Part shown: positions 1 through 64,000 of the stretch, piece after piece | Numbering within the stretch: position 1 is the stretch's first letter | Layout of the letters: each line of letters begins with the position of its first letter | Source of the DNA: Rhodanobacter sp. T12-5 | GTDB lineage: Bacteria; Pseudomonadota; Gammaproteobacteria; Xanthomonadales; Rhodanobacteraceae | Reading direction: 5' to 3' | NCBI RefSeq assembly: GCF_008329435.1 | Contig: NZ_NPKN01000001.1 | Span: 868,001 to 932,000 of the forward strand | Length of the DNA: 64,000 bases | Made by a program: the position numbers and the translations under genes | Notes under the pieces: model-generated | What the model saw: only the letters and a program-made list of their open reading frames with translations | The model's database searches: none | Told to the model about the DNA's origin: nothing

Positions 1-179
1 TGCTGCAGTTGAACCAGGGCTCGGTGGTCGAGCTCGATCGTTCCGCCGGCGAGCCGCTGGACGTATTCGTCAACGGCACCCTGGTCGCGCATGGCGAGGT
101 GGTGGTGATCAACGAGAAGTTCGGCATTCGCCTGACCGACGTGATCAGCCCGGCCGAACGCGTGCGCAAGCTGCGCTGA
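1..179 (+). CDS. fliN: Flagellar motor switch protein FliN, C-terminal part
   Basis: Only the last 58 codons are in the window; the 5' end lies upstream of base 1. FliN is a C-ring (switch complex) component that, with FliM and FliG, receives CheY-P and sets rotation direction. The visible part is the end of a SpoA (surface presentation of antigens) domain, with the segment [19 protein letters not shown] followed by a basic tail. The TGA stop overlaps the ATG of fliO (TGATG), as expected for translational coupling in a fliMNOPQR operon. Identification rests on the domain end plus the unambiguous downstream order. Confidence 0.93.
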
Positions 180-568
180 TGGGCACGTTGGCGCTCATGC
201 TTGCTGCGGCCCCGGCGGCGACGCCGGAGTTCAATGCTGCCGGCGAACTCGTTCGCGTGGTGCTGAGCCTGCTCGGCATCATCGGCCTGATCCTGGCCGC
301 CGGCTGGCTCACTCGCCGGATGCAGCGCCGCCACGGCGCGGCCGGGCGGCGCATCCGCTGCGTCGAATCGTTTGCGGTGGGCGCGCGCGACCGGCTGCTG
401 CTGCTGGATGCCGATGGCAAGCGTCTGCTGATCGGCATGGGTCCGAGCGGCATGCAGACCCTGCACGTCTACGACGGCACGCCCGAGCCTGTCGCGGCGG
501 AACCGCCGGTCGCGCCGCCGATGCCGGCATTCGGCGACCTGCTGGCCCGCTGGAAGCGCGCCTCGTGA
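179..568 (+). CDS. fliO: Flagellar biosynthetic protein FliO
   Basis: Small membrane protein (129 aa) that helps assemble the FliP ring of the flagellar type III export gate. A short hydrophobic N-terminus is followed by one clear membrane segment at about residues 26-44, then a basic cytoplasmic domain with the family-typical region [19 protein letters not shown] and a Pro/Ala-rich tail. FliO is poorly conserved, but length, topology and position between fliN and fliP fit. It starts inside the fliN stop codon and ends overlapping the GTG of fliP by 4 bp. Confidence 0.9.
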
Positions 569-1320
569 AGGCGCGCCACTGGATCATGGCCGGCGTGCTG
601 CTGTTGCTGCCGCTGGCGTCACTGGCGGCGGTGCCGACGGTACCGGGCATTCCGCTGGTGAACGTGCAGCACACGCCCGATGGCGGGCAGAGCTGGACGA
701 TGTCGTTGCAGGTGCTTGCGTTGATGACGGCGTTGACGTTGTTGCCGGCGATCGCGCTGATGATGACCTCGTTCACCCGCATCATCATCGTGCTCGGTTT
801 CCTGCGCCAGGCGCTGGGCACGCAATCGACGCCGCCGAACCAGGTATTGCTGGGCCTGGCCTTGTTCCTCACCCTGTTCGTCATGTCGCCGGTACTCAAC
901 CGCGCGTATGTCGATGGCGTGAAGCCGTACATGGACGGCCAGATCACTGCCGAGCAGGCGCTGCCGGCCGCCTCGGCGCCATTCAAGCGTTTCATGCTCG
1001 ACCAGACGCGCGACGCCGACCTACAGTTGTTCACCCGGCTGGCCAGGGAGAAGCCGTACGCCAGCAAGGCCGACGTGCCGTTCAAGGTGGCGATGCCGGC
1101 GTTCCTCACCAGCGAATTGAAGACCGCGTTCCAGATGGGCTTCCTGCTGTTCATTCCGTTCCTGATCATCGACCTGGTGGTCGCCAGCGTGCTGATGTCG
1201 ATGGGCATGATGATGGTCTCGCCGATGATCATCTCGTTGCCGTTCAAGATCATGCTGTTCGTGCTGGTCGATGGGTGGACGCTGTTGCTCGGCACACTGG
1301 CGGGGAGTTTCTACACGTGA
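565..1320 (+). CDS. fliP: Flagellar export-gate protein FliP
   Basis: Core subunit of the flagellar type III export gate in the inner membrane (251 aa, family-typical length). It has an N-terminal signal-like segment (residues 1-21), then hydrophobic helices separated by a periplasmic loop, with family stretches [20 protein letters not shown] and [18 protein letters not shown]. The GTG start overlaps the fliO stop (GTGA). Normally fliQ follows within a few bases; here about 985 bp of non-coding repeat sequence follows the stop, so coupling to fliQ is broken. Confidence 0.97.
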
Positions 1321-1342
1321 GCGCGCATCGCCCGACGCAGGC

Positions 1343-1662
1343 TTCTGCGGGAGCGGTTTCAGCCGCGATTGCTGTTTGTTCTTGTTGTTTCAGAGCGAAG
1401 AGCTTTCGTGCTCCTGCGGAGCGCGAGTTACTTTCTCTTTGTGTGGCCAAAGAGAAAGTAACCAAAGAGAAAGGCCACCCCGCTTGGCGCTTGCCGCCCA
1501 TCCATGGGCGGCAAGTCCGTGAGTCGGGGCCGGGCTTTTCGATCGGACTCCTGTCCGAGCGAAAAGGAGCCGACATCCTGTCGGCTCCCCCTTTGGGGCC
1601 TGTCGTCCCCGCCTCACCGCCGCACAGGGGCCCCGGTAGAGCAGCGGGCCATCCTGGCCCGC
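1343..1662 (+). repeat. Multi-hairpin repeat array, left copy
   Basis: A chain of perfect or near-perfect hairpins: a REP-like head (1347-1372); GCTCC/GGAGC (1410-1422); a 15-bp stem of GTTACTTTCTCTTTG and its complement with loop TGTGGC (1427-1462); a 10-bp stem with loop ATCCAT (1490-1515); a 6-bp stem with loop TCCT, extended past one mismatch to 13 bp (1535-1566); a 9-bp stem with loop ATCCT (1566-1588); and a 7-bp stem with loop ATCCT (1644-1662). Between the last two lies a conserved GC-rich segment (ACAGGGGCCCCGGTAGAG). A diverged copy lies in opposite orientation at 1955-2273. Confidence 0.88.
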
Positions 1663-1899
1663 ACTCGGTGCGCAGCGGCTGCGCCGCCGCCAATGCGGAA
1701 GAGCGTGTGGCTTTGTCGTTTCCCCAAACTCCCGTTCACCCTGAGCGCAGCTCGCGTCAGCGAGCGGAGTCGAAGGGCCATGCTGAGCGAACCCTTCGGC
1801 TCCGGCCTTGCGGACTACGCTCAGAGCCTGCCGCGGACTCGATCCGGGGGCGAACGATGGGAGTTGCGAGTGATTTTGTTATGCCTCGGCGTGCTCCTT

Positions 1900-1924
1900 G
1901 TAGGAGCCCGCTTGCGGGCGATGC
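1900..1924 (+). repeat. REP-like element
   Basis: GTAGGAGCCCGCTTGCGGGC followed by GATGC: a short head (GTAG) plus a hairpin (GCCCGC/GCGGGC). It is nearly identical to both halves of the palindrome at 43706-43771. REP elements of this shape are dispersed by RAYT transposases; none is encoded in the window. Confidence 0.7.
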
Positions 1925-1954
1925 CTTTGCTTTTGATCGCGCTCTTCCCGGAGT

Positions 1955-2273
1955 GCACGCAGGATGCGCGCCGCTCTACCGGGGCCCCTGTGCGGCGGTG
2001 AGGGACGGACGACAGGCCCGCAGGGTGATCGGCAGGGATGCCGATCATTTTTCGTCAGGGCAGGATGCCCTGTCGAAAAACCCGGCCGGCCCTCACGGAC
2101 TTGCCGGGCATGGATGCCCGGCAAGCGCCAAGCGGGGTGGCCTTTCTCTTTGGTTATCTTTCTCTTTGGCCACGCAAAGAGAAAGTAACTCGCCCTCCGA
2201 AGGAGGACGAAAGCTCTTCGCCCTAAAACAGCAGGAACAAAGAGCAATCGCGACTGAAGTCGCTCCCACAAAC
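1955..2273 (-). repeat. Multi-hairpin repeat array, right copy (inverted)
   Basis: Read on the minus strand, this repeats the left copy element by element: REP (2244-2269), CCTCC/GGAGG (2194-2206), the 15-bp CTTTCTCTTTG stem with a one-base insertion (2153-2189), the 10-bp stem with loop ATCCAT (2100-2125), a 6-bp stem with loop ATCCT extended past one mismatch (2048-2080), a 7-bp stem with loop ATCCCT (2027-2046) and an imperfect hairpin with loop ATCCT (1955-1971). Stem sequences differ from the left copy at many positions but still pair, while loops are nearly unchanged. Confidence 0.88.
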
Positions 2274-2305
2274 GAGCGGTGCGCAAGCATCGCCGGAGCC
2301 GCCTC

Positions 2306-2575
2306 ATGACCCCTGAATCCATCATGGAAATCGGCCAGCACGCGCTGTACGTGGCGATGCTGGTGGCCGCGCCGCTGCTGTTGACCGCGCTGGCGGTGGG
2401 TCTGCTGGTGGGCGTGATCCAGGCGGCCACGCAGATCAACGAAATGACGCTGAGCTTCATTCCGAAGCTGATTGCGATGGCACTGGTGGCGCTGGTCACC
2501 GGACCGTGGATGTTGCGCCTGCTGGTGCAGTACACCACGCATCTGATCGAGAGCCTGCCGGGGGCGGTCAGATGA
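2306..2575 (+). CDS. fliQ: Flagellar export-gate protein FliQ
   Basis: Export-gate subunit of 89 aa with two hydrophobic hairpin helices (about residues 15-40 and 51-75). I chose the ATG giving MTPESIMEIG, the usual FliQ N-terminus; an in-frame extension upstream reads into the repeat insert and is not protein-like. The stop overlaps the fliR ATG by 4 bp (ATGA). No strong Shine-Dalgarno is visible (GCCGGAGCC lies about 6 bases upstream), and the gene follows the repeat insert, so it may be expressed from readthrough or from an unrecognised promoter. Confidence 0.95.
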   Translation: MTPESIMEIGQHALYVAMLVAAPLLLTALAVGLLVGVIQAATQINEMTLSFIPKLIAMALVALVTGPWMLRLLVQYTTHLIESLPGAVR

Positions 2576-3354
2576 ACGGCGCGCCGCTCGCGCTGGACCT
2601 GGCGCAGTTGCCGATGTGGCTGGGCAGCCTGTTCTGGGCGATGGGGCGGGTCAGCGGCCTGTTCCTGATCGCGCCGGTGTTCAGTGCCACCGTGGTGTCG
2701 GCGCGGATCCGCATCGGCATGGTGGTGGTGCTGACGCTGGTGCTGGCGCCGCTGGCGCCGACCACGATCGACCTGCTCAGTGGCGAGGGCGTGGCGACGA
2801 TGGCGGGGCAGGTGTTGATCGGCGCGGCGGTGGGTTTCGTGTTGAAGCTGGTGTTCGAGGCGGTGTCGTTCGGTGGCGAACTGGTGGCGCAGAGCATGAG
2901 CCTGGGTTTTGCCGAAGTGGTCAACCCGCAGGCCGGCGGCAGCTCTACCGTGCTCAGTCAGTTCTACCTGCTGCTGGTGACTTTGCTGTTCCTGGCGATG
3001 GACGGCCATTTGCGGCTGATCGCGCTGCTTGCCGACAGCTTCCACAGCCTGCCGCCGGGAACGAACGTGATCAATGCCAACGGCCTGCATGCGGTGGTCG
3101 CCTTTGGCGGCGAACTGTTTTCCGGCGCGGTGCGCGTCGCGCTGCCGGCGATGACCTCGTTGCTGGTGGTGAACATCGGCTTTGCCGCGATCAGCCGCGC
3201 GGCGCCGTCGATGAACCTGTTCGCGGTGGGTTTTCCGATCACGGTGTCGCTCGGCTTCATCGCGTTGTGGCTGGCGTTGCGCAGCCTGCCCGGCGCGTTC
3301 GAGGCGCTGCAGGGCGAGGCCTGGTCGTTGATGCGCAACCTCACGGGGAGCTAG
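2572..3354 (+). CDS. fliR: Flagellar export-gate protein FliR
   Basis: Integral membrane export-gate protein, 260 aa with several transmembrane helices, matching the family length. Recognisable segments include FEAVSFGGELVAQSMSLGFA and the C-terminal VGFPITVSLGFIALWLALRS. FliR caps the FliP-FliQ-FliR helical export channel. The start is the ATG inside the fliQ stop; the longer upstream frame is overlap with fliQ. Ten bases separate it from flhB. Confidence 0.96.
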   Translation: MNGAPLALDLAQLPMWLGSLFWAMGRVSGLFLIAPVFSATVVSARIRIGMVVVLTLVLAPLAPTTIDLLSGEGVATMAGQVLIGAAVGFVLKLVFEAVSFGGELVAQSMSLGFAEVVNPQAGGSSTVLSQFYLLLVTLLFLAMDGHLRLIALLADSFHSLPPGTNVINANGLHAVVAFGGELFSGAVRVALPAMTSLLVVNIGFAAISRAAPSMNLFAVGFPITVSLGFIALWLALRSLPGAFEALQGEAWSLMRNLTGS

Positions 3355-3364
3355 GAGTCTGCCC

Positions 3365-4501
3365 ATGTCGGACGACAGCGACCAGGAGAAAACCGAAGAA
3401 CCTACCGAAAAACGCCTGCGCGAATCGCGCGAGAAAGGCGAGGTCGCGCGATCGCGTGACCTGTCCGGCGCGATCGTCGTGCTGGCCGGCGTGGCGGCGC
3501 TGATGAACGGCGGCGAGAGTGCGTTCCTGCATGCCCGCAACATCTTCAAGCTCGGCCTGGGTTACTCGCGCGAAGCGCTGTTCTCCGACGCCTTGCCGGG
3601 ACGTGCCCTGCATGCGGCGATGCGCGAGGCGCTCGATCTGTTCGCTCCGGTGGCGCTGGCGACGATGCTTGCCACGCTTGCCGCACCGCTGCTGCTTGGC
3701 GGGCTGAATTTCAGTGCGCAGGCGTTGCAGCCGAAGTTCGAGCGGCTCGATCCGATCAAGGGGTTGGGCCGGATTTTCGCCATGCGTGGCCTGGTCGAGC
3801 TCGGCAAGGCGATGCTCAAGCTGATTTTCATCGGCGCGGTGCTGTTGCTGCTGCTGCGCCATTGGCAGAACGAACTTCAGGCGACCGGTCGTGGTTCGGT
3901 CACCGCCGGCATCGCGCTTTCGATCGGCCTGCTCGGCCGGGCGGCGTTGTGGTTCGGGTCGATGCTGGCCCTGATCGGCGGCATCGATGCCATCTACCAG
4001 AAGTTCGACCACGCCAAGACCCTGCGCATGACCAAGCAGGAGATCAAGGACGAGATGAAGGAGAGCGAGGGCAATCCCGAGATGAAGGGGCGCATTCGCC
4101 AAGTGCAGCAGGCGCAGTCGCGGCGCCGCATGATGGAGGAATTGCCCAAGGCCGACGTGGTGGTGGTCAATCCCACCCACTTCGCGGTGGCGCTGCGCTA
4201 CGACGACGGGCGCATGGGCGCGCCGCGGGTAATCGCCAAGGGTGTCGACGTGCTGGCCCAGCAGATCCGGCTGGTGGCGGGCAGCCACCGCATCCCGATG
4301 GTCGAGTCGCCGCCGTTGGCACGGGCCTTGTATGCAACGACTGAACTGGGTCGGGAAATCCCCGCCGCGCTGTACGTGGCGGTGGCCCAGGTCCTGGCCT
4401 ACGTGTACCAGCTGAAGCAAGCCGCGGCGCAGGGCGAGGCACCACCGGCAGCGCCAACCCCCGAGGTCGATCCCGACCTGATGGGGCCTTACCGCGAATA
4501 A
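3365..4501 (+). CDS. flhB: Flagellar export switch protein FlhB
   Basis: Export-apparatus protein that switches substrate specificity from rod/hook to filament proteins. It has a charged N-terminus (DDSDQEKTEEPTEKRLRESR), four membrane helices in the first 215 residues, and a cytoplasmic domain with the autocleavage motif N269-P270-T271-H272, the same numbering as in enteric FlhB. Length 378 aa is normal. It lies between fliR and flhA. A separate homologue of only the post-cleavage C-domain is encoded on the minus strand at 15412-15663. Confidence 0.97.
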   Translation: MSDDSDQEKTEEPTEKRLRESREKGEVARSRDLSGAIVVLAGVAALMNGGESAFLHARNIFKLGLGYSREALFSDALPGRALHAAMREALDLFAPVALATMLATLAAPLLLGGLNFSAQALQPKFERLDPIKGLGRIFAMRGLVELGKAMLKLIFIGAVLLLLLRHWQNELQATGRGSVTAGIALSIGLLGRAALWFGSMLALIGGIDAIYQKFDHAKTLRMTKQEIKDEMKESEGNPEMKGRIRQVQQAQSRRRMMEELPKADVVVVNPTHFAVALRYDDGRMGAPRVIAKGVDVLAQQIRLVAGSHRIPMVESPPLARALYATTELGREIPAALYVAVAQVLAYVYQLKQAAAQGEAPPAAPTPEVDPDLMGPYRE

Positions 4502-4516
4502 CGACGAGTCAAATCC

Positions 4517-6610
4517 ATGACGGGCGCAGATGTACTAGGCAACTTCAAGCACTTCGCGCGACGGGGTATTGGCGCACCGGTGATGATGCTGGTGATGCTG
4601 GCGATGCTGATGTTGCCGCTGCCGCCGTTCCTGCTCGACATGCTGTTCAGCTTCAACATCGCGCTGTCCCTGGTGATCCTGCTGGCGGTGGTCTACGTGA
4701 TGCGGCCGCTGGAATTCGCCGCGTTCCCCACCGTGGTGCTGATGGCGACGTTGCTGCGGCTGGCGCTGAACATCGCCTCCACCCGCGTGGTGCTGCTGCA
4801 CGGGCACGACGGCCCCGGCGCGGCCGGCAAGGTGATCGAGGCGTTCGGCGAGTTCGTCATCGGCGGCAATTTCGCGGTCGGCCTGGTGGTGTTCGCGATC
4901 ATCACCATCATCAACTTCGTGGTGGTCACCAAGGGCGCCACCCGCGTGTCGGAAGTGACCGCGCGCTTCACCCTCGATGCCATGCCCGGCAAGCAGATGG
5001 CGATCGACGCCGACCTCAACGCCGGCCTGCTGACCCAGGAGCAGGCGCGCGAGCGGCGCCAGGAAGTACGCGAGGAGGCGGACTTCTACGGCTCGATGGA
5101 CGGCGCCTCGAAATTCGTGCGCGGCGACGCGACCGCCGGCATCCTGATCCTGATCATCAACATCGTCGGCGGCTTCTTCGTCGGCGTGATGCAGCACGGC
5201 CTGTCGGCCAGCGAGGCGGCCAAGACCTATACCCTGCTGACCATCGGCGACGGCCTGGTGGCGCAGGTGCCGGCGCTGATGTTGTCGGTGGCGGCGGCGA
5301 TCATCGTTACCCGCGTGTCCAAATCGCAGGACATGGGCAAGCAGGTGATCGGCCAGGTGTTCGGCCAGCCGCGCGCATTGGGCGTGGCAGCGGCGGTGCT
5401 GATCGTGATGGGCGTGATCCCGGGCATGCCGAACGTGGCGTTCCTGCTGCTAGGCGCAGCCTGTGCGGGCGCGGCGTGGATGCTGCTGCGGCGCGAACGT
5501 GAAACCCGCGCCAAACTGGCGGAGTCGACCGCCGAGCCTGCCACCGCGGCCGCGCCGGCCGAGCGGGTGGAGTTGGGCTGGGAGGACGTCGCCAGTGTCG
5601 ACCCATTGGGCCTGGAAGTGGGCTACCGGCTGATTCCGCTGGTCGACGTGCACCAGGGCGGCGAGCTGATGGGGCGGATCAAGTCGGTGCGCCGCAAGCT
5701 GTCGCAGGAGCTGGGCTTCCTGGTGCCGGCGGTGCATATCCGCGACAACCTCGATCTTGGCCCGAACACCTACCGGATCACCCTGATGGGCGTGCCGATG
5801 GGCGAGGCCGAGGTGCACAGCGAGCGCCTGATGGCGATCAATCCGGGCCAAGTGCACGGCACCTTGCAGGGCATCGCCACGCAGGACCCGGCATTCGGGC
5901 TGGAGGCGGTGTGGATCGAAAGCGGCCAGCGCGAGCTGGCGCAGAGCTACGGTTATACCGTGGTCGATCCGGCCACCGTGATCGCCACGCACCTGTCGCA
6001 CATCCTGCAAGGCCACGCGCACGAATTGCTCAGTCACCAGGACGTGCAGCAACTGCTGGACCGGCTCGCCGCCAACGCGCCCAAGCTGGTCGAGGATCTG
6101 GTGCCGCGCCGGCTGTCGCTGGGCGTGGTGGTCAAGGTGCTGCAGAACCTGCTGGCCGAGCGGGTGCCGATCCGCAACATGCGCAGCATCGTCGAATCCT
6201 TGGCGGAGCACGCCGGGCAGAGTCAGGATCCCGGCGTTCTGACCGCCGCCGTGCGCGTGGCGCTGGGCCGGCAGATCGTGCAGGAGATCACCGGGCTGGG
6301 CACCGAGGTACCTGTGATCACGCTGGCGCCGGAGCTCGAACAGATCCTGCTCGGCTCGCTCGCCGGTGGCGGTGGCGTGGCCGGCGCCGCGGTGGAACCG
6401 GGCCTGGCCGACCGTCTGCAGCAGAGCGTGGCCGAGGCCGCGCGCAGGCAGGAATTGAACGGGGAACCGGCCGTGCTGCTGGTCGCGCCACCGCTGCGGC
6501 CATGGCTCGCACGCTTCACCCGGCACGTGGCACAAAACCTGCACGTACTGGCCTACAACGAGGTACCCGACAACCGTCGGGTGCGATTGGTACAGGCCTT
6601 GGGGCGATGA
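4517..6610 (+). CDS. flhA: Flagellar export-gate protein FlhA
   Basis: Largest component of the flagellar type III export gate (697 aa). About eight membrane helices in the first ~330 residues are followed by a cytoplasmic domain that docks chaperone-substrate complexes. The conserved FHIPEP-family loop MPGKQMAIDADLNAGLLT begins at residue 156. It follows flhB after 15 bp and is followed by a 121-bp spacer carrying a GATTCGG repeat before flhF. Confidence 0.98.
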   Translation: MTGADVLGNFKHFARRGIGAPVMMLVMLAMLMLPLPPFLLDMLFSFNIALSLVILLAVVYVMRPLEFAAFPTVVLMATLLRLALNIASTRVVLLHGHDGPGAAGKVIEAFGEFVIGGNFAVGLVVFAIITIINFVVVTKGATRVSEVTARFTLDAMPGKQMAIDADLNAGLLTQEQARERRQEVREEADFYGSMDGASKFVRGDATAGILILIINIVGGFFVGVMQHGLSASEAAKTYTLLTIGDGLVAQVPALMLSVAAAIIVTRVSKSQDMGKQVIGQVFGQPRALGVAAAVLIVMGVIPGMPNVAFLLLGAACAGAAWMLLRRERETRAKLAESTAEPATAAAPAERVELGWEDVASVDPLGLEVGYRLIPLVDVHQGGELMGRIKSVRRKLSQELGFLVPAVHIRDNLDLGPNTYRITLMGVPMGEAEVHSERLMAINPGQVHGTLQGIATQDPAFGLEAVWIESGQRELAQSYGYTVVDPATVIATHLSHILQGHAHELLSHQDVQQLLDRLAANAPKLVEDLVPRRLSLGVVVKVLQNLLAERVPIRNMRSIVESLAEHAGQSQDPGVLTAAVRVALGRQIVQEITGLGTEVPVITLAPELEQILLGSLAGGGGVAGAAVEPGLADRLQQSVAEAARRQELNGEPAVLLVAPPLRPWLARFTRHVAQNLHVLAYNEVPDNRRVRLVQALGR

Positions 6611-6625
6611 AAGCCGGGATGACGC

Positions 6626-6716
6626 GATTCGGGATTCGGGATTCGGATAGAGCGGGTGCGCTGCGAACTGGCGCAAACAGCTTTTGCGAATCCCGACTGC
6701 CGACTCCCGAATCCCG
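6626..6716. repeat. GATTCGG tandem/inverted repeat between flhA and flhF
   Basis: Three GATTCGG units in tandem (6626-6646) face an inverted set of CGAATCCCG / CTCCCGAATCCCG units (6687-6716), so the RNA could fold into a long hairpin around a ~40-nt centre. A second copy of the same architecture follows tuf at 63838-63922. There is no T-tract for a classical terminator. The repeat fills most of the flhA-flhF gap. Confidence 0.8.
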
Positions 6717-6731
6717 CGTACGGAGCAAACA

Positions 6732-8009
6732 ATGAAGATCAAACGTTTCGTGGCACCGGACATGCGCCAGGCGATGCGCGAAGTGCGCGAGGAGCAGGGC
6801 CCGGAAGCGGTGATCCTGTCGACGCGTCGGCTGGACGAGGGCATCGAGCTGATCGCTGCGATCGACTACGACGAGGCGCTGGTGCGCGAAGCGGCCCGGC
6901 ATGGCGCATCGCATGACGCTCCGGCGCCGATGCCGGCGGCAGCCGAACCGACCGTGGCGCCGCCGGTGCCGCCGGAGTTGCGTGCCGCGCAGCGGGATCT
7001 GGCCACGCGGCTGTCGCGCGCACCTGCGGTAGCGGCGTCGGCGAGCGAGGTGCCGGCCATCCGTCCGCTGATGGAGCGCGCCGCGCAGGACACGACGCAG
7101 ATGCGCGCCGAGCTGGGCAGCCTGCGCGAGATGCTGGAGATGCAGCTGTCGAGCCTGGCCTGGAACGACATGGAGCGACGCCAGCCGCTGCGCGCACGCG
7201 TGCTGCGCGAGATGACCCGACTGGGCATCGAACCGGACGTGGCCCGCGCGCTGGTCGCGGGATTGCCCGACCAGATCAACGCCGAGCAGGCGCGCTACCT
7301 GCCGCTGGGCATGCTCAGCCGCAGCGTGGTCGTGAGCGGCCGCGGCCTGCCCAGCGACGAGCCGGGCGTCACCGCGCTGGTCGGCCCCACCGGCGTCGGC
7401 AAGACCACCACCATCGCCAAGCTCGCCGCGCGCGCGGTGATGCGCCACGGTGCCGACCAGGTCGCCCTGGTCAGCACCGATCACTACCGCATCGGTGCCG
7501 CCGCGCAACTGGAACATTACGGCCGGCTGCTCGGCGTGCGGGTCTATCCGGCCTACGACGCGGACAGCCTGCGCAAGGTGCTGGAGATGCTGCACGGCCG
7601 CCATACCGTGTTGATCGACACCGCGGGGGTGGCTGCCAGCGATCCGCGGCTTGCCCAGCAGATGGCGATACTCGCCGATGCCAGCGCACTGCGCGCCTGC
7701 CTGGTGCTGGCCGCCAACGCGCAGGCGCAGGCGCTCGACGCCGCGGTGAGCGCGTACCTGCCGCTGAAACCGCGAGCCTGCATCCTGACCAAGCTGGACG
7801 AGGCACCGAATCTGGGCGGCGCGCTGTCGGCCGTGATCCGGCACCGGCTGCCGCTGGACTACACCACCGATGGCCAGCGCGTGCCCGAGGACATCGCCAC
7901 CGCGGATGCGCGCGTACTGGTGTGTCGCGCCGCGCAATCGCTGAAAGGCCAACTGCCGGACGACAGCCTGATGGCCGAACGTTTCGGCCTCGCGGCGGCC
8001 TGCGCATGA
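6732..8009 (+). CDS. flhF: Flagellar biosynthesis GTPase FlhF
   Basis: SRP-family GTPase that sets the position and number of polar flagella. The N-terminal B domain is followed by an N domain and a G domain with P-loop GPTGVGKTT (G218-T226), then LVSTDHYRIGAAAQL, DTAG (in LIDTAGVAASD) and TKLDEAPNLG. At 425 aa it is family-typical. The chosen ATG gives MKIKRFVAPDMRQAM, the standard FlhF start; the upstream in-frame extension lies in the repeat. The stop overlaps the flhG ATG. Confidence 0.97.
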   Translation: MKIKRFVAPDMRQAMREVREEQGPEAVILSTRRLDEGIELIAAIDYDEALVREAARHGASHDAPAPMPAAAEPTVAPPVPPELRAAQRDLATRLSRAPAVAASASEVPAIRPLMERAAQDTTQMRAELGSLREMLEMQLSSLAWNDMERRQPLRARVLREMTRLGIEPDVARALVAGLPDQINAEQARYLPLGMLSRSVVVSGRGLPSDEPGVTALVGPTGVGKTTTIAKLAARAVMRHGADQVALVSTDHYRIGAAAQLEHYGRLLGVRVYPAYDADSLRKVLEMLHGRHTVLIDTAGVAASDPRLAQQMAILADASALRACLVLAANAQAQALDAAVSAYLPLKPRACILTKLDEAPNLGGALSAVIRHRLPLDYTTDGQRVPEDIATADARVLVCRAAQSLKGQLPDDSLMAERFGLAAACA

Positions 8010-8968
8010 GCGGAGTACTCGCGATGGACCAGGCTTCGGGACTGAAGCGGATATTTGCCTCGATGATCCACGGCCCGGCGGCCGAAGCCGCGCCCGGTCA
8101 TCAGGCCAGCGGCTTGCTGGGCGCCGCCACGACGGCACCGGCGCCCCGGCGGCATTGCCGCGCGATCGCCGTGGCCGGCGGCAAGGGCGGCGTCGGCAAG
8201 AGTACGGTGGCAGTGAACTTGGGCATGGCGCTGTCGATCGCCGGGCACGAGGTGATGCTGCTGGATGCCGACATGGGCCTGGCCAATATCGACGTGCTGC
8301 TGGGGCTCACCCCGTCACGCCACATCGGGCACCTGCTCGACGGCGAGTGCACGCTGGAGGAATTGCTGCTGCCGGCGCCGCACGGCCTGCAGATCATCCC
8401 CGCCGGTTCCGGCGCGCGCCGGCTGGCGCAGCTGGACAACGGCGAGCACGCCGCGATCATCCGCGCCTTCGACGAACTGGCGCGGCCTCCGGAATACCTG
8501 CTGGTGGACACCGCCGCCGGCCTCTCCGACAACGTGACGATGTTCGCCGCCGCGGCCGACGAGGTGATCCTGGTGGTGTGCGACGAACCGGCCTCGCTGA
8601 CCGACGCCTACGGCCTGACCAAGGTGCTCAGCCGCGACTTCGGCGTGCGCCGCATCCGCATGGTCGCCAACATGGTGCGCAACGAGGGCGACGCGCGCCA
8701 GCTTCACCACAAGCTGTCCCGGGTCAGCGATCGCTTCCTCGACGTCGTGATCGATTTCAGCGGCTGGGTTCCGCATGACGAGCGCCTGCGCCAGGCGATC
8801 AAGCGGCAATCCGCGGTGGTCGACCTGTGGCCCTCCAGCCATTCGGCGCTTGCATTCAAGCAAATGGCCGGTGCGGTCGATACATGGACTGAACCCGACC
8901 GCGGGGGTCTCGACCGGATTGCCTTTTTTGGTAGCCGGACAACACCGGCGGACGGGGTACCGAGATGA
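8006..8968 (+). CDS. flhG: Flagellar number regulator FlhG (FleN), MinD-like ATPase
   Basis: MinD/ParA-type ATPase that opposes FlhF and limits flagellar number, in Pseudomonas by antagonising the master regulator FleQ. It has a deviant Walker A motif, GGKGGVGKST (G58-T67), with the signature lysine, and MLLDADMGLANIDVLLGL after it. The length is 320 aa. The ATG inside the flhF stop was chosen over an upstream in-frame start that would overlap flhF by more than 80 bp. The N-terminal DQASGLKRI fits the DQA(S)GLR motif known for FlhG, which stimulates FlhF GTPase activity. Confidence 0.96.
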   Translation: MSGVLAMDQASGLKRIFASMIHGPAAEAAPGHQASGLLGAATTAPAPRRHCRAIAVAGGKGGVGKSTVAVNLGMALSIAGHEVMLLDADMGLANIDVLLGLTPSRHIGHLLDGECTLEELLLPAPHGLQIIPAGSGARRLAQLDNGEHAAIIRAFDELARPPEYLLVDTAAGLSDNVTMFAAAADEVILVVCDEPASLTDAYGLTKVLSRDFGVRRIRMVANMVRNEGDARQLHHKLSRVSDRFLDVVIDFSGWVPHDERLRQAIKRQSAVVDLWPSSHSALAFKQMAGAVDTWTEPDRGGLDRIAFFGSRTTPADGVPR

Positions 8969-9693
8969 GCGTGACGTCGGAATATCTGCAACATTCCCGC
9001 GAGAGTGCCGACGAACTGGTACGTCGGCACGCGCCACTGGTTCGGCGTATCGCCTATCACCTGATGGGGCGATTGCCGGCCAGTGTCGACGTGGGTGACT
9101 TGATCCAGGCGGGAATGATCGGTTTGCTGGAAGCATCGCGACACTTTGCCCTCGATCGCGGGGCCAGCTTCGAAACGTATGCGGGCATCCGCATACGTGG
9201 CGCCATGCTGGACGAATTGCGCCGCACCGACTGGACCCCGCGTTCCGTCCATCGCAAGACCCGCGAAGTGGCCGAGGTGATCCGCCAGATCGAGACCGAG
9301 ACCGGCGCCGAGGCGGACGATGCCGAGGTGATGCGGCGGCTCGGCATCAGCGCCGAGGAATACCACCAGGTACTCGCCGATGCGGCCTGCGTGCGCCTGG
9401 TCAGCCTCACCGCGTCCGACGACAGCGAGGAAAGTGCGGTACTGGACGTGGTCGACGAGAGCGGCCTCGGTCCGCAGGAGAACATCGAACGCGACGGCAT
9501 GCGCGAAGCGCTGGTCGAGGCCATCGGCAGCCTGCCCGAGCGCGAGCAGATGGTGATGTCGCTGTACTACGAACAGGAGTTGAACCTGAAGGAGATCGGT
9601 GCCGTGCTCGGCGTGAGCGAGTCGCGGGTCTGCCAGATTCACGGCCAGGCGGTCATCCGGCTTCGCGCAAGACTCACCGGCTGGCGCGGTTGA
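8965..9693 (+). CDS. fliA: RNA polymerase sigma-28 factor FliA
   Basis: Class III flagellar sigma factor (242 aa) with regions 2 (HLMGRLPASVDVGDLIQAGM), 3 and 4 (LKEIGAVLGVSESRVCQIHG). It starts in the flhG stop codon (ATGA), making flhF-flhG-fliA one coupled unit. Its likely targets in this window are the promoters proposed at 16969-16995 and 19906-19932. No gene for the anti-sigma factor FlgM is present. Confidence 0.97.
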   Translation: MSVTSEYLQHSRESADELVRRHAPLVRRIAYHLMGRLPASVDVGDLIQAGMIGLLEASRHFALDRGASFETYAGIRIRGAMLDELRRTDWTPRSVHRKTREVAEVIRQIETETGAEADDAEVMRRLGISAEEYHQVLADAACVRLVSLTASDDSEESAVLDVVDESGLGPQENIERDGMREALVEAIGSLPEREQMVMSLYYEQELNLKEIGAVLGVSESRVCQIHGQAVIRLRARLTGWRG

Positions 9694-9761
9694 GCAGGCG
9701 GCATCCCCAGAAATCCCCCAAGGGCCGCGCATCGGCCTGCATCGTGTAGTGGAGAAGGCGT

Positions 9762-10169
9762 TTGGACAAGAACATGAAAATCCTCGTGGTGGACGATTTC
9801 TCCACCATGCGGCGAATCGTCCGCAACCTGCTGGTCGAGCTGGGTTTCAGCAACCCGCTGATCCAGGAGGCCGACGACGGCGAAAGTGCGATCGCGATGC
9901 TGCGCAGCCTGCCGTTCGACCTGGTGGTGACCGACTGGAACATGCCGAACATGACCGGCATCGACCTGCTGCGTGCGATCCGTGCCGAGGAATCGCTCAA
10001 GGGGATGCCGGTGCTGATGGTGACCGCGGAGAACAACCGCGACCAGATCATCGCCGCCGCGCAGGCCGGCGTGAACGGCTACATCGTCAAGCCGTTCACC
10101 GCGGTCACCCTCAAGGAAAAACTCACCAAGATCTTCGAACGGATCGCCGCAAGCGGAGCCAGCGCATGA
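9762..10169 (+). CDS. cheY: Chemotaxis response regulator CheY
   Basis: Single receiver domain; phosphorylated CheY binds FliM/FliN to change rotation. N-terminal acidic pair in [16 protein letters not shown], phospho-acceptor D58 in VVTDWNMPN, and the conserved lysine in YIVKPF. The TTG start has GGAG seven bases upstream and gives the usual short leader; an ATG four codons later is the alternative. It overlaps cheZ by 4 bp, and the [15 protein letters not shown] stretch is close to enteric CheY, supporting the motor-binding role. Confidence 0.96.
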
Positions 10170-10807
10170 CCATCATCTCTCCCCTCGCGATCGACGAGAC
10201 CCTGCCCAACGAATTGCGCGATCTGCTGAACAGCCCCGAAGGCCCCGCCTTCGAGCACGCGCTGGACGTGATGGTGCGCCAGCGCGAACAGCGCCTGTTC
10301 CGCGCGCTCGGCCAGCTGGCGCGCGACCTGCACGACGCCGTGCGCCGGCTCGGTGGCGACCTCGCCCAGGAGGGCCTGCCCGGCAGCGTTGCCGACGCGC
10401 GCCAGCATCTGCAGGACGCCTTGGAAATGAGCGCGCAGGCCGCCCATCGCAGCCTCGATTTTGCCGAGCGCATGCGGCCCCAGGCCGAGTCGCTGGCGCA
10501 CAACGCCGGTGAAGTGCTGGCCTGGACCAGCGGCAACGATGCCGCCGCCGTCCTCGCGCGCGAAGCCACCGAATTCGCCACCAGCTGCCGCGACGGCCTC
10601 GCCGACATGGTGCTGGCGCAATCGTGGCAGGACCTGACCGGCCAGCGCATCAAGAAGGTCGCCAGCTTCATCGGCACGGTGGAATCGTCGCTGCTGGAAC
10701 TGGTGCGGCTGACCGGTGCGCTGGCCGGCAGCGAGGCGCCGGTGAGTGCGGTCAAGGTGTCCAGTCAGGACGACGCCGACCGCCTGCTCAGCGAATTCGG
10801 GTTTTGA
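10166..10807 (+). CDS. cheZ: Protein phosphatase CheZ
   Basis: CheY-P phosphatase of 213 aa. The catalytic helix has the family signature [16 protein letters not shown] with the active-site Gln, and the protein ends in [12 protein letters not shown], matching the C-terminal CheY-docking helix of CheZ. The start is the ATG in the cheY stop; longer frames upstream are overlap with cheY. Its presence shows that the cheY just upstream is dephosphorylated by CheZ. Confidence 0.95.
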
Positions 10808-10820
10808 GCGCGGGGTTGCC

Positions 10821-12692
10821 GTGAATCCGGAACTGGACAGCGAGCTGCGCCAGGATTTCCTGGTCGAGGCCGGCGAGCTGCTGGAACGCCTGGGCGAGCA
10901 ACTGGTCGGGCTGGAAACCACGCCGAACGACAGCGAGTTGTTGAACGCGGTATTCCGCGCGTTCCACACCGTCAAGGGCGGCGCCGGCTTCCTCGCGATC
11001 GACCCGATGGTGGTGCTGTGCCATCACGCCGAGGATCTGCTCAACGAGGCCCGCAACGGCACCGTCGTGCTCGACGCCGGGCACATGGACGCGTTGCTGG
11101 AGTCGCTCGACCTGCTCAACGAGATGATGGCCGCGGTCGGCGCCGAGGCGCCGTTGCGCGCGCCGTCGCCGGCCCTGCTGCAATCGCTTTTGCCGCGTGC
11201 GAAGGCGGTCGTGGCGGCGCCGGTTGCCGCAGCGCCTGCACCGCTGCCGAGCGACGCGCCGATCGACGACAGCGAGTTCGAGGCGCTGCTGGACAGCATG
11301 TACGGCAACAGTGCGCCCGGCACCGTCGAGCCGGCCGCGCTGACGGTCGTGCCGACCTCGTCGTCGGCGATCGACGACGACGAATTCGAGGCCTTGCTGG
11401 ACGCCCTGCACGGTACCGGCGGCCGGCCCGTCGCCGTGCCGGTCGCCGCACCGGCCGTGGTGGCGGCTGCACCCGAGCCGGCACAAGCGACCACGCCGTC
11501 ACGCTCGGCGCCGCCGGCGGAAAACACCGTGCGGGTGGATACCGCGCGCCTCGATGTGCTGGTCAATCACGCCGGCGAACTGGTGCTGGTGCGCAATCGC
11601 CTGCTCAGCCTCGCCGCGCGCGAAGGCAGCGAGGCATTGGCCGCGGCGGCCGGCGAGCTGGACCGCGTCGCCGACGAGTTGCAGAACGCCGTGATGGGCA
11701 TGCGCATGCAGCCGGTGGGACGGCTGTTCCAGCGTTTCCCGCGGATCGTGCGCGATCTCGCCCGGCAGCTCGGCAAGGAAGTGGAACTGGTGCTGGAAGG
11801 CGAGGGCACCGACCTCGATCGCAGCCTGGTCGAGGCGCTGGCCGATCCGCTGATCCACCTGCTGCGCAATGCACTCGACCATGGCCTGGAAATGCCCGAC
11901 GAACGCACCCGTGCCGGCAAGTCGCGCAAGGGGCGGGTGACCCTGTCGGCAAGCCAGCGCGGCGAACGCATCGTGATCGCGGTGAGCGACGACGGGCATG
12001 GCATGGATCCGGAGATCCTGCGCCGCAAGGCCGTCGAAAAGGGCGTGATCGATCAGGTCCACGCCGCGCGCCTGACCGAAGGCGAATGCTATGAATTGAT
12101 CTTCCGTCCCGGCTTCAGCACCGCCGCCACGGTTTCGGACATTTCAGGCCGCGGCGTCGGCATGGACGTGGTGAAGACGCGCGTGGCCGAACTCGGCGGC
12201 ACCTTGCGTGTGCACTCGCGGCTGGGCCACGGCAGCGAGCTGGAACTGACCGTGCCGCTGACGTTGGCGATCCTGCGCGTGCTGATGGTGCGCGTCGGTG
12301 CGCGCCTGTTCGCGCTGCCGCTGGCCAATGTCGAGGAGGTCTTCGAACTGACCGCCGACCAGGATCGCCTGCTCGATGGCCGGCTGGTCGCCAATCATCG
12401 AGGTCGCGCGCTGCCGCTGGCCAACCTGGCCGGCTGGGCCGGCGCTTCCGCCGCGGCGGGCCGGCATGTCGTGGTGCTGCATATCGGCCATATGCGCATG
12501 GGCTGCATGGTGCATGAAGTGCTCGGCCGCGAGGACGTGATCGTCAAGCCGCTCGGTCCCCTGTTCGATGGCGTGCCGGGCATTGCCGGCGCCACCGTCA
12601 CCGGCGATGGCAGGCTCGCCCTGGTCGTGGATCTGGCCGGCCTGGCCGATGGCGCAGGGCAACTTCTCCCCTCACTGCAACTGGCTGGCTGA
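10821..12692 (+). CDS. cheA: Chemotaxis histidine kinase CheA (first copy)
   Basis: Cytoplasmic receptor-coupled kinase (623 aa from the GTG start). An HPt domain with phospho-His at H49 (FRAFHTVKGGAGFL) is followed by a long Pro/Ala-rich linker, dimerisation domain, HATPase (HLLRNALDHGLEMPDE, then SDDGHGMD and ISGRGVGMDVV) and a CheW-like P5 domain. The linker replaces a normal P2 domain and holds two near-identical peptides, IDDSEFEALLDSMYG (148-162) and IDDDEFEALLDALHG (184-198). It sits in the polar-flagellate order cheY-cheZ-cheA-motC-motD; cheB, which often follows here, is instead in the second cluster. Confidence 0.95.
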   Translation: MNPELDSELRQDFLVEAGELLERLGEQLVGLETTPNDSELLNAVFRAFHTVKGGAGFLAIDPMVVLCHHAEDLLNEARNGTVVLDAGHMDALLESLDLLNEMMAAVGAEAPLRAPSPALLQSLLPRAKAVVAAPVAAAPAPLPSDAPIDDSEFEALLDSMYGNSAPGTVEPAALTVVPTSSSAIDDDEFEALLDALHGTGGRPVAVPVAAPAVVAAAPEPAQATTPSRSAPPAENTVRVDTARLDVLVNHAGELVLVRNRLLSLAAREGSEALAAAAGELDRVADELQNAVMGMRMQPVGRLFQRFPRIVRDLARQLGKEVELVLEGEGTDLDRSLVEALADPLIHLLRNALDHGLEMPDERTRAGKSRKGRVTLSASQRGERIVIAVSDDGHGMDPEILRRKAVEKGVIDQVHAARLTEGECYELIFRPGFSTAATVSDISGRGVGMDVVKTRVAELGGTLRVHSRLGHGSELELTVPLTLAILRVLMVRVGARLFALPLANVEEVFELTADQDRLLDGRLVANHRGRALPLANLAGWAGASAAAGRHVVVLHIGHMRMGCMVHEVLGREDVIVKPLGPLFDGVPGIAGATVTGDGRLALVVDLAGLADGAGQLLPSLQLAG

Positions 12693-12697
12693 CCATC

Positions 12698-13438
12698 ATG
12701 GATCTGGTAAGCATCATCGGCACGATCCTGGGCATTGTGGTCATCGTCGTCGGGACGGTGCTCAAGGGTTCCACCGTGGGCGCGCTGTGGAATCCGGCGG
12801 CGTTCGTGATCGTGTTTTTCGGCACGGCCGCGGCGCTGCTGGTGCAGAACCAGGGCAAGGTGCTCAAGCACGCGCTGTCGATGATCTCGATGATCTACAA
12901 GCCGCCCCAACACCAGCCCGACGACCTGATCAGCCGTATCGTCGGCTGGAGCGAGATCACCCGCCGGCAGGGCCTGCTCGGGCTGGAGCCGCAGATCGAG
13001 ACCGAGTCCGATCCGTTCATCGGCAAGGGCCTGCAATTGCTGGTCGATGGCGGTGAACCGGAGGCCATCCGCAGCGTGCTCGAAGTGGATCTGGAAACCC
13101 GCGAAGCGATCGACTTGGCCGGTGCCAAGGTGTACGAGAACGCCGGCATCTATTCGCCGACGCTCGGCATCATCGGTGCGGTGATGGGCTTGATGGCGGT
13201 GATGCAGAACCTGGCCGACCCGAGCAAGCTCGGCCATGGCATCGCGGCGGCCTTCGTGGCCACGATCTATGGCGTGGCGCTGGCCAACATGTTCATGCTG
13301 CCGATGGCGGCGCGACTGAAGGGGCTCATCGGCAAGCAGACCCGGATGCGCGAAATCCTGATCGAAGGCCTGGTGTCGATCGCCCAGGGCGACAACCCGC
13401 GGCAGATCGAGGCGCGTCTGCAGGGCTATGTCGCATGA
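12698..13438 (+). CDS. motC: Flagellar motor protein MotC (MotA family)
   Basis: Stator subunit of the H+-type MotA/PomA family (246 aa): membrane helices near the N-terminus, a cytoplasmic loop with the conserved charged region, and two C-terminal helices (YSPTLGIIGAVMGLMAVMQN; HGIAAAFVATIYGVALANMF). With MotD it forms an ion-conducting stator. The second-stator name MotC is chosen from the Pseudomonas-like order after cheA. Four-base overlap with motD. Confidence 0.94.
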   Translation: MDLVSIIGTILGIVVIVVGTVLKGSTVGALWNPAAFVIVFFGTAAALLVQNQGKVLKHALSMISMIYKPPQHQPDDLISRIVGWSEITRRQGLLGLEPQIETESDPFIGKGLQLLVDGGEPEAIRSVLEVDLETREAIDLAGAKVYENAGIYSPTLGIIGAVMGLMAVMQNLADPSKLGHGIAAAFVATIYGVALANMFMLPMAARLKGLIGKQTRMREILIEGLVSIAQGDNPRQIEARLQGYVA

Positions 13439-14508
13439 GACGGCACAAGCATGAGGAACACACCAATCACGAGGCCTGGGCGATTCCCTACGCCGACCTG
13501 ATGACCTTGCTGCTCGCGTTTTTCGTGGTGATGTACGCCGTGTCGGTGGTCAACGAAGGCAAGTTCCGGGTGATGTCCGAATCGCTGATCGAGGCATTCA
13601 ACGGTTCCAGCCACGTGATCGCCCCGCTGCCGCCGACCAGGATCAGGCCGCACAACATATCGCCCTCGATCGCGGCGCCGGCAGGCCAGCCGGGGTCGTC
13701 GATCGTGCCGATCGCGGTGCCGATTCCGCCGCATCCGGTACCGGTGCATGGCGACGGCAGCAAGAGCGGCCACCGCACCAACGGGCTGCACGACCTGACG
13801 CGCATCGAGGATCAGGTGCGCAAGGCGTTGCAGCCGCTGATCGACCGCAAGCTGGTGGTGGTGCGGCACCATCCGGACTGGCTGGAGATCGAGATCCGCA
13901 CCGACATCCTGTTCCCCAGCGGCGTGGCCCAGCTGTCCGATCCGGCCGACAAGGTGCTGCGCAGCCTCGCCTCGATCCTGGCGCCGTTCGCCAACCCGCT
14001 GCGGGTCGAGGGTTTTACCGACAACGTGCCGATCAGCACGATGGTGTATCCGTCGAACTGGGAATTGTCGGCGGCGCGCGCCGCCAGCGTGGCGCGGCTG
14101 TTCGCGAACAATGGCGTCGCCCCCGAGCGGCTCGGCATCATCGGCTGGGGCGAGGTGCGGCCGCTGGCGGACAATGCCACGGCGGACGGTCGCAACAAGA
14201 ATCGTCGGGTGGTCGTGGTGGTGATGGGCAACCAGAAGGTTCCACAGCGCAGCTACAGCAACCCTGGCGACGTCGACGAGGCGAAGGGACTGAGTGCGTC
14301 GGTGATGGATCCGCTGCCCGCGAACGCGTTGCCCACGGTGCGCGTCACCGCCGGCGCCGCACCCGCGAGCGGCCATGCCGCTGCCGAACCGGTCGTCGCG
14401 CCATCCGGCGCGCCGGCGACGACGGCGCGCGCCGCCGGCGGACTCGCGCCAACCGCAGCCGCCGGACATACTGACGGCATGTCGCCCCGGGTGACCTCGA
14501 ACAGGTGA
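13435..14508 (+). CDS. motD: Flagellar motor protein MotD (MotB family)
   Basis: Peptidoglycan-anchored stator subunit, 357 aa. The single N-terminal membrane segment carries the stator aspartate motif AIPYADLMTLLLAFFVVMYA. A Pro-rich plug/linker region follows, then an OmpA-like domain (VEGFTDNVPI; NWELSAARAASVARLF; NRRVVVVV). A low-complexity Ala/Pro tail of about 80 residues extends past the OmpA domain, longer than in classical MotB. Coupled to motC by ATGA overlap. Confidence 0.94.
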   Translation: MRRHKHEEHTNHEAWAIPYADLMTLLLAFFVVMYAVSVVNEGKFRVMSESLIEAFNGSSHVIAPLPPTRIRPHNISPSIAAPAGQPGSSIVPIAVPIPPHPVPVHGDGSKSGHRTNGLHDLTRIEDQVRKALQPLIDRKLVVVRHHPDWLEIEIRTDILFPSGVAQLSDPADKVLRSLASILAPFANPLRVEGFTDNVPISTMVYPSNWELSAARAASVARLFANNGVAPERLGIIGWGEVRPLADNATADGRNKNRRVVVVVMGNQKVPQRSYSNPGDVDEAKGLSASVMDPLPANALPTVRVTAGAAPASGHAAAEPVVAPSGAPATTARAAGGLAPTAAAGHTDGMSPRVTSNR

Positions 14509-14545
14509 TGACGATGAAACCCTCCCGCAATCCCAGAGCAACGGC

Positions 14546-15025
14546 ATGAGTGCCCCGGCCCACGCCGCCGACCCGGGCGGCCGACACTGGTTGTCGTTCC
14601 GGATCGGCGAACAGTTGTACGCCGCGCCGCTGGCCGAGGTCAGCGAAGTGATCCGCGATGGCGAGCTGACCCCGGTGCCGGGTGCCGCGGACGACCTGCT
14701 GGGCGTGCGTCATCTGCGTGGCCGCATCGTGCCGGTGCTCGATGGGCGCCTGCGGCTGGGCCTGTCTGTGGTGCCGCCGGCCGATCCGGCGACGGTGCGC
14801 ATCGTGATGCTTTCCGTCGCCGGCCAGCTGATCGGTGTGCGCGTCGATGCAGTGGGTGAACTTCTCGATACCGACGGTACGGATATCGCGCCGCCGCCGC
14901 CGGGACGGGCCAGCCGGCGTGCCGATCCGGTCAGTGGCGTGCTGGCGTGGCAGGGTGGGTTCGTGGCCTTGCTGGATGTGCCGCGGCTGTGCCGGCTGAG
15001 CGGAGAAGCCGATCATGTGGCTTGA
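14546..15025 (+). CDS. cheW: CheW-like chemotaxis coupling protein
   Basis: Single CheW (SH3-like) domain protein of 159 aa that couples receptors to CheA. Typical features are FRIGEQLYAAPLAEVSEVIR, a VPGAADDLLGVRHLRGRIVPVLD segment spanning the beta-barrel core, and IGVRVDAVGELL. It follows motD after 37 bp. This cluster encodes no receptor, so it probably serves CheA at 10821 together with receptors encoded elsewhere. A second CheW is encoded at 19990. Confidence 0.9.
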   Translation: MSAPAHAADPGGRHWLSFRIGEQLYAAPLAEVSEVIRDGELTPVPGAADDLLGVRHLRGRIVPVLDGRLRLGLSVVPPADPATVRIVMLSVAGQLIGVRVDAVGELLDTDGTDIAPPPPGRASRRADPVSGVLAWQGGFVALLDVPRLCRLSGEADHVA

Positions 15026-15365
15026 ATTCGGGGTTGGCCTGTTGCTGCTGTTCGCGCTGGTGCAGGCGATGGTGCTGACCAGGCTGTGGCGCCAGTCACA
15101 GCAGTTGCAGCGCGACGTCGCTGCGTTGTCGCATGGCATGACCCACGTCGCCACCGATGTGCCGACATCGATGCTGGTCACCGCGCTGGGCCGGCTGGAA
15201 CGACGCATCGGGCTGATCGAGCAGCCGCCGCAGGCGCGCCAGTCCTACGAGCTGGCCCAGCAGCTGGCGCGCGACGGTGCCGATGTCGAGCAACTGATCA
15301 CCCGCTGCGGATTGTCGCGCGACGAGGCGCGGCTGGTCCTGCAGATGCATTCGCTCAATCCGTGA
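15015..15365 (+). CDS. DUF2802 membrane protein of the chemotaxis operon
   Basis: Small protein (116 aa) with one N-terminal membrane helix (about residues 2-24), a coiled-coil-like middle (QSQQLQRDVAALSHGM) and a C-terminal helix-turn-helix-like segment (DVEQLITRCGLSRDEARLVL). DUF2802 proteins are regularly found at the 3' end of polar flagellar che operons; function unknown. It overlaps the cheW stop by 11 bp. The assignment is by family resemblance and context. Confidence 0.8.
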   Translation: MWLEFGVGLLLLFALVQAMVLTRLWRQSQQLQRDVAALSHGMTHVATDVPTSMLVTALGRLERRIGLIEQPPQARQSYELAQQLARDGADVEQLITRCGLSRDEARLVLQMHSLNP

Positions 15366-15411
15366 GGTCGGTGGCCGGGTTGCGCGTCTGCGTGTCGAGG
15401 CGCTTCGCCGG

Positions 15412-15663
15412 TCATTCCTCGGCGGCATCGTAGACGGCCGCCAGCACCGAAGCGGCCGACGCGTACAGCAGCACCGGCACATCCTCGCGCAGTCGCAGCG
15501 CCACCAGCAGGGCGGCGATCTGCGGATCGTGGTGCATCGGCAGGCCCAATTGCTGCGCGCGTGCCAGCAGGCTTTCCAGCGATTCGGCCGGCATCGGCTT
15601 GACCTCGCCGGCGCCGCTGGCCAGTCGCAGGCTGACCCGCGGTCGATCCGTGGGCGTATTCAT
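15412..15663 (-). CDS. Stand-alone FlhB C-terminal domain homologue (EscU/YscU/HrcU family)
   Basis: An 83-residue cytoplasmic protein aligning with the part of FlhB that follows the NPTH cleavage site: VPVLLYASAASVLAAVY corresponds to IPAALYVAVAQVLAYVY at the end of FlhB in this window. It lacks membrane helices and the NPTH motif. Its ATG overlaps the stop of the FliK-like gene (ATGA), so the two are co-expressed. Known small FlhB-like proteins can substitute for the cleaved FlhB C-domain; whether this one does is inference. Confidence 0.85.
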   Translation of the reverse strand: MNTPTDRPRVSLRLASGAGEVKPMPAESLESLLARAQQLGLPMHHDPQIAALLVALRLREDVPVLLYASAASVLAAVYDAAEE

Positions 15664-16811
15664 GCGGTGGCCTGCAGCAGCACGGCGCTGTGCCGCCCCG
15701 AAGGCTGCGGCAAACCGACCTGGCAGACCAACTGGTCAAGCAGCACGCCGCAGGCGGCCAGTCGCTGGCGCAGCGGCATGAACTGGCGTTCGAGCCGCTG
15801 TGCGGTTTCCGCGCGTTCGGCCCACAGGCGCACTGACAGCCGCGGTTCGTGCAACTGCAATTCGCCCTGCAGCGGACCCAGTGCGGGCAGGTCCAGCGCA
15901 AAGCCCAGGGTCCAGCCCTGGCTGCCGTCATTGGCGTCGGTGGTGGATTCCAACTGGATCTGCAGTACATCGCGGCCGTCTTCGCCCTGCAGGGGAATCT
16001 CGATCATCCACGCCGACAACGGACTGGCGCTGGCTTCGAGCTGCGCCACTTCGACGCGAGCCAGTGCCGCCTTCACGTCGCCGTGCAGCCGATCCAGCAA
16101 CGGGCCAGCCTCGCCGTCGGCGGGTACGAGTGCCAGCGGCAATCGCGCCTGCGCCTGCAGGCCACGCTGCAACAACGGTGGCGCGGTATCGCCGCGGTTG
16201 GGCGGCGGCGGCGCCTCGGCGCGCTGGTCGAGCAGGGCGGACAGGCGCAACAACGCGCCTTTCCAGTCGTCTTCGGCCAGCGCGGCCAGCGCGCTCAGGG
16301 TGGCGTGCGGCTGGGCCAGCTTCGACTCGAAAAAAAGACCGCTGCGGCTGATCGCTTCGCGCAGGCCTTCGCCGCGGGTCACGTCCGCTGGCGTGCGCAC
16401 GGCTTGTTCGAGCAGCGCCAGCGCCGTTCGCACCGCCGGCGGAAGCTGGCGCAATACAGGGCGTTGGGCCAGCGCGCCCAGCGTGGACAGCAGCGGCGCG
16501 TAACCGTTCTGTTGCGGCAGGCGCTCGCGCAGGACGCGCTGGAAGGTCGGCTCGGAAGCATGCGAGAGTATTTCCAGTTGCGGTTGCGCGCCCAGGCTCA
16601 GCACGCGGACCTGGAATTGCGCCGGCAACTGGTTGCCGGGTGCTTCGGTTTCCACCGTCAAGGCGCCGATCTGCAGCACCAGCAACCCTTGCGGGCTCAC
16701 GCCCAGCGGGCGCGCCGACAACACGGTGCCGATGCGCCAACTTTGCGCAGTGGTGCCGGAGGCGGCACCGGCCCAGGTAAGGGCGGCGAGGCTGATCGGT
16801 TGGATGATCAA
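15660..16811 (-). CDS. FliK-like flagellar hook-length control protein
   Basis: Protein of 383 aa with a Gln/Ala/Leu-rich N-terminal two-thirds and a C-terminal domain of the hook-length control family (PF02120 type): LSVRLWAERAETAQRLERQF then LRQRLAACGVLLDQL. The C-domain normally contacts the FlhB C-domain to switch export, and the next gene encodes just such a domain. I chose the TTG with AGGAA seven bases upstream; another in-frame TTG twelve codons earlier has no ribosome site. The region between this gene and the divergent STAS gene carries the sigma-28 promoter. A canonical fliK probably lies elsewhere with the hook genes. Confidence 0.8.
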   Translation of the reverse strand: MIIQPISLAALTWAGAASGTTAQSWRIGTVLSARPLGVSPQGLLVLQIGALTVETEAPGNQLPAQFQVRVLSLGAQPQLEILSHASEPTFQRVLRERLPQQNGYAPLLSTLGALAQRPVLRQLPPAVRTALALLEQAVRTPADVTRGEGLREAISRSGLFFESKLAQPHATLSALAALAEDDWKGALLRLSALLDQRAEAPPPPNRGDTAPPLLQRGLQAQARLPLALVPADGEAGPLLDRLHGDVKAALARVEVAQLEASASPLSAWMIEIPLQGEDGRDVLQIQLESTTDANDGSQGWTLGFALDLPALGPLQGELQLHEPRLSVRLWAERAETAQRLERQFMPLRQRLAACGVLLDQLVCQVGLPQPSGRHSAVLLQATA

Positions 16812-16968
16812 GGCGGTTCCTGCGCGGGCGGCCCGGGCGGTGTGCAAGGGTTTGTCAGAAGATACATCGGCCGCACGCGCGCGAACTTGAGCGCCGGCCG
16901 AAGCGATCGGGCAGCGCTGGCGGAATCCCGGCGCCGGAGATCCGACGCCATGCCGGGCGAGAAGGCGC

Positions 16969-16995
16969 TAAAGCGATCGCGCGGCCGGCCGATAA
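16969..16995 (+). promoter_or_regulatory. Sigma-28 (FliA) promoter of the second chemotaxis operon
   Basis: TAAAG (16969-16973), 14 bases, then GCCGATAA (16988-16995): an exact fit to the enteric sigma-28 spacing (TAAAGTTT-N11-GCCGATAA) with the -10 fully matched. It lies 39 bp before the first gene of the STAS-cheY-cheA-cheW-MCP-cheR-cheD-cheB series and points the right way. Confidence 0.85.
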
Positions 16996-17034
16996 GGCAT
17001 TCATCAGCGCTGACAGCGCACGCGGAGTCACCCC

Positions 17035-17397
17035 ATGGCCGGCAAACGAAAGACGGCGCCCGACGGCGCACACGACCATGCGGCAGCGGCGGAAGTCGAC
17101 ACCGGCCGGTCCGAAGATGCGCTGGTGGTATTGCCGGCAGACTGCCGCATGGCGGCCCAGGCCGCCTTGAAAGAGGAACTGCTGGGCGCGCTGAAGGCCG
17201 GAGCCATCGTGCTGGATGGCGCCCGGGTCGAGCGTACCGACACGGCCGCCCTGCAAATGCTGGTGGTGTTTCGGCGTGAACTCGACAAATGCGGTGGCAC
17301 GCTGAGCTGGCGTGGCACGAGTGATGCTCTGAACGAAGCAGCCGGCGTGCTTGGGCTGGTGCAAATACTGGAACTGCCGGCCATCGAGCCGGCTTGA
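17035..17397 (+). CDS. STAS-domain protein heading the second chemotaxis operon
   Basis: A 120-residue protein with a variable 30-residue leader and one STAS (SpoIIAA-like) domain: GAIVLDGARVERTDTAALQMLVV matches the strand-loop-helix of the family, where the residue after the Asp/Thr is usually a phosphorylatable Ser/Thr. STAS proteins next to cheY/cheA occur in many Xanthomonads and Pseudomonads, but their role in chemotaxis is not established. The first gene after the sigma-28 promoter; 13 bp before the cheY-like gene. Confidence 0.82.
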   Translation: MAGKRKTAPDGAHDHAAAAEVDTGRSEDALVVLPADCRMAAQAALKEELLGALKAGAIVLDGARVERTDTAALQMLVVFRRELDKCGGTLSWRGTSDALNEAAGVLGLVQILELPAIEPA

Positions 17398-17410
17398 ACG
17401 AGGTGGCAGC

Positions 17411-17773
17411 ATGGCAAAGATTCTTGCGGTAGACGATTCGGCTTCGATGCGCGGCATGGTCGCATTCACCCTGCGCGGGGCCGGGCACGAAGTGGCCGAG
17501 GCCGAAAATGGCCAGTTGGCCCTGGACGTCGCACGCGGCAGCTCGTTCGACCTGGTGCTGGCCGACGTCAACATGCCCGTCATGGACGGCCTGGCCATGG
17601 TGCGTGAATTGCGCACGATGGACGGCTACAAGGGCGTGCCGATCCTGATGCTGACGACCGAGTCGCATACCGAAAAGAAGATGGAGGGCAAGGCGGCCGG
17701 TGCGACCGGCTGGCTGGTCAAGCCGTTCGACCCGGAGCAACTGCTGGCCACGGTCAAGCGCGTACTTGGTTGA
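17411..17773 (+). CDS. cheY: CheY-like response regulator
   Basis: Stand-alone receiver of 120 aa with acidic pair VDDSASMRGMV, phospho-acceptor D52 (VLADVNMPVMDG), and switch residues LMLTTES and WLVKPFDPEQ. The ATG is preceded by GAGG; longer frames upstream overlap the STAS gene. It differs from the CheY at 9762 (SASMRGMVAFTL instead of [12 protein letters not shown]), the type usually paired with a local CheA. It probably acts as the phosphate sink or alternative output of the second CheA. Confidence 0.92.
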   Translation: MAKILAVDDSASMRGMVAFTLRGAGHEVAEAENGQLALDVARGSSFDLVLADVNMPVMDGLAMVRELRTMDGYKGVPILMLTTESHTEKKMEGKAAGATGWLVKPFDPEQLLATVKRVLG

Positions 17774-17782
17774 GGAAGAAAA

Positions 17783-19786
17783 ATGAGTGCGGTTGACCTG
17801 ACCCAGTTCCACAAGACGTTCTTCGAGGAAAGCCTGGAAGGGCTCGACGCGATGGAGGCCGCGCTGCTGGCGCTGGATTCGGGTTCGACCGATACCGAAC
17901 TAGTACACACGATTTTCCGCGCCGCGCACTCCATCAAGGGCGGTGCGGCGACGTTCGGCTTTACCGACGTGGCGGCGTTCACCCACGTCGCCGAGTCGCT
18001 GCTGGAAGAGGTGCGCAGCGAACGCCGGGCGGTGGAAGCGGAGCTGATCGAATTGCTGCTGCGCTCGGTCGATTGCCTGCGCGCCATGCTGGCTCGATCC
18101 AGTAGCGGTCAGCCGGTGGCCGATGCCGAGAGCGAGGCGCTGCGCGCCGAACTCGTGCGGCTGGTCAGTGGCGAGGCTGACGCGACCGCGGTGGTCGCGG
18201 CGGCCACGGTCGCGGCGGTCAGCGGCTGGGAGATTGGATTCTCCGCATTGCCGCACCTGCTGCAGACCGGCAACGATCCGCTGCGGCTGTTCCGCGAATT
18301 GCAGCAGCTCGGTCGCCTGGAGGTGGTGCGCGCATTCCTGCTCGACGGCGCACCGCAGCTGGCCGATCTGGATCCGAGCAGTTGCCATCTGGGCTGGGAG
18401 TTGCGCCTGCACGGCGACGTGGCCCGCGGCGACATCGATGCGGTGTTCGACTGGCTCGACGGCGATTGCGAACTGACGATCAAGCCGCTGCAGGCAGCGT
18501 CTTCGGGCAATGCCGTCGCCGCCACGCCGCAGCAAGCGCCGGCGGTGGTGCAGCCGGAGGCGCCCGCGGCCGGTCGGCCGGTGCGCGAAACCGCCGTTGC
18601 CTCCAGCGAAGGCGGCACGATACGCGTGGGGATCGACAAGGTCGACGCGCTGATCAACATGATGGGCGAACTGGTGATCACCCAGTCGATGCTCAGCGAC
18701 ATCGGCGAAAATTTCCAGTTGTCCAAGCTGGAGCATCTGCGCGACGGACTGGCCCAGCTCGAGCGCACCACGCGCGAGCTGCAGGAAAGCGTCATGCGCA
18801 TCCGCATGCTGCCGATCGGCTCGGTGTTCAACCGTTTTCCGCGACTGGTCCGCGACCTGGAGCGCAAGCTCGGCAAGCAGGTCCGGCTGGAGTTGCACGG
18901 CGAGCACACCGAGCTGGACAAGACGGTGATGGAAAAGATCGGCGATCCGCTGGTGCACCTGGTGCGCAACGCGATCGACCACGGGCTGGAAATGCCGGCG
19001 CAGCGCAAGGCCGCGGGTAAGCCGGAAACCGGCATGCTCAAACTCAACGCGTATCACGAGGGCGGCAACATCGTGGTGCAGATCAGTGACGACGGCGCCG
19101 GCCTCAACCGGGACGCCATCGTCGCCAAGGCGCAACAGCGCGGGCTTATCCAGGCCGGCCAGGAGCTCAGCGATGCCGACGTGGCGGAGCTTATTTTCCA
19201 GCCGGGCTTCTCCACCGCCGCGCAGGCAACCGATCTTTCCGGTCGCGGGGTCGGCATGGACGTCGTGCGCCGCAACGTGCGCGATCTCGGCGGTACCGTC
19301 AGCGTACGCAGCATCAGCGGCAAGGGCAGCACGTTCACCATCGCGCTGCCGCTGACGCTGGCCATCATCGACGGCCTTGCCACCGCGATCGGCAGCGAGC
19401 GCTACATCGTGCCGCTGATCTCGATCGTCGAATCGCTGCGGTTGCGCCCGGAGACGGTGCGCAAGATTGCCGGCGGTGGCGAGGTATTCCACTTTCGCGA
19501 CGAATACGTGCCGATCATGCGCCTGCATCGCGCTTTCGCCTGCGCCGATGCGGTCACCGACATCGAGCAGGGCATCGTGGTTGTGGTCGAGGACGACGGC
19601 CGTCGTGTCGGCCTGCTGGTCGACGACCTGCTCGGCCAGCAGCAGGCGGTGGTCAAGTCCCTCGAAGCGCATTACCAGCGCGTGCAGGGCATCTCCGGCG
19701 CCACGATCCTCAGCGACGGTTCGGTCGCGCTGATCGTGGATGTGAGCGGCGTGGTACGGCTGGGCCAGCGCCGCAAGGCGGCCTGA
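17783..19786 (+). CDS. cheA: Chemotaxis histidine kinase CheA (second copy)
   Basis: Kinase of 667 aa with classical domain order: HPt with H49 (FRAAHSIKGGAATFGF), a P2-like region (about 145-235), dimerisation domain, HATPase (HLVRNAIDHGLEMPAQ; ISDDGAGLNRD; LSGRGVGMDVV) and CheW-like P5. Unlike the first CheA it has a folded-looking P2 (DLDPSSCHLGWELRLHGDV). It is followed by its own cheW, receptors and cheR/cheD/cheB, so it has a complete local adaptation system. A 203-bp gap to cheW contains a possible second sigma-28 promoter. Confidence 0.96.
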   Translation: MSAVDLTQFHKTFFEESLEGLDAMEAALLALDSGSTDTELVHTIFRAAHSIKGGAATFGFTDVAAFTHVAESLLEEVRSERRAVEAELIELLLRSVDCLRAMLARSSSGQPVADAESEALRAELVRLVSGEADATAVVAAATVAAVSGWEIGFSALPHLLQTGNDPLRLFRELQQLGRLEVVRAFLLDGAPQLADLDPSSCHLGWELRLHGDVARGDIDAVFDWLDGDCELTIKPLQAASSGNAVAATPQQAPAVVQPEAPAAGRPVRETAVASSEGGTIRVGIDKVDALINMMGELVITQSMLSDIGENFQLSKLEHLRDGLAQLERTTRELQESVMRIRMLPIGSVFNRFPRLVRDLERKLGKQVRLELHGEHTELDKTVMEKIGDPLVHLVRNAIDHGLEMPAQRKAAGKPETGMLKLNAYHEGGNIVVQISDDGAGLNRDAIVAKAQQRGLIQAGQELSDADVAELIFQPGFSTAAQATDLSGRGVGMDVVRRNVRDLGGTVSVRSISGKGSTFTIALPLTLAIIDGLATAIGSERYIVPLISIVESLRLRPETVRKIAGGGEVFHFRDEYVPIMRLHRAFACADAVTDIEQGIVVVVEDDGRRVGLLVDDLLGQQQAVVKSLEAHYQRVQGISGATILSDGSVALIVDVSGVVRLGQRRKAA

Positions 19787-19905
19787 TCGACATTTCTCGC
19801 AGCCGGTAGCGATCCGCCAATGCCGCGACGCGACGAACGATCGCCGCGCCGCGGATTCTTGCCGCGCGACCGCGCGATCGACTTCCGCTGCACCAATGAC
19901 GCCGC

Positions 19906-19932
19906 TCAAGTTTCCAACGACAGCGCCGACAC
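19906..19932 (+). promoter_or_regulatory. Possible sigma-28 promoter upstream of cheW
   Basis: TCAAGTTT, 11 bases, GCCGACAC: correct spacing for FliA, with one mismatch in the -35 element and two in the -10 element. It lies 57 bp before cheW in the only sizeable gap of this operon (19787-19989), so it could boost cheW-MCP-cheR expression. The match is weaker than at 16969. Confidence 0.5.
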
Positions 19933-19989
19933 AGTCATGGCAGAAGGACGTTCGCGAGCGTCCGTCACCAGGCAGCAGGTAACCGGCTC

Positions 19990-20496
19990 ATGTACGAAAA
20001 CAATCAGGATGCGGCACCGGTGTTGCAGCAGCTCACCTTCAATCTGGCTGGCGAGGAGTACGGCGTGGACATCCTCGCCGTGCGCGAAATCCGCGGCTGG
20101 TCGCGGGTGACGCGCATCCCGCAGACGCCTGCGCACCTGCTCGGCGTGCTCAACCTGCGCGGCGCGATCGTGCCGATCATGGATCTGCGCCTGCGCTTCG
20201 GGCTGGAGCGGGAGAGCTACGGCGACAGCACGGTGGTGATCATCCTGGCCATTGCCGAGCGCCTGTTCGGCATCGTGGTGGACGCGGTATCCGATGTCGT
20301 CGACATCGATCCGGCAGCGATCAAGCCGGTGCCCGACATGGGCGTGATCGTCGACACCCGTTATCTGAAAGGCCTTGCGACTCACGTCGAGCGCATGGTG
20401 ATGCTGTTGGACGTTGAGAAACTCATGCGTCCGGAAGACGTGGAAACACTGGATGCAGCCATGCCGGCCATCCATGAAGTCGAAGTTGCCGCCTGA
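19990..20496 (+). CDS. cheW: Chemotaxis coupling protein CheW
   Basis: CheW adaptor of 168 aa linking MCPs and CheA in receptor arrays. Typical segments are LTFNLAGEEYGVDILAVREI, IPQTPAHLLGVLNLRGAIVP and FGIVVDAVSDVVDI. It lies between the second cheA and an MCP gene, 12 bp before the latter. It resembles canonical CheW more closely than the protein at 14546 does. Confidence 0.96.
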   Translation: MYENNQDAAPVLQQLTFNLAGEEYGVDILAVREIRGWSRVTRIPQTPAHLLGVLNLRGAIVPIMDLRLRFGLERESYGDSTVVIILAIAERLFGIVVDAVSDVVDIDPAAIKPVPDMGVIVDTRYLKGLATHVERMVMLLDVEKLMRPEDVETLDAAMPAIHEVEVAA

Positions 20497-20508
20497 CCGG
20501 GAATCAAG

Positions 20509-22254
20509 ATGAAGATCAAGAATTTGAAGCCTTACCTGCTGCGCCTGACCACCTTGACTGTCAAGGCGCGCCTGATCGGCGTGCTCGGGCTATTGTGCGC
20601 AATGCTGCTGGTAGGCGCCTGGATCGGCCTGGGCGGCATGGCCAGGGCGAACGAGAGCGCGCGCACCATCTACCAGGACGAGTTGATCCCGCTGACCAGC
20701 ATCAACGAGGTCGCACGCGGATCGCTGAACAGCTTCATCGCGCTGAGCGAAGCGGCGTTCCACAAGGACGACAAGGCCATCGTCAAGCAGAAGCTCGACG
20801 ACGTGGCCAAGACCGAGGCCGACAACGCAGCCCTGCTCAAGAAGCTGGGCACGACCCAGATGTCGCCGGCGGTCAAGAAACAGTGGAAGGCGTTCGAGAG
20901 CGCCCGCAGCGACGTGTCGTCGTCCTTGTCCGAGATCACCGATGCCCTGAACAAGGCAGACGAGGGCGCCAACGGCCTGCTGTATTCCGACGTGCTGCCG
21001 AACGTGTCGATCATGAGCTCGGAGATGACCAAGCTGATCGCCATGCAGGTCGAAGAGAGCCGCCAGCAATACGAATCGGCCCTGGCCAGCTACAACCGCA
21101 TCCGCGTCATGACCTTCGGTGCGCTCGGCGCGGGCATGTTGCTGGCGGTGCTGATGGCCTTCTTCCTGATCCGCTCGATCGTCGGCACGCTCAACCGTGC
21201 GGTGCGCGTGGCCAACGCCATTTCGCAGGGCCAGTTGGGCCACAACATCGTGACCCGTCGCAAGGACGAGCTGGGCAAGTTGCTGGAGGCGTTCCGACTG
21301 ATGGACGAGCGGCTCACCCTGACCGTGGGCGAAGTACGCCGGGGTTCGGATGCGGTCAGCACGGCTGCACAGCAGATTGCCCACGGCAACGACGACCTCA
21401 GCCAGCGCACCCAGGAACAGGCTTCCAGCCTGGAGGAAACCGCGTCCTCGATGGAGCAAATGACCTCGACCGTCAAGCAGAACGCGGAGAACGCCAGCCA
21501 CGCCAACCAGCTTGCCCGCGGTGCCCGCGAACAGGCCGAGCGTGGTGGCGAAGTGGCAGGCAAGGCCATTATCGCGATGAGCGAGATCAACAGCTCCAGC
21601 AGCAAGATCGCGGACATCGTGGGACTGATCCAGGAGATCGCCTTCCAGACCAATCTGCTGGCGCTGAACGCGGCGGTGGAAGCGGCACGGGCCGGCGAGC
21701 AGGGCCGCGGCTTTGCCGTGGTGGCCACCGAAGTGCGCAGCCTGGCGCAACGCAGCGCCGGCGCCGCCAAGGAGATCAAGGGCCTGATCAACGACAGCGC
21801 CGAGAAGGTGCGCAGTGGCTCGGAACTGGTCAACCAGTCCGGCAAGGCGCTGGCCGAGATTGTCGACAGCGTGAAGAAGGTCACCGACATCGTGGCCGAG
21901 ATCGCCGCGGCCAGCCAGGAACAATCCGCCGGCATCGACCAGGTCAACAACGCGGTCATGCAGATGGACGAAATGACCCAGCAGAACGCCGCGCTGGTCG
22001 AGGAAGCCGCTGCCGCTGCCCGCGCCATGCAGGAGCAGGCTGGCGAACTGACCCAGCAGGTCGGCTTCTTTCACCTCAACGATGCTGCGACGTCATCCGC
22101 AACACGCGCGCCGACGCGCGCGCAGACCGTCGCAGCGGAGGCCGAAGCGGTTTTCGCCGCCGTGCGCAGCGCGCCGGTGGCAACGCTGCCACCGTCGCGT
22201 CCGCAGCGGGCCGCGGTTGAGACCCAATCGGCTGGTGTCTGGAAGGAATTCTGA
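20509..22254 (+). CDS. Methyl-accepting chemotaxis protein with CheR/CheB tether
   Basis: Inner-membrane chemoreceptor, 581 aa: TM1 about 21-43, a ~155-residue periplasmic helical (4HB/Tar-like) sensor, TM2 about 199-221, HAMP, and a signalling domain with hairpin tip [20 protein letters not shown]. Methylation-helix Glu/Gln pairs are visible on both sides (SLEETASSMEQM; EEAAAAARAMQEQ). The last residues, VWKEF, resemble the NWETF-type pentapeptide that recruits CheR and CheB, after an Ala/Thr-rich flexible linker. cheR follows after two bases. The ligand cannot be read from sequence. Confidence 0.95.
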   Translation: MKIKNLKPYLLRLTTLTVKARLIGVLGLLCAMLLVGAWIGLGGMARANESARTIYQDELIPLTSINEVARGSLNSFIALSEAAFHKDDKAIVKQKLDDVAKTEADNAALLKKLGTTQMSPAVKKQWKAFESARSDVSSSLSEITDALNKADEGANGLLYSDVLPNVSIMSSEMTKLIAMQVEESRQQYESALASYNRIRVMTFGALGAGMLLAVLMAFFLIRSIVGTLNRAVRVANAISQGQLGHNIVTRRKDELGKLLEAFRLMDERLTLTVGEVRRGSDAVSTAAQQIAHGNDDLSQRTQEQASSLEETASSMEQMTSTVKQNAENASHANQLARGAREQAERGGEVAGKAIIAMSEINSSSSKIADIVGLIQEIAFQTNLLALNAAVEAARAGEQGRGFAVVATEVRSLAQRSAGAAKEIKGLINDSAEKVRSGSELVNQSGKALAEIVDSVKKVTDIVAEIAAASQEQSAGIDQVNNAVMQMDEMTQQNAALVEEAAAAARAMQEQAGELTQQVGFFHLNDAATSSATRAPTRAQTVAAEAEAVFAAVRSAPVATLPPSRPQRAAVETQSAGVWKEF

Positions 22255-22256
22255 GC

Positions 22257-23141
22257 GTGAACGCGGTGGTCGGCACGCTTGATGAACATGGCACGCCCCC
22301 GGCAGGCAGCGGGCCCGTGCTGGGCCAGGCCGACTTCCAGTATCTGCGTGCCTTCGTGCTGGAGCATTGCGGCATCGCGCTGGGCGAACACAAGCACCAG
22401 TTGGTGCAGGGGCGCTTGTTCCGGCGCTTGCGCGCGCTGGGCCTGTCGAACTTCAGCAGCTATTGCGATCTGCTGCGGAACGATCCGCACAGCGAACTGG
22501 GTGAGCTGGCCAGCGCGATCAGCACCAATGTGACCTCGTTCTTCCGCGAAGCGCATCACTACGACCTGCTGGTCAACGAGCTGCTGCCGCGTTGGCTGGA
22601 GCAAAAACGCCGCGCGGGAGACCGCTTGCGGATCTGGTCGGCTGGTTGTTCCACCGGCGAAGAGCCGTATGCGCTGGCGATGGTGCTGGCCGAGGCGCTG
22701 GAGAGCCGCGACAGCACGGTGGATGCCAGGATCCTGGCCACCGACCTCTCGCCACAGGCACTGGAGACCGCCCGCAAGGGCGTCTATTCGCTGGAGCGCA
22801 TCGCCGGCATCAGCGAGGAGCGTTGCCGTCGCTGGATGCTGCGTGGAAGCGGCGAGTTCGAAGGGCTCGCCTGCGTGCATCCGCGCCTGCGCGAACTGGT
22901 CACCATCGAACCGCTGAACCTGTTGCATCCCTGGCCGATGAGCGGTCCGTTCGACGCGATCTTCTGCCGCAACGTGGTGATCTATTTCGACCAGCCGACC
23001 AAGCAGCGCCTGTTCAAGCGCTACGCCGATCTGCTGCCGGTGGGCGGCCACCTGTTCCTCGGCCATTCCGAATCGCTGCACGGCATCAACGATCAATTCG
23101 AACTGATCGGGCGCACGGTGTACCGGAAGATCGCCGGATGA
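22257..23141 (+). CDS. cheR: Chemotaxis protein methyltransferase CheR
   Basis: SAM-dependent methyltransferase that methylates glutamates on MCPs (294 aa). An N-terminal helical domain (EHKHQLVQGRLFRRLRALGL) and catalytic domain with SAM-binding IWSAGCSTGEEPYALAM and FDAIFCRNVVIYFD. It has a GTG start two bases after the MCP stop, so it is translationally coupled to its likely substrate. It overlaps cheD by 4 bp. Confidence 0.96.
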   Translation: MNAVVGTLDEHGTPPAGSGPVLGQADFQYLRAFVLEHCGIALGEHKHQLVQGRLFRRLRALGLSNFSSYCDLLRNDPHSELGELASAISTNVTSFFREAHHYDLLVNELLPRWLEQKRRAGDRLRIWSAGCSTGEEPYALAMVLAEALESRDSTVDARILATDLSPQALETARKGVYSLERIAGISEERCRRWMLRGSGEFEGLACVHPRLRELVTIEPLNLLHPWPMSGPFDAIFCRNVVIYFDQPTKQRLFKRYADLLPVGGHLFLGHSESLHGINDQFELIGRTVYRKIAG

Positions 23142-23788
23142 GCCTCCTGGCCGACAGACGTTCAGCACCGCCGATCCATGCACCGGCACTGCCGGGCTTC
23201 GAGCACCTGCGTCGCTACTGGGATCCGACGCAAGCGTGCATGACCGTGAAGGTGCTGCCCGGGGAGTTCTATGTCAGCGCCCAGCACGAGCTGGTCACCA
23301 CCGTGCTCGGCTCCTGCGTCGCCGCCTGCATCCACGATGCACGCCGCGGCATCGGCGGCATGAACCACTTCATGCTGCCCGAGCCACGCGGCGAGCGCGA
23401 CGGCTGGTCGTCGACGGTGGGGCGCGCGGCGCGCTACGGCAGCGACGCGATGGAGCAACTGATCAACGCGATCCTGATCGCCGGCGGCCAGCGTGCCGAC
23501 CTGCAGGTCAAGATATTCGGCGGTGGCCGGGTGCTGGCGCAGCTCACCGACATCGGCCAGCGCAACATCGACTTCGTGCAGCGCTACATCGCCGCCGAAA
23601 AGCTGAACCTGTGCGCATCCGACCTGGGCGACGTGTATCCGCGTCAGGTGCAGTTCTTCCCCGACAGCGGGCGGGCCCGCGTGCGCCTGCTGCGTCGCCA
23701 TGACGACGTGGCATTGGTGGCCGACGAGCCCGGTTACCTCAAGCGTTTGGCAAATGACCCGATAAAGGGTGAGGTCGAGCTTTTCTAG
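23138..23788 (+). CDS. cheD: Chemoreceptor glutamine deamidase CheD
   Basis: Deamidase that converts receptor glutamines to glutamates (216 aa). The catalytic Cys lies in VTTVLGSCVAACIHD and the His in GGMNHFMLPEP; KIFGGGRV is also family-typical. The start is the ATG overlapping the cheR stop; longer frames upstream are read through cheR. An 83-bp gap separates it from cheB. Confidence 0.95.
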   Translation: MSLLADRRSAPPIHAPALPGFEHLRRYWDPTQACMTVKVLPGEFYVSAQHELVTTVLGSCVAACIHDARRGIGGMNHFMLPEPRGERDGWSSTVGRAARYGSDAMEQLINAILIAGGQRADLQVKIFGGGRVLAQLTDIGQRNIDFVQRYIAAEKLNLCASDLGDVYPRQVQFFPDSGRARVRLLRRHDDVALVADEPGYLKRLANDPIKGEVELF

Positions 23789-23871
23789 CGGTGCCTGGCA
23801 CCGCGAAGGCCGACGAGGCTGCCGTCGAATGCGACGCGGCTTGAGCTTTTTGGCAAGTGAGACGGATGGCA

Positions 23872-24963
23872 ATGGAAAGAGTTCGTGTTCTGGTAATCGA
23901 CGACTCGGCGTTGGTGCGCAAGCTGATGACGGCGATGCTTGCCTGCGATCCGGCGATCGAAGTGGTCGGTACCGCCGCCGATCCGCTGATCGCCCGCGAG
24001 AAGATCAAGCAGCTCGATCCGGACGTGCTGACGCTGGACGTCGAGATGCCGCACATGGATGGCCTGACCTTTCTTGAAAACCTGATGCGGCTGCGGCCGA
24101 TGCCGGTGGTGATGGTGTCGTCGCTGACCGTGCAGGGTGCGGACGTGACGTTGCGTGCACTGGAGCTCGGCGCGGTCGACTTCCTCGCCAAGCCCAGCAG
24201 CGACCTGGCCAACAGCTTCGGAGCCAGCGCACAGGAGATCTGCGCCAAGGTGAAGCTGGCCGCCACGGCGCGCCCGCGGGCGCGCACGGCGGTACGCAAG
24301 CTGGATGTTCCGCCGAGGCTCTCGGCCGATGCCGTGCTGCCGCGCGCGCAGACGCCCGGGTCCCGCGGCGGCAGCCCGATCATCGTGATCGGCGCCTCCA
24401 CCGGCGGCACCGAAGCGGTGCGCGTGGTACTGGAGGCGATGCCGCCGGATGCGCCGCCGATCCTGGTCACCCAGCACATCCCCGCGGCCTTCAGCGGCCC
24501 GTTCGCGATGCGCATGGACCGTTGTTCGGCGATGCGCGTGTGCGAGGCGCACGACGGTCAGCCGATCCAGACCGGCCACGCCTACATCGCCCCCGGCAGC
24601 CACCATCTGCTGGTGATGTGGGATGGCGCCAAGTACGTATGCCGGCTGCACGACGGTCCGCCGGTGAACCGCCACAAGCCCAGCGTGGATGTGCTGTTCC
24701 GCTCGATGGCCGCCAGTGCCGGCGCCAGCGCGATCGCGGCATTGCTGACCGGCATGGGCGACGACGGCGCGCGCGGGCTGCTCGAACTGAAACAGGCCGG
24801 CGCCAGGACGCTGGTGCAGGACGAAGCCAGCTCGGTGGTATGGGGCATGCCCGGCGCCGCCTGGAAACTTGACGCGGCCAACGAAATGCTGCCGCTCGAT
24901 CACATTGCCGCGCGCCTGCTGACTCTGGCGCGCCAACCTCATGACGGCGTTTCACGCGCCTGA
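23872..24963 (+). CDS. cheB: Chemotaxis response regulator methylesterase CheB
   Basis: Receptor methylesterase/deamidase, 363 aa from the chosen ATG. The N-terminal receiver has phospho-acceptor D56 ([12 protein letters not shown]) and KPSS; the C-terminal catalytic domain has the Ser in [11 protein letters not shown], His in TQHIPAAF and Asp in GMGDDGARG. The preferred start gives [13 protein letters not shown]; an ATG two codons earlier and a GTG five codons earlier are alternatives. It completes the adaptation set of the operon; no cheB is present in the first cluster. Confidence 0.95.
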
Positions 24964-24980
24964 CCTTCGGATTACGGCCC

Positions 24981-26168
24981 ATGCTTTCCTCATCCCGAAT
25001 CACCCGGCTTTTCGCTACCCAGCCCATCTACGGCTGGCTCGCCAGCACGCTGGCCCTGTTGCTGGCGCTGCTGTGGCAACCGGCCTGGCTGGCGCCGTTG
25101 CTGATCGTGGTGCTGACGGCGGTGTGGATCGTCGAAAGCCGTCGCCACGCCCCGGCAACGCCGCCGCTGGTCGTGGCCAACAACAGCACGCCGGTGCGCG
25201 AGGCGCTCGAAGACGTGCGCGGGGCGCTGGTCGACGAGCTCGGCCACGCCACCCGCGAGCTGCACCAGGGGCTCGACCTGCTCAGCGATGCGGTGTCCGA
25301 ACTGGGCGGCGGCTTCGATGGCCTGTCGCACAAGACCGGCCTGCAGCAATCGCTGCTCAAGCAGATCATCGACGCGCAGAACGGCGGAGTCTCGGTACAG
25401 GATTTCGCTGCACGCACCGGCGACCTGCTGCAGCACTTCGTCGGCATGATCGTGCAGATGTCGCGCGAGAGCCTGCGCATCGTCTATCGCATCGACGGCA
25501 TGGCGAAGGAGATGGATGCCGTGTTCGGCCTGCTGAAGAACGTCAACACGATCGCCGAGGAAACCAACCTGCTGGCGCTGAACGCCGCGATCGAGGCGGC
25601 CCGCGCGGGCGAATCCGGCCGCGGCTTCGCGGTGGTGGCCGGCGAGATCCGCAACCTGGCCAGTAATTCCAACCAGTTCAACGAGCAGATCGGCAGCCAT
25701 GTCGAGCGCGCCCGCACGGCGATGGAGCAGTTGCGTGGCCTGGTCGGCACGATGGCTTCGCAAGACCTGAATGTGGCGCTGTCGGCCAAGGGCGGCATCG
25801 ACGCGATGATGGCGCACGTCACCGAAAGCGACGCGCGCACCAGCGCGGTGGCCGACCAGGTGGTCGAGATCAATCGCGGCCTCGGCAGCGACGTCTCCAC
25901 CACGATCCGGTCACTGCAGTTCGAGGACATCCTCAGCCAGTTGCTGCGCCAGACGCGCACCCGGCTGGTCGAATTGCAGGAGGTCGTGGGCGAATGCACG
26001 CGCGACATCGAGGAGCTCGCCTGCGCGCCGGTCGACGCCGAAGCGCTGGTCGAACATGCGCAACGGGTACGCAGCCGGCTGGCCATTCAGCGCGAGAAGG
26101 CACGCCTGCGCTCACGAGGTCCGGCGTTGCAGAGTTCGATGGACGCCGGCGAAATTGAATTGTTCTGA
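24981..26168 (+). CDS. Methyl-accepting chemotaxis protein without periplasmic domain
   Basis: Receptor-like protein, 395 aa. Two closely spaced hydrophobic helices (about residues 16-46) leave almost no periplasmic loop; there is no HAMP. The signalling hairpin tip is recognisable ([36 protein letters not shown]), and a C-terminal segment ([18 protein letters not shown]) is the CZB-like/tail type seen in internal sensors. It probably senses an intracellular or membrane state rather than an external ligand. It follows cheB by 17 bp and is followed by a STAS gene. Confidence 0.9.
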
Positions 26169-26179
26169 AGGAGCGCAAG

Positions 26180-26479
26180 ATGATCGTCCACCACGACAGC
26201 GAACACGATTGCCTGACCCTGCAACTGGGCGAGCGCTTCGATTTCAGTATCCATCGCGATTTTCACGACGCCTGCCTAGGCAGCGGGAGCACGGCGCGCA
26301 GCTATGTCATCGACCTGGGCGAAGTGACCAGCATGGACAGCTCCGCGCTGGGCATGCTGCTGCTGTTGCGCGAGCATGCGGGCGCCGATCGCTCCGAGAT
26401 CCGCATCGTCAATGCCGGCAGCGAATTGCGCAACACGCTGCGCGTGGCCGGCTTCGACAAGTTGTTCGTGCTGCACTGA
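26180..26479 (+). CDS. STAS-domain protein (anti-anti-sigma-like) ending the operon
   Basis: A 99-residue single STAS domain. YVIDLGEVTSMDSSALGMLL carries the classic Asp-Ser-Ser motif in which a serine can be phosphorylated by an anti-sigma/kinase partner. It lies 11 bp after the second MCP and 60 bp before a strong terminator, so it ends the operon that began with another STAS gene. No cognate HATPase kinase or PP2C phosphatase is present in the window. Confidence 0.9.
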   Translation: MIVHHDSEHDCLTLQLGERFDFSIHRDFHDACLGSGSTARSYVIDLGEVTSMDSSALGMLLLLREHAGADRSEIRIVNAGSELRNTLRVAGFDKLFVLH

Positions 26480-26541
26480 GCCCGCTGCGTGGCATCGCCG
26501 GGCCAACCCGGGCAGCCGTGAAACATCGGAAATACGCGCAG

Positions 26542-26570
26542 AAAAAAGGCTCCTTGCGGAGCCTTTTTTC
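26542..26570. terminator. Rho-independent bidirectional terminator
   Basis: GGCTCC-TTGC-GGAGCC stem-loop flanked by an A-run on the left and a T-run on the right, which works for both converging units: the second chemotaxis operon (plus) and the small secreted-protein gene (minus). Confidence 0.92.
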
Positions 26571-26588
26571 TGGGGCGGTGCGGCAGGA

Positions 26589-26951
26589 TTACCAGGTGCG
26601 CACGCTGGCCACGCTGACGCTGTAGCTCGCCATGCCGGGCTGAACGTGGAACTGCCTGCCGAGGTCGAAGTTGGCCGACGCGCCGGGGGCGATGTTGGTG
26701 GTGCCGGCGGGCCAGCCCTTCTTGGTCTGCATGATGTTGCCGTCAGCACCTTTGGCCTGGATCACGATCTGTGCGGCGGACGGGGTGGCGCAATTGTTGA
26801 CAAGCTCGCCGCTCAGGCTGAGCTTGAGGGCCGAACCGGCGCCGCTGTAGGACGTCTTGAAATCCTTGATTACAAAATCGCTGGGCGAGCATTCGGCGCG
26901 TACACCCAGTGGCACGAGCAGGAGCAGGGTCGAAACAAGCAGAGTTTTCAT
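26589..26951 (-). CDS. Small secreted protein, FxLYD-like, unknown function
   Basis: A 120-residue protein with a clear signal peptide (MKTLLVSTLLLLVPLGVRA, cleavage before ECS). The mature part is a ~100-residue beta-rich domain with FVIKDFKTSYSG, LSGELVNNC, IVIQAKGADG and PGASANFDLGRQF, resembling the layout of FxLYD/Ig-like domains. Two cysteines may pair in the periplasm. I do not recognise a specific family. The ATG just before the signal peptide was chosen; a long upstream frame is not protein-like. Confidence 0.75.
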   Translation of the reverse strand: MKTLLVSTLLLLVPLGVRAECSPSDFVIKDFKTSYSGAGSALKLSLSGELVNNCATPSAAQIVIQAKGADGNIMQTKKGWPAGTTNIAPGASANFDLGRQFHVQPGMASYSVSVASVRTW

Positions 26952-27112
26952 GAGCACAATTCCATCATTGCGAAAGCCAAACGGGGAGCCGACGTGGGCC
27001 GACACCCACGGAATCGGCACCGAAGGCGAAAACTTTAGCCCGGTGCCGTGCAGGTCCCTGTGCGATCGTCTGGCGATGCGGTGCCCCGGGCTGTGCCTGC
27101 CTGCCCGCTGTT

Positions 27113-27682
27113 CTAGGGCGTCGCGGTGCCGTGTTCGATGAACCAGAGGCCGGCAAAGAGCTTCGGGTCGATCGAGTAGCCGGAGGCGGCGCGGGCGAAC
27201 AGCCACGCGCCGGCTTCACCGCGGGGCACTTCGTGTACCACGATGTTCTCGGTCTCGTCGCCGCCACCCGGGCCGACTTTCTCCAGACCCCATGCGCGCA
27301 CGAAGGTGATCATCTCGGTGCTCATGCCGGATGACGACGGGCCGCGATGGACGAACTCCACTCGCTGGCAGCGGTAACCGGTTTCCTCCTCCAGTTCGCG
27401 CCGGGCCGCGAGCAGGGCACTTTCGTCGGCCTGATCGGCCAGATCGCCGACCAGGCCGGCAGGCATCTCGATGGTGTTCTGCAGGATCGACACGCGATAT
27501 TGCTCGACGAACAGCACGTTGTCGTCCGCCGTCACCGCCAGGATGATCACCGCGCCGCCGGGGTTGTTGCGCTCGGCGTATTCCCAGCGGCCGCGCTTGC
27601 GCAAGCTCAGCCAGCGGCCTTCGCAGAGGGTTTCCACCGGGGCGCTGGCGTCGTCCGGGATATGACTGGAGGAATCGTTCAT
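27113..27682 (-). CDS. NUDIX hydrolase (ADP-ribose pyrophosphatase type)
   Basis: Protein of 189 aa with a Nudix box beginning GLVGDLADQADESALLAA and ending RRELEEETGY, in which the glutamates bind Mg2+. The upstream NPGGAVIILAVTADDNVLFV and EQYRVSILQNTIEMPAG are the pattern of ADP-sugar pyrophosphatases. The residue insertions around the box are those of the NudF-like group. The ATG giving MNDSSSHI was preferred over a TTG nine codons earlier. Exact substrate not determinable. Confidence 0.85.
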   Translation of the reverse strand: MNDSSSHIPDDASAPVETLCEGRWLSLRKRGRWEYAERNNPGGAVIILAVTADDNVLFVEQYRVSILQNTIEMPAGLVGDLADQADESALLAARRELEEETGYRCQRVEFVHRGPSSSGMSTEMITFVRAWGLEKVGPGGGDETENIVVHEVPRGEAGAWLFARAASGYSIDPKLFAGLWFIEHGTATP

Positions 27683-27808
27683 CGTCGATCGGTGTCCGGG
27701 GAAAACCAAGGGACATGTTGAACTGTCCGCTTGGCAGCGACAACCGGCGACGCGGCATCGTGCTGTCGCGTGCTTTGCCTGGTCATCGACGTGGTGGCAG
27801 CGCAGGCC

Positions 27809-28714
27809 TCAACGCAGCAATGCGTGCAGGCGGCTGCGGGTGAACGCACCGAAGCGCAATTGTTCGCACAGGCTTTCGAGCCGGTCGGGTTGCGGACGCC
27901 GGCGCAGCAGCATCTCGACCGTGCTGGCACCGGGCGCGTCCAGCGCGATGCGGGTGAGCCGGCGATAAAGCCGCGCCTGCTCGGCGTGCTCGCGCAGTTT
28001 TGCAGCACACGTGGCGGCGCCGCGCAGGCGCAGGAAGGCGACTTCGTCGATGCGGTCGAGCAGGATGTCGAGGCTGCCGAAGTGGCTGAGCAGGGCGGCG
28101 GCGGTTTTCGCGCCGATGCCGGGGACGCCGGGAATGTTGTCGACGGCATCGCCGCACAAGGCGAGATAGTCGGCAACCTGGTGCGGGTGCACGCCCAGCT
28201 TTTCGTGCACGCCGGACGGCCCCCAGCGGACGCCGCGGGCATAATCCCATTGCTCGTCGTGCTCGCCCAGCAACTGGCCGAAGTCCTTGTCGGCCGAGAC
28301 GATCACGCTGCGCCAGCCCAGCGCGCGCAGGTTCCACACGGTGCTGCCGATCAGGTCGTCGGCCTCGAAGCTGTGGTCGATCATCAGATGCACGCCGAGC
28401 GCTTCGGTGATCGCGCGGCACTGCACGAACTGACGTTCCAGATCCGGTGGCGGCAGTTCGCGGTTGGCCTTGTAGGCGGGATAGATGCCGTTGCGGAACG
28501 AGCTGGTCAGCGAGGCGTCGAATGCCACGGCGATATGCTCGGGCTGTGCGCGCTCGAGCAGCTCGCACAGGAAGCGGGTGTAGCCGTGCACCGCGTTGAC
28601 CGGGTGGCCATCGGCATCGTGGAATTCGTCCGGCATCGAATGCCAGGCGCGGAACACGTACAGGCTGCCATCGACCAGATGGACGGCTGGACGTCCGTCG
28701 GTCGCGATGGTCAT
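27809..28714 (-). CDS. 5'-3' exonuclease (FEN/ExoIX-like)
   Basis: Flap-endonuclease-superfamily protein of 301 aa, like the N-terminal nuclease of PolA or ExoIX but stand-alone. Acidic metal-binding residues lie in VHLVDGSLYVFRAW, VAFDASLTSSFRN, SFEADDLIGS, VSADKDFGQLL and ALCGDAVDNIPGVPGIGAK, followed by a helix-hairpin-helix. It probably acts in primer or flap processing. Start overlaps the nitroreductase stop (ATGA). A long in-frame upstream extension reads through the nitroreductase gene and was rejected. Confidence 0.9.
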   Translation of the reverse strand: MTIATDGRPAVHLVDGSLYVFRAWHSMPDEFHDADGHPVNAVHGYTRFLCELLERAQPEHIAVAFDASLTSSFRNGIYPAYKANRELPPPDLERQFVQCRAITEALGVHLMIDHSFEADDLIGSTVWNLRALGWRSVIVSADKDFGQLLGEHDEQWDYARGVRWGPSGVHEKLGVHPHQVADYLALCGDAVDNIPGVPGIGAKTAAALLSHFGSLDILLDRIDEVAFLRLRGAATCAAKLREHAEQARLYRRLTRIALDAPGASTVEMLLRRRPQPDRLESLCEQLRFGAFTRSRLHALLR

Positions 28715-29280
28715 GGCGTCCACGTGCTCGACAGGTCGGCCAGTGCCGGGCGGTCGCGGTCGGGCACCTCGATCTGCGGCGTGCCGAGATGGACGAAGCC
28801 GACCACGTGTTCGTTGTCGGCCAGGCCGAGGATGCCGGCCACCTCGCGGTCGTAGGCGGCCCAGCCGGTCAGCCATTGCGCGCCGTAGCCCAATGCGTAT
28901 GCGCCGAGCAAGATGTTGTAGGCGACGTTGCCGGCACACAGCTTCTGCTCGATCTCCGGCACCTTGCTGTCGGCGTGGAGACGGGCAACCACCACCATCA
29001 CCAGCGGCGCGAAGGTGTAGCGCCCGCGCTCCTTCGCCAGCTTGGCCTCGGAAAGATCCGGGTTGTTGCGGATGGCGATCGCGGCCAACCGCTCGCCAAA
29101 CACCCGTTTCGCTTCGTCGTGCAGGCGAATCAGCCGGAACGGCACCAGCTTGCCGTGATCGGGCACGCGGATCGCCGTTTCGAGCAGCGCCTGCAGCGTC
29201 GCCTCGTCCGGCGCCGGCTCGCCGAGCTGGCGCGAGGGCACGGAGTGGCGGTGCTGAAGCAGGGCAAGCGGGTTTGTCAT
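28711..29280 (-). CDS. ydjA: Nitroreductase family protein (YdjA-like)
   Basis: FMN-dependent NAD(P)H nitroreductase of 189 aa. Near the N-terminus RHSVPSRQLGEPAPDEATLQ and RVPDHGKLVPFRL give the FMN-contact pattern of the short YdjA subgroup; the C-terminal half has YGAQWLTGWAAYDREV and VGFVHLGTPQ. It is 76 bp downstream of the TorF gene and coupled to the exonuclease gene by a 4-bp overlap. Substrate unknown. Confidence 0.87.
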   Translation of the reverse strand: MTNPLALLQHRHSVPSRQLGEPAPDEATLQALLETAIRVPDHGKLVPFRLIRLHDEAKRVFGERLAAIAIRNNPDLSEAKLAKERGRYTFAPLVMVVVARLHADSKVPEIEQKLCAGNVAYNILLGAYALGYGAQWLTGWAAYDREVAGILGLADNEHVVGFVHLGTPQIEVPDRDRPALADLSSTWTP

Positions 29281-29356
29281 GGGGACGTCGCGGCGAAAAA
29301 TTGCCATCGTACACAACCGGTGGCTCAACCGGCAGCGCGCCTGCCGCCGGCCATGC

Positions 29357-30046
29357 TCACCACGAGCGCGAACAGGATATCCCCCACGCTTCGCGTCCGG
29401 CCCGATCGCCGCGGGGATAGCCGAAGGGATACGGCTCATCGCTGCCGCGCACGATCGTCCAGAACAACTGCAGGTGGTAGTCGCGCCATGCTGCCGCCAG
29501 ACCGATGCGCGCGTCGGCACGGTAGTGGTTCGACTCGAAATCGCCGCTGCCGTTGCGCCGCAGCAGTCCGACATGACCGAGCAGGCGCAGGCGTTCGGAG
29601 AGCCTCCAATGGCGGTCCAGCGCCGCGTAGAGAGCGGGCGGACCCTGTCCGAAATAGTTCCGGGCGTAGTACACGCGCAGGTTGTAATGCTCCGAAGCGA
29701 GCCCGAGGTAGGCCTCGGGATAGGCATAGCCGGAGTCGCCGGCGATGGAGGCGTATTCCAGACCGGCTTCCCAGTTCAGCTTGGCGCGAAGCGGGCGGGT
29801 CATGCCCAGGTAGGTCAGCCACTGCGCCCGCACCTGTTGCGATGGCCGCACGACGGATACCAGTGCGCCCGCGTACCAGTCGCCGCGACCGTCGTAGGCG
29901 ACGCCGAGCTGTGCGGCCGGCTGCTCGTCACTCAGCGAGATGCCGCGGAACCGGTAGTCCGAGACCAGCGCAACGCTGCCCGAGACCTGGGCGCTGGCCG
30001 TGGTCATGAACAGCAGGGTGCTGAGCGCGATCGCTTGACGCAGCAC
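29357..30046 (-). CDS. TorF-family putative outer-membrane porin
   Basis: A 229-residue protein with a signal peptide (cleavage after TTASA) and alternating beta-strand character. The mature N-terminus SGSVALVSDYRFRGISLSDE is the signature of the TIGR02001/TorF family of putative porins. Nine bases separate it from the subtilase gene, so it is the last gene of the sigma/anti-sigma/protease/porin unit and may be a target or partner of that envelope response. Substrate unknown. Confidence 0.85.
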   Translation of the reverse strand: MLRQAIALSTLLFMTTASAQVSGSVALVSDYRFRGISLSDEQPAAQLGVAYDGRGDWYAGALVSVVRPSQQVRAQWLTYLGMTRPLRAKLNWEAGLEYASIAGDSGYAYPEAYLGLASEHYNLRVYYARNYFGQGPPALYAALDRHWRLSERLRLLGHVGLLRRNGSGDFESNHYRADARIGLAAAWRDYHLQLFWTIVRGSDEPYPFGYPRGDRAGREAWGISCSRSW

Positions 30047-30055
30047 GGCACAGTC

Positions 30056-31321
30056 TCATTGGCGCGACCCTGAGGGGGCGATGCCCGATGCCGCACAGTC
30101 GCATGCGCAATGTCCGTCCACGCGCATTGCGGCTGCACACGCATCGACCGTCGCAGGCCGCTGCACCGGCGAGCCTAGCTCAGTTTCAGTGGACAACGCA
30201 GCCCGCAGCTGCGCGGGCTGCATCCGTGGCGACAGCCCGCGCAGCAGGGCGACCAGGCCGCTCACCTGCGCGGCTGCGAACGACGAACCGGAGACGAAGC
30301 CCCAACGGGCGCCGGGGAGGGTGGTCGGGATATCCCGGTCGGGCATCCTCAACACGCCAGCAGGCTGGCGGCCAGCGTCGTCGCCGGCGACAGCCAGAAC
30401 CCCTTGCATGGAAGCAGGGAAGCCGCCGCCGGCGAGGGCCGGATCGACCGCGGCCACGACAGTGACCCGGCGCGCCAGCGCGACGTCCAGCAATTGCGCC
30501 AGCAGCGGATCGCGTGGGCCGCCGAGGCTCAGGTTGATTACCTGTGCGTTCGCGTCAAGCGCGAACTGGAGTGCCTTGGCCAACGTGAAACTGCTGCACA
30601 CGGCGCCGCCGGATGATTCCTGCCAGCAGGCACGCAGCGCCAGCAAATGCGCGCCCGGCGCGATGCCGGCGATGCCGATGCCATTGTTCGCGCCCGCGGC
30701 GATGATGCCGGCGACCTCGGTGCCGTGCGCCTCGGCGGGGTATGCGCCGTCGTCCACGAAATTGCGGGCCACCACCCGCTGGCCGCGCAGATCAGGGTGG
30801 GCGAGCTCCACGCCGCTGTCCAGTTCGGCAAGAGTGACATGCCGGCCGGTACTGTGTTGCTGCAGTTCGGCCAGACGCCCATGTGCGGCCATCGGTTGCA
30901 GGACGTACAGCGGATCGTCGCGAGCCAGCGAGTGGAACAGATGCATCGGCTGCACCGATGCCACCCGCGGATCGGCCGCCAATTGCTGCAGCAATCCGGC
31001 GCGGCGGCCATCGTCGGGAACCTGCATGACGAAGCAATCCAGCTTGAGTGCGGCAATCGGCCAGTGGTCCAGCAGCACCAGGCGGTAGCGGCGGGCGAGC
31101 TGTTCGGCGACGTGGCGACGCGCCACGCGACCGGGGGCATTCACGTAGTCGCCGGTGTAGTCCGCATCGGGATGAAAGTGACTTGGCGGGATGCGCAGCG
31201 TGAGCAGGATTTGCTGTCGCGCATTCCCCGCGCCGGGGGGCGCCGCTGGTGAACGCGTCGCTGGCACGGCACAAGCGGCCAGAGCCAGGCAGAGCAGCGC
31301 GAGCAGCACGCGGCGGTGCAT
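30056..31321 (-). CDS. S8 family serine protease, predicted lipoprotein
   Basis: Subtilase of 421 aa. Lipoprotein signal peptide with lipobox LAAC (C17); a propeptide-like region about 30-135 (KLDCFVMQVPDDGRRAGLLQ); catalytic triad D168 (LAELDSGVELAHPDL), H199 (EAHGTEVAGI) and S347 (SGSSFAAAQVSGL). The Ser loop is GSSFA rather than the usual GTSMA. A Cys-rich C-terminal tail (DGHCACDCA) follows. The gene starts two bases after the anti-sigma stop, which is unusually tight and suggests stoichiometric co-expression with the membrane anti-sigma factor. It is probably exported and membrane-anchored. Confidence 0.9.
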   Translation of the reverse strand: MHRRVLLALLCLALAACAVPATRSPAAPPGAGNARQQILLTLRIPPSHFHPDADYTGDYVNAPGRVARRHVAEQLARRYRLVLLDHWPIAALKLDCFVMQVPDDGRRAGLLQQLAADPRVASVQPMHLFHSLARDDPLYVLQPMAAHGRLAELQQHSTGRHVTLAELDSGVELAHPDLRGQRVVARNFVDDGAYPAEAHGTEVAGIIAAGANNGIGIAGIAPGAHLLALRACWQESSGGAVCSSFTLAKALQFALDANAQVINLSLGGPRDPLLAQLLDVALARRVTVVAAVDPALAGGGFPASMQGVLAVAGDDAGRQPAGVLRMPDRDIPTTLPGARWGFVSGSSFAAAQVSGLVALLRGLSPRMQPAQLRAALSTETELGSPVQRPATVDACAAAMRVDGHCACDCAASGIAPSGSRQ

Positions 31322-31323
31322 CG

Positions 31324-31953
31324 TCAGTCCCCGTCATCCGCGGCGAGGTTCTCGACCAGCAGCACGCCGGGCGCGGCGCGCAGGGCTTCGCGTACTGTCT
31401 TCGCATGCGCCGCCGGTACGCTGATCACCCAGGCGCCGGCGTCGGTCGGGCCGTACACGATATGTGCCTCGCTCGCTCGCATCAGCTGGCGCAGTTGCGC
31501 CTCGCTGATGCCAGGGTCGAACACCACGACCAGTTTCTCGCTGGACACCTGGGCTGCACCCAGGGTGTGATACTCGGCCACCGCCGGGCGGTTTTCATGG
31601 AGCAATGCCGCGCCGAGCATCAACAGCAGCGCCGCCTCCACCGTGATCACCCAGCCCAGCCAGGGCCGCCGGCGAATCCGGTCTGGACGAGCCTCGACCT
31701 TCGCGTTGTCCAGGCGCCGGCGCAGGCGCCGCAGCGGGTCCTCGGGATTGTCTGCCGGCAAGGCTTCCTCGATGCAGGCGGCCTGCAGCGAACGCAGCCA
31801 TGCGAGTTCTTGCTGGCACGCCGTGCATTCGGCGAGGTGCTGCTGCACCAGCGCGAGCTCCTCGTTCTGCAGCGTGCCGTTCACCAGCCACGGCAACAGT
31901 CGCTCGGCTTCCGTGTGCACCGACCCCTCGAAGCGCAGCACCCTCCCGCTCAT
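31324..31953 (-). CDS. Transmembrane anti-sigma factor with C-terminal propeptide-like domain
   Basis: Protein of 209 aa in three parts. The cytoplasmic N-terminus has a zinc-finger anti-sigma motif H39-x3-C43-x2-C46; a membrane helix spans about 99-118; the periplasmic C-terminus (about 136-205) has a ferredoxin-like alpha/beta pattern reminiscent of subtilase propeptide/I9 inhibitors (LVVVFDPGISEAQLRQLMRA, then IVYGPTDAGAWVISVP, then LRAAPGVLLVENLA). It is coupled to the sigma gene by ATGA overlap and sits two bases before the subtilase. The propeptide resemblance is my pattern reading, not a search result. Confidence 0.85.
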   Translation of the reverse strand: MSGRVLRFEGSVHTEAERLLPWLVNGTLQNEELALVQQHLAECTACQQELAWLRSLQAACIEEALPADNPEDPLRRLRRRLDNAKVEARPDRIRRRPWLGWVITVEAALLLMLGAALLHENRPAVAEYHTLGAAQVSSEKLVVVFDPGISEAQLRQLMRASEAHIVYGPTDAGAWVISVPAAHAKTVREALRAAPGVLLVENLAADDGD

Positions 31954-32543
31954 ATCGCCTCCTCCCGCGTCAGCGCCAGCAGCGTCTTCAACTTGCGCCG
32001 CGCGTAGAACATCCGTGTCTTCACGGTGTCCACCGGGCAGTCCATGATCTGGGCAATCTCGCGGCAGGCGTAGCCGAGGTAGTAGGTCAGTTCGATCACC
32101 GCGCGTTGCTCTGTCGACAGCCCGGCGAGCGCCGTACCCAGGTGCCGCTGCAGTTCGCATTGCTGCAGTTCGATGTCGGGACCGGGCTCGGACGAACTGA
32201 CGTGCTCGTCGTCGCCGGGCTCGAACCGGTCATCGTTGCGTCGCAGCGCGTGCACTGCCTGCCGCCAGGCGATCGCGAAGATCCAGGTGGACACCTTGGC
32301 CTGGTGGTTGCAGGTATGCGCCTTGTGCCAGACCACCATCATGGTGTCGTCGAGGATTTCCTCGACCAGCGCCGGTTGCCGCACGATGCCGGCGATGAAG
32401 CGCCGCAGGCGGGGCCGATATGCGCGGTAGAGCATTTCGAATGCCCTCATGTCTTCGGCGGCGATCCGCATCAACAGCGCGTACTCGGCCTCCTCGGCGT
32501 TGCCGTGCAGGCCCGCATGCCCATGGTTGTCGGCGATCCGCAT
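31950..32543 (-). CDS. ECF RNA polymerase sigma factor
   Basis: Sigma-70 family ECF factor of 197 aa. Region 2 (FEMLYRAYRPRLRRFIAGIV; VEEILDDTMMVVWHKA; VSTWIFAIAWRQAVHALRR) and region 4 (LSTEQRAVIELTYYLGYACR; VDTVKTRMFYARRKL) are complete. It heads an operon with its zinc-finger anti-sigma factor, a subtilase lipoprotein and a TorF porin. I chose the ATG although the GGAG lies only two bases before it; a GTG seven codons earlier is possible. The intergenic region upstream (32544-32745) is shared with the divergent TIGR03118 gene. Confidence 0.93.
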   Translation of the reverse strand: MRIADNHGHAGLHGNAEEAEYALLMRIAAEDMRAFEMLYRAYRPRLRRFIAGIVRQPALVEEILDDTMMVVWHKAHTCNHQAKVSTWIFAIAWRQAVHALRRNDDRFEPGDDEHVSSSEPGPDIELQQCELQRHLGTALAGLSTEQRAVIELTYYLGYACREIAQIMDCPVDTVKTRMFYARRKLKTLLALTREEAI

Positions 32544-32745
32544 ATCTCCACCCCGGCTGGCCACAGCTTCGGTGTGAATGCCGGTCCCGGCGATTCCGGT
32601 TCAATCGCCGGGCAATGAACCAAACCCCGCGCGGAGGGAACAGACCGAACGGCAGGGCGATCAGCCAACGATACGCCCGCTGCCAATGGCACGCGTGTTT
32701 TCCGCGTGACGGGTGTCTCGTCTTCCCCAACGAAGGAGTTCGAAC

Positions 32746-33822
32746 ATGATGGTTTCCTCCCCCACTTCCCGCCTGTGCGCATCACTGGCGCTGGTATTCA
32801 CCCTCGCCGCTGCGCCTGCCGCGCACGCCAGCGGCCTCACATATACGCAACACAACCTGGTATCGGATGGATTCGTGCCGGCCGATCATGTCGATGCGCA
32901 CCTGGTCAACGCATGGGGCATCGCCTTCAACCCGTTCGGTGCAGCGTGGGTGGCGAACAACGGCAGCGGCACGTCCACCCTGTATGACGGCGCCGGCAAC
33001 GCAATTCCGCTGGTGGTGCAGATCCCCACGCCCACCGCCTCGGGCGGCGGCAATCCCACCGGAACCGTGTACAACGGCTCCAGCGGATTCGTGGTCAGCA
33101 AGGGCAGCGCCTCCGGGCCGGCCCGCTTCATCTTTGCCACCGAGGACGGCATCATCGCGGCCTGGGCACCGAACGTGGACGCGACCCATGCATTGCGGGT
33201 GGTTCGCTGCAGCAGCGCCATCTACAAGGGCCTGGCGATGAGTGCGGGCGGCAACGGCGCGCAGCTCTACGCGACCGACTTCTTCCATGCCAAGGTCGAC
33301 GTGTTCGACGCCAGCTTCAAGCGGATGGCACTGCCATACGGAGCGTTCGTCGACCGGGGCATCCCGCACGGGTTCGCGCCATTCGGCATCCACAACATCA
33401 ACGGCGACATCTACGTGACCTATGCGAAGCAGGATGCCGGCAAGAAAGACGACGTGCATGGTCCGGGGCTGGGTTATGTGGATGTCTATACCCCGACGGG
33501 CCACTTGATCCGGCGCGTGGCCTCGCGCGGTGCGCTCGACGCGCCATGGGGCGTGACGCTGGCGCCAGCGGGCTTCGGGCGATTCGGCAACGCGCTGCTG
33601 ATCGGCAATTTCGGCGATGGCCGCATCAATGCCTATGATCCGATCTCCAACCTTCCGTTGGGCAGCCTGCGCGATGTGCACTACAAGCCGATTCGGATCG
33701 ACGGGCTGTGGGGCCTCGCGTTCGGCAACGGCTATCTGAACCAGCCCGTGGACACGCTGTATTTCACCGCCGGTCCGGACGACGAGGCCCATGGCTTGTA
33801 CGGCCGCGTGGAAGCGCAATAA
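32746..33822 (+). CDS. Secreted TIGR03118-family beta-propeller protein
   Basis: A 358-residue exported protein with signal peptide ending APAAHA (about residue 28). The mature N-terminus TYTQHNLVSDGFVPADHVD and segments LVNAWGIAFNPFGAAWVANN, APFGIHNINGDIYVTYAKQD and LWGLAFGNGYLNQPVDTLYF are the hallmarks of TIGR03118, a family of unknown function with NHL/beta-propeller-like repeats. AAGGAG seven bases upstream fixes this ATG over one eleven codons earlier. It is divergent from the ECF sigma operon and may be part of its regulon. Confidence 0.85.
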   Translation: MMVSSPTSRLCASLALVFTLAAAPAAHASGLTYTQHNLVSDGFVPADHVDAHLVNAWGIAFNPFGAAWVANNGSGTSTLYDGAGNAIPLVVQIPTPTASGGGNPTGTVYNGSSGFVVSKGSASGPARFIFATEDGIIAAWAPNVDATHALRVVRCSSAIYKGLAMSAGGNGAQLYATDFFHAKVDVFDASFKRMALPYGAFVDRGIPHGFAPFGIHNINGDIYVTYAKQDAGKKDDVHGPGLGYVDVYTPTGHLIRRVASRGALDAPWGVTLAPAGFGRFGNALLIGNFGDGRINAYDPISNLPLGSLRDVHYKPIRIDGLWGLAFGNGYLNQPVDTLYFTAGPDDEAHGLYGRVEAQ

Positions 33823-33913
33823 CGGGACGATGAATGAAAGCGATGCCGACCGGGCACGGTCGACTCGCGCCGTGGTCGATCCGGATGCCGAATCGACCGC
33901 GGCGCGAGCATGG

Positions 33914-34399
<486 letters not shown>

Positions 34400-34455
34400 T
34401 CAAAGCCTGCCAGTCCCGCTAAGATGTCCGGACCACCGTCTCCAGGGGACTGCTC

Positions 34456-35568
34456 ATGCCGATCACCGTTGCCGCTTTGCGCGAAACCGCCGCCGGAGAG
34501 CGGCGCGTGGCGATCACGCCCGAGATGGCGAAGAAGCTGCACGGCAAGGGCCTGCGCGTACTGCTGGAGCATGATGCCGGGCGCGCCGCAGGCTTTCCCG
34601 ACAGCAGCTATGCCGAAGCGGAGTTTGCCGATGCCGCCGCGGTGCTGGCGCAGGCGGATCTGCTGGCCTGCGTGTTGCCGCCGCAGGACACGGTATTCGC
34701 CGGCTTGCGCGAGGGCAGTGTGGTGGTCGGCCAGTTGCGTCCCTATGGTGCCGCCGAGCGTGTCGCCGCATTGACCGCGCGCAAGCTGACCGCGTTCTCG
34801 CTCGAACTGCTGCCGCGCACGACCCGTGCGCAGGCGATGGATGTGCTGAGTTCGCAGGCGGCGGTGGCCGGCTATCGCGCGATGCTGATCGCGGCCGAGG
34901 CGTCGCCGAAATTCTTTCCGATGCTGACTACAGCCGCCGGCACGATCCGGCCGTCGAAGGTGCTGGTGATCGGTGCCGGCGTGGCCGGCCTGCAGGCGAT
35001 CGCCACCGCGCGCCGGCTCGGTGCGCAGATCGAGGGCTACGACGTGCGTCCGGAGACGCGCGAGCAGGTGGAATCGCTGGGCGCGAAATTCCTCGACCTT
35101 GGCGTCAGCGCCGCCGGCAGCGGCGGCTATGCGCGCGAGCTGTCGGCGGAGGAGCGCGCAGCGCAGCAGCAGGCGCTGGCCGATCACCTGAAGTCGTTCG
35201 ACGTGGTGGTCAGCACCGCCGCGGTGCCGGGGCGGCCGGCGCCGAAGATCCTGACGGCGGCGATGGTCGAGGGCATGAAGCCGGGCGCGCTGATCGTCGA
35301 CCTGGCCGCCGAGAGCGGCGGCAATTGCGAACTGACCCGGCCGGGCGAGCGGATCGAGCACGGCGGCGTGGTGATCCTGGGTCCGCTGAACCTGCCGGCC
35401 GGCGCGCCGTTGCACGCGTCGGAGATGTATGCGCGCAACGTGTTCAACTTCGTCGAGTTGCTGGTGCGCGACGGCGAACTGAAGCCGGATTTCGACGACG
35501 AGTTGGTGGCGAAGAGTTGCTTGAGCCATGCCGGCGAGACGCGCTTCCCGGCACCGCAGGGCGGCTGA
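34456..35568 (+). CDS. pntAA: NAD(P) transhydrogenase, alpha subunit part 1 (NAD-binding)
   Basis: Soluble NAD(H)-binding domain I of proton-translocating transhydrogenase (370 aa), which transfers hydride between NADH and NADP+ using the proton gradient. N-terminal RRVAITPEMAKKL, a Rossmann fold GAGVAGLQAIATARRLGAQI, and RPETREQVESLGAKF are typical. This is the three-subunit form in which the membrane part is separate (pntAB, pntB). Those partners are not adjacent: a 1.8-kb block on the opposite strand intervenes before they resume at 37367. Confidence 0.95.
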   Translation: MPITVAALRETAAGERRVAITPEMAKKLHGKGLRVLLEHDAGRAAGFPDSSYAEAEFADAAAVLAQADLLACVLPPQDTVFAGLREGSVVVGQLRPYGAAERVAALTARKLTAFSLELLPRTTRAQAMDVLSSQAAVAGYRAMLIAAEASPKFFPMLTTAAGTIRPSKVLVIGAGVAGLQAIATARRLGAQIEGYDVRPETREQVESLGAKFLDLGVSAAGSGGYARELSAEERAAQQQALADHLKSFDVVVSTAAVPGRPAPKILTAAMVEGMKPGALIVDLAAESGGNCELTRPGERIEHGGVVILGPLNLPAGAPLHASEMYARNVFNFVELLVRDGELKPDFDDELVAKSCLSHAGETRFPAPQGG

Positions 35569-35605
35569 GCCAGGCTCCTGCAAATTCCGGACGGCCTGCA
35601 GGAAA

Positions 35606-35628
35606 ACGCCCCGCGCAAGGCGGGGCGT
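35606..35628. terminator. Hairpin between convergent pntAA and DUF3106 genes
   Basis: A 9-bp perfect stem (ACGCCCCGC / GCGGGGCGT) with a five-base loop sits in the 68-bp convergent gap. There is no T-tract, so it may act as a weak terminator or RNA-stabilising stem for both units. Confidence 0.6.
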
Positions 35629-35636
35629 ATGGTCGG

Positions 35637-36167
35637 TCAAGGTTGGCCCGGACTGCCAGGCGGCGGCCGGTCGTGGCCGTGCCGTTCATCCCAGTGCAGG
35701 CGTTCGGCGGGCGGCAGCGAATGCCATTCGCGGATCAGTCGCTCGCGTTGTGCCGGCGGCAATCGCTGGAAGCGCTCGAAGGTGGCGTGCAGCTGCTCGC
35801 GTTGTTGCGGTGGCAACTGGCGGAACTTGCGCCTGTTCTCGCGCGCCTGCCTGCGTTCGTCCGGTGTCATTTGCTGCCAGCGCGCGATGTGCTGGCGGAC
35901 TTCCTCGCGTTTTTCCGGTGGCAGGGTTACCCAGTGTTCGGCGCGCTGGAGCATGTGCGACTGTTTGCGCGGCGACATGCTGTTCCACTCTTTCTGCAGC
36001 GGTGCGAGCACCTCGCGCTGGGCGGGGTCGAGGCTGTTCCACGCGCGCGGCGACGGCATGTCGGCATGGGGCGGTGGCGCATCCTGCGCATGCAACGGCG
36101 TCGCGGCGACGCCGCCGAGCAGGACGGCCAACAGCAGCGGCAGGATCGGGCGAAGGATGCGGGCCAT
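35637..36167 (-). CDS. DUF3106 periplasmic protein
   Basis: Exported protein of 176 aa: signal peptide to about residue 28 (cleavage after LHA), then a Gln/Arg/Glu-rich, highly helical mature region with repeated W-x-x-L/M-P/T-x-x-x-R units (EWNSMSPRKQSHMLQRAEHW; VTLPPEKREEVRQHIARWQQ; FRQLPPQQREQL). This repeated pattern defines DUF3106. It starts three bases after the upstream stop, so it is third in the sigma operon. The architecture recalls periplasmic CpxP/Spy-like helical proteins, but this is only a resemblance. Confidence 0.85.
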   Translation of the reverse strand: MARILRPILPLLLAVLLGGVAATPLHAQDAPPPHADMPSPRAWNSLDPAQREVLAPLQKEWNSMSPRKQSHMLQRAEHWVTLPPEKREEVRQHIARWQQMTPDERRQARENRRKFRQLPPQQREQLHATFERFQRLPPAQRERLIREWHSLPPAERLHWDERHGHDRPPPGSPGQP

Positions 36168-36170
36168 GGC

Positions 36171-36551
36171 TCAGCGCGCTGCCGTATGGCTGCTGGTGGA
36201 AGCCAGCCAGCCGTAGAAATCGAGGTTCTGGTAGAGGTTCGGATCGGTCTTGTCGGCGTCCGGTGGCAGCTCGTTGTCCAGGTCGTCGGCGCTGCCGGCG
36301 GCGTGCATCGCGGTGGTGGGGTGCTGCGTCGGCAAGGGTTGCCACACCATCATCGCGGCCAGCGCGATCGCGGCGAAGGCGCCGGTGGGGATCAGCCAGC
36401 GTGCGGCGCGGTGCGTCGGTGCGTGTGCTGCCTCGAGCGCCTGTCGCCGCGCTGCGCGCAGGCGCCCGGCGGTGGCCGGGTCGACGTGTTGGGCTGCCTC
36501 GCGCCAGAGTTCGCGGGCGCGCTGTTCGAAATGTTCGTCGGGCGAAGTCAT
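36171..36551 (-). CDS. Putative anti-sigma factor, small membrane protein
   Basis: Protein of 126 aa with a charged N-terminal helix (EQRARELWREAAQHVDPATA), one membrane segment (about residues 51-68) and a periplasmic acidic C-terminus ending LDFYGWLASTSSHTAAR. It overlaps the ECF sigma gene by 4 bp, the usual position of a cognate anti-sigma factor, but has no zinc-binding Cys/His motif. Role is inferred from context and topology. Confidence 0.7.
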   Translation of the reverse strand: MTSPDEHFEQRARELWREAAQHVDPATAGRLRAARRQALEAAHAPTHRAARWLIPTGAFAAIALAAMMVWQPLPTQHPTTAMHAAGSADDLDNELPPDADKTDPNLYQNLDFYGWLASTSSHTAAR

Positions 36552-37177
36552 CGCCAGTCCTCCAGTTGGTCGCGCAGATGGTGCATCGCGCGTGACAGAT
36601 GGGTTTTCACGCTGCCTTCGGAGCAGCCCATGGCGCGGGCGGTTTCCGCCACGTCGAGTCCTTCCAGCATGCGCAGCATGAACGCCTCGCGCTGACGTTG
36701 CGGGAGTTGCCCGACGGCGGTGGCCATGTCCGCGTACGACTGTACGTCGTGCAGCCGGTCGAGGGGACCCTGGCCGGGATCGGCAGGCTCCCACACGGGC
36801 AGTTCGTCGCCGCTGTCGTCGCGCCCGCCACCAAGCCAGCCCACCACGATCGAGCGTACTTTGCGGCGGCGCTGCAGGTCGACGATGCGCCGACGCAGGA
36901 TGCCCCAGAACAGCGGCGCCCATTCCATGGCAGGTTTGAACCGGTAGTGCTTGACCAGCCGCAGCATGGCGTCCTGTACCGCATCCATCGCGTCCTCGCG
37001 ATGACGCAGCTGCAACTCGGCCATGCGGAACGCGCGCCGCTCGACCTGCGCCAGGAACGCATCCAGCGTGGCAGGCGTTTCGCGCGCGTCGAGCGGCAGC
37101 GTGGCGTCGAATGTGCCGACTGCGCTGTTCATGGCTGCGTCGTCCGCATCGTCGGGACCGGCATCCTCGGGCTCCAT
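36548..37177 (-). CDS. ECF-type RNA polymerase sigma factor
   Basis: Sigma factor of 209 aa. Region 2 (RMAELQLRHREDAMDAVQDA; FWGILRRRIVDLQRRRK) and region 4 (LPQRQREAFMLRMLEGLDVA, then GCSEGSVKTHLSRAMHHLR) are present; an acidic N-terminal extension of about 40 residues precedes region 2. The ATG has GGGAG eight bases upstream. It lies divergent from pntAB (190-bp gap) and convergent to pntAA, so the three-gene sigma/anti-sigma/DUF3106 operon splits the pnt genes. Confidence 0.92.
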   Translation of the reverse strand: MEPEDAGPDDADDAAMNSAVGTFDATLPLDARETPATLDAFLAQVERRAFRMAELQLRHREDAMDAVQDAMLRLVKHYRFKPAMEWAPLFWGILRRRIVDLQRRRKVRSIVVGWLGGGRDDSGDELPVWEPADPGQGPLDRLHDVQSYADMATAVGQLPQRQREAFMLRMLEGLDVAETARAMGCSEGSVKTHLSRAMHHLRDQLEDWR

Positions 37178-37366
37178 CGGTGGATCTCCCGTGTTCAACG
37201 CGGCAGGCGGGTGCAGGTTGACGTGGGTACGGTCGGCGACCGGGCCGATGCGGCCTTGTTCGCCGCGAAGGCTTCGCCGGGGCGCGGACGGTCTCGAAGT
37301 CGGGCGGGGTTCCCGTATGATGCAGGCACAACGTCCTGGCGGGCGGCTCTCATAGGGGATGGGGTC

Positions 37367-37687
37367 ATGATCGACGGTTTCCTGGCGCTGTATATCTTCA
37401 TGCTGGCCGCATTCACCGGCTATGAAATCATTGCGCGGGTGCCGGTGATCCTGCACACGCCGCTGATGTCCGGGTCCAACTTCGTCCACGGCATTGTGCT
37501 GGTTGGGGCGATGATTGCGCTAGGGCACGCGAACACGCCGTTCGAGATCGCGATCGGCTTCATCGGCGTGCTGCTCGGCGCCGGCAACGCCGCCGGCGGC
37601 TACGTGGTGACCGAGCGGATGCTGGAGATGTTCAAGTCCAGCAAGCCGGACGCCGGCCGGCCTGGATCAAGCAAGGGAGCGAAGTGA
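37367..37687 (+). CDS. pntAB: NAD(P) transhydrogenase, alpha subunit part 2 (membrane)
   Basis: Short membrane subunit (106 aa) with three hydrophobic helices; FTGYEIIARVPVILHTPLMS and SGSNFVHGIVLVGAMIALG are diagnostic of the alpha-2 subunit. AGGGGATGGGG precedes the chosen ATG. It shares a TGATG junction with pntB. Its own promoter must lie in the 190-bp gap to the divergent sigma gene, since the usual upstream partner pntAA is 1.8 kb away and followed by a hairpin. Confidence 0.94.
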   Translation: MIDGFLALYIFMLAAFTGYEIIARVPVILHTPLMSGSNFVHGIVLVGAMIALGHANTPFEIAIGFIGVLLGAGNAAGGYVVTERMLEMFKSSKPDAGRPGSSKGAK

Positions 37688-39144
37688 TGAGCTGGCTGCC
37701 CACCGTGATCAAGGCCTGTTATTTCCTCGCCGCCCTGCTGTTCATCCTGGGCCTCAAGCGCATGAGCTCGCCGCGCACCGCGCGCGGCGGCATCGTGTGG
37801 GCCGGCTACGGCATGCTGCTGGCGGTGCTGGCCACGTTCTTCCTGCCGGACATGCACAACCGCGGGCTGATCGTCGCCGCGGTGGTGATCGGCGTCAGTG
37901 CCGCGTGGTGGAGCGGCAAGCGCGTGGCGATGACCGCGATGCCGCAGATGGTGGCGCTGTACAACGGCATGGGCGGCGGCGCGGCGGCGGCGATCGGCGC
38001 GGTCGAGCTGATCGCGTTTGCGCGGTCGTCCGGACTGCTGCATGCCGTGCCCGACACTTCGCCGCTGCGGCCCGAAGCCTGGGCGGTGAACGGCCTGCCG
38101 CCTACGCTGTCGCCGGTGGAGCTGGCGCTGGGCGTGCTTGGCGCGCTGATCGGCGCGGTGAGTTTCTCCGGCTCGTTGATTGCCTTCGCCAAGCTGCAGG
38201 GCTGGCTGGACAAGCGCTTCGTGTTTGCCGGTCAACGTGTGGTGAACCTGCTGTTGCTGGCGGGGGCCGTGGTGATCGGCATCGCGCTGGCCTGCGGTCA
38301 TGCGAGCGTGCCGCTGATCGCGGCGTTCTTCGTGCTGGCGCTGTTGTTCGGCCTGATGATGACGCTGCCGATCGGCGGCGCCGACATGCCGGTGGTGATC
38401 TCGCTGTACAACGCGTTCACCGGCCTGGCAGTGGCGTTCGAGGGTTTCGTGCTGGGCAACGAGGCGATGATCATCGCCGGCATGGTGGTCGGCGCGGCTG
38501 GCACCTTGCTGACCCAGTTGATGGCCAAGGCGATGAACCGCTCGATCGGCAACGTGCTGTTCGGCAGCTTCGGCGCGACCGGTGGCGAGGCGCAGGCGAT
38601 CGAGGGCGCGCAGAAGCCGATCGACGCTTCCGACGCGGCGGTGATGATGGCCTACGCCGAGCGCGTGGTGATCGTGCCCGGCTACGGCATGGCGGTGGCG
38701 CAGGCGCAGCACAAGGTGTGGGAGTTCGCGCAGTTGCTGATCAAGCGCGGGGTGAAGGTGAAGTTCGCCATCCATCCGGTGGCCGGCCGCATGCCCGGGC
38801 ACATGAACGTGCTGCTGGCCGAGGCCGGCGTGCCGTACGACCTGATCGCCGACATGGACGACATCAATCCCGAATTCCCGGCCACCGACGTGGCGCTGGT
38901 GATCGGTGCGAACGACGTGGTCAACCCGCTGGCCAAGACCGACCCGGCCTCGCCGATCTACGGCATGCCGATCCTCGACGTCAGCGCGGCGAAACACGTG
39001 ATCGTGATCAAGCGCGGCAAGGGCACCGGTTTCGCCGGCATCGAAAACGCGCTGTTCTACGCCGACAACACGCGCATGTTGTACGGCGACGGCCAGGCTG
39101 CCGCGGGAGAACTGGTGGCGGCGGTCAAGGACATCGACGCCTGA
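37687..39144 (+). CDS. pntB: NAD(P) transhydrogenase subunit beta
   Basis: Beta subunit (485 aa): about eight to nine N-terminal membrane helices with the H+ pathway and a C-terminal NADP(H)-binding domain III (VIVPGYGMAVAQAQHKVWEF; VKFAIHPVAGRMPGHMNVLL; DVALVIGANDVVNPLAK; IVIKRGKGTGFAGIENALFY). GGAG seven bases before the ATG supports this start; a GTG one codon earlier is in frame. Full length, no truncation despite the rearranged operon. Confidence 0.96.
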   Translation: MSWLPTVIKACYFLAALLFILGLKRMSSPRTARGGIVWAGYGMLLAVLATFFLPDMHNRGLIVAAVVIGVSAAWWSGKRVAMTAMPQMVALYNGMGGGAAAAIGAVELIAFARSSGLLHAVPDTSPLRPEAWAVNGLPPTLSPVELALGVLGALIGAVSFSGSLIAFAKLQGWLDKRFVFAGQRVVNLLLLAGAVVIGIALACGHASVPLIAAFFVLALLFGLMMTLPIGGADMPVVISLYNAFTGLAVAFEGFVLGNEAMIIAGMVVGAAGTLLTQLMAKAMNRSIGNVLFGSFGATGGEAQAIEGAQKPIDASDAAVMMAYAERVVIVPGYGMAVAQAQHKVWEFAQLLIKRGVKVKFAIHPVAGRMPGHMNVLLAEAGVPYDLIADMDDINPEFPATDVALVIGANDVVNPLAKTDPASPIYGMPILDVSAAKHVIVIKRGKGTGFAGIENALFYADNTRMLYGDGQAAAGELVAAVKDIDA

Positions 39145-39177
39145 TCGACCGCGTTTTGCGCGGCGGTCGAAGTCAGC

Positions 39178-39666
39178 TCAGCGCTTGCGCGGCGAACGCC
39201 AGGCCAGCCATGCGGCCAGCAGTACGGCCGGTATCGTCCAGCCGATATCCGCAGGCGACAACGCCAGCCGCGTCAGTTGCCACAGCATGCCGAATCCCGC
39301 GGTCCGTAGCGCCTCGATCAGGCCCAGGCCCATGCTGCCGGCAATCAGTACGCCGGCGATCAGCAGGTTGACGTAAAGCGCCGCCAATACGGTGGCGCAC
39401 GCGGCCAGCAGCGCCGCGCCGATTCCTGCAGGACGTACCCCAAGGCGAATGGTCAGGGCCAGCAGCACGCCGGCGGGCATTGCCAGCCACGGCAGCGGGC
39501 GGCCGATGTACAAGGTCGCCACCATCCATACCGCCCCGGCAGCGAGTCCCAGCATGACGGCGATGAACAGCCCGGATACCGCCACGACTGCGTTGCGCGG
39601 GCTCATCGAAGGCACGACCGGAGGGATGGGAGCACGTGGTTGTCCATCTGGCAAAGCCGCCATCAT
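39178..39666 (-). CDS. Hypothetical inner-membrane protein
   Basis: A 162-residue protein with about four hydrophobic segments (SGLFIAVMLGLAAGAVWMVA; WLAMPAGVLLALTIRLGV; ALLAACATVLAALYVNLLIA; WTIPAVLLAAWLAW) and a Pro-rich cytoplasmic N-terminus. I do not recognise the family. Two consecutive ATGs are possible starts and neither has a strong ribosome site; a longer upstream frame is not protein-like. Divergent from sufT, convergent to pntB with a 33-bp gap. Confidence 0.65.
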   Translation of the reverse strand: MMAALPDGQPRAPIPPVVPSMSPRNAVVAVSGLFIAVMLGLAAGAVWMVATLYIGRPLPWLAMPAGVLLALTIRLGVRPAGIGAALLAACATVLAALYVNLLIAGVLIAGSMGLGLIEALRTAGFGMLWQLTRLALSPADIGWTIPAVLLAAWLAWRSPRKR

Positions 39667-39817
39667 AACGTGACGCTGGAGGACCACGAGGCGGGTCGTC
39701 CTTGAGTTCAATGCTTTCGGCCTGATCTGTGACAAGCGGGGCCGCCCTGCGGACGGCATAATAGGCAACCCGGGTACGGCGCAAGGTCGTGCCCGCAAGA
39801 CAGGATTGGCGAGTGGC

Positions 39818-40375
39818 ATGAGTGGTTTCAGTCTGAGCAGCGAACCCTTCACCCTGATGCGTGATTGCAGCGCCGTCATGGTGCCGCAAGGCGATACGGT
39901 GACCCTGCCGGCCGGTCAGATCGGCTACATCACGCAGGCGCTGGGCGGCAGCTTTACCGTCTATGTGGAGGGCAACCTGTTCCGCATCGCCGGCAATGAC
40001 GCCGATGCGCTGGGCAAGGAACAGCCGGCACCGATCGAGGTGCCCGACGACGCCACCAACGCCGATGTGGAGAAGCTGGCGTGGGATCAGCTGCGCACCG
40101 TGTTCGATCCGGAAATCCCGGTCAATGTGGTCGAGCTGGGACTGGTCTACGACCTCAGCCTGGAGCAGACCGAATCCGGTCAGCGCAAGGTCTATGTGAA
40201 GCTCACGCTGACCGCGCCCGGCTGTGGCATGGGCGACATCCTGGTCGATGACGCACGCACCAAGCTGGAGATGATTCCCACGGTGGCCGAGGCGGATGTG
40301 GATCTGGTGTTCGATCCGCCGTGGAGCCATTCGATGATGTCCGATGCGGCCAAGCTCGAAACCGGCATGCTCTGA
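39818..40375 (+). CDS. sufT: Putative Fe-S cluster assembly protein SufT
   Basis: Protein of 185 aa. The C-terminal MIP18/DUF59 domain (WDQLRTVFDPEIPVNVVELG; KLTLTAPGCGMGDILVDD; VDLVFDPPWSHSMMSDAAKL) has the Cys of the Fe-S carrier/maturation family, preceded by an N-terminal barrel-like domain typical of SufT (VPQGDTVTLPAGQIGYITQA). It helps Fe-S protein maturation. The ATG was chosen over a TTG four codons upstream because of ribosome-site spacing. No suf genes are adjacent. Confidence 0.88.
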   Translation: MSGFSLSSEPFTLMRDCSAVMVPQGDTVTLPAGQIGYITQALGGSFTVYVEGNLFRIAGNDADALGKEQPAPIEVPDDATNADVEKLAWDQLRTVFDPEIPVNVVELGLVYDLSLEQTESGQRKVYVKLTLTAPGCGMGDILVDDARTKLEMIPTVAEADVDLVFDPPWSHSMMSDAAKLETGML

Positions 40376-43029
<2,654 letters not shown>

Positions 43030-43083
43030 TGTCGGCGACGGGACCGCGCCGGGCAGCCGGCGCGGTCCCGGGACGGTTCCAGT

Positions 43084-43114
43084 AAAAAAACCCGGCTTCG
43101 GCCGGGTTTTTTTT
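43084..43114. terminator. Rho-independent bidirectional terminator
   Basis: CCCGGC-TTCG-GCCGGG stem with the stable TTCG tetraloop, flanked by seven A on the left and eight T on the right. It ends the protease gene (plus) and probably also the converging asparaginase-domain gene (minus). Confidence 0.95.
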
Positions 43115-43153
43115 ATCGGCCCGACGCAGGCGCCCCGGTGCCTTGCGAATGAC

Positions 43154-43645
43154 TCAGCCGGCGGCTTCCTCGAAGCGGTTGGCGTCGCGGTTCTTGCGCA
43201 CCTTGGCCGGATCCCACACGCGGCCGTTCATGGCGATGTAGACGCCGTCCGGCAGGGTCTGCACCGCGGCCACCGCGCAGCCGATGTTGAACACCGCGTC
43301 GGAGCCCTGGAAGCGCGCCGGGTTCAGCGCGCCGGTCAGCACGATCACCTTGCCCTTGATGCTGGCCAGCTCGCGCGCGGTCTCGACCATGGTGTCGGTG
43401 CCGTGGGTGACCAGCACGTGGCGGTGCGGCTGCGCCTCGATCGTCGAGCGCACCAGTGCGCGGTCCTCGGCGCCCATGTGCAGGCTGTCCTTGCGCAGGA
43501 TCGGGATCACGTCGAACTGGAACGCCACGCCGAGCTGGCCGAGGATGTCGCCGATCTGCGGCGCACCGATCTTGTAGTCCGACTTGTCGTCGAAGTAGAT
43601 CTTGTCGATGGTGCCGCCGGTGGTGACGATGGTCAGGTGCTGCAT
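43154..43645 (-). CDS. Asparaginase-domain protein, single N-domain
   Basis: Protein of 163 aa consisting only of the N-terminal domain of L-asparaginase I/II: nucleophile Thr in LTIVTTGGTIDKIYF and second catalytic motif LVTHGTDTMVETARELA. Full asparaginases are about 330 residues with a second domain, absent here; the ORF ends cleanly (ANRFEEAAG), so it is a recognised short variant rather than an obvious fragment. Activity is uncertain. An ATG ten codons upstream is an alternative start. Confidence 0.85.
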   Translation of the reverse strand: MQHLTIVTTGGTIDKIYFDDKSDYKIGAPQIGDILGQLGVAFQFDVIPILRKDSLHMGAEDRALVRSTIEAQPHRHVLVTHGTDTMVETARELASIKGKVIVLTGALNPARFQGSDAVFNIGCAVAAVQTLPDGVYIAMNGRVWDPAKVRKNRDANRFEEAAG

Positions 43646-43705
43646 GTCGGTGGGCCGTGGAGAGAGTTCCGGCATTTTAGCCCGTGCCGGCACATGCGTG
43701 CCCGC

Positions 43706-43771
43706 AGGAGCCCGCTCGCGGGCGATGCTCTTCCGATGTGTGACAAAAGCATCGCCCGCGAGCGGGCTCCT
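43706..43771. repeat. REP doublet (BIME-like palindrome)
   Basis: Two REP units face each other as a perfect 24-bp inverted repeat (43706-43729 and 43748-43771) with an 18-nt spacer; each unit also has its own internal hairpin (GCCCGC/GCGGGC). It lies between the asparaginase-domain and acyl-CoA dehydrogenase genes. The same unit occurs singly at 1900-1924. No T-tract follows. Confidence 0.85.
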
Positions 43772-43785
43772 ACGCCAGGAGCCGT

Positions 43786-45429
43786 TTATCCCAGCAGCAG
43801 GGCGGTGTTGTCGGCGTCCGGCGCGACCAGCCGGTCGAGGCCGAGCGCGACGAAGCGGTGCCGCGCCGCGGCCGGGCGTCGGTCGCCGTGGCGGCTCGAC
43901 CAGGTGGCCTGGCGCGCCAGCAGCGCGGCCGCGGCGCAGCGCGCCAGGGTGAAGGCGAGGCCGCGCGCACCGGCTTCCAGCGTGTCGCGCGCGGCCGCAT
44001 GCTGGTCGAGCCAGCGCGCCGCGGCATCCAGCGTCTGCCGGATCGCGCTGGCCGCGTGCATGTCGTCGTTGCCGTCCAGCCAGCTCGCGCAGGCCGTGCG
44101 CAACGCGCCGAGGCTGTCGCCGGCCAGCGCGCGCAGGCTGTCCAGCGACAGCACGTTGGTGGTGCCTTCCCAGATCGCATACACCTGCGCGTCGCGCAGC
44201 AACTGCGGCAGGCCGGTGTCCTCGATGTAGCCGGCACCGCCGAAGCATTCCAGCGCCTCCGAGCACATCTGCACCGCCAGCTTGCCGGTCCACAGCTTGG
44301 CCAGCGGCGTGAGCAGCCGCAGCAGCGCGGCCTCATGCGGCTGCGCCGCGCCGTGCTCGACCCGGCCCAGCAGGTGCGCAATCTCGAACGCCAGCGCGAA
44401 CGCGCCCTCGAACTCGGCCTGCATGTCGGCCAGCGTCTGCGCGTGCAGCGGCTGCTCGATCAATGGACGGCCAAACGCGCGCCGGCGCCCGGCGAAGTCG
44501 CGCGCCAGGGCGATCGCGCGGGCCATGCTGGCGACCGCGCAGACCGCGTTCCAGGTGCGCGTGACGTTGAGCATCGGCGCCACCTGGCGCACGCCGTTGG
44601 CAAGCTCGCCCAGCGGCCAGGCGGGCAGGCCGTCGAGGTGGATTTCCGCGGTGGGCAATTCCTGCGTGCCGAGCTTGTCCTTCAATCGGTCGATTATCAG
44701 TTCCGGCTTGCGTCGCGCGCCGTCCATCGTCTCGACGTAGAACAGCGCCAGCGCCGCGGTGCCCGCGGCCGCCGCGCCTTCGGGCCGCGCCAGCGCCAGC
44801 GCCGCCTCGCCGACCACCGCCGAGCTGAACCATTTGCGCCCGTACAGGCGCCATTGCCCGGCGGCATCCTGCCGCGCGACGGTTTCGGTGTGGCCGACAT
44901 CGGAGCCGCCGGCGGTCTCGGTCATCCACTGGCCGCTGAGCCAGAACGTGGCCGGGTCGCAGCTGAGGAAACGCGGCAGCACGCGCTCGATCAGTTCGCG
45001 GTTGCCGGAGGCCTTGATCGCGGTGGCGGCGCCGTCGGTCATCGCCAGCGGGCAGGTGTAGAACTCGCTGGCGAGGTGGTACAGGTAGACGCGGGCGAAT
45101 TCCTCCAGCCGCCCGTGCGCGCTGTCGCCGTGGCCGGCGGCCAGCACCGCATGTCGCGTCGTCATCGCCGCGCCTTCCTGCCACGCCGGCGTCAACTCGA
45201 TGCGATCCACCCGTTGTCCCCAGGCGTCCCACTGCGTCAGCACCGGCTTGCGCCGCGTCGTGGTGCATGCGCGCTGCCACGCCATCTGCGCGTAGTCGCC
45301 CAGCGCATCGAGGTCGGCATCCAGCGCCGCGCGGCGCTCGGCCGGCAGCGCGCGATCGAGCAGGGCCAGCAGCGCGCGGTCGCTGCGATACGGGTGCGGC
45401 AGTTGCGGCGGATTCTGCAGGAAGGCCAT
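43786..45429 (-). CDS. Acyl-CoA dehydrogenase family protein, AidB-like
   Basis: FAD enzyme of 547 aa, close to AidB length (~540) and longer than ordinary acyl-CoA dehydrogenases (~390). Key segments: FWLSGQWMTETAGGSDVGHT (FAD/substrate loop), KWFSSAVVGEAALALARPEG, TRTWNAVCAVASMARAIALA and FGGAGYIEDTGLPQLLRDAQ. A C-terminal helical domain (~440-547) is the AidB-type extension. AidB is linked to the alkylation response; an isovaleryl-CoA dehydrogenase role is possible. GGAG lies six bases before the ATG. Confidence 0.88.
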   Translation of the reverse strand: MAFLQNPPQLPHPYRSDRALLALLDRALPAERRAALDADLDALGDYAQMAWQRACTTTRRKPVLTQWDAWGQRVDRIELTPAWQEGAAMTTRHAVLAAGHGDSAHGRLEEFARVYLYHLASEFYTCPLAMTDGAATAIKASGNRELIERVLPRFLSCDPATFWLSGQWMTETAGGSDVGHTETVARQDAAGQWRLYGRKWFSSAVVGEAALALARPEGAAAAGTAALALFYVETMDGARRKPELIIDRLKDKLGTQELPTAEIHLDGLPAWPLGELANGVRQVAPMLNVTRTWNAVCAVASMARAIALARDFAGRRRAFGRPLIEQPLHAQTLADMQAEFEGAFALAFEIAHLLGRVEHGAAQPHEAALLRLLTPLAKLWTGKLAVQMCSEALECFGGAGYIEDTGLPQLLRDAQVYAIWEGTTNVLSLDSLRALAGDSLGALRTACASWLDGNDDMHAASAIRQTLDAAARWLDQHAAARDTLEAGARGLAFTLARCAAAALLARQATWSSRHGDRRPAAARHRFVALGLDRLVAPDADNTALLLG

Positions 45430-45531
45430 GGCACGCTCCGTCCAGAGTCGAGGTGTCGAGTATAGGCATGCGGGCATTCGGCGCGTGGCGCTGGCATCAT
45501 CGAAAGCCACTCCCCGGCGCAGGCGCCACCC

Positions 45532-46317
45532 ATGCGATTTTCCGAAGCGATGCAGACAGTCACGCGCCACGGCGATCACTGGCAGGCCACGGTGAGCGAA
45601 GACTGGCTGCAGGGACGCAGCGCGTTCGGCGGGTTGCAGGCGGCGCTCGCCCTGCGCGCGATGCGCGAACAGGTGCCGGCGGACATGCCGCTGCGCAGCC
45701 TGCAGGTCACCTTCATCGCGCCGGTGCCGGCCGGTCGCGTGACCATCCTCTCGCAGCGCCTGCGCGAAGGCCGCAGCGCGATCCAGGTCGAGGCCAGCCT
45801 GTGCGATGGCGCGCAGACGCTGTGCCGGCTGCTCGGCGTATTCGGCAGCGCACGCCCCTCGGCACTGCATATCCAGCCCGTGCAGGCGCCCGTGGCAAGC
45901 GCGACCGTGCAGGAGGTGGCCTATGTGGAAGGCCGCTTGCCCGCCTTCACCCAGCACTTCCGCGCGCGCTGGCTGCGCGGCGACCTGCCATTCGGCGGCG
46001 GCCACCAGCGCGACAGCGTGCTGCAGCTTTCCCTGCGCGACGAAGGCCCCGTCGACGAAACCCACGTGCTCGCCTACGCCGACTTCATCCCGCCGATCGC
46101 CCTGTCGATGTTCGCCGTGCCCACCCCCGGCAGCTCGCTCACCTGGATGCTCGAACTGCTGCGCGACCGCTACAACGACCTCGGCCTGGACGACTGGCGC
46201 GTCGACGCCGAACTGATCGCTGCCCGCGACGGCTATACCAACCAGAGCGTGATGCTGTGGGGGCCGCGTGGGGAGCCGGTGGCGTTGAGCCGGCAGAGCA
46301 TGGTGGTGTTTGGGTGA
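45532..46317 (+). CDS. Thioesterase family protein (double hotdog)
   Basis: A 261-residue protein with two tandem hotdog folds of the TesB-like acyl-CoA thioesterase group: an N-terminal half with WLQGRSAFGGLQAALALRAM and LQVTFIAPVPAGRVTILSQR, and a C-terminal half with YADFIPPIALSMFAVPTPGS and YTNQSVMLWGPRGEPVALSR ending QSMVVFG. It is divergent from the AidB-like gene with a 102-bp shared upstream region, suggesting linked acyl-CoA metabolism. Confidence 0.85.
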   Translation: MRFSEAMQTVTRHGDHWQATVSEDWLQGRSAFGGLQAALALRAMREQVPADMPLRSLQVTFIAPVPAGRVTILSQRLREGRSAIQVEASLCDGAQTLCRLLGVFGSARPSALHIQPVQAPVASATVQEVAYVEGRLPAFTQHFRARWLRGDLPFGGGHQRDSVLQLSLRDEGPVDETHVLAYADFIPPIALSMFAVPTPGSSLTWMLELLRDRYNDLGLDDWRVDAELIAARDGYTNQSVMLWGPRGEPVALSRQSMVVFG

Positions 46318-46477
46318 GGTGGGGTGTTTCGTGTAAGGCGTTCGCGCCGTGATCGTGCGTGTGGAAACGACTCAAGTTATTGATTCATCTTGATTGCCGT
46401 TGCAGTGTCCGAGTAGTGGTACGGGATAGGTTGGGGATTAGACTGCATTTTGAAATTTACATGGTGTTAGACATCTT

Positions 46478-47164
46478 ATGGATAGTTCTGTACCGCATCC
46501 CGGCTATTCAACGTCAAAGCCTTTGATTGCACCCATTCGGTCCATGTACAAAGAGCTTGGGGCCCAGGACGCCTGCATTCAGCTCCAAGAATTGTCTGCA
46601 AACTACCTCGAGAAGAGCGCAGCGGCGATGAACGCTCAGGTCAATGACTTTCTAAAGCTCCTGTACAAGGCAAATGGCATTCCACACGGCAGTTACAATT
46701 TTGCGGAAATGCGGTCAATTGCGTGCACATCCTATCTGTTAGTGACCCATTCGCTGTTTGACAAAATGGTAAAGGGCTGCATTCGGCACTACCGCACCGC
46801 GAACCCAGCCACTGATACTCAGTGGGTGAATTCAGTTGGTGGCAAAACCTTGGCGCCGTTGCGCCGGCTCGCACATAACCTGCCAAAGCCAGAGCAAGCG
46901 AAGCTCACCTCACCTGCGGAATTTCGGCTTTTCGAGTACTACAGACAAGTACGCGTTGCTGGCACCCATGTCGCTGACAAGACGCAAAAAAAGGCGGCTG
47001 TGGCCTTCGCAGCACTGACCCAGAATGACATCCAGCATTTTGCCGAGTACGCGCAAATATGCACTGCCCCAAACAAGCCCGAGGCGATTGGGTTCGATGA
47101 CTTCAAGCTCTATACGCGTTCCATCAAGTACTACAGCAACATCCTCAATGACGTCTGCAGCTAA
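46478..47164 (+). CDS. Unknown protein with HEPN-like R-x4-H motif; atypical composition
   Basis: A 228-residue mostly helical protein I do not recognise as a named family. Sample lines of the gene are about 48-53% GC, against roughly 65-70% for its neighbours, and codon use differs, pointing to recent transfer. The segment FEYYRQVRVAGTHVADK contains R159-x4-H164 within a predicted helix, the layout of the RNase motif in HEPN domains. No antitoxin-type or nucleotidyltransferase partner is adjacent. The ATG has no clear ribosome site; the 160-bp gap before it is also AT-rich. Confidence 0.7.
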   Translation: MDSSVPHPGYSTSKPLIAPIRSMYKELGAQDACIQLQELSANYLEKSAAAMNAQVNDFLKLLYKANGIPHGSYNFAEMRSIACTSYLLVTHSLFDKMVKGCIRHYRTANPATDTQWVNSVGGKTLAPLRRLAHNLPKPEQAKLTSPAEFRLFEYYRQVRVAGTHVADKTQKKAAVAFAALTQNDIQHFAEYAQICTAPNKPEAIGFDDFKLYTRSIKYYSNILNDVCS

Positions 47165-47215
47165 CACCGAACGAGGTCAGATTCACTTATCAATGGTCAG
47201 GTGTGATGCCGCCGA

Positions 47216-48234
<1,019 letters not shown>

Positions 48235-48298
48235 CTAGTGTACCGGCCGGTACCCACGATGTTGGTGGTCCGCCCGGGCCACCAGCGAAAGGACAACG

Positions 48299-49576
48299 AT
48301 GATCCGGCGCTTCAACCGCGAACGCACGAAGAGCTTCAGCCGCTTCATCTGGCAGCGCTTCGTCGACGACAAGTGCTTCGAGACGGCGGGTGCGCTGTCC
48401 TACACCACGCTGGTTTCGCTGGTGCCGCTGACGGTCGCGGTGTTCGCGATGTTCTCGGTGTTTCCGATGTTCCAGCCGGCGCGCGACACGCTGGTCAATT
48501 TCGTGTTCAACAATTTCGTGCCGTCGGCGGGCGAGGCGGTGCAGAACACCATGCTGGGGTTCGCCGCCAATGCCAGCAAGCTCACCGGCATCAGCATCCT
48601 GGTGATGTTGTTCAGTGCGCTGTCGATGATGATCAGCATCGAGGACCGGTTGAACCGGATCTGGCGCGTGCACCAGCCGCGCAGCTGGGGTTCGCGCCTG
48701 CTGTTGTACTGGGCGGCGCTGACGCTGGGGCCGATCCTGGTGGTCGGCGGCATCGCGGTGACGTCGTATGTCACGGCCGCGCCGTTGCTGCGTGGTGCCG
48801 CCGGCCAGTTCGGTGGCATCGGCCAGAGCCTGCTGACGGTGCTGCCGTTCGTGGTGACGTTTTTCACGCTGTGGCTGATGTATTCGGTGATCCCCAATTG
48901 CAAGGTGTCGCGGCGCGATGCGGCGATCGGCGCACTGCTGGGGGCGGTGCTGTTCGAGATCGCGCGCTGGGGTTTCACCGTGTTCGTGCAGCACGCGCAG
49001 AGCTATCAGCAGATCTACGGCGTGCTGGCGGCGATCCCGATCTTCCTGCTGTGGATCTACCTGTCGTGGGTGATCGTGATCCTGGCCGCGTCGATCGCCG
49101 CTTCGGCGTCCGCCTTCGAATACCACGCGCCGATGCAGACGCTGCCCGAAGGCGCCGAGTTCCTCGGGCTGCTGGTGGTGCTGCGGTATTTCGTCGAGGC
49201 CCAGCGGACAGGTGGCTGCGTGGATCCGGCCGACGTGCGGCTGAAGGAACCGTATCTGCGCAGTGCGCTGATCGCGGCCTATTTCGACGATCTGCGCGAG
49301 GCGGACATGATCCAGCGCGGCGAGGCCGGCGGCTGGCTGCTCTGTCGCAGCCTGGACTGCACCAACCTGCTGCGCGTGTATCGGCATATCGACTACCCCT
49401 TGCCGTTGCAACCCGTGCAGGAGGCCGCGGCGTTGGGGATCGAACTGCCGCCGGAGTTGCTGGCGACATTGGCCGAGTTGGCCGCCGTGCTGGAAGCGAA
49501 GCTGGGCGTGCGGCTCGACCAGATCTATCCCGTGGCCGACAATCCAGCGGCCGATACCGAGGAACTGCCCGCATGA
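48299..49576 (+). CDS. yihY: YihY family inner-membrane protein
   Basis: Integral membrane protein of 425 aa of the YihY/BrkB (formerly 'RNase BN') family; about six membrane helices in the first 285 residues (ETAGALSYTTLVSLVPLTVA; LLYWAALTLGPILVVGGIAV; IYGVLAAIPIFLLWIYLSWV), then a ~140-residue cytoplasmic C-terminal domain with winged-helix-like character (YLRSALIAAYFDDLREADMI). Function not established. Its stop overlaps the ATG of the TlpA-like gene. Confidence 0.9.
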   Translation: MIRRFNRERTKSFSRFIWQRFVDDKCFETAGALSYTTLVSLVPLTVAVFAMFSVFPMFQPARDTLVNFVFNNFVPSAGEAVQNTMLGFAANASKLTGISILVMLFSALSMMISIEDRLNRIWRVHQPRSWGSRLLLYWAALTLGPILVVGGIAVTSYVTAAPLLRGAAGQFGGIGQSLLTVLPFVVTFFTLWLMYSVIPNCKVSRRDAAIGALLGAVLFEIARWGFTVFVQHAQSYQQIYGVLAAIPIFLLWIYLSWVIVILAASIAASASAFEYHAPMQTLPEGAEFLGLLVVLRYFVEAQRTGGCVDPADVRLKEPYLRSALIAAYFDDLREADMIQRGEAGGWLLCRSLDCTNLLRVYRHIDYPLPLQPVQEAAALGIELPPELLATLAELAAVLEAKLGVRLDQIYPVADNPAADTEELPA

Positions 49577-50055
49577 CCGTGTTTCCATCCCTTTCCCGCG
49601 CTGCCTTGCTGGCCATGGCGCTCGTGCTGGCCGCACCGACGCACGCGGCGATGCCGGCCACGCCGGCACTGCACGTCACCACGCTGGACGGCAAGACCTT
49701 CGACCTGGCCGCGCAGCACGGCAAATGGGTGATCGTGAATTTCTGGGCGACCTGGTGTGTGCCGTGCATCAAGGAGATGCCGGACATCTCGCGTTTCGTC
49801 GCCAGCCACAAGAATGTCAGCGCGATCGGCCTGGCCTACGACGACAGCGAGCTGGCCGACATCAAGGCGTTCGTGGCGAAGCATCCGGTGGTGTATCCGA
49901 TCGCCCAGGTCACGCTGGACAAGCCGCTGAAGGATTTCGACGAGCCGCGCGGCTTGCCGACGACTTATCTGATCGGACCGGACGGCAAGGTGGCCAAGCG
50001 CTTCATCGGCCCGGTCACCGCCGCCTCGTTGGGTGCGGCGATCGGCCAGCCGTGA
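49573..50055 (+). CDS. TlpA-like periplasmic thiol-disulfide oxidoreductase
   Basis: Thioredoxin-fold protein of 160 aa exported by a signal peptide (cleavage after APTHA, about residue 25). Active site WATWCVPCIKEMP (CxxC) and cis-Pro loop RGLPTTYLIGPDG. Coupled to yihY by a 4-bp overlap; acylphosphatase follows after 13 bp. It probably keeps periplasmic cysteines reduced or assists cytochrome maturation; the partner is unknown. Confidence 0.92.
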   Translation: MTVFPSLSRAALLAMALVLAAPTHAAMPATPALHVTTLDGKTFDLAAQHGKWVIVNFWATWCVPCIKEMPDISRFVASHKNVSAIGLAYDDSELADIKAFVAKHPVVYPIAQVTLDKPLKDFDEPRGLPTTYLIGPDGKVAKRFIGPVTAASLGAAIGQP

Positions 50056-50068
50056 CGGGCTATCGCTG

Positions 50069-50335
50069 ATGCCGACCGTGCGCTTCATCGTCAGCGGCCG
50101 GGTGCAGGGCGTGTTCTTTCGCGCCAGCACCCGCGAGCAGGCGCTGGCGCTCGGGCTCGCCGGTCATGCGAGGAATCGACCGGACGGTTGCGTCGAAGTG
50201 CTGGCCGGCGGCGCGCCGGATGCGCTCGATGCACTCGAGCGCTGGTTGCAGCAGGGGCCGCCGGCGGCGCGGGTCGACGCGGTCATGCGCGAGGACATGC
50301 CGGAGCAGAAGCTGCACGGTTTTCACGCCGGTTGA
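50069..50335 (+). CDS. acyP: Acylphosphatase
   Basis: Small enzyme of 88 aa hydrolysing acyl phosphates. Conserved VSGRVQGVFFRASTREQA (phosphate-binding Arg) and LGLAGHARNRPDGCVEVLAG (catalytic Asn) match the two PROSITE-type signatures. The ATG giving MPTVRFIV was chosen; an upstream in-frame start would overlap the thioredoxin gene. Convergent with ppk2, three bases apart. Confidence 0.95.
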   Translation: MPTVRFIVSGRVQGVFFRASTREQALALGLAGHARNRPDGCVEVLAGGAPDALDALERWLQQGPPAARVDAVMREDMPEQKLHGFHAG

Positions 50336-50338
50336 AGA

Positions 50339-51103
50339 TCAGAACGTATCCGGTACCCACAACGCCTTGTCGGTGACGTGTTCGGATTTCGGCTTGCCCT
50401 TGAGCTTCGGCAGTTTCACCTTGGGGACTGCCTCGTCTTGCATCGGCAGTTGTTGCAGCAGGTGCCGGATCAGGTTGATCCGGCCGCGCTTCTGGTCGTT
50501 GAAGTCGACCACGAACCACGGCGCGTGGTCGCGCTGCGTGCGTTCGATCATCACGTCGCGCAGCCGGCCCATCTCGGTGTACTTCTGCCGCGCGACCAGG
50601 TCCACCGGCGAGAGTTTCCAGCGTTTCAGCGGATCGTCGGCGCGCTCGGCGAAGCGCTGCTCCTGCTCGGCCTGATCCACCGCCAGCCAGTACTTGATGA
50701 GGATGATGCCGTCGTCGGCGAGCAGTTTCTCGAAGGCCGGCACGGCGTCGAGGAAGGCTTCGTATTGCGTGCCGCTGCAGAAGCCCATCGCCGGTTCCAC
50801 CACCGCGCGGTTGTACCAGCTGCGATCGAACAGCACGAATTCGCCGGCGCAGGGCAGGTGGGCGACGTAGCGCTGGAAGTACCACTGGCTGGCTTCGCTC
50901 TCGCTCGGTTTGGGCAGGGCCACGATGCGGTAGCCGCGGGTGTCCAGGCTCTCGGTGATCGCTTTGATGACGCCGCCCTTGCCGGCGGCGTCGCGGCCTT
51001 CGAAGATCACCAGCAGGCGCTTGCCGCTGCCGCGTAGTCCGCGCTGGAGGCGGATCAGTTCAAGCTGCAGTTCCTCCATTGCCTTGCGGTAGTGCTTGCT
51101 CAT
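50339..51103 (-). CDS. ppk2: Polyphosphate kinase 2
   Basis: PPK2 of 254 aa, the one-domain class, which uses polyphosphate to phosphorylate nucleoside diphosphates (or monophosphates). Walker A GRDAAGKGG (36-44), Walker B VLFDRSWYNRAVVEPAMGFC, and lid RWKLSPVDLVARQKYTEMGR. C-terminal Lys-rich tail. The region upstream (51104-51238) contains a dispersed palindrome. No ppk1 or ppx is nearby. Confidence 0.94.
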   Translation of the reverse strand: MSKHYRKAMEELQLELIRLQRGLRGSGKRLLVIFEGRDAAGKGGVIKAITESLDTRGYRIVALPKPSESEASQWYFQRYVAHLPCAGEFVLFDRSWYNRAVVEPAMGFCSGTQYEAFLDAVPAFEKLLADDGIILIKYWLAVDQAEQEQRFAERADDPLKRWKLSPVDLVARQKYTEMGRLRDVMIERTQRDHAPWFVVDFNDQKRGRINLIRHLLQQLPMQDEAVPKVKLPKLKGKPKSEHVTDKALWVPDTF

Positions 51104-51150
51104 GTGGATCTCCGAACCTCCAGATCTATAGCCTCGAAACCCCTCGATCC

Positions 51151-51176
51151 GTCATTCCGGCCTTCGCCGGAATGAC
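51151..51176. repeat. Dispersed short palindrome upstream of ppk2
   Basis: GTCATTCCGGC-CTTC-GCCGGAATGAC: an 11-bp perfect stem with a 4-nt loop in the gap between the ends of ppk2 (start) and prfA (stop). This exact palindrome type is common in many proteobacterial genomes. No other copy is seen in this window. Confidence 0.75.
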
Positions 51177-51238
51177 GACAGGGGGAGTGTGTCGAAAGGT
51201 GGCTTGCAGATTAACCCGGCACGCCGTGACGGCGAGGT

Positions 51239-52318
<1,080 letters not shown>

Positions 52319-52323
52319 GGATA

Positions 52324-52405
52324 GAGGAGTGAGTGGCGAGGAGTGAGAAACGAGAGTGGCGTGATACGGCTTTCTCTCATCTCACTCCTCTCCACTCACT
52401 TCCTG
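52324..52405. repeat. GAGTGAG tandem/inverted repeat between hemA and prfA
   Basis: GAGGAGTGAGTGGCGAGGAG plus GTGAGAAACGAGAG (52324-52356) faces its inverse CTCTCATCTCACTCCTCTCC plus ACTCACTTCCTG (52374-52405), able to fold as a ~30-bp imperfect hairpin. The right arm runs into the last codons of hemA (minus strand), so the protein ends EVSGEE from repeat sequence. Architecture matches the GATTCGG and GGGAACG repeats elsewhere in the window. Confidence 0.78.
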
Positions 52406-53653
52406 ATCCAGCCCGTACAGCCGGCCGGCGGCGTGCAACAGGTCGAGATCGCCGGAGAGCGCTGCTTCGCGCAGGCGCGCGCTGGGATGGTGCAGCAGCT
52501 TGTTGGTCAGCGTGTTGGCAAGGAACGCCAGCGCCTCGTCCGGCGACTTGCCGTGGGCGAGCATCGCGCGGGCCTTGAGCAGCACTTCGTCGCGGTAGAC
52601 CTCGGCGTGCTGGCGCATGTCGACGGCGGGGTTCTTCAGGGTCAGCGCGCGGCGCCAGGCCATGTAGCGGTCGACCTGCAGATCGATGATCGCCTCGGCG
52701 TCCTGCGCGGCGGCGGCGCGCGAGCGGCGGTTGTCGTCGATCACCTGACGCAGGTCGTCGATGCCGTAGAGATAGACGTCCGGCAGTTCGCCGACGCCGG
52801 CTTCGATGTCGCGTGGCACCGCGATGTCGACCATGAACATCGGCTTGCGCCGACGCGTCGTCATGGCCTGCTCGACCATCGCGCGGGTCACGATCGGGTG
52901 CCGTGCGGCGGTGGAGGAAATCACGATGTCGGCATCGGCCAGGTGCTGCGGCAGGTCGGCCAGGGCGATCGCGTAACCGCCGTGGCGGCCGGCCAGCTCC
53001 TGCGCGGTTTCCGGCGTGCGGTTGGCGACGATGATCCGGCGCGCCTGTTTTTCGGCGAGGTGGCGTGCGGCCAGCTCGATGGTGTCGCCGGCCCCGATCA
53101 ACAACACACAGGCCTGCTTGAGGTCGGCGAATACCTGCTCGGCAAGGCGCACCGCGGTGAACGCGACCGAGACCGTGTGCGCACCGATGCGGGTATCCGT
53201 GCGCACGCGCTTGGCCACCGCGAAAGTGTGCTGCAGCAGGCGGTCCAGCGGTGCCTTCAGCGATTGCGCGCCGCATGCCTGCTGGTAGGCGTCCTTCACC
53301 TGGCCGAGGATCTGCGGCTCGCCCAGCACCATCGAGTCGAGTCCGGTGGCGACGCGGAATATGTGCCGCACGGCGGCGTCTTCATCGTGCCGATACAGGA
53401 ACTCGTCCAGCTTGCCGGGGGTCAGACGATGATGACGACTCAGCCAAGCCTGCGGGATCTCCTCGGCACCAGCCGCCACGCCGACGTACAGTTCGGTGCG
53501 GTTGCAGGTGGACAGGATCATCGCCTCTTCCACGCCGGGTTCGCGGGTCAGTTCGAGCAAGGCCTCGCCGGCGGCGTCCGCGTCGAACGCCACCTGCTCG
53601 CGCAGGCTGACCGGCGCGGTAAGGTGATTGAGCCCGAGGGCGATCAGCGGCAT
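52382..53653 (-). CDS. hemA: Glutamyl-tRNA reductase
   Basis: First enzyme of C5-pathway tetrapyrrole synthesis, reducing glutamyl-tRNA(Glu) to glutamate-1-semialdehyde (423 aa). Nucleophile C50 in ILSTCNRTELYVGV; NADPH domain GAGDTIELAARHLAEKQARR; SSTAARHPIVTRAMVEQAM; a C-terminal dimerisation helix. It is divergent from the TPR lipoprotein gene, which places hemA-prfA and TPR-lolB-ispE back to back as in other Xanthomonads. The final six residues derive from a dispersed repeat. Confidence 0.98.
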   Translation of the reverse strand: MPLIALGLNHLTAPVSLREQVAFDADAAGEALLELTREPGVEEAMILSTCNRTELYVGVAAGAEEIPQAWLSRHHRLTPGKLDEFLYRHDEDAAVRHIFRVATGLDSMVLGEPQILGQVKDAYQQACGAQSLKAPLDRLLQHTFAVAKRVRTDTRIGAHTVSVAFTAVRLAEQVFADLKQACVLLIGAGDTIELAARHLAEKQARRIIVANRTPETAQELAGRHGGYAIALADLPQHLADADIVISSTAARHPIVTRAMVEQAMTTRRRKPMFMVDIAVPRDIEAGVGELPDVYLYGIDDLRQVIDDNRRSRAAAAQDAEAIIDLQVDRYMAWRRALTLKNPAVDMRQHAEVYRDEVLLKARAMLAHGKSPDEALAFLANTLTNKLLHHPSARLREAALSGDLDLLHAAGRLYGLDQEVSGEE

Positions 53654-53746
53654 GGTGGCGGTGACATCTCGGCGGCGGCGACCCGGCGGCGTAGGCTAAG
53701 CTTGGCGCAACGTCGCCATGCGATGACCAGTGCGGCCGGAACAGAC

Positions 53747-55504
53747 ATGTGGATGGGCAGTAGTGTGGGTAGCGGGGCAGGCAAGTTCAAGCAACTGCGG
53801 CATTTTACGGCAGTCGCGCTATTGGCGCTTGGCCTGTGCGCCTGCGCCGTTGCGCCTTCACGATCGGCGCCGAAAGCCGCCCGTACGCCGCAACCGCTGG
53901 CGCACCTGGTGGTGGCCACGCCCGACGCCGATCACGACGCGCTGGCGCAGTTGCTGGCCGGCGAGATGGCGCTCGGTCAAACCGACCTGAAAGCTGCGTC
54001 GGACCATTTCAGCAAGGCCATGCTGCTCAGCAACGATCCCGACGTGGCCGAGCGCGCCGCCACCCTCGCCATTGCCGTGCACGATCACGATGCCGCCCGG
54101 CGTGCGCTGGATCGCTGGCAGGCGCTGGGTGCCAAGCCGGCAGCGATGGCGCAGGCGCGGGCCGAACTGGCACTGGATCGCGGCGATGCCGATGAAGCGC
54201 GGCATCAGCTGGAGCAGTTGATCGGCAGCGGCGACAAGGACGCCTGGCGCCAGTTCGGCCGCGTGCTGCTGACCGCGCGCGACCAGGCCCAGGCGGCGCG
54301 ATTGCTGGAAGCGCTGGCCACGCCCGATCGGCTGCCCGGCGATGCGCAGGCATGGCTGGCGATGAGCGAGCTGGGCGACAAGTTGGGTCGCCATGCGTAC
54401 GCCATGCAGATCGCCGATGCAGCGGCGCAACGTTTCAAGAGTGCCGAGACCTACGCGTGGGCGGCGCAGATGAAGTTCAAGGACGGCGACCGGCAGGGCG
54501 CCCGCGCGTTGCTGCAGAAGGCGCTGGCCAGGCAGCCGAAGAACACCCACCTGCGGCAGGCCTACGCCGGCATGCTCAGCGAGGAGGGCAACTACGCCGC
54601 CGCCGCCCGCCTGCTCGAGCACGGCCCGCAGAATGCCGATATCTATGCCATGCGGGCGGGATTGGCGGCCCACAACAAGGATGAAAAGGCGCTCTCGGCG
54701 CTGTACCTGGAGTTGCAGAAGGCAGCGCCAGACGTGCGTGAACACAGCGCCTACCTGCTCGGTCAGCTGGCCGAGATGCAGCATCGCAATGCCGAGGCGC
54801 TTGCCTGGTACAACCAGGTGGGCGACAGCGACGAGCACGCCTTCGACGCCGACCTGCGCAGCGCGCTGATCCTGCACGAGCAGGGCAAGCGTGCCGACGC
54901 CCATCGACTGCTGGAGCAATTGCAGCTGGACTATCTGGATCAGCCCGCGCAGTTGCGGCAGGCCTGGCAGGCCGATGCCGAGTTGTATCTGCGCGAGCAG
55001 CAGTATGCGAAAGCCGAGAAGGCGTTCAGCCGCGCCCTGCAGGTCGTGCCGGATGACCCGGGCCTGCTCTACAGCCGCGGCCTGACGTACGCGGAAGCCG
55101 GCCAGGTCGACCTGGCGGTAAAGGATTTCGAACACCTCCTGAAGATCAAGCCCGGCGACGTCGATGCCAGCAACGCGCTGGGTTTCACCCTGGCCGATGC
55201 CAACCGCGACCTGCCCGAGGCCGAGCGGCTGATCCATGCTGCGCGCGTCGCCAAACCGGACGACCCGGCCATCGCCGACTCCTGGGGCTGGTTGCAATAT
55301 CGCATGGGTCACCTGGACCAGGCCGCCAAGATCCTGCGTGGCGCGTGGGTGGCGCGCAAGGACGCCGATGTCGGCGTGCATCTGGGCGAAGTGCTGTGGA
55401 AACAGGGCCGCCGCAAGGATGCGCAGCAAGTCTTCGACGAAGTGCGCAAGCTCGATCCGCACAGCAGCAGTCTGCAGGACACCTTGAGGCGCCTGCGCCC
55501 ATGA
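53747..55504 (+). CDS. TPR-repeat lipoprotein
   Basis: Exported protein of 585 aa: an N-terminal segment with lipobox-like LCAC (C33 the likely lipidated residue), then a long array of tetratricopeptide helices (LGQTDLKAASDHFSKAMLLS; YAKAEKAFSRALQVVPDDPG; GQVDLAVKDFEHLLKIKPGD; MGHLDQAAKILRGAWVARKD). The first ATG of an MWM start with GGA six bases upstream was chosen; an ATG eight codons earlier is possible, and longer frames lie antisense to hemA. It overlaps lolB by 4 bp and may act in outer-membrane lipoprotein handling; function unproven. Confidence 0.88.
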   Translation: MWMGSSVGSGAGKFKQLRHFTAVALLALGLCACAVAPSRSAPKAARTPQPLAHLVVATPDADHDALAQLLAGEMALGQTDLKAASDHFSKAMLLSNDPDVAERAATLAIAVHDHDAARRALDRWQALGAKPAAMAQARAELALDRGDADEARHQLEQLIGSGDKDAWRQFGRVLLTARDQAQAARLLEALATPDRLPGDAQAWLAMSELGDKLGRHAYAMQIADAAAQRFKSAETYAWAAQMKFKDGDRQGARALLQKALARQPKNTHLRQAYAGMLSEEGNYAAAARLLEHGPQNADIYAMRAGLAAHNKDEKALSALYLELQKAAPDVREHSAYLLGQLAEMQHRNAEALAWYNQVGDSDEHAFDADLRSALILHEQGKRADAHRLLEQLQLDYLDQPAQLRQAWQADAELYLREQQYAKAEKAFSRALQVVPDDPGLLYSRGLTYAEAGQVDLAVKDFEHLLKIKPGDVDASNALGFTLADANRDLPEAERLIHAARVAKPDDPAIADSWGWLQYRMGHLDQAAKILRGAWVARKDADVGVHLGEVLWKQGRRKDAQQVFDEVRKLDPHSSSLQDTLRRLRP

Positions 55505-56109
55505 GGCCAGTGGCGCGTTTGCTCGCTGCCGGCCTGGCCTTGCTGCTGACGGCGTGCGCGCCGCAAATCGTGCGCGTGAAGGGCGACGCCAGCCTGATGA
55601 AGGCGCAGGTCGAGCGCGAGCACGCGCTCGCCGGTGCCGATCACTGGGTGCTGCAGGGCCGGCTCGGCGTATCGAACGGCAAGGACGGCGGCAGCGGCAG
55701 CTTCAGCTGGACCCAGGACGGTGAGCGGTACGAATTCGTGCTGCGCGGGCCGGCGATCAGCGGCATGGATTTCCGCCTCAGCGGCGGCCCGGATGGCGCC
55801 TTGCTGGAGGGCTTGCGCGAGGGGCCGTTGCGCGGTCCCGATGCGGCCGCGCTGATGCGCAAGGCGCTCGGCTGGGAGGTTCCGCTGGGCGATCTGCGCG
55901 CCTGGGTGCTCGGCTTGCGCGCCGACAGTGGCCCGGCCGAATTGAGTTTCGGCGCGAATCGGCTGCCCTCGACGCTGCAGCAGGACGGCTGGACGGTCGA
56001 ATATCCCCAATGGGATGCCGTCCGCGCGCCACCGTTGCCGACCAGGGTGTACGCGGGGAAATCGCCGTACAAGGTGAAGTTGTCGATCGAATCCTGGCAA
56101 TTCCGGTAG
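55501..56109 (+). CDS. lolB: Outer-membrane lipoprotein receptor LolB
   Basis: LolB (202 aa) accepts lipoproteins from LolA and inserts them in the outer membrane. It is itself a lipoprotein: lipobox LTAC with C19. The mature domain shows LQGRLGVSNGKDGGSGSFSW, YEFVLRGPAISGMDFRLSG and WTVEYPQWDAVRAPPLPTR of the LolB fold. The ATG lies in the TPR-lipoprotein stop. lolB directly before ispE is the conserved gammaproteobacterial order. Confidence 0.93.
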   Translation: MRPVARLLAAGLALLLTACAPQIVRVKGDASLMKAQVEREHALAGADHWVLQGRLGVSNGKDGGSGSFSWTQDGERYEFVLRGPAISGMDFRLSGGPDGALLEGLREGPLRGPDAAALMRKALGWEVPLGDLRAWVLGLRADSGPAELSFGANRLPSTLQQDGWTVEYPQWDAVRAPPLPTRVYAGKSPYKVKLSIESWQFR

Positions 56110-56185
56110 CGCCGCTGGCAACCCGGTTGGGTTAGGCTTTGCGCCCCTGCTGGCCGCGCCGCTGTTGCGCAACTCCGGAATCGCG

Positions 56186-57577
56186 ATGTCACTCCCGATC
56201 GAACGTGCAGACCCGAGCCAGGTCGACGCCTTGTGCGCGATCGAGCGTCAGGCCGTGCAGCTGTTCCGCGGGCATCCCGCATGGGCGAGCTATTCGGCGC
56301 TGTCGATCCCGCCGGACTTGTTGCTGCGGGCGATAAATCGTGGGCTGGTGTGGGTGGCCCTGAGTGAAACAGGCGCGCCGGTGGGGTTTGTCTGGCTGGA
56401 TACCGAGCTTGTCGGCGACGCCATCGGCATCGCCGAGATCGACGTCTTGCCGCAGTACGGTCGGCGCGGCGTCGGGGCGGCATTGCTGGAACATGCCTGT
56501 GAATGGGCGCGTGCCGCCGGTTATCGGCGGGTTGACCTGGGCACCCTGGCCGATGTGCGCTGGAACGCACCTTTCTATGCGCAACATGGCTTTGTGACGG
56601 TCGACAAGGGTGGGCCGGCATTTGCGCTGGCGCGCCAGCGCGATCGCGAGAACGGCTTTCCCGACCGCCTGCGCGTGTTCATGAGCCGAGCGCTGGCGCC
56701 ACCGGCCAACGACGCGTGGACGGTGTGGCCAGCGCCGGCCAAGCTGAACCTGTTCCTGCGCATTACCGGTCGGCGTGCCGATGGCTACCACGAGCTGCAG
56801 ACGGTGTTTCGCTTGCTGGACTGGGGCGATGAGATCCGCCTGCGCCGGCGTATTGATGGCGAGATACGGCGTGTGCGCGAAGTCCCGGGCGTGCCCGCGC
56901 AGGACGATCTGGCCGTACGCGCCGCTAGGCTGTTGCAGCGATACGCCGGCGTGACGGCGGGCGTGGATATCGAGGTGGAAAAACGCATTCCGATGGGCGG
57001 CGGGTTGGGCGGCGGCAGTTCCGATGCGGCAACCGTGCTGGTGGCGCTGAATCTGCTGTGGCGGCTGGATCTGGATCAGGATGTGCTGGCCGAACTGGGA
57101 CGCCAGCTGGGTGCCGACGTGCCGGTGTTCGTGCGCGGCCGTTCGGCCTGGGCCGAGGGCATTGGTGAGCAGCTCAGCCCGCTGGCCCTGCCGTCGCGTC
57201 ATTATGTGGTGCTGGACCCGCACGAGCCGGTACCGACCGCGGCGCTCTTTCAAGCGCCTGAATTGACACGCAATGCCCCGCGGGCGACAATTTCATCCTT
57301 TGTTTCCGGCGAAACGACCGAGAACGCCTTTGCATCGGTGGTTCGCGCGCGACATCCGCGGGTGGCCGCGGCGCTGGACTGGCTTGGTGGTTTCGGTCAG
57401 GCGCGGCTCTCCGGCAGCGGTGGTTGCGTTTTCCTGGAAATGAGGTCGTTCGCGCGGGCAGCGGCAATTGCCGCGCAATGCCCGGCGGCATTCACGGCGC
57501 AGGTCGCCACGGGTGTCGATGTTTCACCCTTGCAGGATGCGCTGGTGCGTCACCGCGAGGCGACGCAGGCAACCTGA
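56186..57577 (+). CDS. ispE: GNAT acetyltransferase-IspE fusion (CDP-ME kinase)
   Basis: A single 463-codon frame encodes two enzymes. Residues ~1-165 form a GNAT domain (acetyl-CoA loop LPQYGRRGVGAALLEHACEW, then LADVRWNAPFYAQHGFV). Residues ~170-463 are a complete IspE: WPAPAKLNLFLRITGRRADG at residue 181 and GHMP ATP loop PMGGGLGGGSSDAATVLVAL, later ARLSGSGGCVFLEM. IspE phosphorylates 4-diphosphocytidyl-methylerythritol in the MEP isoprenoid pathway and is normally ~285 aa. An internal ATG at 56681 could start a separate ~298-aa IspE, but no stop ends the GNAT part. The ATG with GGAA about six bases upstream was chosen over a TTG seven codons earlier. Confidence 0.9.
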   Translation: MSLPIERADPSQVDALCAIERQAVQLFRGHPAWASYSALSIPPDLLLRAINRGLVWVALSETGAPVGFVWLDTELVGDAIGIAEIDVLPQYGRRGVGAALLEHACEWARAAGYRRVDLGTLADVRWNAPFYAQHGFVTVDKGGPAFALARQRDRENGFPDRLRVFMSRALAPPANDAWTVWPAPAKLNLFLRITGRRADGYHELQTVFRLLDWGDEIRLRRRIDGEIRRVREVPGVPAQDDLAVRAARLLQRYAGVTAGVDIEVEKRIPMGGGLGGGSSDAATVLVALNLLWRLDLDQDVLAELGRQLGADVPVFVRGRSAWAEGIGEQLSPLALPSRHYVVLDPHEPVPTAALFQAPELTRNAPRATISSFVSGETTENAFASVVRARHPRVAAALDWLGGFGQARLSGSGGCVFLEMRSFARAAAIAAQCPAAFTAQVATGVDVSPLQDALVRHREATQAT

Positions 57578-57648
57578 TGGTCGCGGTTGCCGACGAAGCA
57601 CGGAAGCAGGCTCGAACAGATACATGCACGAACGAACACACAAATTAC

Positions 57649-57725
57649 TGGGGCGTCGCCAAGCTGGTTAAGGCACGGGATTTTGATTCCCGCATACGCA
57701 GGTTCGAATCCTGCCGCCCCAGCCA
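57649..57725 (+). tRNA. tRNA-Gln (anticodon TTG)
   Basis: Cloverleaf of 77 nt including encoded CCA: acceptor TGGGGCG/CGCCCCA, anticodon loop TTTTGAT in the stem CGGGA/TCCCG, T-arm GCAGGTTCGAATCCTGC. It lies between ispE and prs, the conserved position of glnX-type tRNA in gammaproteobacteria. Confidence 0.97.
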
Positions 57726-57757
57726 TTTCATGATGGCTTCCGTTTCGAGGTAACACC

Positions 57758-58717
57758 GTGGACACGTCCACCCCGATGATGCTGTTTACCGGTAACGCCC
57801 ATCGTGCGTTGGCGGAGGATGTCGCCCATCGCCTGGGCGTGCCGTTGGGCAAGGCACTGGTCGGCACGTTCAGCGACGGCGAAGTGCAGATCGAGATCGA
57901 GGAGAACGTACGCCGCCAGGAAGTGTTCGTGATCCAGCCGACCGGCGCGCCGAGCGCGGTCAACCTGTTCGAGCTGCTGGCGCTGACCGATGCGTTGAAG
58001 CGCGCCTCCGCCGCCAGCGTCACCGCGGTGATCCCGTACTTCGGCTACGCCCGGCAGGATCGCCGGCCGCGCTCGGCGCGGGTGCCGATTACCGCCAAGC
58101 TGGCCGCGCGGATGATCGGCGCGGCGGGCGTCGACCGGGTGCTGACGGTCGACCTGCATGCCGACCAGATCCAGGGCTTCTTCGACATTCCGGTCGACAA
58201 CGTGTACGCCTCGCCGGTGCTGTTGGCCGACATCTGGCGCAACCACAGCATGGACGACCTGATCGTGGTCAGCCCGGACGTGGGCGGCGTGGTGCGCGCG
58301 CGCGCGATCGCCAAGCGGCTGGACGACGCGGACCTGGCGATCATCGACAAGCGCCGTCCGCGCGCGAACGTTTCCACCGTGATGAACATCATCGGCGACG
58401 TGGACGGCAAGACCTGCGTGATGGTCGACGACATCGTCGACACCGCCGGCACGCTGTGTGCGGCGGCTGCGGCCCTGAAGGAGCGCGGCGCCCGCAAGGT
58501 GGTTGCCTACTGCGTGCACCCGGTGCTGTCGGGCGCGGCGATCAGCAACATCGAAGGCTCCCAGCTCGACCAGCTGGTGGTCACCAACACCTTGCCGCTG
58601 CGCCCGGAAGTGCAGGCCTGCGCCAAGATCCGCCAGCTCTCGGTCGCCGAGCTGCTGGCCGAAACCATTCGCCGCATCGCCTTTGGCGAGTCGGTGAGTT
58701 CGCTGTACGTGGATTGA
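57758..58717 (+). CDS. prs: Ribose-phosphate pyrophosphokinase
   Basis: PRPP synthetase (319 aa) making phosphoribosyl pyrophosphate from ribose-5-phosphate and ATP for nucleotide, His and Trp synthesis. [40 protein letters not shown] and the PRPP loop [17 protein letters not shown] are diagnostic. GTG start with GAGG upstream; 32 bp after tRNA-Gln. Confidence 0.97.
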
Positions 58718-58831
58718 TCCATTGATTTTCGCCGTGGCGGCTCGGCCGTCCGGCACCACCGGCTTTTCTGGTCGCGGAAAAGTCACGCAACTGCCGCGAG
58801 GCGGTTCTTAAAAAACCAAGGTAGTAACAAC

Positions 58832-59527
58832 ATGTCCAAGACTCATGAAATCAAGGCGCAAAGCCGCAAGGACGAGGGGAAAGGTGCGAGCCGCCGCCTG
58901 CGTCGTGCCGCTTTCGTGCCTGCCGTTGTCTACGGCGCCGGTCAGGCTCCGGAAAGCATCCAGATCGAACACAACACCATCCTGCTTGCCGCCAAGCACG
59001 AGTGGTTCTTCTCCTCGATCCTCGATCTCAACGTCGATGGCAAGGTGCAGAAGGTGCTGGTGCGTGACTGGCAGAAGCATCCGTTCAAGCAACTGATGAT
59101 GCACATGGATTTCCTGCGCATCGACGAGAACGCCAAGCTCCGCGTCAACGTGCCGCTGCACTTCCTCAACCAGGAAACGTCGACGGCCGGCAAGACGTCG
59201 GGCGTGGTGATCTCGCACAACCTGACCGAAGTGGAAATCTCCTGCCTGCCGAAGCATCTGCCCGAGTTCATCGATCTGGATCTGGGCGCGCTCCAGGCTG
59301 GCGACATCATCCATCTGTCCGACCTGAAGTTGCCGGCCAACGTCGAGTTGCCGGCGCTGCAGCTGGGTGAGGATCACGACATCCCGGTGGTCACGGTGAA
59401 TGTGGTCAAGGAAAGCGCCGCCGATGCTGCGGAAGACGCTGCTGCCGAGGCTGAGGCCGAGGCGAACAAGGCTGCCGCCGCCAAGCCTGCCAAGGCTGCC
59501 GCCAAGCCGGCTGGCGACAAGAAGTAA
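58832..59527 (+). CDS. rplY: 50S ribosomal protein L25 (general stress protein Ctc form)
   Basis: Long-form bL25 (231 aa): N-terminal 5S rRNA-binding domain (AQSRKDEGKGASRRLRRAAF; VPAVVYGAGQAPESIQIEHN) plus the C-terminal TL5/Ctc domain, and a low-complexity Ala/Lys/Glu tail of about 40 residues (AAEAEAEANKAAAAKPAKAA). Conserved order prs-rplY-pth. The 114-bp leader after prs ends in a run of A residues (TTAAAAAACC) before the start; no riboswitch recognised. Confidence 0.96.
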   Translation: MSKTHEIKAQSRKDEGKGASRRLRRAAFVPAVVYGAGQAPESIQIEHNTILLAAKHEWFFSSILDLNVDGKVQKVLVRDWQKHPFKQLMMHMDFLRIDENAKLRVNVPLHFLNQETSTAGKTSGVVISHNLTEVEISCLPKHLPEFIDLDLGALQAGDIIHLSDLKLPANVELPALQLGEDHDIPVVTVNVVKESAADAAEDAAAEAEAEANKAAAAKPAKAAAKPAGDKK

Positions 59528-59535
59528 GCCACGCA

Positions 59536-59566
59536 AAGTCCCGCGCTCGGTGCGGGCGCGGGACTT
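59536..59566. promoter_or_regulatory. Strong hairpin in the rplY-pth gap
   Basis: An 11-bp perfect stem, AAGTCCCGCGC / GCGCGGGACTT, with a 9-nt loop occupies most of the 50-bp gap. No T-run follows; it could be a partial terminator/RNA-processing stem or an element occluding the pth ribosome site (pth starts 11 bases after the stem). Confidence 0.5.
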
Positions 59567-59577
59567 CGTGGTCGATC

Positions 59578-60180
59578 ATGGCTGGATTGCAGCTCATTGT
59601 CGGACTGGGCAACCCCGGTGCCGAATATCTCCGAACCCGGCACAACGCCGGGTTCTGGTTTGTGGACGCTCTCGCCAGCGGGCAGGGCGAGCGCTTCGGT
59701 TTCGACGGCAAGCTGCATGGCGAAACCTGCCGGGTACGCATCGGCGGCCAGCCGGTATGGCTGCTCAAGCCGGCCACCTTCATGAACAAGAGCGGCATCG
59801 CCGTGGTCTCGGCGCTGCGCTACTACAAGATCGAGCCGGAGCAGTGCCTGATCGCGCATGACGACCTGGACCTGCCGCCCGGCACCGCGCGCCTGAAGTT
59901 CGACGGCGGCCACGGCGGCCAGAACGGCCTGCGCGACATCATGGCGCACCTTGGCCACGGCAAGTTCCATCGCCTGCGCGTGGGCATCGGCCATCCCGGC
60001 CACCGCGACCAGGTCACGCCATGGGTGCTGGGGCGGCCGTCGGCCACGGACGAGGACGCGATCCTCGACGGCATCGCGCGTGCGCTGGACGTGCTGCCGC
60101 TGGCGGTGGAAGGCCAGTTCGACAAGGCGATGCAGCAGTTGCATACGACGGGAACGGGAAATGGGGAACGGGGAACGTAA
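59578..60180 (+). CDS. pth: Peptidyl-tRNA hydrolase
   Basis: Pth (200 aa) cleaves peptidyl-tRNA released from stalled ribosomes. LIVGLGNPGAEYLRTRHNAG includes the catalytic His; PATFMNKSGIAV, HDDLDLPPGTARLKF and GGHGGQNGLRDIM follow the family. The last eight or so residues (GTGNGERGT) are encoded by GGGAACG-type dispersed repeat sequence and are absent from typical Pth, so the native end was probably replaced by the repeat. Confidence 0.96.
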   Translation: MAGLQLIVGLGNPGAEYLRTRHNAGFWFVDALASGQGERFGFDGKLHGETCRVRIGGQPVWLLKPATFMNKSGIAVVSALRYYKIEPEQCLIAHDDLDLPPGTARLKFDGGHGGQNGLRDIMAHLGHGKFHRLRVGIGHPGHRDQVTPWVLGRPSATDEDAILDGIARALDVLPLAVEGQFDKAMQQLHTTGTGNGERGT

Positions 60181-60255
60181 GCGCCCGATCAAGGGCTGCA
60201 ACGTCCACGCCTCCCCCCACTTCATGTTCCCGGTTTCTCATTCCCTGTTTCCCGG
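60150..60255. repeat. GGGAACG tandem/inverted repeat spanning the end of pth
   Basis: GGGAACGGGAAATGGGGAAC plus GGGGAACG (60150-60178) in the last pth codons faces GTTCCCGGTTTCTCATTCCC plus TGTTTCCCGG (60226-60255) just upstream of ychF: an imperfect inverted repeat with a ~47-nt centre. The layout matches the two other repeat families in the window. Confidence 0.72.
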
Positions 60256-60264
60256 AGTTCCACC

Positions 60265-61353
<1,089 letters not shown>

Positions 61354-61665
61354 CGAGCGGAAGCACCGCAGACCCAGCCAGGCAACTGAGCCGGCGCGCC
61401 TTCAGCCCCGGCACCGATCCTGGAAGCGCGAAGACGCCCGTCTGGAGTCGCGACGGCAAGCGGCCGGCGCACGCCGCCGTCCGCGCGCTCGGCCTCCGGC
61501 TTGCCTTGCGCAAGGGCTACGCCGAGCTGAAGGGCGTCGAGGCTGCCACGCGATCGATTCGGGCCTGGATCTGGCTGCCTGCATGAGCTGCCAGGGCGGC
61601 GGCCTCGTGATCGTGGCAGCCAAGGCATAATCACCGGCCCAAACGCCCCCTCGAGATGCCGCCCC
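61354..61665. other. 312-bp gap after ychF, nothing recognised
   Basis: An open frame continues through this stretch but has no plausible start or ribosome site and gives Arg/Ala-rich shadow sequence. No terminator, tRNA or repeat seen. It may hold the promoter of the downstream thioesterase gene. Confidence 0.5.
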
Positions 61666-62154
61666 ATGTCCGGACAACAGCACGAAGTGACATTCCGCTT
61701 CCTCGCCCAGCCTACCGACGTCAATTTCGGCGGCAAGGTGCACGGCGGCATGGCGATGAAGTGGATCGACCAGGCCGGTTACGCCTGTGCAGTGGGCTGG
61801 AGCGGTGCATATTGCGTCACCGCGTCGGTCAGCGGCATCCAGTTCGTGGCGCCGATCCTGATCGGCGACCTGGTCACGGTGCGGGCACGACTGATCCATA
61901 CCGGCACCAGCAGCATGCACATGGCAGTCGACGTGCTGGCGCGCGACCTGCGCAAGGATGAGCAACGCCTGGCGACCAGTTGCGTGATGGTGTTCGTGGC
62001 GCTCGACAGTCCGGACGGCAAGCCGACCCCGGTGCCGCGGTGGGAGCCTCGCGATGAAGGGGAGCGGCTGCTGCAGGCGCAGGCGAAACGGCTGCTGGAA
62101 TTGTCCAAGGGGATGGAGCAACTGGTCGACCTGCGCGCTGCATCGCCGGGCTGA
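61666..62154 (+). CDS. Acyl-CoA thioesterase (YciA/hotdog type)
   Basis: Single hotdog-domain thioesterase of 162 aa. FLAQPTDVNFGGKVHGGMAM and KWIDQAGYACAVGWSG carry the catalytic Asn/Asp region of the acyl-CoA hydrolase (YciA/BACH) group; SGIQFVAPILIGDLVTVRA and the C-terminal helical tail agree. Hydrolyses acyl-CoAs of unknown chain length. Just upstream of the tRNA-tuf promoter. Confidence 0.9.
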   Translation: MSGQQHEVTFRFLAQPTDVNFGGKVHGGMAMKWIDQAGYACAVGWSGAYCVTASVSGIQFVAPILIGDLVTVRARLIHTGTSSMHMAVDVLARDLRKDEQRLATSCVMVFVALDSPDGKPTPVPRWEPRDEGERLLQAQAKRLLELSKGMEQLVDLRAASPG

Positions 62155-62192
62155 CAACTCCGCAGAAAATCGCGTATACGGGCGACGAGGTG

Positions 62193-62221
62193 TTGACAGT
62201 TCAGGGCCCGATCCACACAAT
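62193..62221 (+). promoter_or_regulatory. Sigma-70 promoter of the tRNA-Tyr/Gly/Thr-tuf operon
   Basis: Consensus -35 TTGACA (62193-62198), 17-bp spacer, -10 CACAAT (62216-62221, four of six matches). The expected start about seven bases on is just upstream of tRNA-Tyr. The GC-rich bases after the -10 (ACGCG) fit a stringently controlled stable-RNA promoter. Confidence 0.8.
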
Positions 62222-62235
62222 ACGCGTTCTTTGTT

Positions 62236-62321
62236 GGAGGGATACCCAAGCGGCCAACGGGGGCAGACTGTAAATCTGCTGGCTTACGCCTTCGGTGGTT
62301 CGAATCCACCTCCCTCCACCA
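62236..62321 (+). tRNA. tRNA-Tyr (anticodon GTA)
   Basis: Class II tRNA of 86 nt with long variable arm: acceptor GGAGGGA/TCCCTCC, anticodon in GACTGTAAATC, T-arm GGTGGTTCGAATCCACC, encoded CCA. Confidence 0.97.
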
Positions 62322-62381
62322 GTGTTGCAAGTGGTACCACGCGACGTGAAAGCGGCGCGGCCAGCAAGAGTTCCGCGCAGG

Positions 62382-62455
62382 GCGGGAGTAGTTCAATGGT
62401 AGAACATCAGTTTTCCAAACTGATTACGCGGGTTCGATTCCCGCCTTCCGCTCCA
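62382..62455 (+). tRNA. tRNA-Gly (anticodon TCC)
   Basis: 74 nt: acceptor GCGGGAG/CTTCCGC with one G-T pair, anticodon loop TTTCCAA, T-arm CGGGTTCGATTCCCG, encoded CCA. Confidence 0.97.
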
Positions 62456-62487
62456 TTGCGCTGCATCTGCCAGTACACCAAATACAC

Positions 62488-62563
<76 letters not shown>

Positions 62564-62638
62564 TTTCACGGCCGTCACGGCCAGCCCCGAAACGGGCAGG
62601 TTCCTTCAACTCATCGACTCCATCGGGGTTTAGCGCGC

Positions 62639-63829
62639 ATGGCAAAGGGTAAATTCGAACGCACCAAGCCGCACGTCAACGTCGGCACGATTGGTCACGT
62701 GGATCACGGCAAGACGACGCTGACGGCAGCGCTGACGAAGGTCGGTGCAGAACGTTTCGGTGGCGAGTTCAAGGACTACAGCGCGATCGACGCGGCGCCG
62801 GAAGAGAAGGCGCGCGGCATCACGATCTCGACCGCCCACGTGGAATACGAGTCGCCGGTGCGCCACTACGCGCACGTGGACTGCCCGGGCCATGCGGATT
62901 ATGTGAAGAACATGATCACGGGTGCGGCGCAGATGGACGGCGCGATCCTGGTGTGCTCGGCCGCGGACGGCCCGATGCCGCAGACGCGCGAGCACATCCT
63001 GCTGTCGCGCCAGGTCGGCGTGCCGTACATCGTGGTGTTCCTGAACAAGGCGGACATGGTCGACGACGCCGAGCTGCTCGAGCTGGTCGAGATGGAAGTG
63101 CGCGAGCTGCTGAGCAAGTACGACTTCCCGGGCGACGACACCCCGATCATCCACGGTTCGGCGCTGAAGGCGCTGGAAGGTGACCAGAGCGAAATCGGCG
63201 TGCCGTCGATCATCAAGCTGGTGGACGCGCTGGACAGCTACATCCCGGAGCCGGTGCGCACGATCGACAAGCCGTTCCTGATGCCGGTGGAAGACGTGTT
63301 CTCGATTTCGGGCCGCGGCACCGTGGTGACCGGTCGTATCGAGCGCGGCATCATCAAGGTCGGCGACGAAATCGAAGTGGTCGGCATCCGCGACACGCAG
63401 AAGACCACCGTGACCGGCGTGGAAATGTTCCGCAAGCTGCTGGACCAGGGTCAGGCAGGCGACAACGCCGGTCTGCTGCTGCGCGGCCTGAAGCGTGACG
63501 ACGTGGAGCGTGGCCAGGTGCTGGCCAAGCCGGGCACGATCACCCCGCATACGGACTTCGAGGCTGAGGTGTATGTGCTGTCGAAGGACGAGGGTGGCCG
63601 TCATACGCCGTTCTTCAAGGGTTACCGTCCGCAGTTCTACTTCCGCACGACCGACGTGACCGGCGCTTGCCAGTTGCCGGACGGTGTGGAGATGGTGATG
63701 CCGGGCGACAACGTGAAGATGGTGGTGAGCCTGATCCACCCGATCGCGATGGACGAAGGCCTGCGTTTCGCCATCCGCGAAGGCGGCCGCACCGTCGGCG
63801 CCGGCGTGGTGGCCAAGGTCATCAAGTAA
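62639..63829 (+). CDS. tuf: Elongation factor Tu
   Basis: EF-Tu (396 aa) delivers aminoacyl-tRNA to the ribosome. G1 [11 protein letters not shown]2 [15 protein letters not shown]3 [13 protein letters not shown]4 NKADM; domains 2 and 3 complete, ending [10 protein letters not shown]. It is in the tRNA-tuf-tRNA-Trp arrangement (tufB-type), with secE/nusG expected just beyond the window. Codon use is strongly biased, as for highly expressed genes. A GATTCGG repeat follows the stop. Confidence 0.99.
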
Positions 63830-63837
63830 GCTATTGC

Positions 63838-63922
63838 GGGATTCGGGATTCGGGATTCGGGATTCGGAGGGGCATCACCCTTCCGCTTTTCACGAATCCC
63901 GAATCTCGAATCCCGATTCCCG
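63838..63922. repeat. GATTCGG tandem/inverted repeat between tuf and tRNA-Trp
   Basis: Four GGATTCG units in tandem (63838-63867) face the inverse set CGAATCCCGAATCTCGAATC plus CCGATTCCCG (63893-63922), giving a ~30-bp imperfect stem with a 25-nt loop. It is the same family as 6626-6716. Confidence 0.82.
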
Positions 63923-63927
63923 TTCAT

Positions 63928-64000
<73 letters not shown>

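Follow-up and report, generated by a model that had tools for sequence, protein, structure and literature searches.

Inverted arms with a predicted triple helix bound candidate exchangeable gene cassettes, mainly in Gammaproteobacteria

Introduction

Several known systems share single features with the repeated element described here. In integron gene cassettes, exchangeable and mostly orphan genes lie beside folded recombination sites; the element is alike in carrying exchangeable, mostly orphan genes at folded ends, and differs in having two long inverted arms per unit, in being dispersed through the genome and in that no integrase was seen. Telomerase RNA contains an H-type pseudoknot in which a pyrimidine loop makes U.A-U triples in the deep groove, from which the element differs as a bacterial repeat with 8-9 predicted consecutive triples and 11 covarying tracts. 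Decoy RNAs of the CsrB/RsmZ type hold several GGA hairpin loops per RNA, as does the arm of the element, which is set apart from them by its high copy number, its arrangement in pairs, its pseudoknot and matches to Rfam that stay below threshold.

In the pertinent section, Di Nocera et al. (2013; PMC3733652) describe some tyrosine transposases that are flanked by long terminal inverted repeats. With the REP, BIME, REPIN and long-TIR families, as treated in that section, the element shares REP-like outer hairpins in inverted pairs; it differs in its arms of about 250 nt, its class-wide fold, its cargo and the lack of a transposase between the arms examined. A known relative is the TwoAYGGAY motif (RF01731), placed in clan CL00106. 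Like the arm, it consists in part of a pair of neighbouring hairpins, both with A(N)GGA(Y) loops and both on one strand. A table published in 2010 lists it as probably an RNA and probably not cis-regulatory (PMC2864571), and the relevant passage of a later paper predicts CsrA binding from its two loop motifs (PMC4333381). The pseudoknot, triple helix, inverted pairing and cargo of the element are absent from the descriptions of the motif in the pertinent parts of PMC2864571, PMC4333381, PMC7657543, PMC11661157 and PMC11701678. The GGA hairpin pair and the REP-like ends are thus of kinds already known, and a search of the open-access literature, a scope outside which most subscription journals fall, returned no description of the class-wide arm, its triple helix or the paired cassette.

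Results and Discussion

A pair of inverted arms between two flagellar genes

The window, a 64,000-nucleotide stretch of the Rhodanobacter sp. T12-5 genome (contig NZ_NPKN01000001.1, positions 868,001 to 932,000), contains two open reading frames that we take to be fliP and fliQ, and in the gap between them a segment (1343-1662) that recurs in inverted orientation at 1955-2273. A first-pass annotation, made from the letters of the window, had described the two copies as inverted hairpin arrays; an inverted-repeat search places them where it did and resolves three stretches of matching arm, 1346-1458/2158-2270 (88%), 1459-1542/2073-2156 (89%) and 1596-1649/1966-2019 (91%). The stem changes that it quoted can all be read in the window, with GCTCC/GGAGC becoming CCTCC/GGAGG, CGCCC/GGGCG becoming CGGGC/GCCCG, TCGGAC/GTCCGA becoming CAGGGC/GCCCTG, GAGCCGAC/GTCGGCTC becoming TGATCGGC/GCCGATCA and, in the REP head, GCGGT/GCCGC becoming GCGAC/GTCGC. 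On the structure derived from all copies (see below), differences between the two window copies fall in 31 of 140 paired columns and in 13 of 122 unpaired ones (Fisher p = 0.014). Fourteen pairs are changed on both sides with pairing kept, none is changed on one side with pairing kept, and two are broken, both of them in the long-range helix. Table 1 collects the parts of the locus.

Table 1. Features of the fliP-fliQ gap in window coordinates; for parts of the arms, the strand is that of the predicted fold.
Feature	Position	Strand	Basis
fliP (presumed), left neighbour	565..1320	+	ORF; C-terminus matched by tblastn beside fliQ in other species
fliQ (presumed), right neighbour	2279..2575, ATG at 2306	+	ORF; match in 30/40 genomes of the genus
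Inner spacer (cargo position)	1663..1954	.	letters, by eye
Arm 1	1343..1662	- (folded, outward-reading)	inverted repeats; R1 match 1427-1590 on -, 167.5 bits
Arm 2, inverted	1955..2273	+ (folded)	inverted repeats; R1 match 2023-2189 on +, 170.1 bits
REP-like terminal hairpin, arm 1 (GCGG..CCGC)	1353..1366	-	sequence
REP-like terminal hairpin, arm 2 (GCGAC..GTCGC)	2250..2263	+	sequence
HP1, arm 1	1406..1426	-	helix 8 of covariation structure
HP1, arm 2	2190..2210	+	helix 8 of covariation structure
H-type pseudoknot, arm 1	1427..1478	-	helices 6 and 7 of covariation structure
Pseudoknot S1, arm 1	1427-1441/1448-1462	-	
Pseudoknot S2, arm 1	1443-1448/1473-1478	-	
Pseudoknot third strand, arm 1	1464-1472	-	
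H-type pseudoknot, arm 2	2137..2189	+	helices 6 and 7
Pseudoknot S2, arm 2	2137-2142/2168-2173	+	
Pseudoknot third strand, arm 2	2143-2151	+	
Pseudoknot S1, arm 2	pyrimidine strand 2158-2167; purine strand 2176-2185	+	
HP3, arm 1, loop ATGGAT on folded strand	1490..1515	-	inverted repeat; helix 5; loop
HP3, arm 2, loop ATGGAT	2100..2125	+	inverted repeat; helix 5; loop
Long-range helix, arm 1, around HP4 and HP5	1519..1617 (about 1519-1529 with 1607-1617)	-	helix 1
HP4, arm 1, loop AGGA	1535..1566	-	helix 4; loop
HP4, arm 2, loop AGGAT	2048..2080	+	helix 4; loop
HP5, arm 1, loop AGGAT	1567..1587	-	helix 3; loop
HP5, arm 2, loop AGGGAT	2026..2046	+	helix 3; loop
HP6, arm 1, inner-end hairpin	1644..1662	-	alignment

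No gene was recognised in the spacer between the arms, which retains ends found in other pairs (ACTCGGTG; ACTC..AGAGC..GATCAA, by eye), and we favour viewing the pair in the window as a cargo-less member of the family of paired elements described below. A further REP lies near the arms, at 1898-1924. At the gathering cut-off, Rfam returned only tRNAs in the window. Searches with the element gave no match in the phage collection and a single 62-nt match in the plasmid collection, in an Aeromonas caviae record.

Across the genus, 28 of 30 FliQ loci entered a count of fliP-fliQ gaps, two weak FliQ matches (L159, L160) being left out. A divergent pair is present in 16 of the 28, a single arm cut by the end of the stretch in three, and neither in nine, several of which have a short gap between the genes. 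The fliP-fliQ pair seems to have been retained through speciation with no recognised gene in the window slot, and arm 2 has the sense orientation within the presumed flagellar transcript.

Distribution and conserved fold of the arm

A BLAST search with positions 1381-1662 found matches in 98 of 147 genomes of the family, representing 20 of its 26 genera. Model R1, applied to the class with seven candidates scored per genome and strict filters, matched 89 of 369 genomes and 72 of 272 genera, and in the phylum it matched 44 of 398 genomes at E <= 1e-5, of which 41 belong to the class. Among the matches listed in a pattern scan were Methylomonas, Dyella, Ectothiorhodospiraceae, Thalassocella and two Desulfobulbus-type assemblies, both of which also have R1 matches. 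Copy numbers in five genomes, with 150 candidates scored in each, are lower bounds of at least 12 (the genome of the window), 17, 29, 43 and 85; Methylomonas sp. LW13 has 58 copies and Methylomicrobium sp. wino1 has seven.

From the fetched loci 108 near-full copies were cut, and 107 were aligned on the strand opposite to the one read in the first-pass annotation; a copy with an insertion (361 nt) and a weak copy (L040:1840-2070) were left out of the alignment. A single order of hairpins is common to the 107 copies, running 5' to 3' on the folded strand through HP6 (where present), the 5' half of the long-range helix, HP5, HP4, the 3' half of that helix, HP3, the pseudoknot and HP1. HP3 is lost in a few aligned copies, and HP6 is found in many copies of the genus and is shorter or absent in others. 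REP-like hairpins, claimed earlier for the outer ends of the window copies, are present there and in several other copies.

In the alignment of 107 copies pairing is kept in 95.7% of cells, and two-sided changes are seen in 49 of 70 pairs, including 9 of the 10 pairs of the long-range helix (helix 1). The covariation score is 0.453, against 0.151 in shuffled data and at most 0.081 with partners slid, and in a separate column-pair scan of the same alignment the stem pairs rank top, a pseudoknot pair (204-235) among them. Strong covariation across the copies supports the earlier proposal of selection on structure, and one hairpin order together with a model that matches class-wide bears out the suggestion that the body goes beyond a REP/BIME. 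Random nesting of REPs with no fixed order, named at the outset as the case that would overturn that suggestion, does not describe the 107 aligned copies. Judged by covariation, the arm is one fixed fold and not a random REP nest.

The pseudoknot and its third strand

Helices 6 and 7 cross each other and both covary, as in an H-type pseudoknot. Stem S1 is formed by a pyrimidine tract and a purine tract, and the loop that precedes it is a second pyrimidine tract. In the pseudoknot's other stem, S2, at least four consecutive letters can pair in 228 of 255 parsed rows under a permissive search, and pair 204-235 has a covariation Z of 20, with GC in 59 copies, CG in 31, UA in 16 and one unpaired.

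Both tracts of the window are symmetric, so that the window fits a mirror repeat but cannot distinguish it from a direct one, and the mirror rests on other copies. The set used for this purpose included Methylomonas and other distant copies, fetched with a pattern that fixed the stem and not the loop. In an anchored test of 200 distinct asymmetric copies, the loop is a perfect mirror of the S1 pyrimidine strand in 176, over 11 distinct tracts, and a perfect direct repeat in none; 184 copies are nearer to the mirror, 10 nearer to the direct reading and six equal. When loops were permuted among copies, the mean number of perfect mirrors was 77 and the maximum 93 (2000 trials). These counts are those with repeats removed; before removal, in overlapping sets, perfect mirrors numbered 191 of 216. 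By distinct type (n = 27) the anchored test gives 16 mirror, six direct and five equal; 11 of the types are perfect mirrors, and none is a perfect direct repeat. Unanchored tests are blurred because some tracts contain both readings; of 23 distinct asymmetric types, 16 favoured the mirror and four the direct reading, with three equal, and three further sets gave mirror/direct/equal counts of 14/3/2, 57/48/7 and 27/10/8. Copies that could not be parsed were dropped from the mirror sets (10/107, 6/23, 16/122 and 27/62).

U.A-U and C+.G-C triples form in the deep groove when the third strand lies parallel to the purine strand, as a mirror strand does, and in 176 of the 200 copies every letter of the third strand matches this arrangement. 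Dominance of perfect mirrors with no perfect direct repeat is the signature of a helix of 8-9 triples, and the arm very probably folds with 8-9 consecutive U.A-U/C+.G-C triples, which, to our knowledge, would be long for a natural RNA. The hairpins had been correctly recognised in the first-pass annotation; the H-type pseudoknot and its mirror third strand had been missed.

Divergent pairs, insertion sites and cargo exchange

Along the chromosome of LW13, a genome dense in copies and the one surveyed throughout, 21 divergent pairs account for 42 of the 58 copies, the starts within a pair lying 0.4-3.6 kb from each other; neighbours within 4 kb in other orientations comprise two convergent cases and one tandem. 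Nineteen of the 21 pairs were examined, and GC content inside is below that of the flanks in all 19, the smallest difference being 0.01; 17 of them enclose an ORF of at least 80 aa, called by length alone. Pfam recognised four of the 20 inside ORFs scanned (of 29) and seven of the 10 outside ORFs scanned (of 70). Cargo in LW13 includes an Mrr endonuclease, a PIN protein, a cupin, a DUF1152 protein and many orphans. Among 20 cargo proteins of other genomes nine have a Pfam match, and defence-like domains there include CAP12/TIR, AbiU2, NERD, AAA_21, SLFN_AlbA_2 (Schlafen AlbA_2) and HNH. Enrichment of cargo in defence genes was considered and rejected, PADLOC giving no clear excess in LW13 inside the pairs (26 scanned) over outside (35 scanned). 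No shared cargo gene was found, and neither a recombinase nor a transposase appeared among the 20 of 29 inside ORFs scanned with Pfam; a recombinase might act in trans. The inverted copies seen earlier belong to a pair that is the real unit, often with genes inside, an arrangement that had been overlooked; this unit probably consists of a cargo slot in the centre and, on either side of it, an inverted arm of about 250-280 nt.

Most LW13 units end outside in a hairpin GTGTCGC...GCGACAC and inside in a GGGA..TCCC-type hairpin. At one site (L320), the outer flanks, joined, are continuous by BLAST in 12 genomes and separated by 111-159 nt in two more, so that 14 of 26 genomes are cassette-free and 12 are filled; 11 other filled examples and six cassette-free ones were fetched. 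All 12 filled loci have GTGTCGC at their left boundary and 10 of 12 have GCGACAC at the other; a target duplication was not visible by eye. Insert lengths range over 1.25-3.28 kb, and the inserts can be aligned in their arms; a main cargo gene is common to only three, and there are ten cargo sets, or nine if a weak 66-residue match is counted. On the left, homology to L320 extends as far as 268-274 in eight of 11 comparisons, a little beyond the inner hairpin (240-263), and as far as 413-415 in the other three. Four inserts at a second site (L317) align to each other in the arms only. At the first site, the eight right arms found score 0.889 across species against 0.80 to other LW13 arms, and the 12 left arms 0.836 against 0.811; the left arms are only a little more alike across species than they are to other arms of LW13, so that exchange of arms may also occur. 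With empty and filled versions of one site at hand, the paired elements are, with good probability, exchangeable gene cassettes.

Strand, GGA loops and relationship to TwoAYGGAY

In a divergent pair, the folded strand reads outward from the centre on either side. On that strand distinct stem events comprise 68 G.U against 35 A.C (p = 0.0015 if the events are independent), HP5 alone running in the opposite direction (0 against 4), and TwoAYGGAY matches on relatives fall on the same strand as the outward one. These asymmetries strongly suggest that the folded strand is the outward-reading one. The loops had rightly been called conserved; the strand had been misjudged, the functional strand being the opposite one and its loops A(N)GGA, not ATCCT. 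A loop that starts with A and contains GGA is present in HP5 of 103 of 107 copies, in HP4 of 103, in HP3 of 75 and in HP1 of none, so that an arm has two A(N)GGA hairpin loops, as TwoAYGGAY does.

Below threshold, the highest Rfam score in the window is that of RsmW on arm 2, + strand (26.8 bits, cut-off 52, E 0.029); rsmX has a match on arm 1, - strand (E 0.49), and scores of the same order are given by unrelated families. Neither window copy attains the gathering cut-off of RF01731, and at E <= 0.01 the model has no match in the genome of the window (G000) or in three others of its family (G146, G082, G124). At the same E value it matches 10 of 20 element-bearing genomes, several matches overlapping those of R1 on the same strand (in G445, for example, 1551654-1551806 and 1551698-1551860) and many spanning only model positions 43-116. 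Its cut-off is passed at two of 10 distant loci (L164, L170) and in five of 20 genomes, and at none of 19 LW13 loci. We treat the arm as a larger relative that would contain TwoAYGGAY as one part, and not as a filed member, because distant copies match RF01731 while the window's genome and the three others of its family do not; the first-pass annotation had not made this connection. The TwoAYGGAY motif thereby appears as a fragment of something much larger, a class-wide element whose triple helix is supported by covariation and which is itself one arm of an exchangeable cassette.

Gardner and Eldai reportedly predicted that CsrA binds TwoAYGGAY. Of the 369 class genomes, R1 matches 89 at E <= 1e-4, and CsrA is matched in 313. 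A CsrA match is missing in 12 of the 89 element-positive genomes and in 44 of the 280 others (p = 0.73), and so shows no association with the element; some of the 12 are incomplete assemblies. Two of the 12, from one genus (G363, G468), hold strong copies of the element. Binding of CsrA is plausible, but co-occurrence does not support CsrA as a general partner, although the loops suit it, and we regard CsrA/RsmA as a possible ligand of the arm while leaning against it.

Proposed mechanism and alternative readings

Taken as a whole, the observations are best explained, with a probability of roughly 0.6, by swappable cassettes whose triple-helix arms act in transcripts. Comparison between copies and genomes shows, at the level of sequence, the fold, the mirror, the pairing, the insertion and the turnover of cargo; that the arm acts as RNA is the likelier case. 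Outward from the slot, an arm presents the adjacent GGA-loop hairpins HP5 and HP4 within the long-range helix, then HP3 (usually with a GGA loop), the pseudoknot, HP1 and the REP-like hairpin, and the third strand would cross the deep groove of the polypyrimidine-polypurine stem to form 8-9 triples. The cassettes may spread and swap cargo by recombination via the arms, used as long homologous ends or as folded single-stranded DNA ends. The arms would have a double role, in recombination as its ends and in outward transcripts as structured 3' termini. A cargo transcript in either direction would enter an arm in sense orientation, and the arm would thereby become its structured 3' UTR. Decay from the 3' end would there be slowed by the triple helix, and a protein of the CsrA/RsmA type could bind to the paired GGA loops. 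In only 7 of 10 cassettes is the stop codon of the cargo closer to its arm than the start codon is, which gives the 3' UTR role no firm positional support.

In its fullest form this would be a new kind of mobile cassette, mainly of Gammaproteobacteria, in which arm-arm recombination swaps genes and each gene gains a triple-helix 3' UTR with CsrA-type sites, placing it under post-transcriptional control by the host; we offer this version tentatively and consider it rather doubtful. If true, newly gained foreign genes would at once come under such control, bacteria would have a general route for acquiring, and perhaps regulating, orphan genes and some that are defence-like, and the arm would offer a long base-triple helix of natural origin for study. 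The paired elements look like an overlooked means of carrying, and perhaps controlling, mobile genes.

The arms might instead be DNA structures only, large terminal inverted repeats of a transposable element read as folded single strands or as H-DNA by a Y1/HUH or other recombinase, a reading that we consider somewhat unlikely. Covariation would look no different if the arms acted as single-stranded DNA and not as RNA, mirror polypurine tracts also suit H-DNA, and the inverted pairs, the sharp outer ends GTGTCGC...GCGACAC, the empty sites with no target duplication visible by eye and the persistence of copies in genomes with no CsrA match all agree with it. It is opposed by the result that no transposase was found in the 20 of 29 inside ORFs scanned with Pfam, nor beside the terminal hairpin pattern tested, and that the genome with at least 43 copies (G082) has no Y1_Tnp match; the conserved A(N)GGA loops and the G.U-biased variation on one strand fit RNA.

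An RNA role of another sort, a dispersed and genome-amplified CsrA/RsmA decoy of the CsrB/RsmZ kind, would account for the GGA hairpin loops, for RsmW and rsmX among the sub-threshold Rfam matches on the outward strands of the window, and for related copies that match TwoAYGGAY, a member of clan CL00106 and a predicted CsrA binder in the passage cited above (PMC4333381). The window matches are, however, far below their cut-offs and mixed with unrelated families, CsrA does not co-occur with the element, and a decoy needs neither pseudoknot nor inverted pairing nor cargo, which makes this reading unlikely.

We find it improbable that the pairs act as bidirectional terminators or insulators around foreign genes. 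An A-tract and a T-tract around HP4, the intergenic position and the inverted arrangement around AT-rich cargo would suit such a role, but the pair stands inside a presumed operon in 16 of 28 fliP-fliQ loci, where a strong terminator would cut off fliQ, and the outer hairpins in LW13 are followed by no T-run (by eye).

Hardly credible is a REP/BIME cluster built by nested insertions, its pairing maintained by template switching in palindromes and not by selection: REP-like ends and another REP in the window (1898-1924) recall it, but 107 copies share one order, the model matches at full length across the class, and the long-range helix, pseudoknot stem and mirror strand covary beyond what hairpin template switching would give, so that both processes are contradicted, since neither yields a mirror strand or a covarying pseudoknot.

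The terminal REP-like hairpins do stand in inverted orientation, as in REP/RAYT systems, and dispersal by a RAYT transposase had been suggested. Four genomes lend this no support, among them G082, with no Y1_Tnp match at E <= 0.001. One strict form of the terminal pattern, GTCGC..GCGACAC, was found, within the stretch retrieved for each, at none of 11 Y1_Tnp loci, eight of them in LW13, and RAYT dispersal was rejected because a cognate RAYT gene flanked by the same repeat was not found among these loci.

One Y1_Tnp gene adjoins a degenerate arm.

Repeats and arm types

The inner spacer between the two inverted structured copies (arms) in the window contains a GTAG-type REP (TTGTAGGAGCCCGCTTGCGGGCGATGC), close to which lies a second sequence resembling a dispersed repeat. 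Across the genus, including loci L051-L058, the arms fall into two sequence types, type A with GGGCTTTTCGAC and type B with GGGTTTGTCGAC, which are often partnered with each other.

Coordinates of individual features
Sequence	Positions	Feature
Window	about 1738-1778	Dispersed-repeat-like sequence, inner spacer
Window	1898-1924	GTAG-type REP, inner spacer
Window	57649-64000	tRNA genes for Gln, Tyr, Gly, Thr and Trp (five in all); the last, for Trp, at window end
L060 (same genus as window)	1426-2316	CAP12/Pycsar-type TIR protein (PADLOC PDC-S35) flanked by two arms
L323 (Methylomonas sp. LW13)	868-1153	Rfam 5_ureB_sRNA match close to a cassette adjoining a UreD gene
L342 (Methylomonas sp. LW13)	1252-1381 and 1453-1971	Degenerate arm adjoining a Y1 transposase gene
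NZ_AP026896.1 (Aeromonas caviae)	395885-395944	Pseudoknot stretch, 89% identity

CsrA and the distribution of arm copies

A CsrA/RsmA-type protein is one possible ligand of the GGA loops in the arms. Two genomes of one genus (G363 and G468) carry strong arm copies and lack a CsrA match at E <= 0.001.

Partial and distant copies

The degenerate arm of L342 retains the hairpin of the H-type pseudoknot, and a stretch matching the pseudoknot was also found in Aeromonas caviae, on a 4.9-Mb record classed among plasmids. In two further genomes, both belonging to one family (G767 and G880), some weak matches to the arm model R1 span model positions 4-58 only, corresponding to the two adjacent GGA hairpins.
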